This document shows positions 1 through 64,000 of a DNA stretch of 64,000 nt, piece by piece. The notes under the pieces are model-generated. The model saw only the letters and a list, made by a program, of their open reading frames with translations, had not been told where the DNA came from and did not search any database. The position numbers and the translations under genes are program-made. The stretch is from Kocuria rosea (GTDB taxonomy: Bacteria; Actinomycetota; Actinomycetes; Actinomycetales; Micrococcaceae): the NCBI RefSeq assembly GCF_006094695.1, contig NZ_CP035103.1, positions 620,001 to 684,000 on the forward strand. The letters are read 5' to 3'. Position 1 is the first letter of the stretch. Each line of letters begins with the position of its first letter.

Positions 1-185
1 TCCCGCTCGTGCTGTGTGCGGATCAGCACGATCGGGCAACCGCCCTCGCGGGCCGCCCGGATCAGCTCGTTGACCTTCTCCGTCACGGGCTCCCGCTGCT
101 CCTCGAGCTCGGGGAAGTCGAAGTACGAGTTCTGCATGTCGATGACGAGCAGGGCGGTGCGGCCCTGCTCCGGGTGCTGGGGCAT
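1..185 (-). CDS. Isochorismatase-family cysteine hydrolase, N-terminal part
   Basis: The gene enters from the left window edge and only its first 61 codons are visible. Start is the ATG complementary to 183-185. The protein opens MPQHPEQGRTALLVIDMQN and continues into a helix and IVLIRTQH, the usual first strand-helix-strand of the isochorismatase-like fold (nicotinamidases, isochorismatases, carbamoylases). Asp16 in the VIDMQ strand is the expected catalytic Asp; the Lys and Cys of the triad lie outside the window, so the substrate cannot be predicted. It is divergent from the phosphoribosyltransferase gene across a 124-bp gap. Confidence 0.75.
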   Translation of the reverse strand, partial: MPQHPEQGRTALLVIDMQNSYFDFPELEEQREPVTEKVNELIRAAREGGCPIVLIRTQHER

Positions 186-309
186 GGCGTCCTCTCCGGT
201 GCGGGGGGAGCCCCGCGAGGGGCTCCGGTGGACAACGATCCGATCAGTGAACTTACTACCTTCGGGCGCGCGGCTCCACCCGCTCCGGGGCTCCGGTAGC
301 CTGAGGCGC

Positions 310-813
310 ATGGCCTATCACGCGGACGCCCTCGAGCTCGAGGGCAAGGAGATCCTCACGTGGGAACGCTTCGGCGAAGCGACCCAGGAGCTCGCCCAGA
401 GCGTCGTGGACAGCGGCTTCCTGCCGGACATCATCATCGCGGTGGCCCGCGGCGGTCTGCTCCCGGCCGGTGCGCTGTCCTACGCGATGGGGGTCAAGCT
501 CTCGGACGCGATCAACGTGGAGTTCTACACCGACGTCCACCAGACCCTGCCGGACCCCGTGCTGCTCGCCCCGATGCTGGACACCGAGTCCATCGCGGGC
601 CGGAAGCTGCTCGTCGTCGACGACGTGGCGGACTCCGGGCGGACCCTCGCCCTGGTGCTGGAGCTGCTGCGCGGCCTGGGCGCGGAGGCGCGCTCCGCCG
701 TCATCTACGGCAAGCCCCGCTCCGTGATCCGGCCCGACTACCTGTGGAAGGCCACCGACGACTGGATCGTCTTCCCCTGGTCGGCCGCCCCGCCGGTCAC
801 CGCCGGCGCCTGA
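310..813 (+). CDS. Phosphoribosyltransferase domain protein (purine PRT-like)
   Basis: 167-residue cytosolic type I PRT-fold protein. The PRPP-binding signature is DDVADSGRT at residues 104-112, preceded by strand RKLLVV; the ARGGL segment near residue 46 matches the pyrophosphate loop. Size and layout resemble the Gpt/xanthine-guanine branch and actinobacterial proteins annotated simply as phosphoribosyltransferase. Transfer of phosphoribosyl from PRPP to a purine base is the family reaction; the base is not evident here. The ATG at 310 was chosen because upstream sequence has low coding character and GAGG lies 4 nt before it. The gene converges on the membrane protein at 856-1386. Confidence 0.8.
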   Translation: MAYHADALELEGKEILTWERFGEATQELAQSVVDSGFLPDIIIAVARGGLLPAGALSYAMGVKLSDAINVEFYTDVHQTLPDPVLLAPMLDTESIAGRKLLVVDDVADSGRTLALVLELLRGLGAEARSAVIYGKPRSVIRPDYLWKATDDWIVFPWSAAPPVTAGA

Positions 814-818
814 CGACC

Positions 819-840
819 CCCGGGCCGCGTCCCGCCCGGG
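819..840. terminator. Stem-loop between convergent genes
   Basis: CCCGGGC at 819-825 pairs perfectly with GCCCGGG at 834-840 around an 8-nt loop, in the 42-bp gap between two convergent stop codons. There is no U-tract on either strand, as is common for actinobacterial terminators. A weak outer pairing TGAC (811-814)/GTCA (855-858) includes both stop codons. Confidence 0.45.
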
Positions 841-855
841 CCGCTCCTCATCCGG

Positions 856-1386
856 TCAGCGCAGCGCCGCCCGCACCCCGGGGTGGCCGGCCACGACGAG
901 CCACACGACGTTGACCGCGACCAGGACGGTGGTGCTGAGCCCGGGCAGCAGGTGCCCGCCCAGGAGGAACACCGCCAGGTCGAAGAGGTCGCCGAGCACG
1001 GCCAGGGAGCAGAAGACGATGCCGAGGATCCAGCCCCACTGCAGCTGCTCGCGCAGCGGGAACCAGACCAGCGCGTAGAGGGCCGTCGTCAGCACCACGC
1101 CGAGGAGCGCCAGCGCGGCGGACAGCCCGGCGCCGGGGAGCCCCGGCACCCGCGCCAGGTCCTCCATGCCGGGGAGCTGGGCGCTGGGGCCCGCGACCGC
1201 CTGCACGAACGTGTCCGCCACGTTGACGGCGAACGAGAGCAGGGTGAGCCGCAGCAGCAGGCGCAGCCGGGCCGTCATCGGCGGCCCGGGCGGGACCGTG
1301 CCGGGACCCGGTCCGCCGGGGAGCCGCGGGGGCGGCCCGCCGCCCGGACGGTGCGGGCCGCCGGGACCGTGCGGGTGCTGGCTCAT
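856..1386 (-). CDS. Small four-helix membrane protein with Pro/Gly-rich N-terminus
   Basis: 176 residues. Residues 1-37 are a Pro/Gly/His-rich cytoplasmic tail, followed by about four hydrophobic segments beginning LRLLLRLTLLSF and ending with VVWLVVAGHPGVRAALR. Function unknown. It is a paralogue of the protein at 13316-13819: both share the LRLLLRLT opening helix, a YALVxFPLREQ-QW-WILGIVF core and the C-terminus PGVRAALR, and the nucleotide sequence around the core is also clearly similar. Start is the ATG complementary to 1384-1386, preceded by AGGAGG on the coding strand. Divergent from ppc. Confidence 0.7.
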   Translation of the reverse strand: MSQHPHGPGGPHRPGGGPPPRLPGGPGPGTVPPGPPMTARLRLLLRLTLLSFAVNVADTFVQAVAGPSAQLPGMEDLARVPGLPGAGLSAALALLGVVLTTALYALVWFPLREQLQWGWILGIVFCSLAVLGDLFDLAVFLLGGHLLPGLSTTVLVAVNVVWLVVAGHPGVRAALR

Positions 1387-1611
1387 GGCCTGTGCCTCCT
1401 GGCGCGCGCGAGGTGTGCTCACCGCCGAACCTACCGCTCCCTGCCCCGTCCGGCACGGGTTTCCAGGGATCGTCCCCCGCGGGACCTCCCCGGGGCGGCC
1501 CGTGCGACGTGGATCACCCGGGGTAGGCTGGCACGGTAGGCACCGACGGCGCGACCGCTCGTCGGTCGTGCGCGCACCCGTGACGACCGACCAGCCAGGA
1601 GCAGCCGCGAC

Positions 1612-4428
1612 ATGACGACTCAGCACGACCGGACCGCCGCCCCCGACCGCCACCGCGCCGAGGTGATCGACGCCCCGCTGCGTGCGGACGTCCGCCGCAT
1701 CACGACCCTGCTGGGGGAGACCCTGGCCCGTCAGCGCGGCGAGGAGCTGCTGGAGCTGGTCGAGCAGGTCCGCCGGCTCACCAAGGACGCGAAGGACGCC
1801 AAGGCCTCCGGGGCCGACGACGCCGCGGGCCAGGTCCGCGACCTGCTCGGCTCCCTGCCCCTGGACCGGGCGACGGACCTGGTGCGGGCCTTCGCCCACT
1901 ACTTCCACCTGGCCAACGCCGCCGAGCAGGTGCACCGCGTGCGCGTGCTCGGCCGCCGCCCCGAGGACGAGGGGTGGCTCGCCGCGGCGGTCGCCGACGT
2001 CGCCGCCGAGGCCGGTCCCGACGCCCTGCGCGAGGCGGTGGGCAGCCTGGACGTCCGGCCGGTGTTCACCGCGCACCCCACCGAGGCCTCCCGGCGCTCC
2101 GTGCTGACCAAGATCCGGCACCTCTCCGACATCCTGGCCCGCGAGACCGCCGAGGGCTCCGCCGCGCGCCGCAGCCAGGACCGGCGCCTCGCCGAGCTGA
2201 TCGAGCTCCTGTGGCAGACCGACGAACTGCGCCAGAACCGCCCCACCCCGCTCGACGAGGCCCGCAACGCCCTGTACTACCTGCGGGAGGTCCTCACCGA
2301 GACCATGCCCGTGCTGCTCACGGACCTCGAGGACCAGCTCTCGCAGCACGACGTGCACCTGCCGGCCGGCCCCCCGCCGCTGCGCTTCGGGTCCTGGATC
2401 GGCGGGGACCGGGACGGCAACCCCAACGTCACCCCCGAGATGACCCGCCGGGTCCTCCAGCTGCAGGGGCAGGCGGCCGTCGACATCGCCCTGAGCTTCC
2501 TGGACGTGCTGGTCTCCCGGCTGTCCCCCTCCACCGCCATCGTCGAGGTCGACCCCGAGCTGCGCGAGTCCGTGGAGCGGGACGTGGCGCACCTGCCCGG
2601 CCTGGACCCGCGGGTCCTGGAGCTCAACGCGCAGGAGCCGTACCGGCTCAAGCTCACCTGCATCAAGGCCAAGCTGATCAACACCCGCCGCCGGTTCGCG
2701 GAGGAGACCGTGCACGAGCCGGGCCGGGACTACCGGACCACCGCCGAGCTCGTGGCCGACCTCGACGTCGTGGCCCGCTCGCTGCGGCACCACGCGGGCG
2801 CGCTCGCCGCCGACGGCTCGCTCGCCGCGGCGACCCGCACCATCGCCGGCTTCGGCCTGGGCCTGGCCACCCTGGACGTCCGCGAGCACGCCGACGCCCA
2901 CCACGAGGCCGTGGGGCAGCTGCTCGACCGGCTGGGCGAGCTGGACCAGCCGTACGCGGACATGGACCGGGGGGCGCGCGCCGCGGCGCTCGCCGGGGAG
3001 CTCGCCGGTCGCCGCCCGCTCGCCCCGCCGGGGCTGTCCACGGGCGCCGTGCACCTCGACGGCGACGCGGACCGGACGTTCGCGGTCTTCCGGGAGATCG
3101 CCCGGGCCCAGGAGACCTACGGCGAGGAGATCGTCGAGACCTACATCGTGTCCATGACCCGCGACGCGGACGACATCCTGGCCCCCGTGATCCTGGCCCG
3201 CGAGGCCGGGCTGGTGGACCTCACCGGCGAGCAGGACCGCGCCACCCTCGGCTTCGCACCGCTGCTGGAGACCGTCGGGGAGCTGCGCCGCTCCGCGGAG
3301 GTCATCGACGAGCTGCTCTCCGACCCGGCCTACCGGCGGGTGGTCGCGGCGCGCGGGAACATCCAGGAGGTCATGCTCGGCTACTCCGACTCCAACAAGG
3401 AGTCCGGGGTGATGACCAGCCGGTGGGAGATCCACCGGACCGAGCGCCGGCTGCGCGACGTCGCCGCCCGGCACGGCGTGCGGCTGCGGCTCTTCCACGG
3501 CCGCGGCGGCTCCGTGGGCCGCGGCGGCGGCCCCACCCACGACGCGATCCTCGCCCAGCCCAGCGGCGTCCTCGCCGGCGAGATCAAGTTCACCGAGCAG
3601 GGCGAGGTGATCAGCGACAAGTTCTCCCTCCCCGCCCTGGCCCGGGAGAACCTCGAGCTGTCCCTGGCCGCCGTGCTGCGCGCCACGGCGCTGCACCAGG
3701 ACCCGCGCTCCACCGAGGAGGAGCTGGACCGGTGGGGCGAGGTCATGGACGTGGTCAGCGACGCCGCCTTCTCCTCCTACACGGGCCTGGTCGAGGACCC
3801 CGACCTGCCGGAGTACTTCCTGTCCGCCACCCCGGTGGAGCAGCTCGGCGCGCTGAACATCGGCTCCCGCCCGGCCAAGCGCCCGTCGTCGGACAAGGGC
3901 CTGTCCGGGCTGCGGGCCATCCCGTGGGTCTTCGGCTGGACGCAGTCCCGCCAGATCGTGCCCGGCTGGTTCGGGGTGGGCTCGGGCCTGCGCGCCGCCC
4001 GCGAGGCGGGGATGGAAGGGGACCTGCACACCATGCTGGAGCGCTGGCACTTCTTCCGCTCCGTGATCTCCAACGTGGAGATGACCGTGGCGAAGACCGA
4101 CCTGGAGATCGCCGCCCACTACGTCCGGGCGCTGGTGCCCGAGCGGCTCCAGCACGTGTTCGAGGTGATCCGCCGCGAGTACGAGCTCACCCTCGACGAG
4201 CTCGCCCGGCTCACCGGGCAGGCGGAGCTGCTGGACGGCAACCCCACCCTGAAGCAGACGCTCGAGGTGCGGGACCAGTACCTCGACCCCATCTCCTACC
4301 TGCAGGTGGAGCTGCTCCGCCGGATCCGGGAGCAGGACGCCGAGGGCCGGGAGGTCGACGAGGGCCTGCAGCGGGCCCTGCTCATCACCATCAACGGGGT
4401 GGCCGCCGGCCTGCGCAACACCGGCTGA
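1612..4428 (+). CDS. ppc: Phosphoenolpyruvate carboxylase
   Basis: 938 residues, close to the usual bacterial length. It carboxylates PEP with bicarbonate to oxaloacetate, replenishing the TCA cycle in the cytosol. Visible signatures: FTAHPTEA with the catalytic His at about residue 155, the [12 protein letters not shown] loop, the [11 protein letters not shown] motif, and the [13 protein letters not shown] substrate loop near residue 629; the C-terminus ends NTG as in most PEPCs. ATG at 1612 follows GGAGC at a normal distance and a 225-bp upstream region shared with the divergent membrane protein. Monocistronic, followed by a stem-loop. Confidence 0.97.
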
Positions 4429-4432
4429 CCGC

Positions 4433-4475
4433 CCGGGCCGGGCGGCGGCGCGGAGGGCGCGGCCGCCCGGCCCGG
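4433..4475 (+). terminator. Stem-loop downstream of ppc
   Basis: A perfect 14-bp stem, CCGGGCCGGGCGGC at 4433-4446 with its complement at 4462-4475 and a 15-nt loop, begins 4 nt after the ppc stop codon. No U-run follows. Its position suggests it ends ppc transcription and limits readthrough into the opposing DUF1772 gene. Confidence 0.65.
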
Positions 4476-4522
4476 TCCGCGGGCGGGAAGAGGTCCGCGG
4501 CCCGGCCGGACCGGGGCCCGGA

Positions 4523-4966
4523 TCAGGGGACGGGCAGCAGCAGGGCGACGGCGCCGAGCACGGACAGTCCCGCTCGGAGGTGGTTGGCCCGCGTCCACGG
4601 CCGCGCGTAGGCGGACCACACCACGGTCCGGCGATCGGTGCCGGCCAGCCGGGCGTTGAGCGGGACGTTGACCGCCACGGTCAGGACCCAGCCCGCCAGG
4701 GAGGCCAGCGCACCCAGCACGCGCAGCGGCCCGCCGGGTGCGGAGAGGCTCGTGCCGACCACGACCAGACAGGCCAGGGCGGTGCCGAAGAACAGCACCA
4801 GGAACGGCGCCCGCACCGCGGCCCGGTTGACGGCGATCATCGCCGAGGCCGCCGCACCGCCGGGAAGGCGCCGCAGCGCCGGCATCACCACCAGGGAGAA
4901 CGCCAGGTAGAACCCGCCGACCAGTCCCGAGCCGATCCCGGCGACCAGCGCCGGCCACGTCTCCAC
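4523..4966 (-). CDS. DUF1772 (anthrone-oxygenase-like) membrane protein
   Basis: 147 residues with four hydrophobic segments (residues about 6-28, 50-72, 78-100 and 128-146). The NVPLNARLAG motif after the third helix, followed by W-x-x-W/Y-x-R-x-NHLR, is the hallmark of DUF1772/anthrone oxygenase-type proteins. Enzymatic activity is doubtful for most members; here it is best read as a conserved integral membrane protein of unknown role. It lies 10 bp downstream of the PPK2 gene on the same strand and is probably cotranscribed with it. Converges on ppc. Confidence 0.75.
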   Translation of the reverse strand: METWPALVAGIGSGLVGGFYLAFSLVVMPALRRLPGGAAASAMIAVNRAAVRAPFLVLFFGTALACLVVVGTSLSAPGGPLRVLGALASLAGWVLTVAVNVPLNARLAGTDRRTVVWSAYARPWTRANHLRAGLSVLGAVALLLPVP

Positions 4967-4976
4967 GCCGCGGGAC

Positions 4977-5912
4977 TCAGTCGCCGACGGCGTCGCGGCC
5001 GCGGCGCACGATCAGCGGATCGGCCGGGTGGACCACGGACGGGTCCTTGTCCTCGTAGTCGAACTGGTCCAGGAAGAAGCGCAGCGCGTTGATCCTCGCC
5101 CGCTTCTTGTCGTTGGACTTCACCGTGGTCCACGGGGCGTGGTCGGTGTCCGTGCGCAGGAACATCTCCTCCTTGGCCTCGGTGTAGTCCTCCCACCGGT
5201 CCAGGGAGGCGAGGTCCTGCGGGGACAGCTTCCACCGGCGCACGGGGTCGATCTGGCGGATCGCGAACCGGGTCCGCTGCTCCTGCTGGGTCACGGAGAA
5301 CCAGAGCTTGGTGAGGTGGATGCCGGAGTCCACGAGCATCTTCTCGAACACCGGGGCCTGGTCCATGAACCACGCGTAGTCCTGCGGGGTGCAGAAGCCC
5401 ATCACGGGTTCCACCACCGCGCGGTTGTACCAGGAGCGGTCGAAGAGCACCATCTCCCCGGCGGTGGGCAGGTGGCGGATGTAGCGCTGGAAGTACCACT
5501 GCCCGGCCTCGCGGTCCGAGGGCTTGGTCAGGGCCACGACCCGGGCGGCGCGCGGGTTGAGGTACTCGGTGAACCGCTTGATCGTCCCGCCCTTGCCGGC
5601 GGCGTCCCGGCCCTCGAACACGATGACGTGCTGGAGGTCGTGGTCCTGGCCCCAGTACTGGAACTTCAGCAGCTCGATCTGGAGCTTGTACTTCTCCAGC
5701 TCGTACTCCTCCCGGCTCATCAGCTCGTCGTAGGGGTGGTCCTCCCGCCAGGTCTCCACGGCCGAGCCCCCCGGGTCGATGAGGTCCGGGTCCTCCTCGT
5801 GCCCGTGGGGCACGGTGTAGCCCATCTGCGTGAGGTGGTCGATGAACTCCCGCAGGTTCTCCCGCACGGCCCACTGGTCGGCGGGCATCCACTGCCGTTT
5901 TCCGTCGGGCAT
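4977..5912 (-). CDS. ppk2: Polyphosphate kinase 2 family protein
   Basis: 311 residues, the size of a one-domain PPK2. It would transfer phosphate between polyphosphate and nucleotides (NDP to NTP or NMP to NDP depending on subclass). Walker A is FEGRDAAGKGGT at about 99-110; the lid/Walker B region reads LFDRSWYNRAVVEPVMGF. Further family segments, such as WYFQRYIRHLPTAGE and the WKLSPQDLAS block, are present. Start is the ATG complementary to 5910-5912. The DUF1772 gene follows closely. The IS481 copy inserted 144 bp upstream of its start, so its promoter region is probably preserved. Confidence 0.92.
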   Translation of the reverse strand: MPDGKRQWMPADQWAVRENLREFIDHLTQMGYTVPHGHEEDPDLIDPGGSAVETWREDHPYDELMSREEYELEKYKLQIELLKFQYWGQDHDLQHVIVFEGRDAAGKGGTIKRFTEYLNPRAARVVALTKPSDREAGQWYFQRYIRHLPTAGEMVLFDRSWYNRAVVEPVMGFCTPQDYAWFMDQAPVFEKMLVDSGIHLTKLWFSVTQQEQRTRFAIRQIDPVRRWKLSPQDLASLDRWEDYTEAKEEMFLRTDTDHAPWTTVKSNDKKRARINALRFFLDQFDYEDKDPSVVHPADPLIVRRGRDAVGD

Positions 5913-6055
5913 CGGCCGTTCCTCTCCGGTCAGGGTCTCTTGAGCGCAGTGTAGGCGTGCTCATCCTGACCCGCCCGGGCGGCGGGCACATGACCGCCCG
6001 GTGAACACCGGGGTCCGGCCGTGCCGGGCCGACCGTGCGGAACCCCGTGCGGTCG

Positions 6056-6061
6056 GCTAGG
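6056..6061. repeat. Left target-site duplication of the IS481 element
   Basis: GCTAGG at 6056-6061 is repeated exactly at 7168-7173 on the other side of the element. It fits the NCTAGN target preference known for IS481-type elements. Confidence 0.9.
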
Positions 6062-6081
6062 TGTGATGTCCAGGGAGGTTG
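6062..6081. repeat. Left terminal inverted repeat of IS481 element
   Basis: TGTGATGTCCAGGGAGGTTG; matches the reverse complement of the right end at 19 of 20 positions, the difference being T versus C at position 6. Confidence 0.92.
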
Positions 6082-6115
6082 TCCCGCCGCAAGGCGGTGA
6101 GTCGGGCTGACACGG

Positions 6116-6176
6116 GAAGGCCTCCGGTAGTGAAGTGGAGCTGTCTAGTTCACCGCTTCACCCACCGGAGGCCTTC
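6116..6176 (+). promoter_or_regulatory. Hairpin sequestering the transposase ribosome binding site
   Basis: GAAGGCCTCCGGT (6116-6128) pairs perfectly with ACCGGAGGCCTTC (6164-6176), which ends directly at the transposase ATG. An inner 9-bp stem (6130-6138 with 6153-6161, one G-U pair) extends the structure. The Shine-Dalgarno GGAGG at 6167-6171 is buried in the outer stem, opposite CCTCC at 6121-6125. Such structures in other IS elements block transposase translation from transcripts that enter from outside; here that role is inferred. Confidence 0.75.
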
Positions 6177-7172
6177 ATGTCCCACGTTAACGCCGTCCTG
6201 ACCCCTCGTACACGCCTACGCCTGGCCCGGCTGATCGTCGAGGATCAGTGGACCTACGCCGCGGCGGCCAAGATGTTCATGGTCTCTGCCCGCACGGCCA
6301 AGAAATGGGCCGACCGCTACCGGGCCGAAGGCCAAGCCGGGATGGCTGATCGCAGCTCTCGCCCGCGCACCAGCCCGACCAAGACCGCCCCCGGGGTGGT
6401 CCGGAGGATCGTGGCCCTGCGGTGGCGACACCGGCTGGGCCCAGTGCAGATCGCCGGCCGACTCGGAATGCCGGCCTCGACCGTGCATGCGGTGCTGGTG
6501 CGCTGCCGGATCAACCGGCTCTCCCGCATCGACCGGGTCACCGGCGAACCCCTGCGCCGCTACGAACACGACCATCCCGGATCACTGATCCACGTCGACG
6601 TCACCAAGTTCGGCAACATCCCCGACGGAGGTGGCTGGCGCTACCTCGGTAAGCAGCAAGGCGACCGCAACCGCGCCACCACCGATACTCAACGCCGCAA
6701 AGGCCCAGTACGTGGCCCCCTGATCGGGACCGCCTTCGTGCATACCGTGATCGATGACCACTCCCGGATGGCGTACGCGGAGATCTGCACCGATGAGAAG
6801 GCTGCCACCGCGATCGGGGTGCTGCGCCGAGCCAGGGCGTGGTTCGCCGACCAGGGCGTCACCGTGGAGCGGGTGCTCTCGGACAACGGATCCTGCTACC
6901 GCTCCCATGCCTGGGCCCAGGCCTGCGCCGAGCTGAGCATCAAGACCAAACGCACCCGCCCCTACCGGCCCCAGACCAACGGCAAGATCGAACGCTTCCA
7001 CCGCACCCTGGCCGATGGCTGGGCCTACGCCCGGTTCTACCCCTCCACGGCAGAGCGCGACGATGCCCTACCGGGCTGGCTGCACTTCTACAATCATCAT
7101 CGAGCCCACTCCGCACTTGGAGGCCAGCCACCGGTCACCCGCCTGACCAACCTCCCTGGACGTCACAGCTAG
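6177..7172 (+). CDS. IS481-family transposase
   Basis: 331-residue DDE transposase. The N-terminus (about 1-60) is a helix-turn-helix region with TYAAAAKMFMVSARTAKKWA, followed by a second HTH/Arg-rich stretch. The rve catalytic core has Asp in IHVDVTKFG, a second Asp in the IDDHSRM/LSDNGS region, and Glu in NGKIERFHRTLADGW. ATG at 6177 follows GGAGG at 5 nt; that SD lies in a hairpin. The TAG stop (7170-7172) lies outside the inverted repeat, inside the CTAG of the right target duplication, so the stop is supplied by the target site. No frameshift is needed to make full-length protein. Confidence 0.95.
   Translation: MSHVNAVLTPRTRLRLARLIVEDQWTYAAAAKMFMVSARTAKKWADRYRAEGQAGMADRSSRPRTSPTKTAPGVVRRIVALRWRHRLGPVQIAGRLGMPASTVHAVLVRCRINRLSRIDRVTGEPLRRYEHDHPGSLIHVDVTKFGNIPDGGGWRYLGKQQGDRNRATTDTQRRKGPVRGPLIGTAFVHTVIDDHSRMAYAEICTDEKAATAIGVLRRARAWFADQGVTVERVLSDNGSCYRSHAWAQACAELSIKTKRTRPYRPQTNGKIERFHRTLADGWAYARFYPSTAERDDALPGWLHFYNHHRAHSALGGQPPVTRLTNLPGRHS
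7148..7167. repeat. Right terminal inverted repeat of IS481 element
   Basis: CAACCTCCCTGGACGTCACA; the inverted partner of 6062-6081. It overlaps the last codons of the transposase gene. Confidence 0.92.
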
Positions 7173-7173
7173 G
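7168..7173. repeat. Right target-site duplication containing two stop codons
   Basis: GCTAGG, identical to 6056-6061. Because CTAG is palindromic it supplies TAG to the transposase (+ strand, 7170-7172) and TAG to the OsmC gene (- strand, 7171-7169). Confidence 0.9.
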
Positions 7174-7633
7174 GGGTCTCGCCCGCGGCACCGTCGACGC
7201 CGACGCTCACGTCGTGGCCGACGGCGGTGCCGTGCTCCACCGTCCGCGAGACCGTGCAGTACTTGTCGTGGGACAGGGTGACGAGGCGTTGGACCATGCC
7301 GGCGGCCTTGCGGCCGGCATCGTCGTCGGGGAACGCGAGGTGGAAGGAGAGGTGCAGGTCCTCCAGACGGTTCGCCCCGTTCTCCTCGAGGATCTTCCGT
7401 CCGGTCGCCTCGACGCGGAACTCCGAGGTCTCCGAGCTGCGGGAGGTCGCGACGTCCACGTCGATGGCCGAGCACCCGGCGATGGCGGCCAGCAGGAGCT
7501 CCACGGGGGACAGCAGGCCCTCACCGCGGCCGAAGGCGATCTCGGCCCCCTCGGCGTTGCGGGCGGTGTAGTGGCCGGTGGCGGTGCGGGTCAGCTCGAC
7601 GGAACGCGGGGCGGGGTCGTTGATCTCACTCAT
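7169..7633 (-). CDS. OsmC family protein
   Basis: 154 residues, the normal length for OsmC/Ohr-fold proteins, which reduce organic hydroperoxides with a Cys pair. The two conserved cysteines are in AIAGCSAIDVD and DKYCTVSRTV, and the substrate segment SPVELLLAA is typical of the YhfA/OsmC branch rather than Ohr. Start is the ATG complementary to 7631-7633. The TAG stop falls in the CTAG of the IS target. Since that sequence was duplicated rather than altered, the protein is unchanged by the insertion, but any terminator beyond the stop is now separated from it by the element. Confidence 0.88.
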   Translation of the reverse strand: MSEINDPAPRSVELTRTATGHYTARNAEGAEIAFGRGEGLLSPVELLLAAIAGCSAIDVDVATSRSSETSEFRVEATGRKILEENGANRLEDLHLSFHLAFPDDDAGRKAAGMVQRLVTLSHDKYCTVSRTVEHGTAVGHDVSVGVDGAAGETP

Positions 7634-7759
7634 GCACCCATGATGCCAACCCCGCTCGCGTCGGCGGTCCCGGCACCGCCCCCGGGGGCCGGCGGAATAG
7701 GCGCTGCGGCCGTCGCCGTTGACGTGGGAACGTCACCGTCCAGCGCCCAGGAGGCCGGC

Positions 7760-8317
7760 TTGTCCCCATCACGACCGGCGCACGACGGCCGCGAGCCCGA
7801 GGAGCCCGAGCGGAGCCACCTGGACGCCGAGCTCGAGGCGCTGATCGCCGACTACCGCCGGCTGCACCAGGACGACGCCCGTCTGCGCCGGATCGAGCGC
7901 ATCATCCACGCCGCCCACCGGTCCGCCGAGGAGGAGGGCGGGGACCGTGCCGGCGAGATCCGCGAGGAGCAGATCGCGCCCGCGCTGAGGGTCCAGGACG
8001 CGCGGCGGGTCGCCGCCGGGCTGCTGCGCACCGAGGAGGACATGAGGGCCTACGCGGCCCGTTTCGCCCGGCGCAGCACCGAGAACGACCCGGCGGGAAG
8101 GGACCTGGAGCGCCAGGCGCACGCGCTGGACGCCGCGGGCCGGAACTGGGTGCTCATGATCGGCCAGAACCGTGACCACGGACTGGTCGCCTGCCGCTTC
8201 GTCCGGGAGAAGGGCATCCCGCACGCCCGCGTGGTGTCCTTCACCGCGGAACGGCTGAGGCTGCCCATCCTGGTCGTCGAGCTCGGCCTGGACGAGGAGG
8301 GCCCCTGCCCCGGGTGA
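7760..8317 (+). CDS. Hypothetical protein, probable TTG start
   Basis: 185 residues if translation starts at TTG 7760, which has AGGAGG at 7749-7754 with a 5-nt spacer, the best ribosome site in the region. An upstream in-frame ATG (7640 or 7643) would add 39-40 residues of low-complexity Ala/Pro sequence. The N-terminal half is a charged, predicted helical stretch (LDAELEALIADYRRLHQDDARLRRIERI cut at will for reading; Glu/Arg rich). The C-terminal half has alternating strands around RNWVLMIGQNRD and RLPILVVELGLDE. I recognise no family. No signal peptide or membrane segment. Converges on the GH31 gene. Confidence 0.6.
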   Translation: MSPSRPAHDGREPEEPERSHLDAELEALIADYRRLHQDDARLRRIERIIHAAHRSAEEEGGDRAGEIREEQIAPALRVQDARRVAAGLLRTEEDMRAYAARFARRSTENDPAGRDLERQAHALDAAGRNWVLMIGQNRDHGLVACRFVREKGIPHARVVSFTAERLRLPILVVELGLDEEGPCPG

Positions 8318-8387
8318 GCTCTCCGCCGCGGGCGGCGGCCGGGTGCGCGGGGCACGCCACGACGGGTCGACCTCCGGCGACCAGGGG

Positions 8388-10802
8388 TCAGGTCCGCGTC
8401 GCCAGCACCAGCTCCGTGAGCGCGCTGAGCAGCGGCCCCTCCACGCCCAGGGCGGGTGCCTGCCCGAGCGCCCCCACGGGATCGCGCCGCACGGCCTCGT
8501 GCACCCGCCGCTTGACCTCGTAGCCGATCTGGGCGTCGTTGAGCAGGTCGAAGACGCGGTCCGCGGGATCCTGGGCGGCCACGGCGCCCAGTCCCGCCGA
8601 CCGCACCACGAGGCGCGCCCCGGGGGCGACCCCCTCGACGGTGACCGAGGTGCGGTGCCCGCGCACACCGTTCCCCCGCCGGGCGGTGCGGACCGGGACG
8701 GCCCTCCCATCCACGGTCACGGTCGGCTCCGCCGGCTCCTCGAGGCCGATGAAGGTGAGGGTCCAGGTGCGCGCCGCCGGCAGGCAGCCGAGGTGGCCCT
8801 GTGCCGGGCCGACCGTGAACTCCCCGGCGGCGGCGTCGAGGGCGAGCGGGGTGCGCGCCCAGCGGGCCGGGTCGAGGCCGTCGCCGCTGTCGTCGTCCTC
8901 GTCCAGGACGGTGCGGTGCGAGGCGCCGGCGACCACCAGGACCTCCAGCTCCCCGGGATTGCCGGGGTCCGGCGCGGCGTCGTCGTCGGACCCCGCGAGG
9001 GGCACGATCGCGCCGGAGCGGGCCAGGACGGGCACGTCGTCGAGGCCCCGGTGCAGCACGAGCTCCCGCCCGCCGTCGTAGACGGTGCCCGTGAACAGGT
9101 CCGTCCAGGACCCCTCCGGCAACCACACCGGCACCGCCGCGCGGGTGACCACGGGGTCCGCGGGGGAGGTGACCGGGGCGACCATCAGCTCGGGCCCGAA
9201 CAGGTACTGGTGGCCGTACCGGTAGGCCTGCTCCGCCTCCGGGTGCTCGTGGTACAGGGGCCGGACCAGGGGGACGCCCTCCACGGCGGCGGCCCGGTTG
9301 GCGGTGTGCAGGTAGGGGACCAGCCGGTGCCGCAGCCGGAGGCCGCGCTCCATGGCCTCCGCATAGGGGGAGCGGTAGCGCCACGGCTCCTTGGCGATGA
9401 AGTCGTTGTCGCCCGAGTGCAGGCGCAGGATCGGGGAGAACACCCCGAACTGCAGCCAGCGGGTGGCCAGCTCGTCGTCGCGGGCGCCGAAGACGTGCCC
9501 GCCGATGTCGTGGCTCCACCAGCCGAAGCCGATGTTCGCCGCCGTCGCCGTGAAGTACGGCTGGAACGCCAGCGAGGCCCAGGAGATGACGGTGTCGCCG
9601 GAGAAGCCGACCGGGTAGCGGTGGCTGCCGGGCCCGGCGTAGCGGGAGAGCGTCAGCGGGCGGGACCCGTCCGCGCCCGAGTCCAGGAAGTGGTAGTGGT
9701 TGAGCACCCACAGGGGGTCGACCCCGGGCAGCCGCGAGTGCGGCCCGGACTGCCAGTCGACCCACCAGAAGTCCACGCCGTCGGCCTCCAGGCCGCGGTG
9801 CAGGACCTCGAAGTACGCGGCCACGAAGTCCCGGTCGGTGACGTCGAAGGCCACGGGCTCTTCCGAGCCCGGCTCGCGCCCCAGGGCCTCGAGCATCGCG
9901 GGGTGCGCGTCCTCGAAGGAGCGCACCCCGTCGGCCGGGTGCAGGTTGAGCGTGACCCGGTAGCCGTGCTCGTGCGCCCACGCGAGGAAGCCCCGCGGGT
10001 CCGGGAACAGCTCCCGGTTCCAGGTGTAGCCCGTCCAGCCCGAGCCGTGCCGGCGCTCCACGTGCTCGTCCGTGAGGTGCCAGTCCATGTCCACCACCAG
10101 CACGGAGAACGGCAGGCGGCGCCGGTCGAACTCGGCGACCAGCTCCCGGTACTCGGCCTCGTCGTAGGCGTGGTACCGGCTCCACCAGTTGCCGAGCGCC
10201 CAGCGCGGCAGGACGGGCTGCGGCCCGGACAGGGCGTAGAGGTCGCGCAGCGCCTGCCGGTGGTCGTGGCCCCAGCCGAAGAGGTAGAGGTCCACGGCGC
10301 CCTCCTCGGGCGCGCGCGGCGCGTACCAGCCGTCGTCCGTGAGCAGCACCGAGGCGGAGTCGTCGATCACCCCGAAGCCCTCGCGGGACGTGATGCCCGG
10401 CTCGAGCGGGATCGGGCCGTCGGCCTCGTCCAGGGTGCGCGCGGTCCCGCCCAGGGTGGGGGCGGGCACGCCGTAGCGCCACACGCTGTGGTAGCTGGTC
10501 ACGCCGCCGCGGATCTGCGCGGACAGTCCCGTCGGGCTGAAGGCCCGCTCGTCGTAGCTGAGGTGGATCCGCTCCGTGCTCAGCTCCAGCCCGGCCGCCG
10601 TGCGCCGCACCCGGAAGTCCGGCACCGGGAACCGGCGGTCGACGGCGAACGCGGACGGACGGTCCTCGAAGCGGCCGGCGGGACTGTACTCCAGGCGCAG
10701 CAGCCCGGGGCTCAGCACGCTGATGCGGTAGTGCTCGCCGGCGACGACGGCGCCCGGGTCCGCGGTGCCGGCGCCGGTGGGACGGAAGTGGGGGAGGGGC
10801 AT
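8388..10802 (-). CDS. Glycoside hydrolase family 31 (alpha-glucosidase/alpha-xylosidase type)
   Basis: 804 residues without a signal peptide. An N-terminal beta-sandwich (about 1-200) precedes the (beta/alpha)8 barrel. The nucleophile is Asp349 in WWVDWQSG and the acid/base is Asp403 in FSGDTVISW; GWWSHDIGGH and LRLHSGDND are further GH31 core blocks. Beta-sandwich domains follow (PVWLPEGSWTDLFTG). The last 65 or so residues (DRVFDLLNDAQIGYEVKR onward) look like an extra helical tail. It releases alpha-linked glucose or xylose from oligosaccharides in the cytosol; the exact linkage cannot be read from sequence. Divergent from the flavin operon across 126 bp. Confidence 0.92.
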   Translation of the reverse strand: MPLPHFRPTGAGTADPGAVVAGEHYRISVLSPGLLRLEYSPAGRFEDRPSAFAVDRRFPVPDFRVRRTAAGLELSTERIHLSYDERAFSPTGLSAQIRGGVTSYHSVWRYGVPAPTLGGTARTLDEADGPIPLEPGITSREGFGVIDDSASVLLTDDGWYAPRAPEEGAVDLYLFGWGHDHRQALRDLYALSGPQPVLPRWALGNWWSRYHAYDEAEYRELVAEFDRRRLPFSVLVVDMDWHLTDEHVERRHGSGWTGYTWNRELFPDPRGFLAWAHEHGYRVTLNLHPADGVRSFEDAHPAMLEALGREPGSEEPVAFDVTDRDFVAAYFEVLHRGLEADGVDFWWVDWQSGPHSRLPGVDPLWVLNHYHFLDSGADGSRPLTLSRYAGPGSHRYPVGFSGDTVISWASLAFQPYFTATAANIGFGWWSHDIGGHVFGARDDELATRWLQFGVFSPILRLHSGDNDFIAKEPWRYRSPYAEAMERGLRLRHRLVPYLHTANRAAAVEGVPLVRPLYHEHPEAEQAYRYGHQYLFGPELMVAPVTSPADPVVTRAAVPVWLPEGSWTDLFTGTVYDGGRELVLHRGLDDVPVLARSGAIVPLAGSDDDAAPDPGNPGELEVLVVAGASHRTVLDEDDDSGDGLDPARWARTPLALDAAAGEFTVGPAQGHLGCLPAARTWTLTFIGLEEPAEPTVTVDGRAVPVRTARRGNGVRGHRTSVTVEGVAPGARLVVRSAGLGAVAAQDPADRVFDLLNDAQIGYEVKRRVHEAVRRDPVGALGQAPALGVEGPLLSALTELVLATRT

Positions 10803-10852
10803 GCGTCCACCCTAGGCGGACCGGGGCGGGAATAATCCGGGACGGGCGCCGC

Positions 10853-10877
10853 TTGACGGTAGTAGTTCAAATTTGAA
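10853..10877 (+). promoter_or_regulatory. -35-like box and MarR-type palindromic operator
   Basis: TTGACG at 10853-10858 is followed after 7 nt by the perfect 12-bp palindrome TTCAAATTTGAA (10866-10877). This is an A/T island in GC-rich DNA, so it stands out. It sits 51 bp before the LLM oxidoreductase start, in the expected -35/-10 spacer. The operon's last gene encodes a MarR regulator, the natural candidate to bind it and repress its own operon. The divergent GH31 gene starts 63 bp away and could be affected too. Confidence 0.7.
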
Positions 10878-10928
10878 AGAACAGGGCGGGCCGTCCGGCC
10901 GGACGCCGCCGCGGAGCAGGAGGACCAC

Positions 10929-12116
10929 ATGCAGTTCGGCATCTTCACCATCGGGGACGTCACCGAGGACCCCACCACGGGACGCACCCCCACCGAGCAC
11001 GAGCGGATCAGGGCCACCGTCGAGATCGCGAAGAAGGCGGAGGAGGTGGGCCTGGACGTCTTCGCCACGGGCCAGCACCACAACCCGCCGTTCGTGGCGC
11101 CGGGGAACCCGCCCGTCCTGCTGGCGAGCATCGCGGCGCAGACCGAGCGGCTGCAGCTGTCCACGGCCACCACCCTGATCACCACCACCGACCCGGTGCG
11201 CATCGCGGAGGACTACGCCTACCTGCAGCACCTGACCGACGGCCGCGTGGACCTCACCATGGGGCGGGGCAACACCGGCCCGGTCTATCCGTGGTTCGGC
11301 CAGGACATCCGCCAGGGCATCCCGCTGGCGATCGAGCACTACAGCCTGCTCCACCGGCTGTGGCGGGAGGACGTGGTCAACTGGCAGGGCCGGTTCCGCG
11401 GCGCCCTGCAGGGTTTCACCTCGACCCCGCGCCCGCTCGACGGCGTGGCCCCCTTCGTGTGGCACGGCTCGATCCGCTCCCCCGAGATTCCGGAGCAGGC
11501 CGCCTACTACGGCGACGGGTTCTTCCACAACAACATCTTCTGGCCCGCCGAGCACACCCGACGGATGGTGGAGTTCTACCGGACGCGCTTCGAGCACTAC
11601 GGCCACGGCTCGGCCGACCAGGCCATCGTGGGCCTCGGCGGCCAGGTGTTCATGCGCCGGAACTCCCAGGACGCCGTGCGGGAGTTCCGCCCCTACTTCG
11701 ACAACGCCCCCGTCTACGGGCACGGGCCGTCCCTGGAGGACTTCACCACGCAGACGCCGCTGACCGTCGGCTCCCCGCAGCAGGTCATCGAGAAGACCCT
11801 CGGGTTCCGCGACTACGCGGGCGACTACCAGCGCCAGCTGTTCCTGATGGACCACGCCGGCCTGCCGCTCAAGACCGTCCTGGAGCAGCTCGACCTGCTG
11901 GGCGAGGAGGTCGTGCCGGTGCTGCGCAAGGAGTTCGCCGCGCTCAGGCCCGCCCACGTGCCGGAGGCCCCGACCCACGCCTCGCTGCTGGAACGCCACC
12001 GCGCCGGCCAGGACCCGGTGCCCGGCGGCGCCGAGGACTCGCCCGCCGGGCGGGCCCGCGCCGCGCAGGCCGCGGAGCCGACCACGGGGCGGACCACGGA
12101 GAAGGCCCACCGATGA
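10929..12116 (+). CDS. LLM class flavin-dependent oxidoreductase (CE1758 family)
   Basis: 395 residues with the luciferase-like (beta/alpha)8 fold: MQFGIFTIGD start, FATGQHHNPPFVAPGNP, LSTATTLITTTDPVRIAEDYAYLQHLTDGRVDLTMGRGN cut short here, and a long Ala-rich C-tail. CE1758-family oxidoreductases occur as a duo with a CE1759-type FMN reductase, encoded immediately downstream with an ATGA overlap, so a two-component monooxygenase using reduced flavin is likely. The substrate is unknown. AGGAGGA precedes the ATG. First gene of a three-gene operon under the TTCAAATTTGAA palindrome. Confidence 0.9.
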   Translation: MQFGIFTIGDVTEDPTTGRTPTEHERIRATVEIAKKAEEVGLDVFATGQHHNPPFVAPGNPPVLLASIAAQTERLQLSTATTLITTTDPVRIAEDYAYLQHLTDGRVDLTMGRGNTGPVYPWFGQDIRQGIPLAIEHYSLLHRLWREDVVNWQGRFRGALQGFTSTPRPLDGVAPFVWHGSIRSPEIPEQAAYYGDGFFHNNIFWPAEHTRRMVEFYRTRFEHYGHGSADQAIVGLGGQVFMRRNSQDAVREFRPYFDNAPVYGHGPSLEDFTTQTPLTVGSPQQVIEKTLGFRDYAGDYQRQLFLMDHAGLPLKTVLEQLDLLGEEVVPVLRKEFAALRPAHVPEAPTHASLLERHRAGQDPVPGGAEDSPAGRARAAQAAEPTTGRTTEKAHR

Positions 12117-12808
12117 GCGTCCGGAACCCCACCGGGACGACGACGCCGGACCCCACCGCGGCGCGCCCGCTCACCGTGGCCGTGGTGTCGGCGGGGATGT
12201 CCGACGCCTCCTCCACCTCGCTGCTGGCCGACCGGCTCGCCGAGGCCGCCCGGGACGGACTGGCCGAGACGCCGGTGCGGATCGAGCGCGTGGACCTGCG
12301 CCCGCTGGCCCACGCCGTCGCCGACCACCTGCTCACCGGGTTCCCCGGTCCGGAGCTGCGGACCGCCCTGGACACGGTCGCCGGGGCGGACGCCCTGATC
12401 GCGGCCACCCCGACGTACAAGGCCTCCTACTCGGGGCTGTTCAAGTCCTTCTTCGACCTCGTCGACGACGCCGCGCTGGAGGACGTGCCCGTGCTGGTGG
12501 CCGCGACCGGGGGCACGGCACGCCACTCCCTGATGCTCGACACCGCCATGCGCCCCCTGTTCACCCACCTCAAGGCGCTGGTGCTGCCCCTGGGGGTCTA
12601 CGCCGCCACCGAGGACTGGGCCGGCGGATCGCTCGAGTCGCGCATCCGGCGCGCCGGCGCGCAGCTGGCGCGCTCGATCGCGCCGGGAGCGCAGCCGGCC
12701 GGACGGGCGGCCGGCGAGGTCCCGGCCGGTGCGGCCGCGCCCGGGCGGGGCGGCGGGTTCGACGGGGTCCCCGACTTCGCGGACCTGCTCGCCCGGGCCG
12801 GCCGGTGA
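12113..12808 (+). CDS. NAD(P)H-dependent FMN reductase (CE1759 family)
   Basis: 231 residues with a flavodoxin-like fold. LTVAVVSAGMSDASSTSLLADRL forms the FMN-phosphate loop region, and ATPTYKASYSGLFKSFFDL is the hallmark NADPH-dependent FMN reductase motif. A Gly/Ala/Pro-rich linker lies near residues 195-220. It should supply reduced FMN to the LLM oxidoreductase encoded just upstream. The ATG overlaps the previous stop (ATGA), indicating translational coupling, and its own stop overlaps the GTG of the MarR gene. Confidence 0.9.
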   Translation: MSVRNPTGTTTPDPTAARPLTVAVVSAGMSDASSTSLLADRLAEAARDGLAETPVRIERVDLRPLAHAVADHLLTGFPGPELRTALDTVAGADALIAATPTYKASYSGLFKSFFDLVDDAALEDVPVLVAATGGTARHSLMLDTAMRPLFTHLKALVLPLGVYAATEDWAGGSLESRIRRAGAQLARSIAPGAQPAGRAAGEVPAGAAAPGRGGGFDGVPDFADLLARAGR

Positions 12809-13284
12809 CCGGCCACCCGGCGGCCGCGCCGGAGCCCGCGGCCGCGCCGGAGCCCGCCGCCCGCCCGTGGGACGTGTGGCAGCTGTTCTTCGAGACCACC
12901 GCCCGGCTGACCACGGAGATCGAGGCGCGGCTCAAGGAGCACGGCTGCTCGCTCATGGACTACCAGGTGCTCCTGCTGCTGCGCAACGCCGACGACCACC
13001 GGCTGCGGATGGGGGAGCTGGCCCAGCGGCTGGTCTTCTCCCCGAGCCGGCTCAGCTACCAGATCGGCGTGCTGGAGAAGCGCGGCTGGGTGCGGCGCCG
13101 GCGCTGCGCCGAGGACGCGCGCGGCCTCGAGGCCGAGCTCACGGAGGAGGGGCTGCGCGCCTTCCGGCGCCTGCGGCCCGCCCACGCCCGCGACGTCGAG
13201 GAGCTGTTCCTCCGTGCGCTCGAGGGCGACGACGCCGACCGGCTGGCCGCCGTCATGGACCGGCTGGCCCGCCGGCTGGCCTGA
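12805..13284 (+). CDS. MarR family transcriptional regulator
   Basis: 159 residues with a winged-helix MarR layout: an Ala/Pro-rich N-tail to residue 20, dimer helix, recognition helix around RLVFSPSRLSYQIGVLEKRG, and a wing with VRRRRCAEDARGLEAELTEEG, which ends in the usual C-terminal dimerisation helices. GTG start overlaps the preceding TGA. It probably represses its own operon through the palindrome at 10866-10877; ligand unknown. The gene converges on a membrane-protein gene, with a short TGAG/CTCA pairing containing both stops. Confidence 0.9.
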   Translation: MTGHPAAAPEPAAAPEPAARPWDVWQLFFETTARLTTEIEARLKEHGCSLMDYQVLLLLRNADDHRLRMGELAQRLVFSPSRLSYQIGVLEKRGWVRRRRCAEDARGLEAELTEEGLRAFRRLRPAHARDVEELFLRALEGDDADRLAAVMDRLARRLA

Positions 13285-13315
13285 GGACGGGGCTGCGGCG
13301 TCCCGGTCCGCGAGC

Positions 13316-13819
13316 TCAGCGCAGTGCCGCCCGCACGCCCGGCCGGGCGGCCACCACGAGCCAGGCCACGTCCACGACGGCCTTGAGCGCGCCCGTCGCG
13401 AGTCCGATCGACGTGCCCGCCGGGACCACGAGCAGCAGCACGGCGTTGGCCACGGTGGTCAGGAGCGCCATGGACGCGAAGACGATGCCGAGGATCCACG
13501 CCCACTGCCGCTGCTCGCGCAGCGGGAAGTACACCAGGGCGTAGAGCCCGGCGGTGAACCCGAGGCCGAACAGGAGCGAGATGGCGAGGACGACCGTCCC
13601 GAACGCCCCTGCGGGCAGGCCGGTGTACTGCTCGGGCGCCGCCAGGTACCCCACCGCGCTGCCGAGGACCGCGACCACGAAGGACGCCACGGTGAGCCGG
13701 AGCAGCAGCCGCAGATCGGCCGTCACCGGGGGCCGGGGCGGGCGGGCCTTCGCGTAGGGAGGAGCGCCGGGCGGCGGCGGGCCGCCGTGGCCCCGGGGCT
13801 GGTGGGGCTGCTGGGACAT
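13316..13819 (-). CDS. Small four-helix membrane protein, paralogue of 856-1386
   Basis: 167 residues. A Pro/Gly/Gln-rich tail (1-33, MSQQPHQPRGHGGPPPPGAP start) is followed by four hydrophobic helices and the C-terminus VVAARPGVRAALR. Shared blocks with the paralogue are LRLLLRLT, TAGLYALVYFPLREQRQW and AWILGIVF. Function unknown; nothing resembles a transporter or enzyme motif. Start is the ATG complementary to 13817-13819, preceded by GGAGG on the coding strand. Confidence 0.7.
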   Translation of the reverse strand: MSQQPHQPRGHGGPPPPGAPPYAKARPPRPPVTADLRLLLRLTVASFVVAVLGSAVGYLAAPEQYTGLPAGAFGTVVLAISLLFGLGFTAGLYALVYFPLREQRQWAWILGIVFASMALLTTVANAVLLLVVPAGTSIGLATGALKAVVDVAWLVVAARPGVRAALR

Positions 13820-13962
13820 CGTCGGTGCCTCCTGACGCACGGGCCTGACACGGGGAGGGCCCTGCGCAGGGCCCAGCACCGAACCTATCCGTTGGAATCG
13901 CATTCGCGAACACCTGGCGGCCCCATGGCCCCGGTGCGGCGGAGCGTGACGCCCGGATCCGC

Positions 13963-15120
13963 TCAGGCGGGGGAGGTCCCGGCCGCGACGAGCGCCGCGG
14001 TCGCCGCCGCGATCGCCTGCTCCTCGTCGGTGGGCACCACGAGGACCTCCAGTGCGGATCCCGGCGCGGAGATCCGGCGGACCTCCCGCGAGCGGGCGGC
14101 GTTGGCGTCGTCGTCGAGCACGACCCCGAGGGCGCCCAGCCGCCCGCAGACGCGGGCGCGGAAGGCCGAGGCGTTCTCCCCGATCCCGGCCGTGAAGACC
14201 AGCGCCTGCGCGCCGTCCACGGCCACGTGGTAGCCGCCCACGTACTTCGCCAGGCGGTGGGCGGCCATCTCCAGGGCCAGCTCGGCGCGCTCGTCGCCGC
14301 GGTCGGCGGCCTCCTGGACGGCGCGCATGTCGTGGTCGCCGGCGATGGCCCGCAGGCCGGACTCCTTGTTGAGCACGGCGTCGAGCCGCTCGGGGGTCAT
14401 CCCGGGGTCCCGGCGCAGGACGGCGGTGACCACGGACGGGTCCAGGTCCCCGGTGCGGGTGCCCATCACCAGGCCCGCCAGGGGGGTGTAGCCCATCGAC
14501 GTGTCGTAGGAGGCGCCGTCCTTGACCGCCGTCACCGACGCGCCGTTGCCCAGGTGCGCCACCACGCAGCTGAACCGCTCGCGCGGGACGCCCAGGAACT
14601 GCGCCGCCTGACCCGTCACCCAGTCGTGGGACGTGCCGTGGAACCCGTAGCGGCGGATCCCCCAGCGCTCGTAGAACTCCTCCGGCACGGCGTAGCGCCA
14701 CACGTGCTCGGGCATGGTGCGGTGGAAGGCGGTGTCGAACACGCAGATCTGGGGCAGGTGCGGCCACGTCTTCTGCACGGCCCGCAGGCCCAGGACGGCG
14801 GCGGGGTTGTGCAGGGGAGCCAGCGGGACCAGCCGCTCGATGTCGCGGATGATCTCGTTGGTCGCGAGCACCGGCGCGGAGAAGCGCTCGCCGCCGTGGA
14901 CCACGCGGTGGCCCGCGGCGTCGATCGTGCGCCCCTCCAGCTCGGCCTCGAGCCGCTCCGCGAGCAGCTCGAGCGCCTGCGTGTGGTCCGCGATCCGCGA
15001 GCTGCCGATGTTCTCGATCAGCCCGGAGGCCAGCACCGTCCCGCCGTCCGCACCGGCCTCGAGCTCCCGGACCTGGTACTTGAGCGAGGACGAGCCGCAG
15101 TTGACGACGAGCACGAGCAT
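13963..15120 (-). CDS. ackA: Acetate kinase
   Basis: 385 residues, close to the family length of about 400. It interconverts acetyl phosphate and ADP with acetate and ATP. N-terminal LVVNCGSSSLKYQ is the ASKHA phosphate loop; HRVVHGGERF, FDTAFHRTMP, YGFHGTSHDWV, HLGNGASVTAV and LVFTAGIGENA are the canonical acetate kinase blocks in order. It lies 67 bp downstream of pta on the same strand, so Pta and AckA form the usual acetyl-CoA to acetate route yielding ATP by substrate-level phosphorylation. Confidence 0.97.
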   Translation of the reverse strand: MLVLVVNCGSSSLKYQVRELEAGADGGTVLASGLIENIGSSRIADHTQALELLAERLEAELEGRTIDAAGHRVVHGGERFSAPVLATNEIIRDIERLVPLAPLHNPAAVLGLRAVQKTWPHLPQICVFDTAFHRTMPEHVWRYAVPEEFYERWGIRRYGFHGTSHDWVTGQAAQFLGVPRERFSCVVAHLGNGASVTAVKDGASYDTSMGYTPLAGLVMGTRTGDLDPSVVTAVLRRDPGMTPERLDAVLNKESGLRAIAGDHDMRAVQEAADRGDERAELALEMAAHRLAKYVGGYHVAVDGAQALVFTAGIGENASAFRARVCGRLGALGVVLDDDANAARSREVRRISAPGSALEVLVVPTDEEQAIAAATAALVAAGTSPA

Positions 15121-15187
15121 GGAGGACTCCCTGGGGCTGTGGCGACGGGCATGGGGACGGGGACGGTGCGAGCGGTGGGCCGGTGGG

Positions 15188-17281
15188 TCACATGCCCTGC
15201 GCCTGGATCGCGGTGATCGCGACCGTGTTGACGATGTCGTCCACGGTGCACCCGCGCGAGAGGTCGTTGACGGGCTTGCGCAGCCCCTGCAGCACCGGGC
15301 CCACGGCCACGGCGCCGGCCGACTGCTGGACGGCCTTGTAGGTGTTGTTGCCGGTGTTGAGGTCCGGGAAGACGAACACGGTCGCCCGGCCGGCCACGGC
15401 GGAGCCGGGCAGCTTGGAGGCCGCGATCGAGGCGTCCACCGCGGCGTCGTACTGGATGGGGCCCTCCACCTCGAGCCCCGGGTCCGCGCCGCGCACGATC
15501 TCGGTGGCCGTCCGGACCTTGTCCACGTCCTCGCCGGAGCCGGACCCGCCGGTCGAGTAGGACAGCATCGCCACCCTGGGCTCCACCCCGAACTGGCGGG
15601 CGGTGCGGGCGGAGGCGAGCGCGATGTCCGCCAGCTGCTGGGCGTCCGGGTTGGGGTTCACGGCGCAGTCGCCGTAGACCAGGACGCGGTCCTCGAGGAG
15701 CATGAAGAACACGGAGGAGACGATCTTCACGCCCTCGGAGGTCTTCACGAACTCCAGGGCGGGGCGGATCGTGTTGGCGGTGGTGTGCGCGGCGCCGGAG
15801 ACCATGCCGTCCACGTCCCCCATCTGCACCATCATGGTGCCGAAGTAGGAGCCGTCGAGCATCCGCTCCAGTGCCGTCTCCGGCTGCACGCCCTTGTGGG
15901 CGCGCAGCCGCACGTACTCCCCGGCGTACTTCTCGCGCAGCGCGTCGTCGTGCTCGAAGTCCACGAGGGTCAGCCCGTCCTCGGCGAAGTCGAGGTTGAT
16001 GCCCTCCGTCTGGCACAGCTGGGCGATCCGCCCGGGGTCGCCCAGGACCGTGAGGTCGCAGAAATTGCGGCGGTGGATCATCTCGGCGGCCCGCAGGATG
16101 CGGGGGTCCTCGCCCTCGGGCAGCACGATGTTCTTCCGGTCCGCCCGGGCCGTCTCGACGAGCTCGTGCAGGAAGCGCAGGGGCGTGCGCTTGGCCGGGC
16201 GCGGCAGGTCGAGCCGGCTCACGAGCTCCTCGCCGTCCACCCGCCGGGCCCACTCGCCGAGCGCGGCCGCGACCTTGCGCGGGTGCGCCCCGGAGAGGGT
16301 GCCCCGGGTCCGGGACACCTCCCGGGCGGCCCGGTAGGTGTCCAGCCCGGTGGTCAGCACGGGGAACGGCGCCGCGGCGGTGAGCTCCCGGATCCGCCCC
16401 TCGGTCTCGAAGCCGCCCGTGAGCAGCATCCCGGAGGGGACGGGCAGGGCGGGGGAGAGGGCGGAGGCCAGGGACGCGACGACGATGTCGGAGCGGTCCC
16501 CCGGCGTGATGACGAAGTCGCCGTCGGCGAGCTGCTCGAGGTAGTGGCCCACGGTCATCGCGGCGATCTTCACGCCCTTGACGTCCCGGTCCAGGGAGAC
16601 CGCGGACGGGCCGTCCCCGAACCCGTGCCGGTCCCGCAGCTCGGCGACGGTCGGCGCGGCCACCGCCTCGTTCTCGGCGATGACGTACACGGGCAGGCCC
16701 CGCACGCCGCGGGCGGCGTTGTGCTCGATCTGCTCCACCCAGTCGGGGCGGGCGCGGTTGACGATGACCGCGAAGATGTCGCACCGCACCTGGTTCAGCT
16801 CGGCCCGGGTGACCTCGACCGCGTTGAGCACGTCCTCGGGGCTCTCGGACTCGTCGGCGCCGATCACGGCCAGCACGGAGGCGCCCAGGTTGTTGGCCAT
16901 CCGGGCGTTCATGTCGAACTCGGCGGTGGCCGCGTTGTGCGCCAGGAGGTCGGTGCCGTCCACCACGATCACGTCGCAGTGCCGGGCCATCTCGCCGTAG
17001 ACGGTCACGGCCATCGCGTCGAGCTCGTCGTGGTCCCCCGCGGCGAGCAGCTCCCGGGTGCGCGCCAGGGAGATGCCGCCGCGGCAGCGCTCGTCCGGGA
17101 GGTCGAAGTTGCGCTTCATCAGCTGCACCATCGGGTCCTCCGCCGGGGTCTCCCCGAGGTGGACGGGCCGGAAGTAGCCCAGGCGGTCCGTCTTGCGGAA
17201 CAGCGAGTCGGCCAGGCCGAGGGCCACGAGCGACTTGCCGGACTGCGGCGTCATGGCGCTGACGTAGATGCCTTGGGTCAT
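15188..17281 (-). CDS. pta: Phosphate acetyltransferase
   Basis: 697 residues, the long three-domain Pta. The N-terminal P-loop/BioD-like domain contains MTPQSGKSLVALGLADSL; a DRTGG domain follows (KIAAMTVGHYLEQL, VITPGDRSD); the C-terminal catalytic PTA_PTB domain from about residue 370 has NIVLPEGEDPRILRA, MVSGAAHTTANTIRPALE and SYSTGGSGSG. It converts acetyl-CoA plus phosphate to acetyl phosphate. Followed by ackA in a presumed operon. Confidence 0.97.
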   Translation of the reverse strand: MTQGIYVSAMTPQSGKSLVALGLADSLFRKTDRLGYFRPVHLGETPAEDPMVQLMKRNFDLPDERCRGGISLARTRELLAAGDHDELDAMAVTVYGEMARHCDVIVVDGTDLLAHNAATAEFDMNARMANNLGASVLAVIGADESESPEDVLNAVEVTRAELNQVRCDIFAVIVNRARPDWVEQIEHNAARGVRGLPVYVIAENEAVAAPTVAELRDRHGFGDGPSAVSLDRDVKGVKIAAMTVGHYLEQLADGDFVITPGDRSDIVVASLASALSPALPVPSGMLLTGGFETEGRIRELTAAAPFPVLTTGLDTYRAAREVSRTRGTLSGAHPRKVAAALGEWARRVDGEELVSRLDLPRPAKRTPLRFLHELVETARADRKNIVLPEGEDPRILRAAEMIHRRNFCDLTVLGDPGRIAQLCQTEGINLDFAEDGLTLVDFEHDDALREKYAGEYVRLRAHKGVQPETALERMLDGSYFGTMMVQMGDVDGMVSGAAHTTANTIRPALEFVKTSEGVKIVSSVFFMLLEDRVLVYGDCAVNPNPDAQQLADIALASARTARQFGVEPRVAMLSYSTGGSGSGEDVDKVRTATEIVRGADPGLEVEGPIQYDAAVDASIAASKLPGSAVAGRATVFVFPDLNTGNNTYKAVQQSAGAVAVGPVLQGLRKPVNDLSRGCTVDDIVNTVAITAIQAQGM

Positions 17282-17362
17282 GGTGGCGGGGTCCTCCGAC
17301 GGTCGGGCTGGGTCCGTGCCCAGTCTAGGGCCCGCCCGCCGCAGGACCGGGTGCGGGGCCGC

Positions 17363-17620
17363 TCAGGCGAGGGAGAGGAACATCTTCTCCAGCTCGGCCT
17401 TGTCGAGGCTCGGGTCCTCCGAGCGCAGGCACTGGTCCAGGCCCGTGGCGATGATGGAGAAGCCGGCCTTGTCGAGGGCGCGGGAGACCGCGGAGAGCTG
17501 CGTCACCACGTCCTTGCACTCGCGGCTCTCCTCGAGCATGCGGATGACGGCGCCGAGCTGGCCCTGGGCCCGCTTGAGCCGGTTGATGGTGGGGGTGAGG
17601 TCCTGGGGGTCGAGTTGCAC
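17363..17620 (-). CDS. CsoR/CstR family sulfur- or metal-sensing repressor (CstR-like)
   Basis: 85-residue all-helical DUF156 protein. It keeps the two family cysteines, Cys35 (in RECKDV) and Cys64 (in LDQCL). The position of the copper-ligating His of CsoR, four residues before the second Cys, is Gly60, and the context ATGLDQCL does not supply a substitute. Loss of that His with retention of both Cys is characteristic of CstR, which senses persulfides rather than Cu(I). The divergent neighbour is a rhodanese, which supports this. Two near-palindromic GC-tract operators lie between the two genes. Confidence 0.85.
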   Translation of the reverse strand: MQLDPQDLTPTINRLKRAQGQLGAVIRMLEESRECKDVVTQLSAVSRALDKAGFSIIATGLDQCLRSEDPSLDKAELEKMFLSLA

Positions 17621-17658
17621 GGGGCGCTCCTGGGTGTGGTGGTTGCTCCGACGATTCT

Positions 17659-17695
17659 ATACCCCCTGGGGGATCTTGCATACCCAGGGGGGTAT
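17659..17695. promoter_or_regulatory. Twin CsoR/CstR-type operators
   Basis: ATACCCCCTGGGGGAT at 17659-17674 and ATACCCAGGGGGGTAT at 17680-17695 each show the ATACCC-N-GGG-TAT form of CsoR/CstR operators, with 21 bp between equivalent positions. They fill the core of the 122-bp divergent region between the repressor and the rhodanese gene, so both promoters are likely repressed. Confidence 0.85.
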
Positions 17696-17742
17696 AGTGC
17701 ATCATGGAGTCACACCCACCGTCACCCGGAAGGAACTGCCGC

Positions 17743-18312
17743 ATGACCTCGAAAGTCGCCCCCGCCGAGCTGAAGTCCTGGATCGAGTCCGGAGAGGAGG
17801 TCGCCGTCCTCGATGTGCGCTCCGCCGCCGAGTTCGCCGCCGAGCACATCGACGGCGCCTACAACGTCCCCGTCGACCTCGTGGCCGACCACGCGCAGGA
17901 CATCGCCGCGGCCCTCGGCGGCAAGGTCGCCCTGATCTGCCGCTCCGGCGCCCGGGCCACCCGCGCCCAGGACATCCTCTCCTCGGCCGGCACCGAGAAC
18001 ACCTACGTCGTCGACGGCACCGTCGACGACTTCGAGAAGGCCGGCGGCGCGGTCGTCCGCGGCGCCTCGACCTGGGCCATGGACCGTCAGGTCCGCATGG
18101 TCGCCGGCTCGCTCGTGCTGGCGAGCGTGGTGGGCGGGCAGCTGGTCTCCCCGAAGCTGCGCGCCGTCGCCGCGGGCGTCGGCGGCGGGCTCGCGTACTC
18201 CGCGCTGTCCAACACCTGCGCCATGGCCAACGTGCTCTCGAAGATGCCCTGGAACCAGGGCGCCAAGGATCCCTCCAAGGACGCCGTGCTGGAGCAGCTC
18301 ACCGCCCAGTGA
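17743..18312 (+). CDS. Rhodanese-like protein with DUF2892 membrane domain (YgaP-type)
   Basis: 189 residues from the ATG at 17743, which has GGAAGGA 8 nt upstream; an in-frame ATG at 17704 would place the start only 9 bp from an operator. Residues 1-100 form a rhodanese domain with active-site Cys66 in CRSGARAT. Residues about 118-165 are two hydrophobic helices of the DUF2892 type (MVAGSLVLASVVGG, SNTCAMANVLSKMPWN). It is likely a membrane-anchored sulfurtransferase moving sulfane sulfur from persulfides or thiosulfate, under the divergent CstR-like repressor. Confidence 0.9.
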   Translation: MTSKVAPAELKSWIESGEEVAVLDVRSAAEFAAEHIDGAYNVPVDLVADHAQDIAAALGGKVALICRSGARATRAQDILSSAGTENTYVVDGTVDDFEKAGGAVVRGASTWAMDRQVRMVAGSLVLASVVGGQLVSPKLRAVAAGVGGGLAYSALSNTCAMANVLSKMPWNQGAKDPSKDAVLEQLTAQ

Positions 18313-18444
18313 TCCGTCCAGTGATCCGCCGGGTCGACCCCGCGGACTGATCCGCCGGCCCCGCCGCCACGCCGTTCGCGTGGCGGCGGGGCCGTCGTCG
18401 TCCCCGGGGTTCACCCGGACGCCGCCGGGTGGGAGGATGGGGGC

Positions 18445-18762
18445 ATGCTGGTTGCCTTCTCCGTCTCCCCGTCCGGCGGCGAGAACCCGAGCGGTTCCGT
18501 CCACGACGCCGTCGCCGCCGCCGTCCGCGTGGTCCGCGAGTCCGGACTGCCGCACGAGACCGACGCCATGTTCACCACGATCGAGGGCGAGTGGGACGAG
18601 GTCATGGACGTCGTCAAGCGCGCCACCGAGGCCGTGGGCCGCTACGGGCCCCGGGTCTCGCTCGTGCTCAAGGCCGACATCCGCCCCGGCCACACCGGTG
18701 AGCTGCAGGGCAAGGTCGAACGCCTCGAGGCCGCGATCCAGCGGCAGGCCATAGAGTCCTGA
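18445..18762 (+). CDS. MTH1187 family thiamine-binding protein
   Basis: 105-residue ferredoxin-like fold protein of the MTH1187/YkoF group: it opens MLVAFSVSPSG, contains SVHDAVAAAVRVVRESGLPHE and TTIEGEWDEVMDVVKRATEA, and ends with the KADIRPGH and KVERLEAAI segments. Members bind thiamine or related pyrimidines; no enzymatic role is established. GGAGG precedes the ATG. Its TGA stop overlaps the apparent CTG start of the GNAT gene, giving a tightly packed operon that runs to the macrolide phosphotransferase homologue. Confidence 0.88.
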   Translation: MLVAFSVSPSGGENPSGSVHDAVAAAVRVVRESGLPHETDAMFTTIEGEWDEVMDVVKRATEAVGRYGPRVSLVLKADIRPGHTGELQGKVERLEAAIQRQAIES

Positions 18763-19301
18763 GCGCTGCCCCCGCGGCGGTCCGCCTGCGGACCGCAGGA
18801 CCGTCCGACGCCGGGGTCTGGTCCGCCCTGCACCTGCGCTGCCTCGACGAGACCTACCGTCCGCTCTTCGGGGACGCCTTCGCCGACCGGCAGCAGGCCG
18901 CGGCCGAGCGCACCGCCGGCTACGACCTCGCCCTCCTCGCGGACCCGCACGTGCGCACCCTCCTCGCGGTCGACGACGACGGGGCCGCCCTCGGGCTGGT
19001 CTCCGCCGGCCCGGCCCCCGCCGCGTGGGAGGGGCGGGCCGGGGTGCCCGCCCCGCTCGTCCCGCTGCAGCTGTTCCAGCTCTACGTGCTGCGGGCCGCC
19101 CACGGCACGGGCCTCGGCGCCGCCCTGCAGGAGGCCGCGATCGGCTCCGCGGACGCGTACCTGTGGATCATGGACGGCAACGCCCGCGCGGAGCGCTTCT
19201 ACGCCAGGCACGGCTTCCGGGCCCTGGCCGAGTCCTTCCCCGCCGGCGGGCCCTGGACCGGGCAGCGCATGCACCGCATGCTGCGGACGGGGACCGCGTG
19301 A
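18759..19301 (+). CDS. GNAT family N-acetyltransferase with apparent CTG start
   Basis: Coding sequence for a complete GNAT domain starts around 18777 (AVRLRTAGPSDAGVW), yet the frame has no ATG, GTG or TTG between the in-frame stop at 18699 and GTG 18951, which lies inside the domain. CTG at 18759 overlaps the preceding TGA as CTGA, giving 180 residues. Domain landmarks are the first strand VRLRTAG, LFQLYVLRAAHGTGLGAALQ (acetyl-CoA loop) and LWIMDGNARAERFYARHGF. Alternatives are a frameshift joining it to the thiamine-binding protein or an N-terminally short protein from 18951 (116 residues), which would lack half the fold. Substrate unknown. Confidence 0.75.
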   Translation: MSAAPAAVRLRTAGPSDAGVWSALHLRCLDETYRPLFGDAFADRQQAAAERTAGYDLALLADPHVRTLLAVDDDGAALGLVSAGPAPAAWEGRAGVPAPLVPLQLFQLYVLRAAHGTGLGAALQEAAIGSADAYLWIMDGNARAERFYARHGFRALAESFPAGGPWTGQRMHRMLRTGTA

Positions 19302-20197
19302 GCCGGGCGTCCCGCCGCTCGCGCACGGCGCCGGCGCCCGCCGGGCCCACCGGCCCCGCGGCCGGGAGCTACGAGATCTCGACCGGCACCGCCGAGCTCG
19401 TCCCGGACGCCTACGCCCCCGGCTCCTGGGTGCTGCACGTCAACGGCGTCCCCTCCTCCCACGTGGACCCGGAGCACCCCGAGCGGCTGGACTTCGAGTA
19501 CATGCGCTGGATCGCCGCGGTCGTGGACGCCCACCTCGCCGCCCACCCGGACCCGGAGCGGCTGCGGGTGCTGCACCTCGGCGGCGGCGCCTGCTCGCTC
19601 GCCCGCTACCTCGCCCACGCGCACCCGGCCGCGCGGCAGGTCGTCGTCGAGCTCGACGGGCGGCTCGCCGAGCTGGTCCGGGAGTGGTTCGACCTCCCGC
19701 GCGCCCCCCTGCTGCGGATCCGGGTGGGGGAGGCCCGCGCCGTCACGGAGTCGCTGAGCCCGGCCACCCGGGACGTCGTGGTCCGCGACGTCTTCGCCGG
19801 GGCCGTGACCCCCGAGCCGCTCACCACGGTGGAGTTCGCCCGGCACGTGCGGCGCGTCCTGGCCCCCGGCGGGCTGTACGTGCTCAACTGCGGCGACACC
19901 CGGGACCTCGCCGGGGCGCGCGCCGAGCTCGCCGCGCTGTCCGAGGTGTTCGAGCACGTCGCCGCCGTGGCGGACCCGGCGATGCTCAAGGGCCGCCGCT
20001 ACGGCAACATCGTGCTGGCCGCCTCCTCCGCCCCGCTGCCGCTGGAGGGCTCGCCCGGGGCGGCCGCGCTCGGCCGGGAGCTGCTCGGCGGCGCGGTGCC
20101 CGCCCAGTACAAGGACGAGGCGTGGGTGCGCTCCTTCGTGGGCGGCACCCCGCCGCGCCACGACCCCGTCGCCGAGGGGGCGCGCGATGGCGCCTGA
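19298..20197 (+). CDS. Spermidine synthase-like class I methyltransferase-fold protein
   Basis: 299 residues; GTG start overlapping the previous TGA. The Rossmann core has VLHLGGGACSLARYL (nucleotide loop), VVVELDGRLAEL, RVGEARAVTESL, DVVVRDVFAG and a late PGGLYVLNC strand. The layout matches spermidine-synthase-like proteins common in actinobacteria, but the residues between the core strands differ from true polyamine synthases, so polyamine formation is not assured. An Ala/Pro-rich N-tail covers residues 1-25. Its 3' end overlaps the next gene by 11 bp. Confidence 0.75.
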   Translation: MSRASRRSRTAPAPAGPTGPAAGSYEISTGTAELVPDAYAPGSWVLHVNGVPSSHVDPEHPERLDFEYMRWIAAVVDAHLAAHPDPERLRVLHLGGGACSLARYLAHAHPAARQVVVELDGRLAELVREWFDLPRAPLLRIRVGEARAVTESLSPATRDVVVRDVFAGAVTPEPLTTVEFARHVRRVLAPGGLYVLNCGDTRDLAGARAELAALSEVFEHVAAVADPAMLKGRRYGNIVLAASSAPLPLEGSPGAAALGRELLGGAVPAQYKDEAWVRSFVGGTPPRHDPVAEGARDGA

Positions 20198-21086
20198 GCC
20201 CGCGACCGAGCAGGACGTGCGCGGCCTCGCCCGGCGGCACGGCCTGGACCTGGAACCGGGGACCGTCCGGTTCGAGGAGGCGGGTCTGGACTACCGGGTG
20301 GCGTTCGCCGCCGCCTCCGGGAGCGGCGAGCAGTGGGTGCTGCGGATCCCGCGCCGCCCCGACGTCGCGGCGAAGGTGGCCGACGAGCTGCGGATCCTGG
20401 ACTTCGTGCGCCCGCGGCTCCCGGTCGCCGTGCCGGACTGGCGGATCGCGGGGCCGGAGCTCGTCGCCTATCCGCTGCTGCCCGGCCGGCCCGGTCTCAC
20501 CCTCGACGCCGCGGGGCAGCCGGTCTGGCACTACGACACCGCCTCCCCGGAGCACGCCCGGTCCCTGGCGGAGGTCGTCGCGTCCCTCCACCGCCTCGAC
20601 CCCGCCGCCGCCGCGGCGGCGGGGGTCTCCGCCGAGACCCCCGAGCAGGTGCGCCGGCGGTGGGCGGCCGACCTCGAGCGGGTGCTCGGGGAGTTCGACG
20701 TCGCCGCGGAGTTCGCGGCCCGGTGGCGGGCCTGGCTCGACGACGACGGGCTGTGGCCGCGCCGCACCGTCCTCACGCACGGCGAGCTCTATCCCGCCCA
20801 CCTGCTGCTCGACGACAGCAGCCGCATCCTGTCCGTCCTGGACTGGACGACGGCCGGCGTCGGCGACCCGGCCCTGGACCTCATGTACCAGCACCTCATC
20901 GCCCCGCCCGAGTCCTTCGCGGCGACCGTCCGCGCCTACGAGGAGCTCACCGGCCGCCACGAACCCCGCCTCGCCGACCGCTGCGAGGCCCTCGTGGCCG
21001 CAGGACCCCTCAACTACGCCCTCTTCGCCCTGGCGTCCGGGGAACCGGGCCACCGCGAGGCCGCCGCCGCGCAGCTGCGTCCCTGA
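20187..21086 (+). CDS. Macrolide 2'-phosphotransferase-like kinase (Mph family, APH fold)
   Basis: 299 residues, the length of Mph enzymes, which phosphorylate the desosamine 2'-OH of macrolides using GTP. Similarity to Mph(A)-type proteins runs end to end: GLDYRVAFA, WVLRIPRRPDVAAKV, LPVAVPDWRIAGPELVAYPL, RWRAWLDDD, VLDWTTAGVGDPALDL and NYALFALASGE. The catalytic loop reads THGELYPAH: Glu200 replaces the expected Asp of HGD. Activity is therefore uncertain; Glu may be tolerated in this actinobacterial branch. The ATG lies within the end of the upstream gene with GAGGGGG before it. Chromosomal, with no mobile context, so probably intrinsic. Confidence 0.85.
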   Translation: MAPEPATEQDVRGLARRHGLDLEPGTVRFEEAGLDYRVAFAAASGSGEQWVLRIPRRPDVAAKVADELRILDFVRPRLPVAVPDWRIAGPELVAYPLLPGRPGLTLDAAGQPVWHYDTASPEHARSLAEVVASLHRLDPAAAAAAGVSAETPEQVRRRWAADLERVLGEFDVAAEFAARWRAWLDDDGLWPRRTVLTHGELYPAHLLLDDSSRILSVLDWTTAGVGDPALDLMYQHLIAPPESFAATVRAYEELTGRHEPRLADRCEALVAAGPLNYALFALASGEPGHREAAAAQLRP

Positions 21087-21129
21087 GGTCCCCACGCTCC
21101 ACCGTCCGGCCGCGCCCTATCCTGGCGGG

Positions 21130-22005
21130 ATGGACAACCGCACCGAGGTCCGCGACTTCCTCGTCTCGCGCCGGGCCAAGCTCACCCCGGCCCAGGCCGG
21201 TCTGCCGGCCGGGGGCAACCGCCGGGTGCCGGGGCTGCGCCGCTCCGAGGTGGCGGCCCTGGCCGGGGTGAGCGTGGAGTACTACGCCAAGCTCGAGCGC
21301 GGGGCGGTCGCCGGGGCCTCGGCCTCGGTGCTGGAGGCGGTCGCCGCCGCCCTGCGCCTGGACGAGACCGAGCGGGCGCACCTGCTCGACCTGGCGCGGG
21401 CGGCCGACGGCGTGTCCGCCGCACGGCGCCCGCGCCGCCGGGCGTCGCGGCAGGCGAGCTCCCGGCCGGGGCTGCAGTGGGCGCTGGAGGCGATCACCGG
21501 CGGGGTGGCGTTCGTGCGGAACCAGCACCAGGACCTGCTGGCCACCAACGCCCTGGGGCGCGCCTTCTACGCCCCGCTGCTCGGGGACGGCGGACGCACC
21601 CCCAACCTGGCCCGGTTCCAGTTCCTGGATCCGGCCTCCCGGGAGTTCTACCCGGACTGGGAGGTGTTCGCGAGCATGTGCGTGGCGATCATGCGCGCCG
21701 AGGCCGGCCGCGACCCGCACGACCGGGCGATGCAGGACCTGGTCGGGGAGCTGTCCACCCGCAGCGAGACCTTCCGCACCCTGTGGGCCGCCCACGACGT
21801 GCGCACCCACGGCACCGGCACCAAGCGCTTCCGCCACCCGGTGGTGGGGGAGCTGACGCTGGCCTACGAGGAGCTGGCCGTCACCGCCGAGCCCGGGCAG
21901 GTCCTCATGATCTACACCGCCGAACCGGGCTCGCCCTCGGCCGAGCGGCTCCGGCTGCTCGGATCCTGGGCGGCCGACCGGCACGCCGCCGTCCCCGAGC
22001 GCTGA
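21130..22005 (+). CDS. XRE family regulator with MmyB-like ligand-binding domain
   Basis: 291 residues. The N-terminal HTH (about 5-75) has LRRSEVAALAGVSVEYYAKLERG, typical of the MmyB-like XRE group. A basic linker (RRPRRRASRQ) leads to the C-terminal MmyB-like domain (LLATNALGRAFYAPLL, FYPDWEVFASMCVAIMRAEAGRDP, TKRFRHPVVGELTLAYEEL), which often binds fatty-acid-like ligands. ATG at 21130 is 43 bp after the kinase gene; it may be cotranscribed or have its own promoter. A strong palindrome follows the stop. Confidence 0.92.
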   Translation: MDNRTEVRDFLVSRRAKLTPAQAGLPAGGNRRVPGLRRSEVAALAGVSVEYYAKLERGAVAGASASVLEAVAAALRLDETERAHLLDLARAADGVSAARRPRRRASRQASSRPGLQWALEAITGGVAFVRNQHQDLLATNALGRAFYAPLLGDGGRTPNLARFQFLDPASREFYPDWEVFASMCVAIMRAEAGRDPHDRAMQDLVGELSTRSETFRTLWAAHDVRTHGTGTKRFRHPVVGELTLAYEELAVTAEPGQVLMIYTAEPGSPSAERLRLLGSWAADRHAAVPER

Positions 22006-22028
22006 TCCGCGGCTGCGGCACGTGCCCG

Positions 22029-22067
22029 GCGCGGCACCGGTGCGAGCCGCTCGCACCGGTGCCGCGC
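22029..22067. terminator. Perfect 19-bp inverted repeat, bidirectional terminator
   Basis: GCGCGGCACCGGTGCGAGC at 22029-22047 is followed after one base by its exact reverse complement at 22049-22067. It starts 24 bp after the XRE stop codon and lies in the gap between convergent genes. No U-tract. The remainder of the 330-bp gap to 22336 holds a 31-bp tandem repeat and no convincing gene. Confidence 0.7.
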
Positions 22068-22198
22068 GCATCCTGGGTCAGTCCTGCAGCGCGAGCAGCG
22101 CCGTGCTGTCGGCCGCCGTGCCCGCCAGCTGCGGCGCCCACCCGTCGTCGCGCCCCTGTCGGTCGAGGGGTCGCCATCGGCGAGAACATGCCGCGCTG

Positions 22199-22291
22199 AA
22201 CGTCGGAACGCGACCCGCCGCGTGTGCTGAACGACGGAACGCGACCCGCCGCGTGTGCTGAGCGACGGAACGCGACCCGCCGCGTGCGCTC
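22199..22291. repeat. Three tandem copies of a 31-bp repeat
   Basis: Units at 22199-22229, 22230-22260 and 22261-22291 share GGAACGCGACCCGCCGCGTG and differ at only a few positions (third copy more diverged at both ends). They lie between the ends of two convergent genes, outside coding sequence. Role unknown; copy number is likely to vary between strains. Confidence 0.9.
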
Positions 22292-22335
22292 GGCGCGGAG
22301 GCGACCCCGCGGCGGCGTTCCGGTGGGCTCGGGGA

Positions 22336-23267
22336 TCAGCGGGAGGCGCGCGAGGCCTCGACCGACGCCACGAACTCCCGGGCCAGCTCCACCAGCTCCT
22401 GGGTGCGCTCGATCTGCGGCATGTGCCCGGTGTCCGGGAAGACGTGCAGCCGGGCGCCGGGCAGGGCGGCGGCCGCGGCCTCGGCGTGGTGGGCCGGCAG
22501 CACGGCGTCGGCCTCGCCCCACACCACGAGCACGGGCAGGCCCGAGGCCCGCACCTTCTCCAGCAGGGCCCTCCGCCAGCCGGGCAGGACGCCGATCACC
22601 GGCAGCCCGATGCTCCGGTAGGTGCCCAGGAACGTGGCCCGGAAGTCCGGCTGGGCGCCCACCCGCGCCGCGTGCCGCAGCAGCTCCGGGGTGGCCAGGG
22701 CCGGGTCGAAGAAGCAGTTCTGGTTCGACCGCACCGCGGCGGCCCGCGCCAGCGGCCGGAACCGGCGGCCCACCACGGGCAGCCGGGACAGCCCCGCCCA
22801 CACCATGGGCAGGGGGGAGACGTTGGCCTCCCGGCCGAACCCGGCGCTGTTGGCGAGCAGCAGCCCCGCGACCCGCCCGGGGTGCTCGGCGGCCACGGTC
22901 ATGGCTACGGCGCCGCCCAGGGAGTTGCCCATGAGGTGCACCGGCCGCTGCTCGCCGAGCGCGTCGAGCACGCCGACCACGGCGCGGGCGAACGTCCCGA
23001 GCCCCGGCCGGTCCGCGCCGGCGGTGGTGAGCCCGAAGCCGGGGAGGTCCATGCTCAGCACGCAGTGGTCCCGCGCCAGCAGGTCGTGGGCGGCCGACCA
23101 GTCCTCGAGGCTCCGGCCGATGCCGTGCAGCAGCACGACCGGCGGCGCCTGCGCGGGCCCGGAGCGGCGGATGCGCACGGGCCGGCCGGCGACCTCCACC
23201 GTCGTCGTCGTGGCCTCCGGGGTGCCGGCGGGGGAGTCCGCGGCGGGGACGGGGGCGTGCCGGTCGG

Positions 23268-23271
<4 letters not shown>
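22336..23271 (-). CDS. Alpha/beta hydrolase (LipR/esterase-like), mymA-type operon
   Basis: 311 residues. The oxyanion segment is VVLLHGIGRS; the nucleophile elbow is MGNSLGG with Ser117; the acid falls in VVWGEADAVLPAHHA and the catalytic His in PDTGHMPQIER. Residues 1-35 are a disordered-looking Ala/Pro/Thr tail. No signal peptide. It overlaps the monooxygenase gene by 4 bp (ATGA) and follows it, so it probably hydrolyses the ester produced by the Baeyer-Villiger oxidation. Confidence 0.9.
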
Positions 23272-24815
<1,544 letters not shown>

Positions 24816-24847
24816 GCTTCCAGGATCGCCCGGCGCGCCCGCCAGGA

Positions 24848-24884
24848 CTTGACGCTACGCGACGATTGCTTGACCCTGGGCGAC
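24848..24884 (-). promoter_or_regulatory. Tandem AraC-regulator sites upstream of the monooxygenase operon
   Basis: Reading toward the monooxygenase, GTCGCCCAGGGTCAAG (24884-24869) and GTCGCGTAGCGTCAAG (24863-24848) form a direct repeat with 21-bp periodicity. They fit GTCGCSNNGSGTCAAS, also found twice before the SDR gene. The distal copy abuts the AraC start codon at 24885, so the regulator may also control itself. A possible -10, GATCCT, lies 20 bp beyond the proximal copy. Confidence 0.8.
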
Positions 24885-25910
24885 ATGACGGTCATCCGGT
24901 CCGCAGGTCTGCGCGGCTTCCGCGCCGCGGTCGCGGAGCTCGGCGGGAACGCCGAGGCCCTGGCCGACGCCGCCGGCCTGCCCCGGTCGGCCCTGGACAC
25001 CGACGACCTCCTGGTCCCCGAGCGGGCCGTCGCACGGGTGCTGGAGACCGCCGCCCGGGAGCTGGACTGCCCCGACCTGGGCCTGCGGGTCGCCGCCCGG
25101 CAGGACCCGGGCGTCCTCGGCCCCCTCGCGCTCGCCGCCCGCCACTCGGAGACGGTGCGCGACGCCCTCGAGTGCACCTCCCGCTACCTCTTCGTCCACG
25201 CCCCGTCCCTCGAGCTGGCGCTGGTGCCGGACCCCTACCGGGCCCGCGGGGTGACGGCGGTGCGCTACGGCGGCTCCGCCGCGACCGCCCGGGACCCCGG
25301 GCGCGGCAGCCCGCAGGGCACCGACCTGGGCCTGGGCCTGCTGCACCGGGCCCTGAGCTCCCTGGTGGGGGGCCGCTACGGGCTGCGCACGGTCGAGCTG
25401 GCCCACCGGCCGGCGGCGCCGCTGCGGGTCTACGAGGAGTTCTTCGGGGCACCCGTGCGCACCGGCCGCCCCGACGTCCTCCTGCGGATCCCCACCAGCA
25501 CGCTCGCCCGCCCGCTGCACGGGGACGCCGGGGTCCGGCAGGTGGCGCTCGCCTTCCTCGACACCCAGCTCCCCGGGCCCGGCTCCGCGTGGGCGCCCCG
25601 GGTCCGGGGCGTGCTGGTGCAGCTGCTCGGCACCGCGGCCCCGGAGATCGAGGCCGTGGCCCGGGTGCTGGACCTGCACCCCCGCACCCTGCAGCGCCGG
25701 CTCGCCGAGGAGGGCACCACCTTCGGCGCCGTCCTGGACGGGACCCGGCGCAGCGCGGCCCTGCGCTGGCTCACCACCACCGACGTCCCCCTCGGCCAGA
25801 TCGCCGGGCTCGTGGGGCTCTCGGAGTCCTCGGCGCTCACCCGGTGCGCCCGCCGCTGGTGGAGCGCCCCGCCGCGGGACGTCCGCCGCCGGGGCGTCCC
25901 CGCCGGCTGA
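24885..25910 (+). CDS. AraC family transcriptional regulator (VirS/OruR-like)
   Basis: 341 residues, the usual size for the subgroup with an N-terminal arabinose-binding-like domain (about 15-200: LADAAGLPRSALDTDD, GLRVAARQDPGVLGPLALAARHS cut, RALSSLVGGRYG). The C-terminal AraC DNA-binding region is EAVARVLDLHPRTLQRRLAEEG with LGQIAGLVGLSESSALTRCARRW. It is divergent from the monooxygenase-hydrolase operon and upstream of the SDR gene, and the same direct-repeat operator stands before both, so it likely activates them. No Shine-Dalgarno precedes the ATG, since an operator ends immediately before it. Confidence 0.92.
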   Translation: MTVIRSAGLRGFRAAVAELGGNAEALADAAGLPRSALDTDDLLVPERAVARVLETAARELDCPDLGLRVAARQDPGVLGPLALAARHSETVRDALECTSRYLFVHAPSLELALVPDPYRARGVTAVRYGGSAATARDPGRGSPQGTDLGLGLLHRALSSLVGGRYGLRTVELAHRPAAPLRVYEEFFGAPVRTGRPDVLLRIPTSTLARPLHGDAGVRQVALAFLDTQLPGPGSAWAPRVRGVLVQLLGTAAPEIEAVARVLDLHPRTLQRRLAEEGTTFGAVLDGTRRSAALRWLTTTDVPLGQIAGLVGLSESSALTRCARRWWSAPPRDVRRRGVPAG

Positions 25911-25914
25911 GGGT

Positions 25915-25951
25915 GTCGCCGCGCGTCAACTTCCTGTCGCGGTGGGTCAAG
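25915..25951 (+). promoter_or_regulatory. Tandem AraC-regulator sites upstream of the SDR gene
   Basis: GTCGCCGCGCGTCAAC (25915-25930) and GTCGCGGTGGGTCAAG (25936-25951) repeat with 21-bp spacing, in the same orientation relative to the downstream gene as the pair before the monooxygenase. The proximal edge is 70 bp from the SDR start; CACACT lies 20 bp beyond it, a possible -10. Confidence 0.8.
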
Positions 25952-26021
25952 CGGTGCCCGGTGCCCGCCCGCACACTGGACAGCAGGCCCCGATCCACGA
26001 CCCCGACCCCAGGAGCAGCCC

Positions 26022-26906
26022 GTGTCCCCGTCCGCACCCTTCCGCTTCGCCGGCGCCACCGCGGTGCTCACCGGCGCCGCCTCCGGCATCGGCGAGCAGC
26101 TGGCCCACGGCCTCGCCGCCCGCGGCACCCACCTGGTGCTCCTCGACCGGGACGCCGCGGGACTCGAGACCGTCGCCGGGGCGATCCGCGCGGGGCACCC
26201 GGACCTGCCGGTGCGCACGGTCGTGGCCGACCTCGCCGAGCTGTCCGCGCTGCCGGGCGTGGCCGAGCGGATCCGGGCCGAGCACCCGCGGATCGACCTG
26301 CTGGTCAACAACGCCGGGGTGGGCCTGGGCGGGACCTTCGAGCAGGTCTCCGCCGAGGAGTTCGACTGGCTCATGGACATCAACTTCCGGGCGCCGGTGG
26401 TGCTCACCCGCGAGCTGCTGCCCGCCCTGCTCGCCGCCCCCGGCAGCCACCTGGTCAACCTCTCCAGCCTGTTCGGCCTCATCGCCCCGCCCGGGCAGGT
26501 GGCGTACTCCGCGAGCAAGTACGCCCTGCGCGGGTTCTCCGAGGGCCTGCGCCACGAGCTGGCGGGCCGGGTGGGGGTCACCGTGGTGCACCCGGGCGGG
26601 GTCCGGACCAGGATCGCCGAGACCGCCCGCACCCCGGCCGGGGTGTCGGAGGAGCGGGCGCGGAAGGACCGGGAGGACTTCGCGGCGCTGCTCAGCTATC
26701 CGGCGGAGCGTGCGGCCGCCGACATCCTGGGGGCGGTGGAGCGGCGCCGGAACCGGCTGCTCGTGGCGCCCAGCGCCGTGCTGCCGGACCTCGTGGCGCG
26801 AGTCCTCCCGGGCTCCTACTGGCCGGTCCTGCGGCACGCGCCCCGGGTCCTGAAGCATGCGCCCCGGGTCCTGCGGCGTCTTCCCGGGCGGCGGCGCCGG
26901 GCCTAG
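26022..26906 (+). CDS. Short-chain dehydrogenase/reductase (SadH-like)
   Basis: 294 residues, classical SDR. The cofactor loop TGAASGIG is at 17-24, NNAGVG follows strand 4, the catalytic Ser is in NLSSLFG, and Tyr162/Lys166 are in YSASK. Asp in LLDRD after strand 2 suggests NAD(H). The C-terminus has an Arg-rich tail with repeated LKHAPRVLRR-like units. GTG start with AGGAG 6 nt upstream. In the presumed pathway it would oxidise an alcohol to the ketone used by the monooxygenase, or reduce an aldehyde; this is inferred from the mymA-like gene set. Confidence 0.9.
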   Translation: MSPSAPFRFAGATAVLTGAASGIGEQLAHGLAARGTHLVLLDRDAAGLETVAGAIRAGHPDLPVRTVVADLAELSALPGVAERIRAEHPRIDLLVNNAGVGLGGTFEQVSAEEFDWLMDINFRAPVVLTRELLPALLAAPGSHLVNLSSLFGLIAPPGQVAYSASKYALRGFSEGLRHELAGRVGVTVVHPGGVRTRIAETARTPAGVSEERARKDREDFAALLSYPAERAAADILGAVERRRNRLLVAPSAVLPDLVARVLPGSYWPVLRHAPRVLKHAPRVLRRLPGRRRRA

Positions 26907-26915
26907 GCTGAGCGC

Positions 26916-27281
26916 ATGACCAGCACCCTGTCCGCCGTCGTCGTCGACTGCCGCGATCCCGAGACCCTCGCCCGCTTCTGGTGCGCCGCCCTGGGCTACG
27001 TCGTCCACGCGGAGGCCGAGGGGTTCGTGGGCATCGTGCCCGCGGAGGGCAGCGGCCCGCACCTCGACTTCGTGGTCGTCCCCGAGCCCCGGACCGTCAA
27101 GAACCGGCTGCACCTCGACCTGCGCGCCGTGGACACCGACCGGGACTCCGAGGTCGCCCGCCTGGAGTCCATCGGCGCCCGCCGCGTGGACGTGGGCCAG
27201 GGGCCCGAGGTGACCTGGGTGGTGCTGGCCGACCCGGAGGGCAACGAGTTCTGCGTGCTCTCCGACCTCGAGGAGGACTGA
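26916..27281 (+). CDS. VOC (glyoxalase-like) family protein
   Basis: 121 residues, a single vicinal-oxygen-chelate module with two beta-alpha-beta-beta-beta halves: VVVDCRDPETLARFWCAALGY in the first and RLHLDLRAVDTDRD plus WVVLADPEGNEFCVL in the second. The PEGNEFC end is common to the glyoxalase-like 6 group. Metal ligands are only partly identifiable, so a bound substrate or resistance role cannot be claimed. It starts 9 bp after the SDR gene and may share its transcript. Confidence 0.88.
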   Translation: MTSTLSAVVVDCRDPETLARFWCAALGYVVHAEAEGFVGIVPAEGSGPHLDFVVVPEPRTVKNRLHLDLRAVDTDRDSEVARLESIGARRVDVGQGPEVTWVVLADPEGNEFCVLSDLEED

Positions 27282-27294
27282 GCCGGCGGGCTCA
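27279..27294. terminator. Mini hairpin containing both convergent stop codons
   Basis: TGAGCC (27279-27284) pairs with GGCTCA (27289-27294) around GGCG. The first TGA is the stop of the VOC gene, and the complement of the last three bases is the stop of the YchJ-like gene. The same arrangement occurs at 41382-41397. Confidence 0.45.
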
Positions 27295-27681
27295 GGCGAG
27301 CACGCCGTCCACGTAGTACCACCGGCCGTCCTCGCGCCGGAACCGGGAGTTCTCCCGCTGGGCCCCCCGGGCCCCGTGCGGGCCGCGCCGGTGCGCGGTG
27401 AAGTCCACCCACCCCTCGTCGTCGAAGGGGCCGCCGCCCGTCACCCCGTGGACGTCGAGCCGGGTCCAGCGCAGCGCGGGGTCCAGGTCCACGGACCCCG
27501 GGCGCGTGCCCGGGTGCCACGTGGCCAGCAGATAGGCATCGTCCCCGGCGGCTAAGGCGCTGAACCGCGAGCGCATCAGCAGCTCGGCCGTGGGCGCCGG
27601 GCGGCCGCCGTGGAAGCGCCCGCAGCAGGCGCCGTAGGTGTCCCCGGTGCCGCAGGGGCAGCGGGCGTCGTCGTCGATCAC
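27292..27681 (-). CDS. YchJ family protein with SEC-C zinc motif
   Basis: 129 residues. The N-terminal SEC-C motif CPCGTGDTYGACCGRFH (two Cys, then CC) binds zinc in related proteins; the rest, with TAELLMRSRFSALAAGDDAYLLATWHP and a FRREDGRWYYVDG end, is the NTF2-like YchJ domain. Function is unestablished. GTG start at 27681-27679 overlaps the permease TGA (GTGA), so translation is coupled to the permease gene upstream. Confidence 0.88.
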   Translation of the reverse strand: MIDDDARCPCGTGDTYGACCGRFHGGRPAPTAELLMRSRFSALAAGDDAYLLATWHPGTRPGSVDLDPALRWTRLDVHGVTGGGPFDDEGWVDFTAHRRGPHGARGAQRENSRFRREDGRWYYVDGVLA

Positions 27682-29147
27682 GCCATCCAGCCCTCGACCA
27701 CGCCCTTGCCGAAGAACACCACGAAGGCCGCCGCCACCACGTACATGAGCGGGTGGACCTCCTTGCCGCGGCCCTGCACGAGGCGGATGAAGACGTAGGA
27801 GACGAAGCCCGCGCCGATGCCGTCCGCGATCGAGTAGGTGAACGGCATGACGGCGAACGTCAGGAAGGACGGCACGGACAGGCCCCAGTCGTCCCACTCG
27901 ATGCGCACGACCTGCTTGGCCATGAGGAAGCCCACCACGACCATGGCCGGGGCCACGGCCTCGAACGGCACCACGTTGACCAGCGGGGTGATGAACATGG
28001 CGAGCAGGAACAGCACGCCGGTGACCACGTTGGCCAGGCCGGTGCGGGCGCCGTCGGCGATGCCGGTGGAGGACTCCACGAAGATCTGGTTGGAGGACAC
28101 GGAGCCCGCGCCGCCGGCGATCGCGCCGGCGGCGTCCACCAGCAGGATCTTGTCCACGTTCTGGATCTGCCCGTTGCGGCCCACGAGCCCGGCCTGCTGG
28201 GAGAGCCCGACCATCGTGCCCATCGCGTCGAAGAAGATGGAGAGCAGGATCGTGAAGATCAGCAGCGCCGCGGCGAGCGCCCCGAGGCTCCGGAACGCCT
28301 CGAGCGGGGCGGCCGAGCCCACGAGGGAGAGGTCCGGCAGCGCCACGAAGGAGGTGGGGGCGGCGGGCACGACGAGCGACCACCCGGTGGGGGCGTCCAC
28401 GGAGGAGCCGGACGGGACGACCGCCTCGAGCACGTGGGCGAGGATCGTGGTGGCGACCACGGCGATCAGGATCGCGCCGCGGACGTTGCGGACGATGAGG
28501 GCCACGGTCAGGAGCAGGCCGACCACGAACGTGAGCATGGGCCAGCCCAGCAGCGTCCCGCCGTCGCCGAGCTGCACGGGCACGGTGGTGCCGGCGGCGT
28601 CCGGGATGCGGCGCACGAAGCCGGCGTTCACGAAGCCGATCAGGGCGATGAACAGGCCGATCCCCACCACGATGGCGGTCTTCAGGGACGCCGGCACGGC
28701 GTTGAACACGGCGGTGCGGAAGCCGGTGAGCACCAGGACGAACATGATCAGGCCCGCCCACACGACCAGCCCCATCACCTGGGGCCACGTGAGCTGCGGG
28801 GTGGTCACGATCGTCACGGCGAGGAACGCGTTGACGCCCAGGCCCGTGGCGATCGCGAAGGGCGCGCGGGCCACGACGCCCATGAGGATGGTCAGCACCC
28901 CGGCGACGAGCGCCGTCACGGCCGCGACCCGCTCACCGCCCAGGATGTTGCCGGCGCCGTCCGGGCCGTAGCCGAGGATCAGCGGGTTGAGGACCACGAT
29001 GTAGCTCATCGCGATGAACGTCGCCACGCCGCCGCGGACCTCGCTCGCCACCGAGGAGCCGCGCTCGCTGATCTTGAAGAAGCGGTCCAGGCCGTTGCGC
29101 GGCGGACCGGAGGGGGTCTCGGTGGAGACGGAAGCGGAGGATGCCAT
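27678..29147 (-). CDS. NCS2 family purine permease (AzgA/PbuG-like)
   Basis: 489 residues with about 12-14 hydrophobic helices. Family blocks are GGVATFIAMSYIVVLNPLIL, GLGVNAFLAVTIV, SIFFDAMGTMVGL, SSNQIFVESSTGIADGARTGLANVVTG (shortened: VESSTGIADGARTG) and VGFLMAKQV. AzgA-like members import hypoxanthine, guanine or adenine by proton symport. Start is the ATG complementary to 29145-29147. Upstream lies a 288-bp divergent region shared with the sulfite reductase; I found no purine riboswitch in it. Confidence 0.9.
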   Translation of the reverse strand: MASSASVSTETPSGPPRNGLDRFFKISERGSSVASEVRGGVATFIAMSYIVVLNPLILGYGPDGAGNILGGERVAAVTALVAGVLTILMGVVARAPFAIATGLGVNAFLAVTIVTTPQLTWPQVMGLVVWAGLIMFVLVLTGFRTAVFNAVPASLKTAIVVGIGLFIALIGFVNAGFVRRIPDAAGTTVPVQLGDGGTLLGWPMLTFVVGLLLTVALIVRNVRGAILIAVVATTILAHVLEAVVPSGSSVDAPTGWSLVVPAAPTSFVALPDLSLVGSAAPLEAFRSLGALAAALLIFTILLSIFFDAMGTMVGLSQQAGLVGRNGQIQNVDKILLVDAAGAIAGGAGSVSSNQIFVESSTGIADGARTGLANVVTGVLFLLAMFITPLVNVVPFEAVAPAMVVVGFLMAKQVVRIEWDDWGLSVPSFLTFAVMPFTYSIADGIGAGFVSYVFIRLVQGRGKEVHPLMYVVAAAFVVFFGKGVVEGWMA

Positions 29148-29399
29148 GGCGGTCCTTCAGGCACTCGACGGGAGGGAGCACGACTCCACAGGGGACGCTC
29201 CCGGGCTGACGGCGGCACCGGCGTGCCACCGGGACGACACTACCTCCCCGCGTCCGGGCGCGCCGGGGCCCGTCCCCGCCGGGACGGGACGCCGCCGGGA
29301 CGACGCCGGGCCGCGGGCCCGGTGTCCTTGCACACGCCGGGCCCCGTGTCCACCCCTGTGTCCCGTCACGACGGTTCGTGGCGGTTTGTGACGACCGGC

Positions 29400-29428
29400 G
29401 TGACTGTCCAGCGGGACGCGCGAACAAT
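29400..29428 (+). promoter_or_regulatory. Probable promoter of the sulfate assimilation operon (leaderless)
   Basis: GTGACT (29400-29405) and AACAAT (29423-29428) are separated by 17 bp. Initiation 7 nt downstream would fall on the ATG at 29436, and no Shine-Dalgarno precedes that ATG, so a leaderless transcript is likely. CGTCAC (29364-29369) and GTGACG (29388-29393) form an inverted repeat just upstream, enclosing two copies of CGGTTYGTG; it is a candidate regulator site. Confidence 0.5.
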
Positions 29429-29435
29429 CGAGCGC

Positions 29436-31130
29436 ATGACACAGACGACGCGCGCGCCCCGCGCTGCCCGGAAGCCGAAGGCCGAGGGGCAGTGGAAGGT
29501 CGACGGCCGGGACCCCCTGAACCCCAACGAGGTCTTCAAGCAGGCCGACGACGGGCTCAACGTGCGCACCCGGATCGAGGAGGTCTACTCGAAGCACGGC
29601 TTCGCCTCGATCGACCCCCAGGACCTGCACGGGCGCTTCCGCTGGTGGGGCCTCTACACCCAGCGCCGGCCGGGCATCGACGGCGGGCGGACGGGCTCGC
29701 TGTCCGACGCCGAGATCGAGGACGAGTACTTCATGATGCGCGTCCGGCTCGACGGCGGGGCCCTGACCCGCGAGCAGCTGCGGGTGCTCGGGCAGATCTC
29801 CGCGGACTTCGCGCGGGACTCGGCCGACATCACGGACCGGCAGAACATCCAGTACCACTGGATCCGGGTGGAGGACGTCCCCGAGATCTGGCGCCGGCTC
29901 GAGGACGCGGGACTGGACACCGTCGAGGCCTGCGGGGACGTGCCGCGCGTGATCCTGGGCTCCCCGCTCGCCGGGATCGCCGAGGACGAGATCATCGACC
30001 CCACCCCGGTGATCGAGCGGATCAAGTCCACCTGGATCGGCTCCCCGGAGTTCTCCAACCTGCCGCGCAAGTACAAGACCGCGATCACCGGCCACCCGTC
30101 CCTGGACGTGGTGCACGAGATCAACGACTGCGCCCTCGTGGGCGTGGTCCACCCCGAGCTCGGCCCCGGCTACGACCTGTGGGTCGGCGGCGCCCTGTCC
30201 GTGGTGCCGTTCCTCGGCAAGCGCCTCGGCGCGTTCGTGACCGAGGAGCAGGCCCCCGAGGTGTGGAAGGGCGTCACGAGCATCTTCCGCGACTACGGCT
30301 ACCGGCGGCTGCGCAACCGCGCCCGGCTGAAGTTCCTGGTCCAGGACTGGGGCCCGGAGAAGTTCCGGCAGGTGCTCCAGGACGAGTACCTCGGCTACGC
30401 GCTCGCGGACGGCCCCGCGCCGGAGAAGGCGGCCGTCCCCGGCGACCACATCGGCGTGCACCGGCAGAAGGACGGCCGGTTCTACATCGGCGTGGCCCCG
30501 CGCGTGGGCCGCGTCTCCGGGGCGAAGCTGCTGGCCCTCGCCGACGTGATGGCGAAGTACGGCTCCGACCGGCTGCGCACCACCCCGCACCAGAAGCTCG
30601 TGCTGCTCGACATCGAGGAGGCCGACGTCGAGAACGCCGTCGCCGACCTCGACGCCCTGGACCTGCAGGCGCGGCCCTCCGCGTTCCGCCGCTCGACCGT
30701 GGCGTGCACCGGCATCGAGTACTGCAAGCTCGCGATCGTCGAGACCAAGCAGACCGCCTCGGACACCATCGACGAGCTCGAACGGCGGCTCGACGGCGTG
30801 GAGCTGCCCCACCCCATCTCGATGCACGTCAACGGCTGCCCCAACTCGTGCGCCCGCATCCAGACCGCGGACATCGGGCTCAAGGGCCAGCTGCTGCCCA
30901 CCGAGGACGGCGGGCAGAAGCCCGGCTACCAGGTCCACCTGGGCGGTGGGCTCGCCGCGGACGACCGTGCGGAGGCCGGCCTGGGCCGGACCGTGCGCGG
31001 GCTGAAGGTCTTCCAGGACGACCTCGCCGACTACGTGGAGCGGCTGGTCCGGCGCTTCCTGGCCCAGCGCACCGAGGACGAGAGCTTCGCCGAGTGGACC
31101 CACCGGGTCGAGGAGAGTGAACTGGCATGA
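29436..31130 (+). CDS. sir: Ferredoxin-dependent sulfite reductase
   Basis: 564 residues, two ferrodoxin-like/catalytic repeats of the nitrite/sulfite reductase family. The [4Fe-4S]-siroheme ligands are Cys424 and Cys430 (CTGIEYC) and Cys468 and Cys472 (CPNSC). It reduces sulfite to sulfide with six electrons from ferredoxin. The operon context (APS reductase, ATP sulfurylase) assigns it to sulfite rather than nitrite. No siroheme synthase or ferredoxin gene accompanies it. ATG at 29436 has no SD; see the promoter entry. The stop overlaps the cysH start (ATGA). Confidence 0.93.
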   Translation: MTQTTRAPRAARKPKAEGQWKVDGRDPLNPNEVFKQADDGLNVRTRIEEVYSKHGFASIDPQDLHGRFRWWGLYTQRRPGIDGGRTGSLSDAEIEDEYFMMRVRLDGGALTREQLRVLGQISADFARDSADITDRQNIQYHWIRVEDVPEIWRRLEDAGLDTVEACGDVPRVILGSPLAGIAEDEIIDPTPVIERIKSTWIGSPEFSNLPRKYKTAITGHPSLDVVHEINDCALVGVVHPELGPGYDLWVGGALSVVPFLGKRLGAFVTEEQAPEVWKGVTSIFRDYGYRRLRNRARLKFLVQDWGPEKFRQVLQDEYLGYALADGPAPEKAAVPGDHIGVHRQKDGRFYIGVAPRVGRVSGAKLLALADVMAKYGSDRLRTTPHQKLVLLDIEEADVENAVADLDALDLQARPSAFRRSTVACTGIEYCKLAIVETKQTASDTIDELERRLDGVELPHPISMHVNGCPNSCARIQTADIGLKGQLLPTEDGGQKPGYQVHLGGGLAADDRAEAGLGRTVRGLKVFQDDLADYVERLVRRFLAQRTEDESFAEWTHRVEESELA

Positions 31131-31894
31131 CCGGCACGGACACGGGCACCCGCCCCGCGCTGCGGGACGAGCAGCAGCTGCGCGACCTGGCGGCGGCCGG
31201 CGCCGCCGCGCTGCACGCCGAGCTGGACGCCGAGGGCCGGGTCCCGGCCGAGGGGGAGGCCTCCACGGAGGAGGCCATCCGCTGGGTCGCGGAGAACTTC
31301 GACCTGCGCAGCGTCACCGTGGCCTGCTCGATGGCCGACGCCGTGCTCCCGGCCCTGGTCGCCGAGCAGCTGCCCGGCGTGGACGTGCTGTTCCTCGAGA
31401 CCGGCTACCACTTCCCGGAGACCATCGGCACCCGGGACGCCGTGGCGCACATGCTCGACATCACCGTGGTCGACGCCCTCCCGGAGCTGACCGTGGCCGA
31501 GCAGGACGAGAAGCACGGCAAGGACCTCTTCGCCCGCGACCCCGGCCTGTGCTGCGCGATCCGCAAGGGGGCCCCGCTCAAGAAGTCCCTGGAGGGCTAC
31601 GAGGTGTGGTTCACCGGCGTGCGCCGGGACGAGTCCTGGACCCGCACCAACGCCCCGATGGTGACCTTCGACGAGACCCACAAGCTCGTCAAGGTCAACC
31701 CCATGGTGCGCTGGAGCCTCGACGACCTCGTCGAGTGGTCGCAGGACCACGGCGTGCCGACGAACCCGCTGATGGCGGAGGGCTACCTCTCCATCGGCTG
31801 CGCCCCCTGCACGCGGCCCACCGCCCCGGGCGAGGACCCGCGCGCGGGCCGCTGGGCCGGCCAGGACAAGATCGAGTGCGGTATCCACCTGTGA
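31127..31894 (+). CDS. cysH: Assimilatory APS reductase (CysH family)
   Basis: 255 residues. The iron-sulfur cysteines that distinguish APS-reducing enzymes are present: Cys142-Cys143 (LCCAIRK) and Cys225/Cys228 (GCAPCTRP). The catalytic Cys251 is in the C-terminal ECGIHL. It therefore reduces adenylyl sulfate directly to sulfite using thioredoxin, which agrees with the absence of an APS kinase gene in this operon. ATG overlaps the sulfite reductase stop. Downstream is the ATP sulfurylase pair. Confidence 0.95.
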   Translation: MTGTDTGTRPALRDEQQLRDLAAAGAAALHAELDAEGRVPAEGEASTEEAIRWVAENFDLRSVTVACSMADAVLPALVAEQLPGVDVLFLETGYHFPETIGTRDAVAHMLDITVVDALPELTVAEQDEKHGKDLFARDPGLCCAIRKGAPLKKSLEGYEVWFTGVRRDESWTRTNAPMVTFDETHKLVKVNPMVRWSLDDLVEWSQDHGVPTNPLMAEGYLSIGCAPCTRPTAPGEDPRAGRWAGQDKIECGIHL

Positions 31895-31920
31895 GCGCAC
31901 CCACCACGACGGAGGCGAAC

Positions 31921-32853
31921 GTGACCACCCCCACCACCGCCCCGGCCCCCGCGGAGGCCGGCGTGCACAGCAGCCTCGACGCGCTCGAGGCCGAGTCCAT
32001 CCACATCCTGCGCGAGGTCGTGGCGGAGTTCGACCGCCCGGCCATGCTGTTCTCCGGCGGCAAGGACTCGGTGGTCATGCTGCACCTGGCCGCCAAGGCC
32101 TTCTGGCCCGGCCGGATCCCCTTCCCCGTGCTGCACGTGGACACGGGCCACAACTTCCCGGAGGTGCTGGAGTTCCGGGACCGCACCGTGGAGCGGCTCG
32201 GCCTGCGGCTGGTCGTGGCGAGCGTGCAGGACTACCTCGACGACGGCCGGCTGCTCGAGCGCGCCGACGGCACCCGCAACCCGCTGCAGACCCTCCCGCT
32301 GCTGGACGCCATCGCGGAGCACCGGTTCGACGCCGTGTTCGGCGGCGGCCGCCGCGACGAGGACAAGGCCCGCGCGAAGGAGCGGATCCTGTCCCTGCGC
32401 GACGAGTTCGGCCAGTGGGACCCCCGCAACCAGCGCCCCGAGCTGTGGAACCTCTACAACGGCCGGCACACCCCCGGCCAGCACGTGCGGGCGTTCCCCA
32501 TCAGCAACTGGACCGAGCTGGACATCTGGCGCTACATCGAGCGCGAGAACATCGAGCTGCCGCCCATCTACTACGCCCACGAGCGGGACGTCTTCCGCCG
32601 CGACGGGATGTGGATGGCCGTGGGCGAGTTCTCGGCGCCGGCCGGGGCCGAGGCCGTGGAGCGGCAGACCGTGCGCTACCGCACCGTGGGGGACATGTCC
32701 TGCACCGGCGCCGTGCTCTCCGGGGCGCGCACCGTGGCCGACGTGGTGGCCGAGGTCGCCGTGTCCACGCTCACCGAGCGCGGGGCCACCCGCGCGGACG
32801 ACAGGATCTCCGAGGCCGCCATGGAGGACCGCAAGAAGGACGGGTACTTCTAG
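31921..32853 (+). CDS. cysD: Sulfate adenylyltransferase subunit 2
   Basis: 310 residues. The PP-loop SGGKDS follows AMLFS; FGGGRRDEDKARAKER and ELDIWRYIERENI are CysD signatures, and DRKKDGYF ends the protein. With CysN it activates sulfate to APS. GTG at 31921 was chosen because GGAGG lies 5 nt before it; GTG at 31891, overlapping the cysH stop, would add 10 residues and is the main alternative. The stop is 2 bp before the cysN ATG. Confidence 0.95.
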   Translation: MTTPTTAPAPAEAGVHSSLDALEAESIHILREVVAEFDRPAMLFSGGKDSVVMLHLAAKAFWPGRIPFPVLHVDTGHNFPEVLEFRDRTVERLGLRLVVASVQDYLDDGRLLERADGTRNPLQTLPLLDAIAEHRFDAVFGGGRRDEDKARAKERILSLRDEFGQWDPRNQRPELWNLYNGRHTPGQHVRAFPISNWTELDIWRYIERENIELPPIYYAHERDVFRRDGMWMAVGEFSAPAGAEAVERQTVRYRTVGDMSCTGAVLSGARTVADVVAEVAVSTLTERGATRADDRISEAAMEDRKKDGYF

Positions 32854-32855
32854 AC

Positions 32856-34247
32856 ATGACTTCCCCCAGCACCGTGACCGGGCACGCCCCCGCGGCCGAG
32901 CAGGTCCCCACGATCGATCCCGGCTCGCTGTTCCGCTTCGCGACCGCCGGCTCCGTCGACGACGGCAAGTCCACCCTGGTGGGCCGGCTGCTGCACGACG
33001 CCAAGGCGATCCTCGCCGACCAGCTCGAGGCCGTGGGCCGGACCTCCGCCGAGCGCGGCTTCGGCGGCGGCACGGGCCGGCTCGACCTCGCCCTGCTCAC
33101 CGACGGCCTGCGCGCCGAGCGGGAGCAGGGGATCACGATCGACGTGGCCTACCGCTACTTCGCCACGGACCGCCGCTCCTTCATCCTCGCGGACTGCCCC
33201 GGCCACGTGCAGTACACGAAGAACACGGTCACGGGCGCCTCGACGGCCGACGCCGTCGTGCTCCTCGTGGACGCCCGGCACGGCGTGGTCGAGCAGACCC
33301 GGCGGCACCTGGCCGTCGTGTCCCTGCTGCGCGTGCCGCACGTGGTGGTCGCCGTGAACAAGATCGACCTCGTCGACTACGACCAGGAGGTCTTCGACCG
33401 GGTCGCGGCGGACGCCACGGGCATCGCCGCCCGGCTGGGGGTCGAGGACGTGCACGTGGTGCCCGTCTCCGCCCTCGAGGGCGACAACGTGGTGGAGCCC
33501 TCCGCGCGGACCCCCTGGTACTCCGGGCGGCCGCTGCTGCGGGTGCTCGAGGAGCTGCCCACGGTGGACGAGTCCGGCCGCGGCACCGCCCGCCCCTTCC
33601 GCTTCCCCGTCCAGTACGTCATCCGCCCCCAGGGCGGCACGGCCCCGGGCGCGGACGCCGAGCGGCTGCGGGACTACCGCGGCTACGCGGGCCAGATCGC
33701 CTCGGGCACCGTGGCGGTCGGGGACGAGGTCGTGGTCCTGCCCGCGGGCCGGCGCACCACGGTCACCGGCATCGACGTGGCGGGCACCGCGCCCGCCCCC
33801 GGAGCGCCCCTGCCCGGCGAGCAGCTCACGGAGGCCGCGGCGCCGCTGTCCGTGACGCTGCGGCTGGCCGACGACATCGACATCGCCCGCGGCGACCTCG
33901 TCGCGAGCGCCGACGACGAGCTGCCGGAGCCCGTCCGGGACCTCGTGGCCTCCGTGGCCTGGCTGGGCGAGCGGCCCCTGCAGCCCCGCGCCCGCGTGCT
34001 CGTCAAGCACGGCGCCGCCACGGTCCAGGCCATGGTCGTCGAGCTCGAGGGGCGGCTGGACCTCGAGGAGCTGGTGCTGCGGGACGCCGGCACCCTCGAG
34101 CTCAACGACATCGGGCGGGTCCGGCTGCGGCTGGCCTCCCCGCTGCCCGTCGACCCCTACGACCGGCTGCGGCGCACCGGCGCCTTCCTGGTCGTGGACC
34201 CGGCCACGGGCAACACGCTCGCCGCCGGGCTCGTGCAGGACGCCTGA
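32856..34247 (+). CDS. cysN: Sulfate adenylyltransferase subunit 1 (GTPase)
   Basis: 463 residues. EF-Tu-like GTPase motifs: G1 GSVDDGKST, switch EQGITIDVAYRYF, G3 DCPGH, G4 NKID; C-terminal beta-barrels include FPVQYVIRP and VLVKHGAATVQAMV. GTP hydrolysis drives APS formation by CysD. There is no C-terminal APS kinase domain (no CysNC fusion), consistent with an APS-reductase pathway. No strong SD separates it from cysD, so coupled translation is likely. Confidence 0.95.
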   Translation: MTSPSTVTGHAPAAEQVPTIDPGSLFRFATAGSVDDGKSTLVGRLLHDAKAILADQLEAVGRTSAERGFGGGTGRLDLALLTDGLRAEREQGITIDVAYRYFATDRRSFILADCPGHVQYTKNTVTGASTADAVVLLVDARHGVVEQTRRHLAVVSLLRVPHVVVAVNKIDLVDYDQEVFDRVAADATGIAARLGVEDVHVVPVSALEGDNVVEPSARTPWYSGRPLLRVLEELPTVDESGRGTARPFRFPVQYVIRPQGGTAPGADAERLRDYRGYAGQIASGTVAVGDEVVVLPAGRRTTVTGIDVAGTAPAPGAPLPGEQLTEAAAPLSVTLRLADDIDIARGDLVASADDELPEPVRDLVASVAWLGERPLQPRARVLVKHGAATVQAMVVELEGRLDLEELVLRDAGTLELNDIGRVRLRLASPLPVDPYDRLRRTGAFLVVDPATGNTLAAGLVQDA

Positions 34248-34248
34248 G

Positions 34249-35385
34249 GTGGGCGGGCAGCAGCCGCCCGCCCTCGTCACGGTGACCGCCGGTGACGGAG
34301 GGCGCGCCGCCTCGGGCCGCCGCCGCCGGGGATGGCCGCTGGTGCTGACCGCGCTGGCGCTACTGGCCGCCCTGACGGTCGCCGCCACCGCGCTGCGCGA
34401 CAACGGGACGCTCGCGGCCTGGGAGGCGGACGCGGTCGAGACCTCGGACGCCGCCGAGCTGCGGCTGGGCTACTTCGGCAACCTCACGCACGGCCCCGCC
34501 CTCGTCGGACTGGAGAACGACTACTTCGCCCAGGAGCTGGGGGACACCGCGCTGTCCGCGCAGGTCTTCAACAGCGGCCCCACAGCGGTGGAGGCCATGA
34601 ACGCCGGGTCGATCGACGCCGCGTTCGTGGGCCCCAACCCGGCGATCAACTCCTTCGTCCGCTCCCAGGGCCGCTCGCTGGCCGTGGTCGCGGGCGCCGC
34701 CTCCGGCGGCGCGCAGTTCGTGGTGCGCCCCGCCGTCACGGGCCCGGAGGACCTGGCCGGGCGCACCGTGGCGAGTCCCGAGTTCGGCGGCACCCAGGAC
34801 GTGGCCCTGCGCACCTGGCTCGCCGAGCAGGAGTACGACGCCGACGGCGAGGGGGACCGCGCCGTGGCGATCACGCCCATGGCCAACGGCCAGACCATCT
34901 CGATGCTCCGGCAGGGCCGCGTGGACGGCGCCTGGCTGCCCCAGCCCTGGGCCACCCGTGCCGTCCAGGACGGCGCCCGGGTCCTCGTGGACGAGCGGGA
35001 CCTCTGGGCGGACGGGCGCTATCCCACGACCGTCCTGGTGGTGCGCAAGGACTACCTCGAGCGCCACCCGGAGACCGTCGAGGAGCTCGTGCGCGGTCTG
35101 CAGCGGTCCGTGGACTGGCTGCACGAGCACGAGGCGGAGCCCGAGCTGCTGGCCTCCACCCTGAACGAGGGCCTGGAGAGCGCGCAGACCGAGACGCTGC
35201 CCGAGGCGACGGTCGCGGGTGCGCTCGAGGCCGTCGAGTGGACCACCGACCCCCTCGCGGACACCTACCCGCAGCTGCTCGCCGACGGCGTGGCGGCGGG
35301 GACCACGGAGGAGGCCCCGCTCGAGGGGCTCGTGGACACCACGGTCCTGGACCGGGTCCGCGCCGGCTCGGAGGGGGGCGCATGA
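34249..35385 (+). CDS. ABC transporter substrate-binding protein (SsuA/NrtT-TauT type)
   Basis: 378 residues. An N-terminal hydrophobic segment (residues about 26-46, GWPLVLTALALLAALTVAATAL) serves as signal or anchor; there is no lipobox Cys. The periplasmic-type domain has LRLGYFGNLTHGPALVGLENDYFAQEL (cut), AGSIDAAFVGPNPAINSFV and RTVASPEFGGTQDVALRTWL, typical of sulfonate/taurine/nitrate binders. Within the sulfate assimilation operon it likely binds an organosulfonate or sulfate ester. GTG at 34249 begins 1 bp after the cysN stop. Confidence 0.88.
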   Translation: MGGQQPPALVTVTAGDGGRAASGRRRRGWPLVLTALALLAALTVAATALRDNGTLAAWEADAVETSDAAELRLGYFGNLTHGPALVGLENDYFAQELGDTALSAQVFNSGPTAVEAMNAGSIDAAFVGPNPAINSFVRSQGRSLAVVAGAASGGAQFVVRPAVTGPEDLAGRTVASPEFGGTQDVALRTWLAEQEYDADGEGDRAVAITPMANGQTISMLRQGRVDGAWLPQPWATRAVQDGARVLVDERDLWADGRYPTTVLVVRKDYLERHPETVEELVRGLQRSVDWLHEHEAEPELLASTLNEGLESAQTETLPEATVAGALEAVEWTTDPLADTYPQLLADGVAAGTTEEAPLEGLVDTTVLDRVRAGSEGGA

Positions 35386-36155
35386 GCACCACCACCGCGA
35401 TCCGGCTCCGCGGCCTCGGCAAGAGCTTCGCCCCCGAGGACGGCCCCGTCCTGCAGGACGTGGACCTCGACGTCGAGCGCGGGCAGTTCGTCGCGCTGCT
35501 CGGCGCCTCCGGCTGCGGGAAGTCCACCCTGCTGAACATCGTCGCGGGCCTCGAGGAGCCGACGGAGGGCTCCGTGACGGTCCCCGCGGAGGGCGCGGCC
35601 CTGATGTTCCAGGACGCCGCGCTGTTCCCCTGGCTCACGGCGCGGCGCAACGTCGAGCTGGCCCTCGAGCTGCGCGGGGTCCCCACCGCCCGGCGGCGGG
35701 ACCAGGCCGGGGAGCTGCTCGAGCTGGTCCGGCTGCCGCACGCGGCGGACAAGCGCCCGCACGAGCTCTCCGGGGGGATGCGCCAGCGGGTGGCCCTGGC
35801 CCGGGCCCTGGCCCAGGACCGGGAGGTCCTGCTCATGGACGAGCCGTTCTCCGCGCTCGACGCCATCACCCGGGACCTGCTGCACGAGGAGCTGCTGCGC
35901 GTCTGGCGCACCACCGGCCGGACGATCGTGTTCATCACGCACAACGTCGCCGAGGCCGTGCGGCTGGGCCAGCGGGTGCTGCTGATGTCCTCCCGCCCCG
36001 GTCAGGTGGTCCAGGAGTGGGACACCCGCCCGTGGAAGGACCCCGAGTCCTACGGCTTCGAGGGCAGCGCGCAGTCGCTCGACGACACCCTCGGCGAGCT
36101 GACCCGCACCATCACCGCACGTCTGCGCGAGGAGATCAGCCGCCATGCGAAATGA
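35382..36155 (+). CDS. ABC transporter ATP-binding protein (SsuB-like)
   Basis: 257 residues. Walker A GASGCGKST at 41-49, Q-loop FQDAALFPWL, signature LSGGMRQR, Walker B VLLMDEP with D-loop SALD, and H-loop THNVAEA. The FPWLTARRNVELAL stretch after the Q-loop is characteristic of the nitrate/sulfonate/taurine subfamily. ATG overlaps the stop of the binding-protein gene, and its own 3' end overlaps the permease gene by 11 bp. Confidence 0.93.
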   Translation: MSTTTAIRLRGLGKSFAPEDGPVLQDVDLDVERGQFVALLGASGCGKSTLLNIVAGLEEPTEGSVTVPAEGAALMFQDAALFPWLTARRNVELALELRGVPTARRRDQAGELLELVRLPHAADKRPHELSGGMRQRVALARALAQDREVLLMDEPFSALDAITRDLLHEELLRVWRTTGRTIVFITHNVAEAVRLGQRVLLMSSRPGQVVQEWDTRPWKDPESYGFEGSAQSLDDTLGELTRTITARLREEISRHAK

Positions 36156-37128
36156 CACCGCCCTGTCCGGCGTCCCGGCCGCGCCGCCGGTGGCGCCCGC
36201 GCCCCCGGCACCCCGCCGCGGCGCGGAACGGGCCGTCCCCGGACCCGCCCCGGACCGGTCCGGCGACCCGGCCGGGACCGGTGAGGAGCTCGCCGGACTC
36301 GACGCGCTGCAGACCGAGCGCACCCGGAAGACCTCGGTGGGCGAAGTGCTGCGCACCAAGGTCGCCCCGCCCCTGGTCGCCCTGGTGGCCGGCCTGCTGC
36401 TGTGGCAGCTGCTCGTCGCGCTCCTGGGCACCCGCCCCGACGTCGTGCCCGGCCCGCTGGACGTCGCGCGGCAGTTCGGCGCGCTGGTCGGCGACGGCAC
36501 CGTGCTGGGCGCCCTGGGAACGAGCCTGTGGCGGGGGATCAGCGGCTTCCTGGTGGCGGCGGCGGTCGCCACGCCGCTGGGGCTGCTCATCGCCCAGTGG
36601 CGAGGGCTGCGCGACGCCGTGGGCCCGATCATCTCCGGGCTCCAGGTGCTGCCCTCGATCGCCTGGGTGCCCGCCGCGATCATCTGGTTCGGCCTGTCCG
36701 ACGCCACGGTGTACTTCGTGGTGCTCATGGGCGCCATCCCCTCCATCATCAACGGCATGCTCGCGGGCGTGGACCAGATCCCGCCGCAGCTGCGCCGCGC
36801 CGGGCACGTGCTCGGCGCCCGGGGGTGGACCATGGCCAGCAAGGTCGTGCTCCCCGCCGCCCTGCCCGGGTACCTCGCCGGGCTCAAGCAGGGGTGGGCC
36901 TTCTCCTGGCGCTCGCTCATGGGCGCCGAGCTCATCGCGATCGGCGGCTCCATCGGGTTCGGCCTCGGCTCCCTGCTGGAGCAGGGCCGGACGGTCTCCA
37001 ACATGGCGGTGGTGATGGTCGCCGTGCTGTCCATCCTCGTCGTGGGCATCCTCGTGGAGCTGCTGTTCTTCAACCCCGTGGAACGGCGCCTGCTGCGCGG
37101 GCGAGGGCTGCTCGGCCACCGCTCGTGA
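36145..37128 (+). CDS. ABC transporter permease (SsuC-like)
   Basis: 327 residues. A Pro/Ala-rich cytoplasmic tail of about 70 residues precedes six hydrophobic helices. The EAA-type loop is AGHVLGARGWTMASKVVLPAALPGYLAGLKQG (read in parts), and the DUF/BPD_transp_1 core contains LQVLPSIAWVPAAIIWFGLS, a hallmark of SsuC/TauC/NrtB permeases. Together with the two preceding genes it forms a complete importer as the last gene of the sulfur operon. Confidence 0.93.
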   Translation: MRNDTALSGVPAAPPVAPAPPAPRRGAERAVPGPAPDRSGDPAGTGEELAGLDALQTERTRKTSVGEVLRTKVAPPLVALVAGLLLWQLLVALLGTRPDVVPGPLDVARQFGALVGDGTVLGALGTSLWRGISGFLVAAAVATPLGLLIAQWRGLRDAVGPIISGLQVLPSIAWVPAAIIWFGLSDATVYFVVLMGAIPSIINGMLAGVDQIPPQLRRAGHVLGARGWTMASKVVLPAALPGYLAGLKQGWAFSWRSLMGAELIAIGGSIGFGLGSLLEQGRTVSNMAVVMVAVLSILVVGILVELLFFNPVERRLLRGRGLLGHRS

Positions 37129-37227
37129 GCCTCCGCACCCAGGAGATTCTGCGCCGGATTCACTACCCTTGTACCCGGTCTACGATGCGCGCGGCGGACG
37201 CCGTGCGCGCAATCGAAAGGAAGCCAC

Positions 37228-38655
37228 GTGGCTGACACCACCACCCGCCCCCTGCGCGTCGCCATCATCGGCGCCGGTCCGGCCGGCATCTACGCCGCGG
37301 ACATGCTCACCAAGTCCGAGCCCGTGAAGAACGGGGAGCTCGAGGTCAGCATCGACCTGTTCGACCGCTACCCGACCCCGTTCGGCCTCATCCGCTACGG
37401 CGTGGCCCCCGACCACCCCCGGATCAAGGGCATCATCACCGCGCTGCGCGCCATCCTGGGGCGCGGTGACATCCGCTTCTTCGGCAACGTGGAGTTCGGC
37501 CGGGACCTGACCCTCGCCGACTTCGGTGCCCACTACGACGCCGTGATCTTCGCCACCGGAGCCGTCTACGACGCCCCGCTGAACATCCCCGGCAACGACC
37601 TCCGGGGCGTGCACGGGGCCGCCGAGTTCGTGGCCTGGTACGACGGCCACCCGGACTTCCCGCGCACCTGGCCGCTCGAGGCCCGCGAGATCGCGGTCAT
37701 CGGCAACGGCAACGTGGCCCTCGACGTCGCCCGCGTGCTGTCCAAGCACGCCGACGACATGCTCCTCACCGAGATCCCCGGCAACGTCTACCAGGGGCTC
37801 AAGGCGTCCCCGGTCACGGACGTGCACATCTTCGGCCGCCGCGGCCCCGCCCAGGTGAAGTTCACCCCCCTCGAGCTGCGCGAGCTCGCCAAGTCGCGGG
37901 ACGTCGACATCGTCGTCTACGACGAGGACTTCCAGTACGACGAGGGCTCCGAGCTGGCGATCGCCGAGAACAACCAGGTCAAGGTCATGGTCAAGACCCT
38001 CGAGAAGTGGCGGGCCGACGACTCCCCGAAGACCGCCTCCCGGCGGCTGCACCTGCACTTCCTGCAGAGTCCCCGCGAGGTGCTGGGGGAGGACGGCCGG
38101 GTCACGGGGCTGCGCATGGAGCGGACGCGCCTCAACGGCGACGGCTCCGTGTCCGGGACCGGCGAGTACGTCGACTACCCGGTGCAGGCCGTCTACCACG
38201 CGGTGGGCTACCTCGGCTCCCGCCTGCCCGAGCTGCCGTTCGACGACGGCCGCGGCGTGATCCCCAACGCCGAGGGCCGCGTGCTGGCCGAGGACGGGAC
38301 CGTGCTGCACGGCCTCTACGCGACCGGGTGGATCAAGCGCGGTCCGGTCGGGCTGATCGGCGCCACCAAGTCCGACGCCCTCGAGACGGTCACCCACCTC
38401 CTGGAGGACCGCGCCGTGCTGCCGGGCGCCACCCGCCCGGACCCCGCGTCCGTCAACGACGTGCTCGAGGCCCGCGGCGTCGAGTACACCACCTGGGAGG
38501 GATGGCTGGCCCTCGACGAGTACGAGCAGGGCCTCGGCCAGTCCTCGCACGACGCCGAGGGCAACCCGCGCGAGCGCGTCAAGGTGGTCGAGCGCGAGGA
38601 GATGGTCAGCGTCTCCCGCGAGGGTGTGGCGGAGCCGGTCTCCTCGCCCGTCTGA
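37228..38655 (+). CDS. fprA: Ferredoxin/flavodoxin-NADP+ reductase, FprA type
   Basis: 475 residues, adrenodoxin-reductase-like. FAD site IIGAGPAGIYAAD at the start, then PFGLIRYGVAPDHPRIKGI, NADP site VIGNGNVALDVARVL, the RRGPAQVKFTPLELREL block and GWIKRGPVGLIGATKSDA near the end. It exchanges electrons between NADPH and ferredoxin. GTG at 37228 follows AAAGGAAG at 5 nt. It has its own promoter region (99 bp, TACGAT at 37181 as a possible -10), but its position right after the ferredoxin-dependent sulfite reductase operon suggests a supporting role. Confidence 0.95.
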   Translation: MADTTTRPLRVAIIGAGPAGIYAADMLTKSEPVKNGELEVSIDLFDRYPTPFGLIRYGVAPDHPRIKGIITALRAILGRGDIRFFGNVEFGRDLTLADFGAHYDAVIFATGAVYDAPLNIPGNDLRGVHGAAEFVAWYDGHPDFPRTWPLEAREIAVIGNGNVALDVARVLSKHADDMLLTEIPGNVYQGLKASPVTDVHIFGRRGPAQVKFTPLELRELAKSRDVDIVVYDEDFQYDEGSELAIAENNQVKVMVKTLEKWRADDSPKTASRRLHLHFLQSPREVLGEDGRVTGLRMERTRLNGDGSVSGTGEYVDYPVQAVYHAVGYLGSRLPELPFDDGRGVIPNAEGRVLAEDGTVLHGLYATGWIKRGPVGLIGATKSDALETVTHLLEDRAVLPGATRPDPASVNDVLEARGVEYTTWEGWLALDEYEQGLGQSSHDAEGNPRERVKVVEREEMVSVSREGVAEPVSSPV

Positions 38656-38692
38656 GCCACAGCACCGCACCGCGGCACCGCGCCGCCGTGCC

Positions 38693-38728
38693 GCGAGGGG
38701 CCGCGTCCTGCCGGACGCGGCCCCTCGC
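38693..38728. terminator. Bidirectional terminator between fprA and the lactone oxidase
   Basis: GCGAGGGGCCGCGTCC (38693-38708) pairs perfectly with 38713-38728 around TGCC. It starts 38 bp after the fprA stop and ends 34 bp before the opposing stop codon, the expected place for a shared terminator. Confidence 0.8.
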
Positions 38729-38762
38729 GCCGCCGGATCCCTCGCGCCGCCGGACTCCGGGC

Positions 38763-40124
38763 CTACAGGCCCAGCAGCCCGCGGACGTGGTCGTTGAGGA
38801 ACACCCCGTCCGGGTCCACGGACGCCCGGGCGTCGAGGAAGTCCTGGAACCGCGGGTACACGGAGCGCAGGTACTCGGCGTCCTGCGTGTGCACGGTGCC
38901 CCAGTGGGGGCGGCCGCCGTGGGCCACGAAGATCTCCTCGGCCGCGGCGAACACCTTCGGGTCGTACCGGCGCCAGTACTGCCGCAGCGCGATCCAGCCG
39001 GTCTCCCGGCCGTGGGCGGGGGCGAGCCAGGCGTCCTCGGCCGCGGCGCAGCGCACGTCCACCGGGAGCGAGAACGAGTAGTCGCGCCGCTCGATGAGCG
39101 TCTGCAGCTCCCGGAAGGCCACGACGAGCTCCTCGACCGGCAGGGCGTACTCGGAGGAGACGAACCGGGTCCGGCGCGGCACGGTGAACACCCGGAAGGA
39201 CAGGTCGCTGTACTGCCGCGGGCTGTTCGTGAGGGCGTCGAGCCGGTTGAGCCCCGGCGTGGAGCGCGGCAGGGCCGTGGCCAGCTGGTTGAGCCCCGCG
39301 GTGAGGGTGTTGCGCAGCAGGGCGTCGTCGAGCCGGCGCACGGTGCGGGCCACGGGGGAGCCGGGCCGGGTGTAGGAGTCCGGGAGCTTGTGCAGGCGCG
39401 TGAGGATCCGGGTCTGGGCGGTGGCGGTGCCCGGCGTCCAGAAGAACTCGAAGTGGTCGGCCCCGGCCATCCGGCTGCCCAGGGTGTCCACGAGCTGGCC
39501 GAGGGGCTCCTTGAGCTCCGCCGCGTGCAGCCGGAACGTCGGCTCGCACACCAGGGTGACGCTCGCGAGGACCCCCATGGCGCCCAGGCCCACGCGCGCG
39601 GCCTGGAACAGCTCGGGGCGCTGCTCGGCGGAGCACTCCACCAGCTCGCCGTCGGCCGTGACCAGGCTCAGGGCCACCACCTGCTGGGAGAGGGAGCCGA
39701 AGGCCAAGCCGGTCCCGTGGGTGCCGGTCGAGACGGCGCCGGCGACCGTCTGCCAGTCGCTGTCCGGCAGGTTGGTCACGGCCAGCCCGTGGGCGTCCAG
39801 CTCCTGGTTCAGGTCACGGATCGTGGTGCCCGCGAGGACCGTGACCCGCTGGTTCTCCCGGTCGACGGCCGGCAGCCCGGACAGCCCGGAGAGGTCGACC
39901 ATGACGTCGGGGGCCAGGGGCAGGGCCGAGAAGCTGCACCCGGAGCCCACCGCGCGCACGCCCAGTCCGCGGCGCACGGCGGCGGCGACGCCCTCCGCGA
40001 GCTCCGGGACGGAGGTGGGGCGCAGCACGTGCCGGGGGGTGACGGAGTGCGTCCTGCCCCACGTGGCCCACTCTCTCGTCCCGGTCTCGCCGGGCAGGGC
40101 GTCGGGCAGCGAGACCTCGCTCAT
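38763..40124 (-). CDS. FAD-linked sugar-1,4-lactone oxidase (D-arabinono-1,4-lactone oxidase family)
   Basis: 453 residues. The N-terminal FAD_binding_4 domain has VLRPTSVPELAEGV and RAVGSGCSFSALP; the usual histidyl-FAD site is not obvious and GSGCSF takes the place of GxGHS, so FAD may be bound non-covalently or through Cys. TGTHGTGLAFGSLSQQVV follows. The C-terminal ALO domain contains HGGRPHWGTVHTQDAEYL, matching the HWGK-like active-site region. It oxidises aldono-lactones or related alcohols with oxygen. Divergent from the universal stress protein gene across 180 bp. Confidence 0.85.
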   Translation of the reverse strand: MSEVSLPDALPGETGTREWATWGRTHSVTPRHVLRPTSVPELAEGVAAAVRRGLGVRAVGSGCSFSALPLAPDVMVDLSGLSGLPAVDRENQRVTVLAGTTIRDLNQELDAHGLAVTNLPDSDWQTVAGAVSTGTHGTGLAFGSLSQQVVALSLVTADGELVECSAEQRPELFQAARVGLGAMGVLASVTLVCEPTFRLHAAELKEPLGQLVDTLGSRMAGADHFEFFWTPGTATAQTRILTRLHKLPDSYTRPGSPVARTVRRLDDALLRNTLTAGLNQLATALPRSTPGLNRLDALTNSPRQYSDLSFRVFTVPRRTRFVSSEYALPVEELVVAFRELQTLIERRDYSFSLPVDVRCAAAEDAWLAPAHGRETGWIALRQYWRRYDPKVFAAAEEIFVAHGGRPHWGTVHTQDAEYLRSVYPRFQDFLDARASVDPDGVFLNDHVRGLLGL

Positions 40125-40304
40125 CGGCGGGACCGTCCTTCCTCGCAGGCAGGTGCACAGTGCGCCCTCATCATGTCATCCCGAGGGCGCTCCGGCGCCC
40201 TCGACGACCCCGTCCTGCGGCCCCGCCGCGCGTACCATCGGAGGCGAAGCCCGCGGCGGGATCCGGAGCACCGCGGACCGAGGACGCGCACAGGAGGCAG
40301 CACC

Positions 40305-41384
40305 ATGACCGACCACCCGTCCCCGGACCGGGAGCGCGAGGAGCCCCACGAGACCACGCTGGGCGAGGAGGCGGTGCGCGACCGCGTCCCCTCGGGCGGC
40401 GGGCAGAGCCGGTCCCTCGACGCCACGGGGGAGATCGTCGTGGGCATCGACGGCTCCGAGCAGAGCCTCGGGGCGCTGCGGTGGGCGGCCCGGGAGGCCC
40501 GCCGCCGCGGTCGTCCGGTGCGGCTGGTCACCGCGTACAGCCTGCCCGTGTTCTCCGGCTCTGGGTTCGACACCGGCTACGCCACCGTGGACGAGGCCGC
40601 CCTCACCCAGGGCGTCGAGGAGCTGCTGAACCACGCGGCGGACCAGGTCCGTGACGTGGGGGTCGAGCTGCGGGCGACCGTCGAGACCGGGGACCCCTCC
40701 GGGGCCCTGCTCGAGCTGAGCCGCACGGCGGAGCTGCTGGTCCTCGGCTCCCGCGGCCGGGGCGGTCTGCTGGGCCGGCTGCTCGGCACGGTCTCCACGG
40801 CGGTGCCGGCGCACTCGAAGTGCCCCACGGGCGTGGTCCCCCTGCCGTGGGCGCAGCAGCACCTGGGCGCGGAGGAGCTCACGAGCACCCGGGCCCTCGT
40901 GGACCGCGTGGTCGTCGGCTCGGACGGCTCCACCCAGGCCCGGGCGGCCATGCTCTACGCCGCGGAGGAGGCGCGCCTGCTCGGCGTGCCCCTGACGGTG
41001 CTGTGCGCGCTCCCGCCCGTGAGCGGGGCGCTCGCGTGGATGCCCACGGCGGTGGACTTCGAGGTGATGTACGACGACGTCGCGCGGGCGCTCAACGGCG
41101 GCGTCGCCTGGCTCGAGAGCTGGTTCCCCGACCTGCAGATCGGCTCGGAGCTCGCGGACGGCGCGCCGGTGCAGGTGCTGGTCGAGCAGACCCGGCGCAA
41201 CGGGCTCGTGGTGATGGGCACGCGCGGCCGGGGCGGCTTCGCGGGGATGCTCCTGGGCTCCACCTCGCAGGGCGTGCTGCACAACGCCGCGGGACCCGTG
41301 CTGATCGTCCCGGACCGCTACGACGAGCGGATCGAGACCCGCAAGGACTTCGACTCCGACGACATCCGCCCCTGGGACGCCTGA
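40305..41384 (+). CDS. Universal stress protein, tandem UspA domains
   Basis: 359 residues with two Usp domains (about 45-185 and 205-345) after a charged 40-residue leader. Each has the Asp-start strand (IVVGIDGSEQS, VVVGSDGSTQA) and the ATP-binding Gly cluster (GSRGRGGLLGRLLGTVS and GTRGRGGFAGMLLGSTS), so both should bind ATP. Such double Usps are typical of mycobacteria and relatives and are often induced by hypoxia or starvation. AGGAGG precedes the ATG. Converges on the zincin gene. Confidence 0.94.
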   Translation: MTDHPSPDREREEPHETTLGEEAVRDRVPSGGGQSRSLDATGEIVVGIDGSEQSLGALRWAAREARRRGRPVRLVTAYSLPVFSGSGFDTGYATVDEAALTQGVEELLNHAADQVRDVGVELRATVETGDPSGALLELSRTAELLVLGSRGRGGLLGRLLGTVSTAVPAHSKCPTGVVPLPWAQQHLGAEELTSTRALVDRVVVGSDGSTQARAAMLYAAEEARLLGVPLTVLCALPPVSGALAWMPTAVDFEVMYDDVARALNGGVAWLESWFPDLQIGSELADGAPVQVLVEQTRRNGLVVMGTRGRGGFAGMLLGSTSQGVLHNAAGPVLIVPDRYDERIETRKDFDSDDIRPWDA

Positions 41385-41397
41385 GCGGGCCGGCTCA
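41382..41397. terminator. Mini hairpin containing both convergent stop codons
   Basis: TGAGC (41382-41386) pairs with GCTCA (41393-41397) around GGGCCG; the two stems are the stop codons of the Usp and metallopeptidase genes plus two bases. Confidence 0.4.
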
Positions 41398-41739
41398 GCC
41401 CCACCCCAGTTCGTGCAGGCGCTCGTCGTCGATGCCGAAGTGGTGGGCGACCTCGTGGATGACGGTCACCGTGATCTCCTCCACGAGCTCCTCGCGCTCC
41501 GCGCACATGCGCTGCAGCGGACCCCGGTAGACGAAGATCCGGTCCGGCAGGGAGCCGGCACCCCACCCGCCGTCCCGGGCGGTCAGGGGCACGCCCTCGT
41601 AGAGGCCGAGCAGCCCGGGGGAGTGCTCCGGCGGCTCCTCCTCGACCAGGATCACCACGTTGTCCATCGCCCGGAACAGCGCGTCCGGGATCAGGTCGAT
41701 GGCGTCGTCGACGGCGCCGTCGAACTCCTCGCGGGTCAT
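41395..41739 (-). CDS. Zincin-like metallopeptidase family protein (PF06262 type)
   Basis: 114 residues, the usual size. HEVAHHFGIDDERL near the C-terminus contains the HExxH motif plus the downstream Asp typical of minimal zincins. The N-terminus reads MTREEFDGAVDDAIDLIP. No signal peptide; a cytosolic role, substrate unknown. ATG at 41739 is used; GTG at 41748 would add three residues and sits too close to the GGGGA. tRNA-Glu lies upstream on the other strand. Confidence 0.9.
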   Translation of the reverse strand: MTREEFDGAVDDAIDLIPDALFRAMDNVVILVEEEPPEHSPGLLGLYEGVPLTARDGGWGAGSLPDRIFVYRGPLQRMCAEREELVEEITVTVIHEVAHHFGIDDERLHELGWG

Positions 41740-41808
41740 CTCGATCACGCTCCCCTTCCTACCCCACGAGCCCGGGCGCCGGCTGGGTCCCCGGGAGCGG
41801 GCCGGGAA

Positions 41809-41838
41809 TTGTGCGGGATCCGCGCGAGCCTCTAAGCT
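41809..41838 (+). promoter_or_regulatory. Probable tRNA-Glu promoter
   Basis: TTGTGC (41809-41814) and TAAGCT (41833-41838) with an 18-bp spacer; transcription would begin about 60 nt before the tRNA. Confidence 0.5.
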
Positions 41839-41904
41839 GTACTCGGTTTCTCCCGTGTCACGGTCCTCGGTCCCCGAGGTCGTGGTCGTCGACGCGGGTG
41901 TCCG

Positions 41905-41977
<73 letters not shown>

Positions 41978-42003
41978 CGCGATCAGAGGGTCCGCCCGCC
42001 GAT

Positions 42004-42034
42004 TTGCACAACCGGCGAGGAATGCTGGTAAGAT
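42004..42034 (+). promoter_or_regulatory. Probable tRNA-Asp promoter
   Basis: TTGCAC (42004-42009) and TAAGAT (42029-42034), spacer 19 bp, 23 bp before the tRNA. It suggests that the Asp and Phe tRNAs have a promoter separate from tRNA-Glu. Confidence 0.55.
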
Positions 42035-42056
42035 CAGTCCTCGTTGGAAACAGCAA

Positions 42057-42130
42057 GGCCCTGTAGCGCAGCTGGTTAGCGTGCCGCCCTGTCACGGCGG
42101 AGGTCGCGGGTTCAAGTCCCGTCAGGGTCG
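42057..42130 (+). tRNA. tRNA-Asp (GTC)
   Basis: 74 nt. Acceptor GGCCCTG pairs with CAGGGTC; anticodon loop CTGTCAC with GTC at 42091-42093 in a CCGCC/GGCGG stem; T-arm GGGTTCAAGTCCC. CCA not encoded. Confidence 0.96.
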
Positions 42131-42193
42131 CTCAGACGGCGTTCATCGAGTCGATGCGGCGCCGTCGCGGCATATCCGCTGCGGATGTGCCGG

Positions 42194-42266
42194 GGCTCTG
42201 TAGCTCAGTTGGTAGAGCGTACGACTGAAAATCGTAAGGTCACCGGATCGACGCCGGTCGGAGCCA
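42194..42266 (+). tRNA. tRNA-Phe (GAA)
   Basis: 73 nt. Acceptor GGCTCTG pairs with CGGAGCC (one T-G); anticodon stem TACGA/TCGTA encloses CTGAAAA with GAA at 42227-42229. The T-loop reads GGATCGACGCC rather than the usual TTCGA, a small deviation. A terminator follows directly. Confidence 0.94.
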
Positions 42267-42271
42267 CTGCG

Positions 42272-42310
42272 GAAACCGCCGGTCCCCTCGAGGGGCCGGC
42301 GGTTTCTTCG
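42272..42310 (+). terminator. Intrinsic terminator of the tRNA cluster
   Basis: GAAACCGCCGG (42272-42282) pairs with CCGGCGGTTTC (42296-42306); the inner CCCCTCGAGGGG extends the stem. TTCGT follows. This is the most classical terminator in the window. Confidence 0.85.
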
Positions 42311-42373
42311 TGCCGGGAGGTCCTGCCGCCCGCTGCCAGCGGACACGGAGGTTCGCTCCCTACCCTGGGAGCC

Positions 42374-42835
42374 GTGATCCGGTATCCCCGTCGCCCGAGC
42401 CCCCGCGGGGCAGCAGCGGCCGCGCTGACCGCCCTGAGCCTGCTGGCGCTCACTGGCTGCGGCGCCGGCCCGCAGTCCTCCGGGCTCGTCCTCGAGCCGA
42501 CCGCGGGCTCGCCCGCCCCGGTGCCGGCCGGGCCCACCGCGGAACCGGAGGCCTGCTTCGACGTGGCGAGTGCCTACACGGCGCTGACCCTCGTGCCGCT
42601 GTCCGGCGACGAGCCGGACCCCCACTTCCGCCCCCAGAGGGCGGCTGCCTCCGTGCGGGACCTCACCTCCCGGCTGCCCGCCGAGCTGCGCCCCGCGTTC
42701 GAGGACGCCGTGGCCGCCTTGGACGCCGCGGGCCCGTCCGTGCAGCCCGCCGAGCTGGCCGATCTGCAGCGGACGCTCGCGCCGGTCGGCGACTGGCTCC
42801 GCCGGGCGTGCGCGGAGCCCACCCCCTCGAACTGA
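42374..42835 (+). CDS. Small putative lipoprotein, function unknown
   Basis: 153 residues from GTG 42374 (GGGAG upstream). The N-terminus MIRYPRRPSPRGAAA (basic) is followed by a hydrophobic stretch and the lipobox LALTGC, with lipidated Cys29. The mature part has an Ala/Pro/Thr linker, then an Ala/Leu-rich helical domain with two Cys (PEACFD and RRACAE) that could form a disulfide. No family recognised. Probably anchored on the outside of the membrane. Confidence 0.7.
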   Translation: MIRYPRRPSPRGAAAAALTALSLLALTGCGAGPQSSGLVLEPTAGSPAPVPAGPTAEPEACFDVASAYTALTLVPLSGDEPDPHFRPQRAAASVRDLTSRLPAELRPAFEDAVAALDAAGPSVQPAELADLQRTLAPVGDWLRRACAEPTPSN

Positions 42836-42901
42836 TCAGCAGCCTGCCTGGACTGGGGGGCAGGTCGCCCGGCCCGGGTGGCCCCGACGGGAGGAGCCGA
42901 C

Positions 42902-43060
42902 ATGACCGAGCACCGACGCGAGCAGGAACCGGGGCACGGGCCGGTCGACGACCAGCGCGAGGACGGCGTGGTCGTCGAGCCCGGCGCCGAGCTCGACCGC
43001 GACCTGGAGCAGCAGGGACTGGGTGCCGAGCGGCCCGGCGACGAGCAGGGGCGGCCGTGA
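42902..43060 (+). CDS. Small acidic hypothetical protein
   Basis: 52 residues, very hydrophilic and rich in Glu, Asp, Gln and Gly (MTEHRREQEPGHGPVDD start), probably disordered. GGGAGGAG stands 6 nt upstream of the ATG, and its TGA overlaps the GTG of the next gene, both of which support translation. No family recognised; function unknown. Confidence 0.6.
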   Translation: MTEHRREQEPGHGPVDDQREDGVVVEPGAELDRDLEQQGLGAERPGDEQGRP

Positions 43061-43554
43061 CCGGCCCCGCGCGGACGAGCGCGCTCGGACGGGCCGCGGC
43101 GACCGGCGCCGCGGCGGGGATCGCCGGGGCCGCTCTGATGGTGCTGGGGGAGAAGGCGGAGCAGGCGCTCACCCACCGGCCGGACTCCTACGTCCCCGCG
43201 CGCGCCCTGCTCACCCTGCTGGGGCGGCACCCCGGGGACCGCGAGCAGCCCACGGGCTGGAACTCCGCCATGCACTACGGCACGGGCGCCGCCCTCGGCG
43301 CCCTGCGCGGCGTGTGGGCCGTGACCGGCATCCGGGGTCCGCACGCGAACGCCTGGCACACGGTGGTGCGGCTGGCCTTCGACCAGACCGTGGAGAACGC
43401 GACGGGGGTCGGCGCCCCGCCGTCGACCTGGCCGGCCGGTGAGCAGGCCGTGGACGTCCTGCACAAGACGGTGTACTCCGTGGTCACCGGCGTGCTCGCG
43501 GACCGGCTGGTGGCGCCGGTGCTCGTGTCGGGCCGGGGGCGCACCAGCCACTGA
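43057..43554 (+). CDS. Conserved hypothetical membrane-associated protein
   Basis: 165 residues, GTG start overlapping the preceding TGA. It has a hydrophobic N-terminal segment (ATGAAAGIAGAALMVLGEKAE), a central NSAMHYGTGAALGALRGVWA helix and a C-terminal YSVVTGVLADRLV helix, so two or three weak membrane spans. His and Trp residues are spaced through the middle (MHYGTG, NAWHTVVR). The arrangement recalls YagU/DUF1440-type proteins, but I cannot assign it firmly. Confidence 0.65.
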   Translation: MTGPARTSALGRAAATGAAAGIAGAALMVLGEKAEQALTHRPDSYVPARALLTLLGRHPGDREQPTGWNSAMHYGTGAALGALRGVWAVTGIRGPHANAWHTVVRLAFDQTVENATGVGAPPSTWPAGEQAVDVLHKTVYSVVTGVLADRLVAPVLVSGRGRTSH

Positions 43555-43647
43555 CCGGCGCGCCGGACCGGGCGTCCGCGACGAGCGGTCGTCCGCGGCG
43601 TGCCGGCGTGCGGCGCCGCACGCCGTGCGCCAGGACCGCCGGGATCT

Positions 43648-43690
43648 CCGAGGCCGGGGCCCCCGAGGCCGGGGCCCCGAGGGCCGGCAG
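43648..43690. repeat. 15-bp direct repeat, self-complementary, downstream of the GH13 gene
   Basis: CCGAGGCCGGGGCCC occurs at 43648 and again at 43663, with a third partial copy from 43677. The GGCCGGGGCC core can fold on itself. It lies between convergent genes just past the GH13 stop codon and may act as a terminator. Confidence 0.5.
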
Positions 43691-43696
43691 GACGGC

Positions 43697-45403
43697 TCAG
43701 GGGGCCAGACGCCACCACACGGCCCGCTCGGGCCGCAGGACGCCGTCCTGCACGGCGTCCCGGCTGCTGAGCACGAGCGGCTCTCCGGCGGGCAGGGGGA
43801 CCGGGGCGCCGCCCAGGTTCGCCGCCACGAGGACCCGCTCCCCGGCGCCGGTGGTGTTCACGAAGGACAGCCGGCCCGTCGCGGCGTCGTGGCTCGCGTG
43901 CCACGCGAAGGAGCCGCGGCCGAGACCGAGCTCCCGGCGCACCCGCAGCGCCGTGCGGTACACCGTGTGCGTGGAGTCGGGGACCCCCACCTGCCGGTCC
44001 GCCGCGAGCTGCGCGAACTCCTCGGGCTGCGGCAGCCACGGGTCGGCCCCGAAGCCGTGGCCGGGCTCTCCCGCGGCCCAGGGCAGCGGGACCCGGCAGC
44101 CGTCGCGGCCGATCTCCTCGCCCCCGGTCCGGGCGAACGCCGGGTCCTGGCGCAGCTCGGCGGGCAGGCGCGTGTGGTCGGGCAGGCCCAGCTCGTCCCC
44201 CTGGTACAGGTAGGCGGAGCCGGGCAGGGCCAGCTCCACCAGCGCGGCGGCGCGGCCGCGGGCGAGGCCCTGCTCGTGGTCCGGCTGCTCGCCGTCCGCG
44301 TCGATCCCCTTGGGGTAGGCGATGGGATCCGTGAGCCCGAAGCGGGAGACGTGCCGGACGGTGTCGTGGTTGGACAGCACCCACGTGGTGGGCGCGCCGA
44401 CGTTCGCCGACTCCGCCAGAGAGTCCTCGATGGCCCGGGACATCCGGGCCCAGTCCCACCCGGCCACCAGGAAGTCGAAGTTGAACGCCTGGTGCATCTC
44501 GTCGGAGCGGACGTACATCGCCAGCCGGTGCGCCGGCTCGACCCACGCCTCGGCCACCAGCATCCGGTCGCCGTCGTACTCGGCGAGCACCCGGTGCCAG
44601 TCGCGGTAGACCTCGTGCACGCCGTCCTGGTCGAAGTAGGGGCTGCCGGTGCTCAGCGGGGTGTCCGGGGCGTCGTGCTCCCGCGCGTCGTGCTCGCCCT
44701 CGACCATGTGCACCTGGTGGTCCCAGTCCGGCAGCCCCTCGGCCTTCACGAGGCCGTGGGCCACGTCCACGCGGAAGCCGTCCGCGCCCCGGTCCAGCCA
44801 GAAGCGCAGGACGGAGCGGAACTCCTCCCACACCTCCGGGTTCTCCCAGTTGAGGTCCGGCTGGGTGCTGTCGAACAGGTGCAGGTACCACTGCCCGTCC
44901 GGCAGCCGGGTCCAGGCCTCGCCGCCGAACACGGAGCGCCAGTTGTTCGGCGGCAGCTCCCCGTGCTCGCCCCGGCCGTCCCGGAACATGTACCGGTCCC
45001 GCTCCGGGCTGCCGGGCCCGGCGGCCACGGCGGCCCGGAACCACTCGTGCTCGCTCGAGGTGTGGTTGGGCACCAGGTCCACGATCAGCCGCATCCCGAG
45101 CTCCGCCATCCGGGCGCGCATCCGGTCGAAGTCCTCCAGGGTGCCGAAGCGGGGGTCGACGTCCCGGTAGTCGGAGACGTCGTAGCCGGCGTCGTGCTGC
45201 GGCGAGACGTAGAACGGGGACAGCCACAGGGCGTCCACGCCGAGGTCCGCGAGGTAGTCCAGCCGGTCGACGATCCCGGGCAGGTCGCCCAGACCGTCAC
45301 CGTCGGAGTCGTTGAAGGACCGGGGATAGATCTGGTAGATCACCGCGGAGCGCCACCACTCGCCCTCCTCGGTGGTGGGGGACTGGCTGACCTGCTGCGT
45401 CAT
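43697..45403 (-). CDS. GH13 alpha-glucosidase (oligo-1,6-glucosidase type)
   Basis: 568 residues. The N-terminus WWRSAVIYQIYPRSFNDSDGDG is the hallmark of the GH13 oligo-1,6-glucosidase/trehalose subgroup. The catalytic triad is Asp213 (GFRVDVAHG), Glu285 (LVAEAWV) and the Asp of LSNHDTVR. A C-terminal beta domain ends the protein. It hydrolyses short alpha-glucans in the cytosol. Start is the ATG complementary to 45401-45403 with AGGAG 7 nt before it; an upstream ATG would add 23 basic/Pro-rich residues and has no good ribosome site. Confidence 0.93.
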   Translation of the reverse strand: MTQQVSQSPTTEEGEWWRSAVIYQIYPRSFNDSDGDGLGDLPGIVDRLDYLADLGVDALWLSPFYVSPQHDAGYDVSDYRDVDPRFGTLEDFDRMRARMAELGMRLIVDLVPNHTSSEHEWFRAAVAAGPGSPERDRYMFRDGRGEHGELPPNNWRSVFGGEAWTRLPDGQWYLHLFDSTQPDLNWENPEVWEEFRSVLRFWLDRGADGFRVDVAHGLVKAEGLPDWDHQVHMVEGEHDAREHDAPDTPLSTGSPYFDQDGVHEVYRDWHRVLAEYDGDRMLVAEAWVEPAHRLAMYVRSDEMHQAFNFDFLVAGWDWARMSRAIEDSLAESANVGAPTTWVLSNHDTVRHVSRFGLTDPIAYPKGIDADGEQPDHEQGLARGRAAALVELALPGSAYLYQGDELGLPDHTRLPAELRQDPAFARTGGEEIGRDGCRVPLPWAAGEPGHGFGADPWLPQPEEFAQLAADRQVGVPDSTHTVYRTALRVRRELGLGRGSFAWHASHDAATGRLSFVNTTGAGERVLVAANLGGAPVPLPAGEPLVLSSRDAVQDGVLRPERAVWWRLAP

Positions 45404-45473
45404 GGGGGTGCTCCTCGGGTGCTTCGTCGGGGGTGTCCGGTGCGGGCGGCTCCGGTGCGGGGGCGTCCCCAAC

Positions 45474-46491
45474 CTAGTCAGTCCCCGGGCGCGGTGTCAC
45501 GGCGGCCGGCGCTGGGGCGGCCGGTGTCCGGCCGGGACCGCCCGGCCGGTGCACGACCACGTTGGTGGGGGCGAGGGCCAGGACGACGAGCGCGGCGGCG
45601 AGGACCGCCAGCCCGGTCCAGCCGGCGCCCGTCAGCCGTTCGCCGACGACGACGACGGCCAGGACCGCCGCGACGGCCGGTTCGGTCAGGGTGAGGGTCG
45701 TCGCCGTGCTCGGGCGCACCCGGGCGAGTCCCACGCCGAACAGGAAGTACCCGAGGAACATCGGCACCAGCGCCATGTACGCGGCCACGGCGAACGCCTG
45801 CCCCGAGGCCAGCAGGGGCGCCCCCGTGAGGGCGAGGACCGGGAGCAGGAGCGCCCCGCCGGCGCCGAAGACGGCGCCCATCGAGGCCGCGCGCCCCACC
45901 CCGTGGCCCATCAGCCGGTGCACCACCCACGAGTAGAGCGCGTACGTCGCCCCGGCCACCAGTCCGAGCCCGATGCCGGCGGCGGTGTCCGCGGCCGAGG
46001 CCCCGGACCGGCCGTCCCTCGACAGGCACAGCAGGCCGCTGCCGAGGACGCCCAGGAGCGCGGCGGTCATCCACCACCGGCTCAGGGGGCGGCGCTCGAG
46101 GACGCGCTCCAGGACGCCCGAGGCCAGCGGCGCGGAGGCCAGGGAGACGACCGTGCCGATCGCGACGCCGCCCAGGTGCATCGAGCTGTAGAACGCCAGC
46201 GGATAGACGGCCACGGCCGCAGCCCCGGCCGCCACCAGCCCGGCGTGCGAGCGCAGCGACCGCCGCGAGCGGCGCAGGGCGGGCAGGGCGATCGCCGCCT
46301 GCAGCAGCCCGCCCACGCCCAGGGCGGCGGCCCCGATCGCCAGCGGACCCGCGCCGGGGGCGAAGGTCGCCGCGGTCCCGGTCGTGCCCCCACAGGACCG
46401 CGGTGAGCAGGATGGCCGCGACGCCGAGGCCGGCGTGGCGCCCCGTGCGCCCCACGGCGCGGCTCACGGTGCCGTTCACGGTGCCGCTCAC
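45474..46491 (-). pseudogene. EamA/DMT-superfamily transporter, frameshifted
   Basis: The gene encodes a ten-helix EamA-type metabolite transporter in two frames. The first helix (GLGVAAILLTAVLWG) is read from GTG 46491; after the run of five C on the + strand (46387-46391) the remaining nine helices continue one frame over, down to TAG at 45474. Removing one base from that run gives WGTTGTAATFAPG, the normal family sequence after helix 1, and one open frame of 338 codons. Either the transporter is inactivated by a 1-nt insertion in a homopolymer or the base is a sequencing error. A second start at 46316 would yield only helices 3-10. Confidence 0.8.
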
Positions 46492-46574
46492 GGTGCGACC
46501 GGCACGTCGGTGGTCGTCGTGCGGGCGTGCGCGCGGACGCGGAGCGGCGCCGGGCGCTGCGGGTGTGCGGTCAT
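46488..46574 (-). CDS. Possible 28-residue leader ORF or displaced N-terminus of the EamA gene
   Basis: ATG at 46574-46572 has AGGA 8 nt before it and TAGATT further upstream. It encodes MTAHPQRPAPLRVRAHAR followed by ten more residues and stops at TGA 46488, overlapping the GTG of the EamA frame (GTGA). It may be the true N-terminus separated by a second frameshift, or a coupled leader. A 12-bp tandem repeat (46462-46497, encoding TVSG/TVNG/TVSR) lies at the junction. Confidence 0.4.
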   Translation of the reverse strand: MTAHPQRPAPLRVRAHARTTTTDVPVAP

Positions 46575-46712
46575 GGGCGGGTTCCTGTTGGTCGACGGTC
46601 CAATCTACCCAGGGCGGGCGACGGGCGCCCCGGGCGCGGTGCGCCGGGCGCAGCCGCGTTCGCGGAAGCCGGCCCGCCCCCGTCCCGGGCGGGCCGCGTG
46701 GTAGAAGAGGGC

Positions 46713-48239
46713 ATGACCACTCCGACGCGCGCGTTCGCGCCTCCCTGCGGGCCGGTGCGCGGCCGGGTCGACGGCGACGTCGTCCGGGCGACCGGGATCC
46801 CGTACGCCACGGCGGACCGGTTCGCCGCGCCCGTCCCGGTCGCGGACCGGGAGGAACCGTTCGACGCCACCCGCCCGGCCCCGGCCTGCCCCCAGGCGCA
46901 CTCACCCTTCCTCACCGGGGTCCTCGGCGACACCCTCGCCGGGCTCCCGCGGGACGAGCACTGCCAGCGGCTGTCGGTGACCCTGCCCCTCGAGCGGGGG
47001 CCGGCGGAACGGCTGCCAGTGATGGTCTGGATCCACGGCGGCTCCTACACCACCGGGGCCGGGGACGCCCCGATCATGGATCCCCGCCCCCTGGTCGCCG
47101 AGCAGCGGGTCGTGGTCGTGAGCGTCACCTACCGGTTGGGACTGTTCGGCTACCTCGGCGCGGGCCGGGGCCGCCCCGCCAACCTCGGTCTGCTCGACCA
47201 GCTAGAGGCCCTGCGCTGGGTGCGGCGCAACATCGCGGCCTTCGGCGGCGACCCGGACCGGGTGACCGTGTTCGGCCAGTCCGCCGGGGGCGACGCCGTG
47301 GCCCATCTCATGGCCGTCCCGGGCGCGGAGCTGCTGTTCCGCCGGGCCATCCTGCAGAGCCCTCCGCTGGGCATCGCCCGCGGCCGGGCGGCGATGACCG
47401 CGGCGATGGCGGGCGCGGCCGGTGCCGTCACCGCGGGGACGCCGGCCGCGGAGGTGGTGGCGCTGCAGGCCGAGGTCGAGGCCGGTGCGTCCTCCTTCGG
47501 GCTCCGGGGCCGGATGCCGTTCGGCACCCAGTACGGCCACCACCCCCTGCCCGCCGAGGAGGGCGTCGAGGCGGCCTGGGACCGCGTGGCCCCGCACATC
47601 GACGTGCTCATCGGCCACACCGCCGAGGAGGCCCGGCTCTACCTGCCCACGCTGCCCCTCCTCCACCGGGTCACCCGCGTCCCGCTGCTCGGCCCCGTGC
47701 TCCGCCGCGCCGTCGTGGGGCAGGTGACCGCGGCCGTCCACGGCCGGGCCGTCCGCCGGTTCGCCGCCCGGCACGCCCGGGCCGGAGGCCGCGCCCACAC
47801 CTACCTGCTCACCTGGAGCGCGCCGGGCAGCCCGTACGGATCCGCCCACACGGTCGACCTCCCGCTCCTGTTCGGCGACGAGGCCGCATGGGCCGGCACC
47901 GGGCTGCTCGCCGGGGCCCCGTGGGAGGGCGTCCAGGGCCACGGCCGGCGCCTCCGGCGGCTGTGGGCCGGCTTCGCCCGTGGGGAGCCGCTGGCGGACG
48001 CCGGGGCGGTCCCCGGCGTCCTGCGCTACCGCGCGGCCACGGGTGCACGACCCCTCGAGCGCGTCCTCGGCTGTGTCCTCGGCGCGGTGCGCCGCGCTCA
48101 GGGCGCTGCGGGCACCTCCCGCGCCCCGGTGCGGGCGCTGCGCCGGGCCGCGTCCAGCACGGCGGCGACGGCCACGGCGTCCCACGGGTCCACGGGGGCC
48201 TCGTCGTCGCCGAGGAGCCACCGGGCCACGGCCCGGTAG
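46713..48239 (+). CDS. Carboxylesterase family protein
   Basis: 508 residues, type B carboxylesterase fold. VMVWIHGGSYTTGAGD is the oxyanion motif, Ser190 sits in FGQSAGGDA, and the likely catalytic His is in GSAHTVDLPLLFG. The N-terminus GPVRGRVDGDVVRATGIPYA is typical. No signal peptide. The natural end of the fold is near RYRAATGARPL (about residue 450); the remaining 50 or so residues are Ser/Ala/Arg-rich and read antisense through the opposing oxidoreductase gene, overlapping it by 142 bp, so an original stop codon may have been lost. Confidence 0.85.
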   Translation: MTTPTRAFAPPCGPVRGRVDGDVVRATGIPYATADRFAAPVPVADREEPFDATRPAPACPQAHSPFLTGVLGDTLAGLPRDEHCQRLSVTLPLERGPAERLPVMVWIHGGSYTTGAGDAPIMDPRPLVAEQRVVVVSVTYRLGLFGYLGAGRGRPANLGLLDQLEALRWVRRNIAAFGGDPDRVTVFGQSAGGDAVAHLMAVPGAELLFRRAILQSPPLGIARGRAAMTAAMAGAAGAVTAGTPAAEVVALQAEVEAGASSFGLRGRMPFGTQYGHHPLPAEEGVEAAWDRVAPHIDVLIGHTAEEARLYLPTLPLLHRVTRVPLLGPVLRRAVVGQVTAAVHGRAVRRFAARHARAGGRAHTYLLTWSAPGSPYGSAHTVDLPLLFGDEAAWAGTGLLAGAPWEGVQGHGRRLRRLWAGFARGEPLADAGAVPGVLRYRAATGARPLERVLGCVLGAVRRAQGAAGTSRAPVRALRRAASSTAATATASHGSTGASSSPRSHRATAR

Positions 48240-49132
48240 AAGTCGGCGGGCTCGCCGGGGGCGGTGGGCACGGGGTCGGTCCCGGTGCCCCGGACGAGCA
48301 GACCCGTCATGCCCTCCCCGGGGTCCAGCAGGTCGAAGGGGCCGGGGCTGTCGGCGTGCCCGGCCACGAGGTAGGCGCCGGCCGAGCCGAGCACCCGGGT
48401 CCGGGGCCCCGGCGCCCCCACGAGGCTCCCGGCCCACAGGTGGCTGATCGTGCCCGAGGCGTGGTCCAGGGCCAGGAAGACGTCGTCCTCGGCCGGGGTC
48501 GTCAGCGCGCGCAGCTCGGCCCGCACCGCGGCCACCGGCCCGAACAGCTGGATCGCCGCGTCCACGAGGTGCGGACCGAGGTCGAGCAGCAGCCCGCCGC
48601 CCCGGCCGACCGCGTTCTCCCGCCACCGGTCCTTGGGCACCGGGCGCCACCGCTCCCAGCGGCGCTCGAACCGGTGCACGTCCCCGAGGTGCCCCTCGGC
48701 GAGCACCCGGGCCAGGGTCAGCTGCTCGCTGTCCCAGCGCCGGTTGTGGAAGACCGTCAGCGGGGTCCCGGTCTCCTCGGCGCGGCGGACCACGGCCACC
48801 GCGCCCTCGTGGTCCATGGCCAGCGGCTTGTCGACCACCACAGGGATCCCGGCCTCCAGGCCGGCCAGCGCGTGCTCCACGTGCAGCCCCGTGGGCGAGG
48901 CGACGACCAGCACGTCGGGCCGCGAGCGCTCGAGCAGCCCGGGCAGGTCCCGGTGCACCTGCACCCCGGGCCAGTCGGCGCCCGCGCGGGCGGCCCGCTC
49001 CGGGTCGCCGGTGACGACGTCGGTGACCCGCCCGCCGGCCCGCCGCAGCAGGTCCCCGTGGAAGTCCCGCCCGGCCATGCCGTACCCGACGAGTCCGGCG
49101 GTGAGCACTCGTCCTGCACCCTGATCAGTCAT
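48098..49132 (-). CDS. Gfo/Idh/MocA family oxidoreductase
   Basis: 344 residues. The N-terminal Rossmann domain begins LTAGLVGYGMAGRDFHGDLL; the cofactor/substrate Lys is in VVDKPLAMD (EKP-like motif). The C-terminal domain has FERRWERWRPVPKDRWRE and GGGLLLDLGPHLVDAAIQLFG, the usual DxGxHxxD-type signature of this family. It probably oxidises or reduces a sugar-like substrate with NAD(P). ATG at 49132 chosen; an upstream ATG adds 11 residues of tandem-repeat-derived sequence. Its 3' end overlaps the carboxylesterase extension. Confidence 0.92.
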   Translation of the reverse strand: MTDQGAGRVLTAGLVGYGMAGRDFHGDLLRRAGGRVTDVVTGDPERAARAGADWPGVQVHRDLPGLLERSRPDVLVVASPTGLHVEHALAGLEAGIPVVVDKPLAMDHEGAVAVVRRAEETGTPLTVFHNRRWDSEQLTLARVLAEGHLGDVHRFERRWERWRPVPKDRWRENAVGRGGGLLLDLGPHLVDAAIQLFGPVAAVRAELRALTTPAEDDVFLALDHASGTISHLWAGSLVGAPGPRTRVLGSAGAYLVAGHADSPGPFDLLDPGEGMTGLLVRGTGTDPVPTAPGEPADFYRAVARWLLGDDEAPVDPWDAVAVAAVLDAARRSARTGAREVPAAP

Positions 49133-49150
49133 GCGGTCACGATAGCCCCT

Positions 49151-49190
49151 GGCACCGGGCCGCACCGGGCCGCACCGGGCCGCACCGGGC
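49151..49190. repeat. 10-bp tandem repeat, four copies
   Basis: CGCACCGGGC is repeated head to tail (first copy begins GG instead of CG) between the start of the oxidoreductase gene and the stop of the MFS gene, both on the minus strand. It may act as a weak GC-rich pause or terminator for the MFS gene. Confidence 0.75.
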
Positions 49191-49192
49191 CG

Positions 49193-50440
49193 CTACGGCC
49201 CGTCCGGGCCCGCGATCTCGTCGTCGACGAAGCGGGGCGCGGCCGCGACGCCGCCGGCGACGACGAGGAGCACCGCGGTGCCCATCAGCAGCAGCAGGGG
49301 AGCGGTCCAGCTGCCGGTGGCCTCGTGCAGGGCGCCGACGGCGAAGGGCCCGGCCGCCGCGAGCAGGTAGCCCACCGGCTGCGTGAACCCGGACAGCTGC
49401 GCGGTCACCCGGGGGTCCCGGGAGCGGGCCGTGAGCAGCGCCAGGGCGGTGGGGAACGCGAAGCCGCCCACCCCCAGGAGCAGGGCCCAGGCCCAGGGTG
49501 TGGTGGCGGGCGCCAGCAGCAGGCCGGAGTAGCCGGCGACCATGCAGACGCCCAGGCCCACGATCCACCGCCGCAGGCGCGGTGAGCGGGCCACCAGGAC
49601 GGGCATGAGGAGCCCTCCCGGGATGCCCATGGCGGCGATGAGGGCGGCCATCAGCCCGGCCTGGGCCTGGCCCAGGCCGCCGTCGCGGTAGATCTGGGCC
49701 ACCCAGCCGAACTGGACGTAGGCGTGCATCGACTGGATGCCGAAGTAGACGCACAGCGCCACGGCGGTGCGGGAGCGGAGGATCGAGGTGCCGCGGCCGG
49801 GACGCAGGGCGCGGCCGGGGGTCGTGGCGGGCTCGCGCCGGTCGCGGACGGTGACCAGGACCCAGGGGACCACGGCGGCCAGGGCCACGAGGCCCCAGAG
49901 GCCCAGTGCGGCACGCCACCCGTCGGGCCCGCTCGCGGCCAGCGGCCCGGCCGCCAGCAGGGGCAGCGTGGCGCCGACGGCCAGGCCGGTCGTGTAGAGG
50001 GAGTTCAGCGCCGCCGTGCGCCGGCCCCCGTGGCGCTTGATGAACGCCGGCACCAGGATGTTGCCGACGGCCATGCCGGCGAAGCCCAGCACGGACAGGA
50101 GCAGGAACACCGGCACCGATCCCGTGACCGGCCGGGCCAGCAGCCCGGCGGCGACCAGGACCAGACCGGCGGTGACGGCACCGCTGATGCCGGTCCTGCG
50201 CGAGAGCGCGGCCGCGCACGCCCCCGCCGCGGCGAACGTGAGCCCGGGCAGGGCGGTCAGCACCCCGGCCATCGTGGGGCTCAGCCCCAGTCCCTGCTGC
50301 ACCTCCGCGAGCACGGGCCCCACGGAGGTGGCCCCGGGGCGGAGATTGACCGCCACGACCGCCACCGCGAGCACCACCAGCCACCCCGGCACGCGGGGCG
50401 GGACGGCGGAACGGTCAGGGGGCGGGGTGGACGGGCGCAC
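49193..50440 (-). CDS. MFS transporter, CynX/NimT family
   Basis: 415 residues, 12 predicted helices. The first loop NLRPGATSVGPVLAEVQQGLGLS and the helix-5 region GNILVPAFIKRHGGRRTAALNSLYTTGLAVGA (read in pieces) are diagnostic of the CynX/NimT (cyanate/nitroimidazole-resistance) branch. The middle loop after TM6 contains a basic stretch RDRREPATTPGRALRPGRG. The substrate is unknown; the family name does not prove cyanate export. GTG start at 50440-50438. It may be cotranscribed with the downstream oxidoreductase. Confidence 0.9.
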   Translation of the reverse strand: MRPSTPPPDRSAVPPRVPGWLVVLAVAVVAVNLRPGATSVGPVLAEVQQGLGLSPTMAGVLTALPGLTFAAAGACAAALSRRTGISGAVTAGLVLVAAGLLARPVTGSVPVFLLLSVLGFAGMAVGNILVPAFIKRHGGRRTAALNSLYTTGLAVGATLPLLAAGPLAASGPDGWRAALGLWGLVALAAVVPWVLVTVRDRREPATTPGRALRPGRGTSILRSRTAVALCVYFGIQSMHAYVQFGWVAQIYRDGGLGQAQAGLMAALIAAMGIPGGLLMPVLVARSPRLRRWIVGLGVCMVAGYSGLLLAPATTPWAWALLLGVGGFAFPTALALLTARSRDPRVTAQLSGFTQPVGYLLAAAGPFAVGALHEATGSWTAPLLLLMGTAVLLVVAGGVAAAPRFVDDEIAGPDGP

Positions 50441-50500
50441 CGGCCTGTTCTATCACGGGGTGCGGCGGCACCGGGGCGCGGGCCGGACGGAGCGGTCCGC

Positions 50501-50806
50501 TCAGCCCTCGCAGTCGGTGCAGTACCGCGTCTCGCCGGACTGGCGGGCCAGCTGGGAGCGGTGCCGGACCAGGAAGCAGGAGGCGCAGGTGAACTCGTCG
50601 ACCTGTTCCGGGATGACGGCCACGGTGAGCTCTTCGTGGGAGAGGTCGGCGCCGGGCAGGTCGATGCCCTCGGCGGTGTCGAAGTCCTCGGCGTCGATGA
50701 CCGCGGTCTGGGTGGTGGCGCTGCGCTGGACCTGGATCGCCTCCAGGGACTCGTTGGCCGGCTCGTCCTCGGGCCGGGTGCGCGGGGCGTCGTAATCGGT
50801 GGCCAT
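50501..50806 (-). CDS. DUF4193 domain protein
   Basis: 101 residues, the normal length of this actinobacterial family. MATDYDAPR starts the protein; the C-terminus has two CxxC knuckles, CASC and CTDC, separated by VRHRSQLARQSGETRY, making a small zinc ribbon. It is acidic in the middle (DAEDFDTAEGIDLPGADLS). Function is unknown, but the family is nearly universal in high-GC Gram-positives. AGGAGG is 12 nt upstream, rather far. TCGACA and TACACT upstream could be its promoter. Confidence 0.88.
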   Translation of the reverse strand: MATDYDAPRTRPEDEPANESLEAIQVQRSATTQTAVIDAEDFDTAEGIDLPGADLSHEELTVAVIPEQVDEFTCASCFLVRHRSQLARQSGETRYCTDCEG

Positions 50807-50887
50807 GATGTGGTGCGTCCTCCTGGAACGGGGTGGTGCTGTGCAGAGGGTGCCCTGCACGGAAGGACCAGAGTGTACCCCTACGAC

Positions 50888-51166
50888 ATGGGCAACTGTC
50901 GAGTCCCCGCGCGTCCCGGCGAAGTGCGGCGTCTCGGGCGTGATCCTCGTCGCACCCCGGAGGGGCCCGGATCGGTCCCTGGTGCGCCGAGCACGGAGCA
51001 CCCGCTCAGCGTCCGTGACCTCCTCACCGCCGTCCAGGGCCACTTCGACGAGATGGCCCTGGGTGCGTTGCACGCCATCCGGCGCGCCGCGCAGGACGCC
51101 GCCCGGCCCTGGTCCGGTGTCAGCTGGCGCTCTCCAGGTGCGCGAGGCGCAGCCAGCGGTGCATGA
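50888..51166 (+). CDS. Possible small protein in the DUF4193-to-hypothetical gap
   Basis: An open frame of 92 codons whose middle (HPLSVRDLLTAVQGHFDEMA and on to DAARPWSGV) has helical character and very high third-position GC, unlike random frames. After about 51120 the codon pattern decays and the frame overlaps the opposing gene. No ribosome site precedes ATG 50888 and no family is recognised. If it is not a gene, the 313-bp gap 50807-51119 holds only the DUF4193 promoter. Confidence 0.3.
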   Translation: MGNCRVPARPGEVRRLGRDPRRTPEGPGSVPGAPSTEHPLSVRDLLTAVQGHFDEMALGALHAIRRAAQDAARPWSGVSWRSPGARGAASGA

Positions 51167-51992
51167 GCCGGCGGAACGCCACGGCGGCGCCGTGGGCGTC
51201 CCGCGCGGCCAGCAGCTCCACGGCGTCCGAGAAGTCCTGCGGGCTCTCGTCCGGCTGGAACGGGTCAGCGAGCGAGCCGTAGTGCAGGACCACGAGGGAG
51301 TTGGCGGAGAACGCCCCGAGCCACCGGCCCAGGTGCGTGAGGTCCTCGGCGAGGTCCTCGAGGTCCTCGCCGCCCGCGTCCTCCACCACCTGCGCGGCGC
51401 GCACCACGCGACGGGTCGCGAGGTCCACCGGCACCGCGCACCGGTGCACGCGGTTGCCGTGGTGGAAGCTCTCGGTGTGGTCCTGGGCGGTGAAGAGGGA
51501 GAACCACGCCATGGGGACGGTGAACGCCGACTGGCGCGCGTGGACGGGCACGAAGTGCTCCCGGCTCACGCGATCGCCCGCGGCCCGGACGGCGTCCTCG
51601 GGGATGAGCAGGTTGGGCAGGGGCTGGCCGCCCTCCTCCTCGGCGAGCGCCACGAGCCGCAGCGAGCGCCGCAGCCGCTGCGGGGGGTGGTAGACGGGGA
51701 AGTCCCCGACCCCCGCCGCGAGCATGTCCCGGCCCCGGGGCGCCGCGGAGAACGGCAGGGTCCACAGCGGCTCCACGGCCGGGGGCAGGGGCTCCTGGCC
51801 CGGCTCGGCCAGGCGGGCGAGCTGCTCGGTCAGCTCGTTGACCCCGGCCTCCTCGGGGGACAGGGCCCGGGGCACCAGCGGGGCGTACACGGCGTCGAGC
51901 TCCTCGGCGGGCACGTACACCCGCAGGGCGAACTGGTGGGGGATCCCGGTGGCCGAGCGGAACGTCCGGCCGACCTGCAGCAGCTGGGCCAC
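51120..51992 (-). CDS. Hypothetical protein cotranscribed with exonuclease III
   Basis: 290 residues, GTG start 6 nt after the exonuclease III stop, so almost certainly in one operon with it. It begins MAQLLQVGRTFRSATGIPHQ. There is no signal peptide or membrane helix and no catalytic motif I recognise; it has mixed secondary structure with a conserved-looking PMAWFSLFTAQDHTESFHHG and HRCAVPVDLATRRVVRA centre, and Leu/Arg-rich helices at the end. Coupling to xth may hint at a DNA-repair link, but this is only positional. Confidence 0.75.
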   Translation of the reverse strand: MAQLLQVGRTFRSATGIPHQFALRVYVPAEELDAVYAPLVPRALSPEEAGVNELTEQLARLAEPGQEPLPPAVEPLWTLPFSAAPRGRDMLAAGVGDFPVYHPPQRLRRSLRLVALAEEEGGQPLPNLLIPEDAVRAAGDRVSREHFVPVHARQSAFTVPMAWFSLFTAQDHTESFHHGNRVHRCAVPVDLATRRVVRAAQVVEDAGGEDLEDLAEDLTHLGRWLGAFSANSLVVLHYGSLADPFQPDESPQDFSDAVELLAARDAHGAAVAFRRLMHRWLRLAHLESAS

Positions 51993-51998
51993 GGCGGC

Positions 51999-52805
51999 TC
52001 AGGCGATCTCGACGACGACGGGGGCGTGGTCCGAGGCGCCCTTGCCCTTGCGCTCCTCGCGGTCGATCGACGCGTCGGTGACGCGGCCGGCCAGGGCGGG
52101 GGAGTAGAGCTGGAAGTCGATGCGCATGCCCTCCTTCTTCGGGAAGCGCAGGCCCTTGTAGTCCCAGTACGTGTAGACGCCCGGGCCGGGGTGCCGGGGG
52201 CGGACCACGTCCAGGTAGCCGGCCTCCTCGAGGAAGGCGCGGAAGGCGGCGCGCTCGGGCGCGCTGACATGGGTCAGGCCGTTGTCGAGGAAGAACTGCA
52301 TGTCCCACACGTCCTCGTCCTGCGGGGCCACGTTCCAGTCGCCCACCAGGGCGACCTGCGCCGTGGAGTCCTCGTCGACCCACTGCTTGGCGTGGTCCTT
52401 GAGCACGCGCAGCCACTCCAGCTTGTAGGGCATGTGCGGGTCCTCCAGGCCGCGGCCGTTGGGGACGTAGAGGGACCAGACGCGCACGCCGGCGCACGTG
52501 GCGCCGATCGCCCGGGCCTCCTGCACGGGCTCCTCGCCGGGCTTGCCGAAGGCCGGCTGGTCCGGGAAGGTGCGCTCGACGTCCTCGAGGCCCACCCGGG
52601 AGGCGATCGCCACGCCGTTCCACTGGCTGAGGCCGAAGTGGGCGACGTCGTAGCCCATGTACTCGAAGAGCTCCCAGGGGAAGTTGTCGTCCTTCGCCTT
52701 GGTCTCCTGCATGGCCAGGACGTCCACGTCCGAGCGCTGCAGCCACGCCTCCACACGGTCGGCGCGGGCGCGGACGGAGTTCACGTTCCAGGTGGCGATC
52801 CTCAT
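51999..52805 (-). CDS. xth: Exodeoxyribonuclease III
   Basis: 268 residues. The family start MRIATWNVNSVRAR fits the ATG at 52805 better than the GTG nine bases upstream. QETKAKD (metal-binding Glu), WNGVAIAS, LYVPNGRG, GDWNVAPQDEDVW, YTYWDY and the final ASDHAPVVVEI (catalytic Asp-His) form the complete ExoIII/AP endonuclease active site. It cleaves at abasic sites and trims 3' ends in base-excision repair. Confidence 0.95.
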   Translation of the reverse strand: MRIATWNVNSVRARADRVEAWLQRSDVDVLAMQETKAKDDNFPWELFEYMGYDVAHFGLSQWNGVAIASRVGLEDVERTFPDQPAFGKPGEEPVQEARAIGATCAGVRVWSLYVPNGRGLEDPHMPYKLEWLRVLKDHAKQWVDEDSTAQVALVGDWNVAPQDEDVWDMQFFLDNGLTHVSAPERAAFRAFLEEAGYLDVVRPRHPGPGVYTYWDYKGLRFPKKEGMRIDFQLYSPALAGRVTDASIDREERKGKGASDHAPVVVEIA

Positions 52806-52879
52806 GGGCCCCACGTTACCGGCTGCCCCGGACGGGAATTTTCAGCACCCCTTGCGCAGCACCGGTCCAGGTGACATGG

Positions 52880-52895
52880 TTAGTTACATAACTAA
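52880..52895. promoter_or_regulatory. Palindromic operator upstream of the GntR/ABC operon
   Basis: TTAGTTA (52880-52886), CA, TAACTAA (52889-52895) is a perfect 7+7 bp inverted repeat, an AT-rich island 22 bp before the GntR start. The YtrA subfamily typically binds such sites (GT-N-TAC-rich palindromes) and represses its own ABC operon. It probably overlaps the promoter. Confidence 0.75.
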
Positions 52896-52917
52896 TGAAC
52901 CAGTGAGGGGGAGGGCC

Positions 52918-53316
52918 GTGATCGCCGACGACCGCCCGATCTTCCAGCAGATCGCCGAACGGATCTGCGCCGACATCCTCGCGGGCGCCTATCCGGAGGA
53001 GACCCAGGTCCCGTCCACCAACGAGTTCGCCGCCTTCTACCGGATCAACCCGGCCACCGCCGGCAAGGGCGTCAACCGGCTCGTGGACCGGGGGATCCTC
53101 TACAAGCGCCGCGGCATCGGCATGTTCGTCGCCGCCGGCGCCCGGGAACGGCTCCTCGAGCAGCGGCGGCAGGAGTTCGCCGACCGCTACGTGGCACCGC
53201 TCGTCACCGAGGCGCACTCCCTCCGGCTCCCGCCGGGGGACGTCCTCGACCTCGTCCGCTCCGCCCTCGGCCGGTCCGAGGCCGCCGCACCGACCCGTCA
53301 GGAGTCCACCCCATGA
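52918..53316 (+). CDS. GntR family regulator, YtrA subfamily
   Basis: 132 residues: a GntR winged helix (PIFQQIAERICADILAGAYP, then VPSTNEFAAFYRINPATAGKG, the recognition helix, then the wing with ILYKRRGIGMFV) and only a short C-terminal helix pair. This size is characteristic of YtrA-type regulators that control adjacent ABC transporters. GTG at 52918 has GGGGGAGGG just upstream. The stop overlaps the ATPase ATG. Confidence 0.9.
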   Translation: MIADDRPIFQQIAERICADILAGAYPEETQVPSTNEFAAFYRINPATAGKGVNRLVDRGILYKRRGIGMFVAAGARERLLEQRRQEFADRYVAPLVTEAHSLRLPPGDVLDLVRSALGRSEAAAPTRQESTP

Positions 53317-54236
53317 ACGGCACGCCAGCCCCCGTCGTCGCCCTGCGCGGCGTCTCCCGCACCTACCGGGAGACCCGGGCCCTCGACGGCGTCGACCTCG
53401 ACCTCGCCCCGGACCGGATCTACGGACTCGTGGGGCGCAACGGCTCCGGCAAGACCACCCTGCTGTCCGTGATCGGCCAGCAGGTCCGCCCCGACCGGGG
53501 CGGGCGGGTCGAGCTGTTCGGCCGCCCCGGGTGGGAGAACCCCGAGGCGCTCTCCCGCACGGTGCTGCTGCGGGACCGGCAGCGCTACCCCGAGGAGTTC
53601 CGGGTCCGCCACGTCCTCGACGCCGCGCCGGCGTTCTACCCCGGCTGGGACGAGGAGCTCGCCCGCGGTCTCGCCGAGGACCTCCGGCTCCCGTCGCGGA
53701 CCAGGATCAAGAAGCTCTCCACGGGTCAGCACACGGCCCTCGGCATCGTCCTGGGCCTCGCGTCCCGCGCGGAGCTCACGATGCTGGACGAGCCCTACGG
53801 CGGGCTGGACCCGGTGGCCCGGGAGCTGTTCTACGACCGGCTCCTCGAGGACTTCGCGCGGCACCCGCGCACCGTGGTGATCTCCACGCACCTGGTCGAC
53901 GAGGTCGCCAACCTCCTCGACCACGTCCTGCTCCTCGACCGCGGGCGGCTCGTGCTGGACGCCGGTCTCGAGACCGCCCGCGCCAGCGCCCACACGGTCG
54001 CGGGGCCCGCCGCCGACGTCGCCGGCTACCTGGCCGAGCGGCGCCTCGAGCAGCAGGTCTCCCGCGAGCAGCGGATCGGGGCGCTGCGCACCGTGACCGT
54101 GGCGGCGCCCCACGACGACGACGCCCGGGCGGCCGCCGCGCGCCACGGGATCGAGATCGACGCCGTCTCCCTGCAGTCGGCCGTGGCCGCCCACGGGCTC
54201 GTCCCGGTGCCCGCCGACCAGCTCCAGAACGCCTGA
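53313..54236 (+). CDS. ABC transporter ATP-binding protein (YtrB-like)
   Basis: 307 residues. Walker A GRNGSGKTT at 41-49; the signature is LSTGQHTAL rather than LSGGQ; Walker B is LTMLDEP with YGGLDPVARE; H-loop STHLVDEVA. The roughly 80-residue C-terminal extension (VAGYLAERRLEQQV, ALRTVTVAAP) is seen in ATPases paired with YtrA regulators. Coupled to the GntR gene by ATGA and followed by its permease after 13 bp. Confidence 0.92.
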   Translation: MNGTPAPVVALRGVSRTYRETRALDGVDLDLAPDRIYGLVGRNGSGKTTLLSVIGQQVRPDRGGRVELFGRPGWENPEALSRTVLLRDRQRYPEEFRVRHVLDAAPAFYPGWDEELARGLAEDLRLPSRTRIKKLSTGQHTALGIVLGLASRAELTMLDEPYGGLDPVARELFYDRLLEDFARHPRTVVISTHLVDEVANLLDHVLLLDRGRLVLDAGLETARASAHTVAGPAADVAGYLAERRLEQQVSREQRIGALRTVTVAAPHDDDARAAAARHGIEIDAVSLQSAVAAHGLVPVPADQLQNA

Positions 54237-54249
54237 GAGGACCTCCGCC

Positions 54250-54975
54250 ATGTCACGACTCACCCCTGTCCTCAAGCTCAACACCGTCAACCGGTCCGCC
54301 GGGGTCTGGATGGTCGTGGGCGTGATCACGGTGTCCGGGCTGCTCAGCCTGCTCGCCGGGGTCGTGCTGCACGTGGTCCTGGGCGCCCCGCTGGGCGCCG
54401 TGGCCGAGGGCCTGCGCTACAACCAGGTCCTGCTCTGGTGGCCCGGGATCGCCCTGCTCGTCCACGCCGCCCAGGTGATCGGCACGAGCACGCCCCTCGC
54501 CCTGGCGCTGGGGGCCACCCGCCGGTCGATGTGGTGGGGCTCGGTGCTGACGTTCGTGCTCCACGCCCTGCTGGCCGCGGCCGTCCTCACCGTGTTCCTG
54601 CTCCTGGAGCGCGCCACCGGCGGCTGGTTCCTGGGCCTGCCCGCCTTCGACATCCGCGTCTTCGCCGGAGGGTCCCCGGCGTGGGCCCTCCTCGTGGCGT
54701 TCCTGGTCTACCTCGGGGCGCAGCTGGTCGGGGCGGTCTTCGCCACGGTGTACGTCCGGGGCGGCCCCGTGGCGCTGACGCTGTCCATCATCGGGACCGT
54801 CGTGACGACCCTGGCCGTGCTGGTGTGGGCCGCCGCGACCGGAGCGGGCTCCGCCGCGGCCGTCGGCGCGGGTTCCGCGGGGGTCCCGGCGGGACTCGTG
54901 CTCCTGGCCGCGGCGGCGCCCGTGCTGCTCGCGCTGCTGGGCTGGGGCCTGTACCGCCGGGTCTCCGTCCGCTGA
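54250..54975 (+). CDS. ABC transporter membrane subunit
   Basis: 241 residues with six hydrophobic helices (about 20-45, 58-80, 95-120, 140-165, 172-195, 210-235) and no soluble domain. LGATRRSMWWGSVLTFVLHALL recalls membrane subunits of lantibiotic/antibiotic-type exporters regulated by YtrA proteins. With the ATPase it should form an exporter responding to envelope-active compounds; the ligand is unknown. ATG at 54250 with GAGAGGA upstream. Confidence 0.85.
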   Translation: MSRLTPVLKLNTVNRSAGVWMVVGVITVSGLLSLLAGVVLHVVLGAPLGAVAEGLRYNQVLLWWPGIALLVHAAQVIGTSTPLALALGATRRSMWWGSVLTFVLHALLAAAVLTVFLLLERATGGWFLGLPAFDIRVFAGGSPAWALLVAFLVYLGAQLVGAVFATVYVRGGPVALTLSIIGTVVTTLAVLVWAAATGAGSAAAVGAGSAGVPAGLVLLAAAAPVLLALLGWGLYRRVSVR

Positions 54976-55113
54976 GCACCCCGGCGCGGCCAGCGCCGCC
55001 GCGCCGGGGGACCAGGGGTTTCCCCGCGCGCCCTTCCACCGGGTGGTTGCACATGCTAATTTCCTGCTGGCCCGTGCCCCCGGCGGCGCCGCCCCCAGCA
55101 GGGAGAGACCCCC

Positions 55114-56406
55114 ATGAACCTCGCACGGACCGCGCTCGTCGTGTCCACCACCTTCGCCCTCCTCCTCGGCGGAGTCCCGGCGGCGCTCGCAGCCCCGACT
55201 CCTCCGGCCGATCTGCCCGAGCTGTCCGGTCCGGCCGAGCCGGCCGCCACCGCGGGCGCGCCCGCCCTGAGTCTGCACGGCGGCTCGGGCACCGACGCCG
55301 CCCCGGCCGGGGTTCCGGCGCCGGCGGCCGCGGAGGACCGGGCCGCCGGCGGCCTGGCCGGGGCGGCGTCGGCCGGCGCCCACCCGACCACGGTCGAGGA
55401 CATCACCGAGGCCTTCAAGATCGTCAACGACCACCGCGGCCAGGCGAGGCGCGCCCCGCTGGTCTACAACACCGCGCTGTCCCGCAACGCCCAGCAGTGG
55501 GCGGAGACCATGGCCGGGGCCCGCAAGGAGTCCCGCAACCCGGACCCCTGGGCGGGCGCCCCTGCCGGCGGGATCCGGATGGACCAGTACTACGGGAAGG
55601 GCGTCTTCACCGGCCCCTTCGAGGGCGTCGAGGCGGTCGAGGCGCTCGCGCACTACCTGCTGGACTTCTTCCCCCGCAACGGGACCGACCAGTTCGCCCG
55701 GGACCTGACCCATCTCGGGGTCGGGGTGAGTCACGTCGCCACGTCGGGCTCGGGCGGTCCCGGGTGGGAGACCTACCTGACGATCTACTACTACGCCTAT
55801 CCGGCCGGGCAGGCCGTGCCCGGGACGGTCGCGAGCCCGGCGCAGGGGTTCGTGCCGCCGGTGACCGCACCCCCGGTGACGGCGCCGTCCTACGCCGTCC
55901 GGGGGGCGATCGGCACCAAGTACCACCGTCTGGGCGGGGCGGCCGTGCTCGGGGAGCCCACCATGAACGAGCGCGGCGGCCTGATCGAGGGCGGCGTCTA
56001 CCAGCAGTTCCGGAAGGGCACCCGCACCACCACCGTCTACTGGGCCCCCGGCTACGGCGCGATGGCCGTGAAGAACTACGGATCCATCGGCGGCCGGTGG
56101 GTCGCGGCCGGCCGGGAGCACCACTTCGGCCTGCCCGTCACGGACGAGCGCCCGGCCACCGGTGGGGCGTACCAGGTCTTCCGCCGCGACGGTCGCTCCA
56201 CCATGCTCCTGTGGAGTCCCGGGACGGGCTCCCGCGCGGTCAAGCAGTACGGGGCCATCGGGCGGGCCTGGAAGGCCGCCGGCTCCGAGCGCGGCTGGGG
56301 CTTCCCCGTCACCGACGAGTACCGCTACGGCGCCGAGGTGCGCCAGCGCTTCTCGAAGGGCGTCACCGTCCACTACGCCGCGGGGCGCACCTGGGTCACC
56401 CGCTGA
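55114..56406 (+). CDS. Secreted CAP-domain protein with three LGFP repeats
   Basis: 430 residues. A Sec signal peptide (MNLARTALVVSTTFALLLGG...ALAAP) is cleaved near residue 27. An Ala/Pro-rich linker leads to a CAP (SCP/PR-1) domain, about 95-230 (EAFKIVNDHRGQARRAPLVYN, LTHLGVGVSH), which is divergent at the usual His/Glu sites. Residues 270-425 contain three LGFP-type repeats (IGTKYHRLGG..LGEPT, IGGRWVAAG..FGLPVTDE, IGRAWKAAG..WGFPVTDEY). LGFP repeats attach proteins to the cell wall or polysaccharides. Monocistronic; GGGAGAG precedes the ATG. Confidence 0.88.
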   Translation: MNLARTALVVSTTFALLLGGVPAALAAPTPPADLPELSGPAEPAATAGAPALSLHGGSGTDAAPAGVPAPAAAEDRAAGGLAGAASAGAHPTTVEDITEAFKIVNDHRGQARRAPLVYNTALSRNAQQWAETMAGARKESRNPDPWAGAPAGGIRMDQYYGKGVFTGPFEGVEAVEALAHYLLDFFPRNGTDQFARDLTHLGVGVSHVATSGSGGPGWETYLTIYYYAYPAGQAVPGTVASPAQGFVPPVTAPPVTAPSYAVRGAIGTKYHRLGGAAVLGEPTMNERGGLIEGGVYQQFRKGTRTTTVYWAPGYGAMAVKNYGSIGGRWVAAGREHHFGLPVTDERPATGGAYQVFRRDGRSTMLLWSPGTGSRAVKQYGAIGRAWKAAGSERGWGFPVTDEYRYGAEVRQRFSKGVTVHYAAGRTWVTR

Positions 56407-56670
56407 GACCGAAGCTGTCGAGGTCGGTCTCTCCGTGCGGTGGGACCGGCCGAGCCGGGGGTGTTCCGACGTGGCGCGCACGGTTCGTCGGATCGTCCGG
56501 CGGTTCCACCGCGGTTCCGGCCCCGGTGACCTGAGGAGATGCTCAGGGGAAACGGCTGCGGGTCGTTCCCGGCCGTGGGCAACAGGCGCGCTCGCGCGGC
56601 CGGTCCGGACCACCTCACCACGACACCGGCCTCGGGGAGCCGGGCCCAGGAGGCCGCGGGCTCGCCGGTC

Positions 56671-58413
56671 TCAGAACGGCGGGGGGTCATCGGGCGGGAG
56701 GTCGTCGAGCCGGAGGCCGCCGGGCGGAGGATCAGCGGCCGGACCCACGGGCGGAGGGTTGCCGGGCGGCCGGCCGGTGGCCGGGGCGCTCCGGCGGTCG
56801 GGTGCGGTGCCGGCAGCGGTGTGCTCGGGTTCGGGGCGGGCAGCCGTGTGCTCGGGTGCGGTGCGGTGCACGAGCCCGCCCGGTGAGGTCCACTCCAGGA
56901 CCGCGGCGTGCCCGGCCGCGCCCCCGGCCGTTCCTCCGGGCGGGCTGCCGTCCGTGCCCGGGGCGGTGCCGTCGTGCGGGCCGGGGGTGATCCGCCGCAC
57001 CGACCAGGCTCCGAGGTGGCCGTGGCGGTGCTTGACCCGGTGGTGGTGGCGGCACAGGGCGGCCAGGTTGTGCTCGGCCGTGGGCCCGCCCCGGGCCCAG
57101 GCCACCGTGTGGTCGAGATCGCAGGCCTCGGACCGGCGCCGGCACCCGGGGAAGCGACAGGTCCCGTCGCGCAGCTCGACCAGCCGGCGCAGGTCCCGGG
57201 GCACGGCGTAGACGGTCCGGTCGTGGTCGAGGACCACTCCGGTCACGGGGTGGGTCAACACCCGGTGCCACGCCCCGGCCCCGGCGGCCAGCTGACGGGC
57301 CACCTCCGCGCTGATGGGCCCGTAGCCCGACAGCACCGGAACCCCGTCCCCGGCCGACTCGCCCCCGGCCGTGCCGGCGCACGTCAGCACCGAGACCGGG
57401 ACCAGCACGCTCACCCGGGCCCGCACCCCGCGCGGAAAGCCCGGCTCCTCCGGCAGGACCCCGTCCAGCAGCAGGTCCGCCAGCACGTCGGCCCGCAGCT
57501 CCGACACCGAGCGCGGCACGGACTCTTCCTGATCCTGCGGTCCCGGCCGCCCCGATCGTGCGGGGTCCGGGACGTCCTGGCCCAGCAGCCGGGCCAGGTC
57601 CTCGAGCCGGTCGTGCACGGCCAGGGCCACCGGGGCCTCCAGCAGGGCGTGCAGCCAGGCCGTGCCGTCGGCGGCCGGCTCCACCCACACCGCCCGGGCC
57701 CTGCGCGCGGCGCGGCGGGCGCGTTCCTCGGCGCCGGCCACGAGCACGGCCCGCCGGGTGCGGGCGGTCGCGCGCAGCTGCGCGGCGGTGGCGTGCGGGG
57801 CCCGGTCCAGCAGCTCGGCGATCAGCCGGCCGACGGCCGCCACCGGCGGCGGGTCGCACCGGCCGGGGGCCCAGGTCGGGGCCTGGGTGATCAGCTCACG
57901 CCACTGCTCGACCAGCACCGCGGCCTGGGGCGAGCCGATCCGGCCCTCCTCCAGGGCGGTGAGGACCTCCGGGAGCATCTCGGCCAGCAGCACGGCGTCC
58001 TCCACCCGCCGCCGGGCCGTGCCCGCCGGCAGCCGCAGGGCCGGACCGACCTCGGCCGCGACGTCCACGAGCAGCTGGTGCTCCGCCTCGGCCAGCGGGC
58101 TCAGCGGGTCCGGGCGGAGGAACCCGCCGGCGGCGATCTCGGCCTCGGCCTGCGCCATCGCCTGGAACCGGGCCGCCGTGCGCGCCGCCTGCCCGGCCAG
58201 CCACAACCGGTGGATGCAGCGCACCTGTGCGCCCACCGCCCGCGCCTCCGCCGCCGCGGCCTCCACCAGGCCCGCCGCGGCAGCCCGCACCTCGGCGGCA
58301 GGCCCGGGAGCGCCCTGCACCGCGGTGTCGTGCACCTCGGCGAGCACCGGCCGCGCCGGAGACTCCTCCCCGGCCACCGGGGTCCGGGTCCGCCGCTGCG
58401 CCGTCGCCGTCAT
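56671..58413 (-). CDS. DUF222 and HNH endonuclease domain protein
   Basis: 580 residues. DUF222 (about 50-380) is Ala-rich and helical. It is followed by the HNH nuclease region with CRFPGCRRRSEACDLDHTVAW, GPTAEHNLAALCRHHHRVKH; the CxxC-type zinc Cys and the DH/N/H residues are all there. The last 100 residues are a Pro/Gly-rich tail with repeated HTAA-RPEPEH units. These proteins are abundant in actinobacteria; cellular role unsettled (defence or mobile-element associated). The 264-bp gap downstream (56407-56670) shows nothing except a 7-bp complementarity between the two convergent stop regions. Confidence 0.9.
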   Translation of the reverse strand: MTATAQRRTRTPVAGEESPARPVLAEVHDTAVQGAPGPAAEVRAAAAGLVEAAAAEARAVGAQVRCIHRLWLAGQAARTAARFQAMAQAEAEIAAGGFLRPDPLSPLAEAEHQLLVDVAAEVGPALRLPAGTARRRVEDAVLLAEMLPEVLTALEEGRIGSPQAAVLVEQWRELITQAPTWAPGRCDPPPVAAVGRLIAELLDRAPHATAAQLRATARTRRAVLVAGAEERARRAARRARAVWVEPAADGTAWLHALLEAPVALAVHDRLEDLARLLGQDVPDPARSGRPGPQDQEESVPRSVSELRADVLADLLLDGVLPEEPGFPRGVRARVSVLVPVSVLTCAGTAGGESAGDGVPVLSGYGPISAEVARQLAAGAGAWHRVLTHPVTGVVLDHDRTVYAVPRDLRRLVELRDGTCRFPGCRRRSEACDLDHTVAWARGGPTAEHNLAALCRHHHRVKHRHGHLGAWSVRRITPGPHDGTAPGTDGSPPGGTAGGAAGHAAVLEWTSPGGLVHRTAPEHTAARPEPEHTAAGTAPDRRSAPATGRPPGNPPPVGPAADPPPGGLRLDDLPPDDPPPF

Positions 58414-58469
58414 GGAACCATTCTCCCCAGCACCTCAGACTCGCTAAGCCGACGGGCCCCGACGACGAC

Positions 58470-58503
58470 GGAGCCGCGCACCCCGATCGGGGTGCGCGGC
58501 TCC
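58470..58503. terminator. 34-bp perfect palindrome downstream of nadE
   Basis: GGAGCCGCGCACCCCGA (58470-58486) is followed directly by its reverse complement (58487-58503), 25 bp past the nadE stop and 57 bp upstream of the HNH start codon. Probably terminates nadE. Confidence 0.75.
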
Positions 58504-58527
58504 GTGGTGGTGCGGGTGCTTCGGGCG

Positions 58528-59352
58528 TCAGGAGCGCCACCAGTCGTCGAGGATCGTGGCGGGGGTCGTGCGCTTGTGCCGGGTGATGCGCCAGCGGTGC
58601 TCGATCTGCTCGGCCACGGCGTCGGCGACCTCGCGGCCCTCGAGGTAGTCGTCGATGTCGTCGTAGGACAGCCCGAGCTCGGCCTCGTCGGTCTGGCCCG
58701 GGGCGTCGTCGAGCAGGTCGGCGGTGGGGGCCTTCGCCCACAGCCGCTCCTCGGCGCCGAGGGTCTTCGCGAGGAGCCGGTTCTGCCGCTTGTCGAGCCC
58801 GAACAGCGGCAGCACGTCCGCCCCGCCGTCGCCGTACTTGGTGAAGAACCCGGTCACGGACTCGGCGCCGTGGTCGGTGCCGATCACCAGGTAGTTGTGC
58901 TCCCCGGCGATCGCGTACTGCGCGATCATCCGCATCCGGGCCTTGATGTTGCCCTTGTTGAAGTCGGAGATCTCCCGGTCCGTGGCGCCCTCGAAGCCGT
59001 GCTCGAAGCCGTCCACCGCCGGGGCGATGTCGTAGGTGATGGTGCGGTCGGCGGCGACGAAGCGCAGGGCCGCCTGGGCGTCCTCCTCGTCGTGCTGCTT
59101 CCGGTGGGGCAGGCGCACGCCCACGAACTCCGCCTCGCCGCCCTCGGCGCGCACCCGCTCGACCGCCAGCTGGGCGAGCCGGCCGGCCAGCGTGGAGTCG
59201 AGGCCCCCGCTGATGCCGAGCACGAAGCCCTTCGTGCCGCTGGCCCGCAGGTAGTCGCAGAGGAAGCCGACGCGCGCCTCGATCTCCTGCTCGGGGTCGA
59301 TCTCGGGCTTCACGCCCATCTCTTCGATGATTGCTGCCTGCAGTGTCCGCAT
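58528..59352 (-). CDS. nadE: NH3-dependent NAD+ synthetase
   Basis: 274 residues, the ammonia-dependent (short) form without a glutaminase domain. The PP-loop SGGLDS is at 48-53 in [16 protein letters not shown]; later blocks [27 protein letters not shown] (read in parts), LFGLDKRQ and [19 protein letters not shown] are canonical. It amidates deamido-NAD+ to NAD+. Start is the ATG complementary to 59350-59352. Divergent from the enoyl-CoA hydratase gene. Confidence 0.96.
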
Positions 59353-59505
59353 GGGCCCATGCTAGTGCGGGCCGCGCCCGGGCGGGCAAGGGGAACACGG
59401 TCCCGGAACGGCGGGGCCCTTGCGTAGGATGCGGGCCATGCCCCCGCACCGGAGCCGCCCCCGGGAGCACCGGATCCGACCGACCGAGCGAACCAGGAGC
59501 GCAGC

Positions 59506-60369
59506 ATGAGCGAGCAGCACGGGACCGACCGCCGGAACACCGCCGAGGACACCCCTGGGAACACCTCCGGGAACACCTCACGGAACGTCTCGGGGAGCAC
59601 GTACGAGAACATCCTGGTCGAGACCCGAGGGAGGGTCGGGATCATCACCCTGAACCGGCCGCGGGCGCTCAACGCCCTCGACGCCGCGACCCTGCGGGAG
59701 GTCGTCGCCGCGTCCACCGCCCTGGACACCGACCCGGGGATCGGGGCGATCGTCCTCACCGGCTCGGAGAAGGCCTTCGCCGCCGGCGCCGACATCAAGG
59801 AGATGGCGGGGCGCAGCGCCCCGGAGATGTACCTCGCGGACTGGTTCGCGGGCTGGGACGCCTTCACCCGGGTGCGCACCCCCGTGGTCGCCGCGGTCTC
59901 GGGCTACGCCCTGGGCGGGGGGTGCGAGCTCGCGATGATGTGCGACCTGCTGATCGCCGCGGACACGGCCCGCTTCGGGCAGCCCGAGATCAACCTCGGG
60001 GTGATCCCCGGGATGGGCGGCTCCCAGCGCCTGGCCCGTGCGGTGGGCAAGGCCAAGGCCATGGACATGGTCCTCACCGGCCGGCACCTCGACGCCGCGG
60101 AGGCGGAGCGGGCGGGTCTCGTCTCCCGCGTGGTGCCCGCGGCGGACCTGCTGGCGGAGGCCCTGGACGTCGCCGGGACCATCGCGGCGAAGTCCCTGCC
60201 CTCGGTCCTCGCGGCCAAGGAAGCCGTGGACACCGCGTTCGAGACCACCCTCGCGCAGGGCGTGCACCTCGAGCGGCGGCTCTTCCACGCGCTGTTCGCC
60301 ACCGAGGACCAGAAGGAGGGCATGGCCGCGTTCGCGGAGAAGCGCGAGCCGCGGTTCACGCACCGCTGA
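59506..60369 (+). CDS. Enoyl-CoA hydratase/isomerase family protein
   Basis: 287 residues; a crotonase fold from about residue 33. The oxyanion-hole stretches are [13 protein letters not shown] and [13 protein letters not shown]; the catalytic Glu pair falls in GGCELA and [19 protein letters not shown], so hydratase activity is likely. Residues 10-32 are an unusual Asn/Thr/Gly/Ser-rich segment ([17 protein letters not shown]) encoded by a degenerate repeat of GGAACACCTC units. AGGAG lies 6 nt before the ATG. Probably acts in fatty-acid beta-oxidation; no pathway partners adjacent. Confidence 0.93.
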
Positions 60370-60419
60370 ACCCCCGCCGCGGCCGGGTGCCGCCCGGCCG
60401 CGGGAGCTAACGTGGTGCC

Positions 60420-62774
60420 ATGCCTCAACCGTCGAACGATGCCTCCGCCTGGCAGGTCCGCGAGTCCGCCCTCGACCCCGGCGCGCACGGCGCCCTGGAG
60501 TCCGTCTTCGCCCTGTCCAACGGGTACGTCGGGATCCGGGGCACGCTGGACGAGGCGCAGCCCAGCGCCTCCCGCGGGACCTTCCTGGCCGGGGTCTACG
60601 AGTACCACCCGCTGTCCTACCCCGAGGGCGGCTACGGGCACCCGGAGCACGGGCAGGCCATCATCGGCGTGGCCGACGGGAGCACCGTGCGCCTGCAGGT
60701 GGACGGGGTGCCGCTGGATGTCCGGGAGTCCCCGCCGGAGCAGCACGACCGCGTGCTCGACCTGCGCGCGGGCACGCTGCGCCGCGAGACGGAGTGGGTC
60801 ACCCCGCGCGGCGCCCGGATGCGCCTGACGTCCACCCGCCTGGTCTCGCTGACCCAGCGCTCCGTCACGGCGATCCGCTACGAGGTCGAGGCGCTGGACC
60901 GCACGGTCCAGGCGGTGCTGCGCTCCGACCTGGTCGTCAACGGCACCCCGCCCAAGGTGGAGAACGAGGACCCGCGCGTGGCCGCGGTCCTGGAGCAGCC
61001 GTTCCGTGCCCGCCTCAGCCGCTGCCACGAGACCGGCGGCGTCCTGGTCCACCGCACCCACGGGAGCGAGATCGGGGTGGCCGCGGCGGTCGAGCACGAG
61101 GTCGACATGCCGGCCGGCGGCGCCGTGAGCACGCAGTGCGACGACGACCAGGTGGTCACCACCCTCGTGACCGACCTCCGGCCCGGGCAGCGGGTGGGGT
61201 TCGTCAAGTACCTCTGCCACGCGTCCTCGGACGCGGACCCCTCGGCCGACCTGCGGGAGCAGGTGCTCGCCGCGATGACCGGGGCGCGGCGGCGCGGCTG
61301 GGACGGGCTGCTCGCCGACCAGCGGGCGGAGCTGGACGAGTACTGGGACAGCGCCGAGGTGGAGATCGACAGAGACCCCGAGCTGCAGCTGGCGATCCGC
61401 TTCGACCTGTTCCAGCTCCTGCAGGCGGCGGCCTGCGTCAGCCGCGCCCCGGTCGGGGCGAAGGGGCTGACCGGCGGCGGGTACAGCGGGCACACCTTCT
61501 GGGACATCGAGGGCTTCGTGCTGCCGGCCCTGGCGCTGCTGCGCCCCCGGGACGCCGCCCGGCTCCTGCAGTGGCGCTCCTCGACCCTGGACCGGGCCCG
61601 GGAGCGGGCGCAGGTCCTGGACCTGGGCGGCGCCTCCTTCCCGTGGCGCACCATCGACGGGCACGAGACGTCGGCGTACTGGCCGGCCAGCACCGCGGCC
61701 ATGCACGTCAACGCCGACATCGCGCGGGCCTTCCGCTGGTGGGCCGACGCCACCGGCGAGGACCTCACCGAGGTCGGCGGGGTCGACGTCCTGGTGGAGA
61801 CGGCGCGCGTGTGGGCGGCCATGGTGCACGAGGACCACGAGGGCGGCATCCACCTCCTCGGCATGACCGGGCCGGACGAGTACACCGGCGTGGTGGACGA
61901 CAACGTCTTCACCAACCTCATGGCCCGGCGCAACCTCCGGGCGGCCGCCGACGCGTGCGAGGAGCACCCCGAGCACGTGGGGCGGCTCTCCGTGACGGCG
62001 GACGAGCTCCAGCGGTGGCGGGTCCTGGCGGACGCGATCCACATCCCCTACGACGCCGTGCGCGGCGTGCACCCCTCCAACGAGGGGTTCACGACCTACC
62101 GCGAGTGGGACTTCGAGGCCAAGCGCGACGGCTACCCCGTGGAGGAGCACTTCCACTACGCCAAGATCTACCGCCGCCAGATCGTCAAGCAGGCGGACCT
62201 GGTCCTCGCCCTGTGGTGGTGCGCCGAGGCGTTCACCCCGGAGCAGACCGCCCGGGACCTGGACTACTACGAGCAGCGCACCGTCCGCGACTCGTCCCTC
62301 TCGGCCTGCGTGCAGGCCGTGGTCTGCGCCCGCGTGGGCCACCTGGACCTCGCCCTCGAGCACCTGCGCGAGTCCGCCCTCGTGGACCTGCGGGACATCC
62401 AGCAGGACGCCGAGCAGGGCCTGCACCTGGCCTCCGCCGCCGGGTCGTGGCTGGCCGTGGTCTGCGGGTTCGGGGGACTGGACACGGACGGGGGCGAGCT
62501 GCGCCTGGCCCCCCGGCTCCCGGAGCGGCTGCACCGGATCGCCTTCCGCCTCCGGTGGCACGGCCGCCGGCTCGGCGTGGAGATCACCCGCTCGGGCACG
62601 ACCGTGCGGGTCCTGGACGGGGACGCCGGCGAGGTGGCGCTGCAGATCGACGGCGAGGCCCTGGCCGTCACGGCCGCGCGCCCCGCGACCGCGCCGCTGC
62701 ACACGCCGCACCCGCCCACCCCCGCCCCGCACCAGCCCCCGGGACGCGCCCCGCGCGCCCCCCGCACGCCGTGA
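60420..62774 (+). CDS. Glycoside hydrolase family 65 (disaccharide phosphorylase type)
   Basis: 784 residues. An N-terminal beta-sandwich (1-270: [15 protein letters not shown]) is followed by the (alpha/alpha)6 barrel with [31 protein letters not shown] and the general acid Glu487 in [25 protein letters not shown] and the C-terminal sheet follow. GH65 enzymes phosphorolyse maltose, trehalose, kojibiose or related disaccharides to beta-glucose 1-phosphate. No beta-phosphoglucomutase gene is adjacent. The last 30 residues are a Pro/His-rich tail. The stop overlaps the recQ GTG (GTGA). Confidence 0.92.
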
Positions 62775-64000
62775 CGCGCCCCGCGCCCCTCGAGGTGCTC
62801 ACCCGCGTCTGGGGCTACGACGCCTTCCGCGGGCAGCAGGCCGAGATCATCGACGCGGTCACCGGCGGCGAGGACGCCCTCGTGCTCATGCCCACCGGCG
62901 GCGGCAAGAGCCTGTGCTACCAGATCCCGGCGCTCGTCCGGGAGGGCACCGGGGTGGTCATCAGCCCGCTCATCGCGCTCATGCACGACCAGGTCGACGC
63001 CCTCGAGCAGGTCGGCGTGCGCGCCGCGTACCTCAACTCCACCCAGACCCTCGAGGAGCGCCGCGACGTGGAGCGTCGACTCCTGGCCGGCGAGCTCGAC
63101 CTGCTCTACCTCGCTCCCGAGCGCCTCCCGGTCGCGGCCGATCTGCTCGACCGCGCCCGCATCGCGCTCTTCGCCGTCGACGAGGCGCACTGCGTGGCCC
63201 AGTGGGGCCACGACTTCCGCCCCGACTACCTCGGGCTGACGATCCTCCACGACCGCTGGCCCGGGGTCCCGCGCATCGCCCTCACCGCCACCGCGACCGC
63301 GGAGACGCGCGAGGAGATCGTCCGCAACCTCCGCCTGGACGACGCCCGGGTCTTCGTCTCCAGCTTCGACCGGCCCAACATCCAGTACCGGGTCGGGCCC
63401 AAGAAGGACGCCCGCCGGCAGCTGCTCCAGCTCATCCGGACCGAGCACGACGGCGAGGCCGGCATCGTCTACTGCCTCAGCCGCGCCTCGGTCGAGCGCA
63501 CCGCGGAGTGGTTGGCCGGCCAGGGCGTCACCGCGCTGCCGTACCACGCCGGCCTGCCCGCCGAGGTGCGGTCGCAGCACCAGACCCGCTTCCTGCGCGA
63601 GGACGGCGTCGTCATGGTCGCGACCATCGCCTTCGGCATGGGGATCGACAAGCCCGACGTGCGCTTCGTCGCCCACCTCGACCTGCCCAAGAGCGTCGAG
63701 GGCTACTACCAGGAGACCGGGCGCGCCGGGCGCGACGGGCTGCCGTCGACGGCGTGGCTGGCCTACGGGCTGCAGGACGTCGTCCAGCAGCGCCGGATGA
63801 TCGAGGACGGCGAGGGGGACCGGCAGCGCAAGCGCGCCCAGACGCTGCACCTGGACGCGATGCTCGCGCTGTGCGAGACGGTGCAGTGCCGCCGCCGGCA
63901 GCTGCTGCGCTACTTCGGCGAGGCGAGCGAGCCGTGCGGCAACTGCGACACGTGCCTGGACCCGCCCGAGGCCTTCGACGGCACGGTCCCGGCGCAGAAG
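62771..64000 (+). CDS. recQ: ATP-dependent DNA helicase RecQ, 3' end outside the window
   Basis: 410 codons are open to the right edge with no stop. GTG start overlaps the GH65 stop. RecQ motifs in order: motif 0 [12 protein letters not shown], Walker A MPTGGGKS, motif [33 protein letters not shown], motif [18 protein letters not shown], motif [11 protein letters not shown], then the zinc-binding domain with [10 protein letters not shown] and CGNCDTC. It unwinds DNA 3' to 5' in recombination repair. The RQC winged helix and HRDC part would lie beyond the edge. Confidence 0.96.

What the first reader, a model, noticed from the sequence alone, without database searches (positions are those of the whole stretch)
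24848..25951. Four matching 16-bp direct-repeat operators define a compact AraC regulon
GTCGCSNNGSGTCAAS occurs twice upstream of the Baeyer-Villiger monooxygenase operon (24848-24863 and 24869-24884, minus orientation) and twice upstream of the SDR gene (25915-25930 and 25936-25951, plus). In both pairs the periodicity is exactly 21 bp (two helical turns), the copies point toward the target gene, and the AraC-family gene lies between the pairs. Two other coincidences support function: a possible -10 lies 20 bp beyond the proximal repeat in both promoters, and the distal repeat of the first pair abuts the AraC start codon. Inference: one regulator activates both arms and may restrain itself.
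Basis: partly seen in the sequence, partly recalled or inferred. Interest (0 to 1): 0.72.

Follow-up and report, generated by a model that had tools for sequence, protein, structure and literature searches.

The report
Twin operators of a VirS-like regulator
Two matching pairs of short DNA repeats flank a regulator gene in a Kocuria genome and very probably let that one protein switch two neighbouring enzyme operons together; the repeats resemble known AraC-family binding sites, so this is a well-supported but fairly ordinary genetic switch.

Summary
The four repeats are real, correctly placed and not chance. In the 3.95 Mb genome the tandem pair occurs only twice at up to 2 mismatches, both beside the genome's one detected Arabinose_bd/AraC-type gene. 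That regulator is related to M. tuberculosis VirS (8rcx, E 1e-47). To its left lie a Baeyer-Villiger-type monooxygenase (FMO) and a hydrolase, to its right an SDR. The same 6 of 27 congeneric genomes hold regulator and both pairs. Of 65 loci, 56 keep the left pair, with a -10-like hexamer 21 nt (52) or 22 nt (4) beyond; the right pair is in 8 of 8 loci with the SDR on the right and, at up to 2 mismatches, in 0 of 57 others. More widely, 129 of 179 non-redundant VirS-like genes carry a tandem TGTC-N8-TCAA pair at their 5' end, but only 2 of 23 in the 40-50% identity group. Half-sites and period match published AraC-family sites (CdhR, ArgR). Best reading: one ligand-controlled regulator, two co-regulated arms, its own promoter inside the left operator. 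Binding, sign, ligand and autoregulation are inferred. New member of a known kind.

The parts
22336..23271 (-). alpha/beta hydrolase, second gene of the left operon (ATGA overlap with the FMO)
   Evidence: Pfam PF00561 E 8.8e-30; GxSxG at residue 115; overlap read
23268..24815 (-). FMO-like, type I Baeyer-Villiger-type monooxygenase, first gene of the left operon
   Evidence: Pfam PF00743; fingerprint FGGRVVHPQFWP at residue 178; PDB matches led by cyclohexanone monooxygenase, E 3e-35
24822..24827 (-). possible -10 (GATCCT) of the FMO operon, 21 nt after the operator core, 6 nt before the ATG
   Evidence: NANNNT hexamer at 21 nt in 52 of 56 loci and at 22 nt in 4
24848..24863 (-). left operator, FMO-proximal half-site
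   Evidence: pair conserved
24869..24884 (-). left operator, FMO-distal half-site, directly before the regulator start codon
   Evidence: pair conserved
24849..24877 (+). possible leaderless promoter of the regulator inside the left operator: TTGACG, 17 nt, GACCCT
   Evidence: read; hexamers across 56 loci; TTGAC is the complement of the operator core, so weak evidence
24885..25910 (+). VirS-like AraC-family regulator (341 aa)
   Evidence: Arabinose_bd E 1.3e-38 and HTH_18 E 2.1e-12; PDB 8rcx VirS E 1e-47
25915..25930 (+). right operator, SDR-distal half-site
25936..25951 (+). right operator, SDR-proximal half-site
25972..25977 (+). possible -10 (CACACT) of the SDR gene, 21 nt after the operator core
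   Evidence: CACACT or CAGACT follows the right pair in all 8 loci listed with a pair at 0-1 mismatch
26022..26906 (+). short-chain dehydrogenase/reductase (SDR)
   Evidence: PF00106 E 6.6e-45; TGxxxGxG and YxxxK motifs
26916..27281 (+). glyoxalase-like protein, possibly in the SDR transcript
   Evidence: PF18029 E 2.3e-32; adjacent on the same strand; on the SDR side in L004, L005, L007 and L129

Best explanation
The repeats are operators of the VirS-like regulator encoded between them. Each 16-bp half-site (TGTCGC-N6-TCAA) would be read by the HTH domain of one subunit; two subunits side by side, 21 bp apart on one face of the DNA, make one operator. In both arms the proximal half-site ends 20-21 nt before a -10 hexamer, so it reaches the -35 region, the usual place for a class II AraC-family activator. 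The FMO-hydrolase and SDR promoters would thus depend on the regulator and be switched together by one ligand, perhaps a ketone, secondary alcohol or lipid. SDR (alcohol to ketone), monooxygenase (ketone to ester) and hydrolase (ester to acid and alcohol) form a plausible pathway. The regulator's own possible promoter lies inside the left operator, so occupancy should also set its level. Shown: repeats, spacing, uniqueness in the genome, conservation, association of the right pair with the SDR, conserved -10 position. Inferred: binding, sign, ligand, pathway, autoregulation.
For: Only two pairs and one detected Arabinose_bd protein in the genome. Regulator and both pairs in the same 6 of 27 congeneric genomes. 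Left pair in 56 of 65 loci, -10 hexamer at 21 nt in 52 of 56 and 22 nt in 4. Right pair in 8 of 8 loci with the SDR on the right, 0 of 57 others at up to 2 mismatches. In a scan of 394 genomes of the class, 10 of 10 exact pair matches lie by a VirS-like gene. In L259 pair and monooxygenase both lie on the other side of the regulator, so the pair follows the target. Published sites of the same half-site and period: CdhR (PMC5806209, passages), ArgR box (PMC10963909, passages).
Against: No binding or expression data. 2 of 23 VirS-like genes at 40-50% identity have the pair. The 8 right-pair loci come from two lineages (Kocuria, Saccharothrix), so they are not 8 independent events. L056 has a 3-mismatch right pair without the SDR. 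In G144 an SDR orthologue near a regulator-FMO locus has no pair. Four of six FMO-SDR operons found have neither regulator nor pair in the 14-15 kb fetched. CdhR was called a class I activator by its authors. VirS's ligand lowers DNA binding in a reporter assay, which fits a simple activator poorly.
Confidence: 0.82

Rival explanations
1. Same regulator and operators, but the unliganded protein mainly represses all three promoters by covering the -35 regions and the regulator's own promoter; ligand releases it.
For: The left operator covers the regulator's possible promoter. Alpibectir lowers VirS binding to its operator region in a reporter assay while virS and mymA rise (PMC13234193, passages and section 9).
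Against: A virS loss-of-function mutant is slightly less susceptible to ethionamide and does not respond to alpibectir (section 9), which suggests a positive role. Position at the -35 with a fixed 21-22 nt to the -10 fits activation.
Confidence: 0.25
2. The repeats are bound by a different regulator, and the AraC-type gene is only a neighbour.
For: No binding test exists; 50 of 179 VirS-like genes lack the pair at their 5' end.
Against: Exact pairs in 394 genomes lie by a VirS-like gene in 10 of 10 cases; the pair is there in 129 of 179 genes spread over a wide range of identity; tandem direct repeats at this period are an AraC-family trait.
Confidence: 0.05
3. Chance repeats in GC-rich DNA.
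For: The single 16-mer at 2 mismatches is no commoner than in shuffles.
Against: Pair expectation 8e-6 per genome and conservation across genera.
Confidence: 0.01

Closest known systems
VirS-mymA regulon of Mycobacterium tuberculosis
   Same: Related regulator (8rcx, E 1e-47) next to a monooxygenase operon; VirS controls the mymA operon and its own gene rises with it (PMC13234193, passages and section 9). That mymA's neighbours include a hydrolase and an SDR is recalled.
   Different: Not an orthologue by the evidence here; two separate arms instead of one 7-gene operon. In the passages and section read the VirS operator is given as the virS-mymA intergenic region, without mapped repeats.
CdhR and relatives GbdR, SouR, ArgR of Pseudomonas aeruginosa
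   Same: CdhR half-sites are GGTCGC direct repeats with a 15-bp spacer (21-bp period), footprinted, divergent target operon, own gene discussed as inhibited (PMC5806209, passages); ARG box TGTCGCN6GNAA in tandem 5 bp apart (PMC10963909, passages).
   Different: Different hosts and targets; CdhR is called class I by its authors, whereas the position here suggests class II; the 3' part TCAA differs from GNAA at one place.
GliR (PA3027) of Pseudomonas aeruginosa
   Same: The NCBIfam GliR model matches the C-terminal half of the regulator (E 9.3e-23, 81 bits, below its cut-off of 570); two sites per promoter, one overlapping the -35 (PMC8151288, passages).
   Different: Its motifs YYGGCGHTDTYSGMC and GGAYAWCGCCG are not this repeat.

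Membership tests
AraC/XylS-family regulator with Arabinose_bd domain | N-terminal Arabinose_bd domain and C-terminal AraC-type HTH above Pfam cut-offs | tested here: met
   133.4 and 47.6 bits against cut-offs 27.6 and 33.6
VirS-mymA system | regulator of the VirS type | tested here: met
   8rcx E 1e-47 over nearly the full length; related, not shown to be orthologous
VirS-mymA system | divergent monooxygenase operon beside the regulator | tested here: met
VirS-mymA system | single seven-gene operon under one promoter/operator | tested here: not met
   FMO-hydrolase on one side and SDR on the other; operon described in PMC13234193. It works like it but is not filed as a member.
GTCGC direct-repeat operators (ARG box / CdhR type) | GTCGC half-sites in direct repeat at a 21-bp period | tested here: met
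   both pairs; literature
GTCGC direct-repeat operators (ARG box / CdhR type) | binding of the regulator | not testable with these tools
   needs EMSA or footprint
Class II AraC-type activation | proximal half-site overlaps the -35 at a fixed distance from the -10 (feature recalled) | tested here: met
   21 nt in 52 and 22 nt in 4 of 56 loci; promoter itself not mapped
Class II AraC-type activation | regulator-dependent rise in transcription | not testable with these tools
   needs expression data
Type I Baeyer-Villiger monooxygenase | FxGxxxHxxxW(P/D) fingerprint (recalled) and two Rossmann motifs | tested here: met
   FGGRVVHPQFWP at 178, GAGLSG at 27, GSGATA at 203

The most novel reading that the evidence does not exclude
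The tandem TGTC-N8-TCAA pair at a 21-bp period is the shared operator of a large actinobacterial VirS-like subfamily (129 of 179 non-redundant genes sampled), with base 5 differing between subclades (mostly G where HTH residue 267 is Arg, mostly C where it is Lys). It would predict regulons across the class and possibly the operator of VirS itself, the target of the clinical candidate alpibectir.
Probability: 0.55. Interest if true: 0.5.

Novelty: new member of a known kind. Interest (0 to 1): 0.36.

Why it matters
It turns a sequence-only guess into a testable two-arm regulon and gives a search pattern that finds VirS-like regulators and their target operons across actinobacteria. Many of these regulators sit beside Baeyer-Villiger-type monooxygenases, enzymes of use in biocatalysis and, in M. 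tuberculosis, activators of a prodrug. It also offers a natural case in which one enzyme, the SDR, is tied to the same regulator either by lying behind the monooxygenase or by owning a second operator.

Tried and rejected
Residue-base code. In the first set (93 genes with a pair of 107 examined, not made non-redundant) 69 of 69 genes with TGTCG in both half-sites have Arg at HTH residue 267 and 13 of 13 with TGTCC in both have Lys; 11 genes have mixed half-sites. In 81 fresh non-redundant genes, 45 of them with a pair, Lys had CC in 7 of 7 but Arg had GG in only 23 of 38. The tree needs only 2 Arg/Lys changes and gives 2 independent pairs, sign test p = 1. Rejected as independent evidence of binding; kept as a prediction.

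Counts of the single 16-mer at 2 mismatches: uninformative. VirS operator repeats in print: none seen in the passages and section of PMC13234193 or in the listings; subscription papers are mostly not held, so this is no proof of absence. PMC8041468 (passages): no usable AraC motif in the text. PMC4266540 (passages): another mycobacterial AraC-type protein with a palindromic motif, not this one. PMC9044949 (passages): VirS iModulon rises in acid and lipid media; no motif seen. The five relatives compared with VirS are diverged from it, so VirS's own intergenic region was not examined. Structure prediction and the search for homologous proteins were not run.

Full report
What is there. The regulator gene (24885-25910, +) is flanked by two operator-like pairs. 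The left pair (24848-24884, minus) lies between the regulator and a divergent monooxygenase-hydrolase operon; the right pair (25915-25951, plus) lies between the regulator's stop and an SDR gene. Pfam gives Arabinose_bd plus HTH_18 for the regulator, FMO-like, alpha/beta hydrolase, adh_short and Glyoxalase_6 for the others. The monooxygenase has the Baeyer-Villiger fingerprint and the SDR its motifs. Of the 4 PDB sequences matched by the regulator, the best is M. tuberculosis VirS (8rcx, E 1e-47).

Chance. The exact core pair is expected 8e-6 times in a genome of this size and is found twice; the pattern came from the same copies, so conservation is the better test. Genome-wide only these two pairs appear at up to 2 mismatches, under the strict or the relaxed pattern, and one Arabinose_bd protein was found. 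At exactly 3 mismatches the relaxed pattern gives 21 further hits; the backward control gives 9 hits at up to 3. Four of the 21 are identical copies of one sequence.

Genus. Of 27 congeneric genomes, 6 have the regulator at E <= 1e-20 and the same 6 have both pairs at 0-1 mismatches; the other matches of that scan have 3 mismatches, and the backward control also gave hits in several genomes.

Other genera. The search for related loci gave 63 loci; with the window and G023 (L129) this makes 65. The left pair is there at up to 2 mismatches in 56 of 65 (46 exact). In 51 of the 56 it abuts the regulator's matched start; the exceptions are L007, L050, L055, L060, L061. A monooxygenase lies directly beyond it in 53 of the 56, not in L050, L060, L061. 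The nine loci without it are L026, L051, L053, L056, L058, L059, L063 (partial match), L064, L065; six of them are 27-46% identical to the window protein. In the 56, a NANNNT hexamer lies 21 nt after the operator core in 52 and 22 nt in 4; offsets 14-20 and 23-26 have none, 27 has 1, 29 has 20 (these fall near the start codon). An ATG follows 6-7 nt after the hexamer in 54 of 56, so the monooxygenase transcripts are probably leaderless.

The second arm. The right pair (0-1 mismatch) is present in 8 of 8 loci with the SDR orthologue on the right (window, L004-L007, L129, and Saccharothrix L024 and L033), each followed by CACACT or CAGACT, and in 0 of 57 others at up to 2 mismatches; L056 has one with 3. 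The eight are two lineages, not eight events. SDR orthologues at E <= 1e-90 were found in 13 of 394 genomes of the class, with only the 6 best candidates per genome scored. Of the 12 besides the window: 6 sit directly behind a monooxygenase on the same strand and have no pair of their own in the fetched stretch; of these, G360 and G297 have regulator and pair ahead of the monooxygenase, while G237, G416, G121 and G222 show neither in 14-15 kb. G104 has its own degenerate pair followed by CAGACT, about 11 kb from a regulator-monooxygenase locus with a weaker pair. G144 lies near a regulator-monooxygenase-pair locus, but its SDR has no pair. Four (G259, G334, G064, G207) show no partner in the fetched stretch. 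In L259 monooxygenase and pair both lie to the right of the regulator. G195 (L133) has one pair before a monooxygenase and one before an SDR and hydrolase, with the regulator between.

Blind scan. The pattern TGTCGYN5RTCAAN5TGTCGYN5RTCAA at up to 2 mismatches gave 38 matches in 33 of 394 genomes, against 7 for the backward control. By tblastn on the fetched flanks (1.5-2 kb a side), 22 of 38 lie by a VirS-like gene, the window's two included: 10 of 10 exact, 4 of 5 with one mismatch, 8 of 23 with two; 16 do not.

Subfamily. Of 221 VirS-like genes, 179 remain after removing those over 98% identical, and 129 have the relaxed pair (14 or more of 16 bases) between 200 nt upstream and 50 nt inside. 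Random 250-nt windows of the same loci reach this in 71 of 2988, true pairs included. By identity to the window gene: 4 of 10 at 20-30%, 53 of 72 at 30-40%, 2 of 23 at 40-50%, 17 of 20 at 50-60%, 47 of 48 at 60-70%, 6 of 6 above 80%. The 40-50% group is a real exception and may use another site. A monooxygenase (over 40% identical) is in the fetched stretch of 83 of the 129 and 13 of the 50 others; stretches differ in length. Part of the sample was fetched because it had the pair, which favours the count. A one-residue code was tried and is not independently supported.

Mechanism. The proximal 16-mer ends 20 bp before the -10 in both arms and so reaches the -35, the layout of class II activation (recalled). 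The regulator's own possible promoter (TTGACG, 17 nt, GACCCT) lies within the left operator; TTGAC is the complement of the operator core, so this is weak evidence for autoregulation. Published relatives fit: CdhR binds GGTCGC direct repeats with a 15-bp spacer, needs both half-sites, and is discussed as inhibiting its own gene, but is called class I (PMC5806209, passages); the ARG box has the same period (PMC10963909, passages); direct-repeat binding is said to be restricted to few regulators, most of them AraC-family (PMC9723621, passages). For VirS, the ligand alpibectir lowers DNA binding in a reporter assay while virS and mymA rise, and a virS mutant does not respond (PMC13234193, passages and section 9), so a repressor or dual role stays open.

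Verdict. It is a new member of a known kind: an AraC-family regulator with 21-bp-period direct-repeat operators and two co-regulated arms.

Noticed in passing
window 22195-22290: Three head-to-tail copies of a 34-nt repeat at 31-nt spacing (91-100% identical), just past the hydrolase stop; function unknown.
   Followed up: no
G000:C1 316224, 407439, 2759940, 3103013 (outside the window): Four identical 37-mers among the 3-mismatch hits; perhaps a multi-copy mobile element.
   Followed up: no
VirS-like genes 40-50% identical to the window's, e.g. L194, L256, L276-L278: Only 2 of 23 genes in this group carry the tandem pair at their 5' end; they may use another operator.
   Followed up: partly
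L133 6262-6298 and 8945-8981: A second natural locus with two pairs: one before a monooxygenase, one before an SDR and hydrolase, regulator between.
   Followed up: partly
window 25683-25685 (residue 267 of the regulator, in the HTH): Arg or Lys here goes with G or C at base 5 of the half-site in most genes, but there are too few independent changes to prove a contact.
   Followed up: yes
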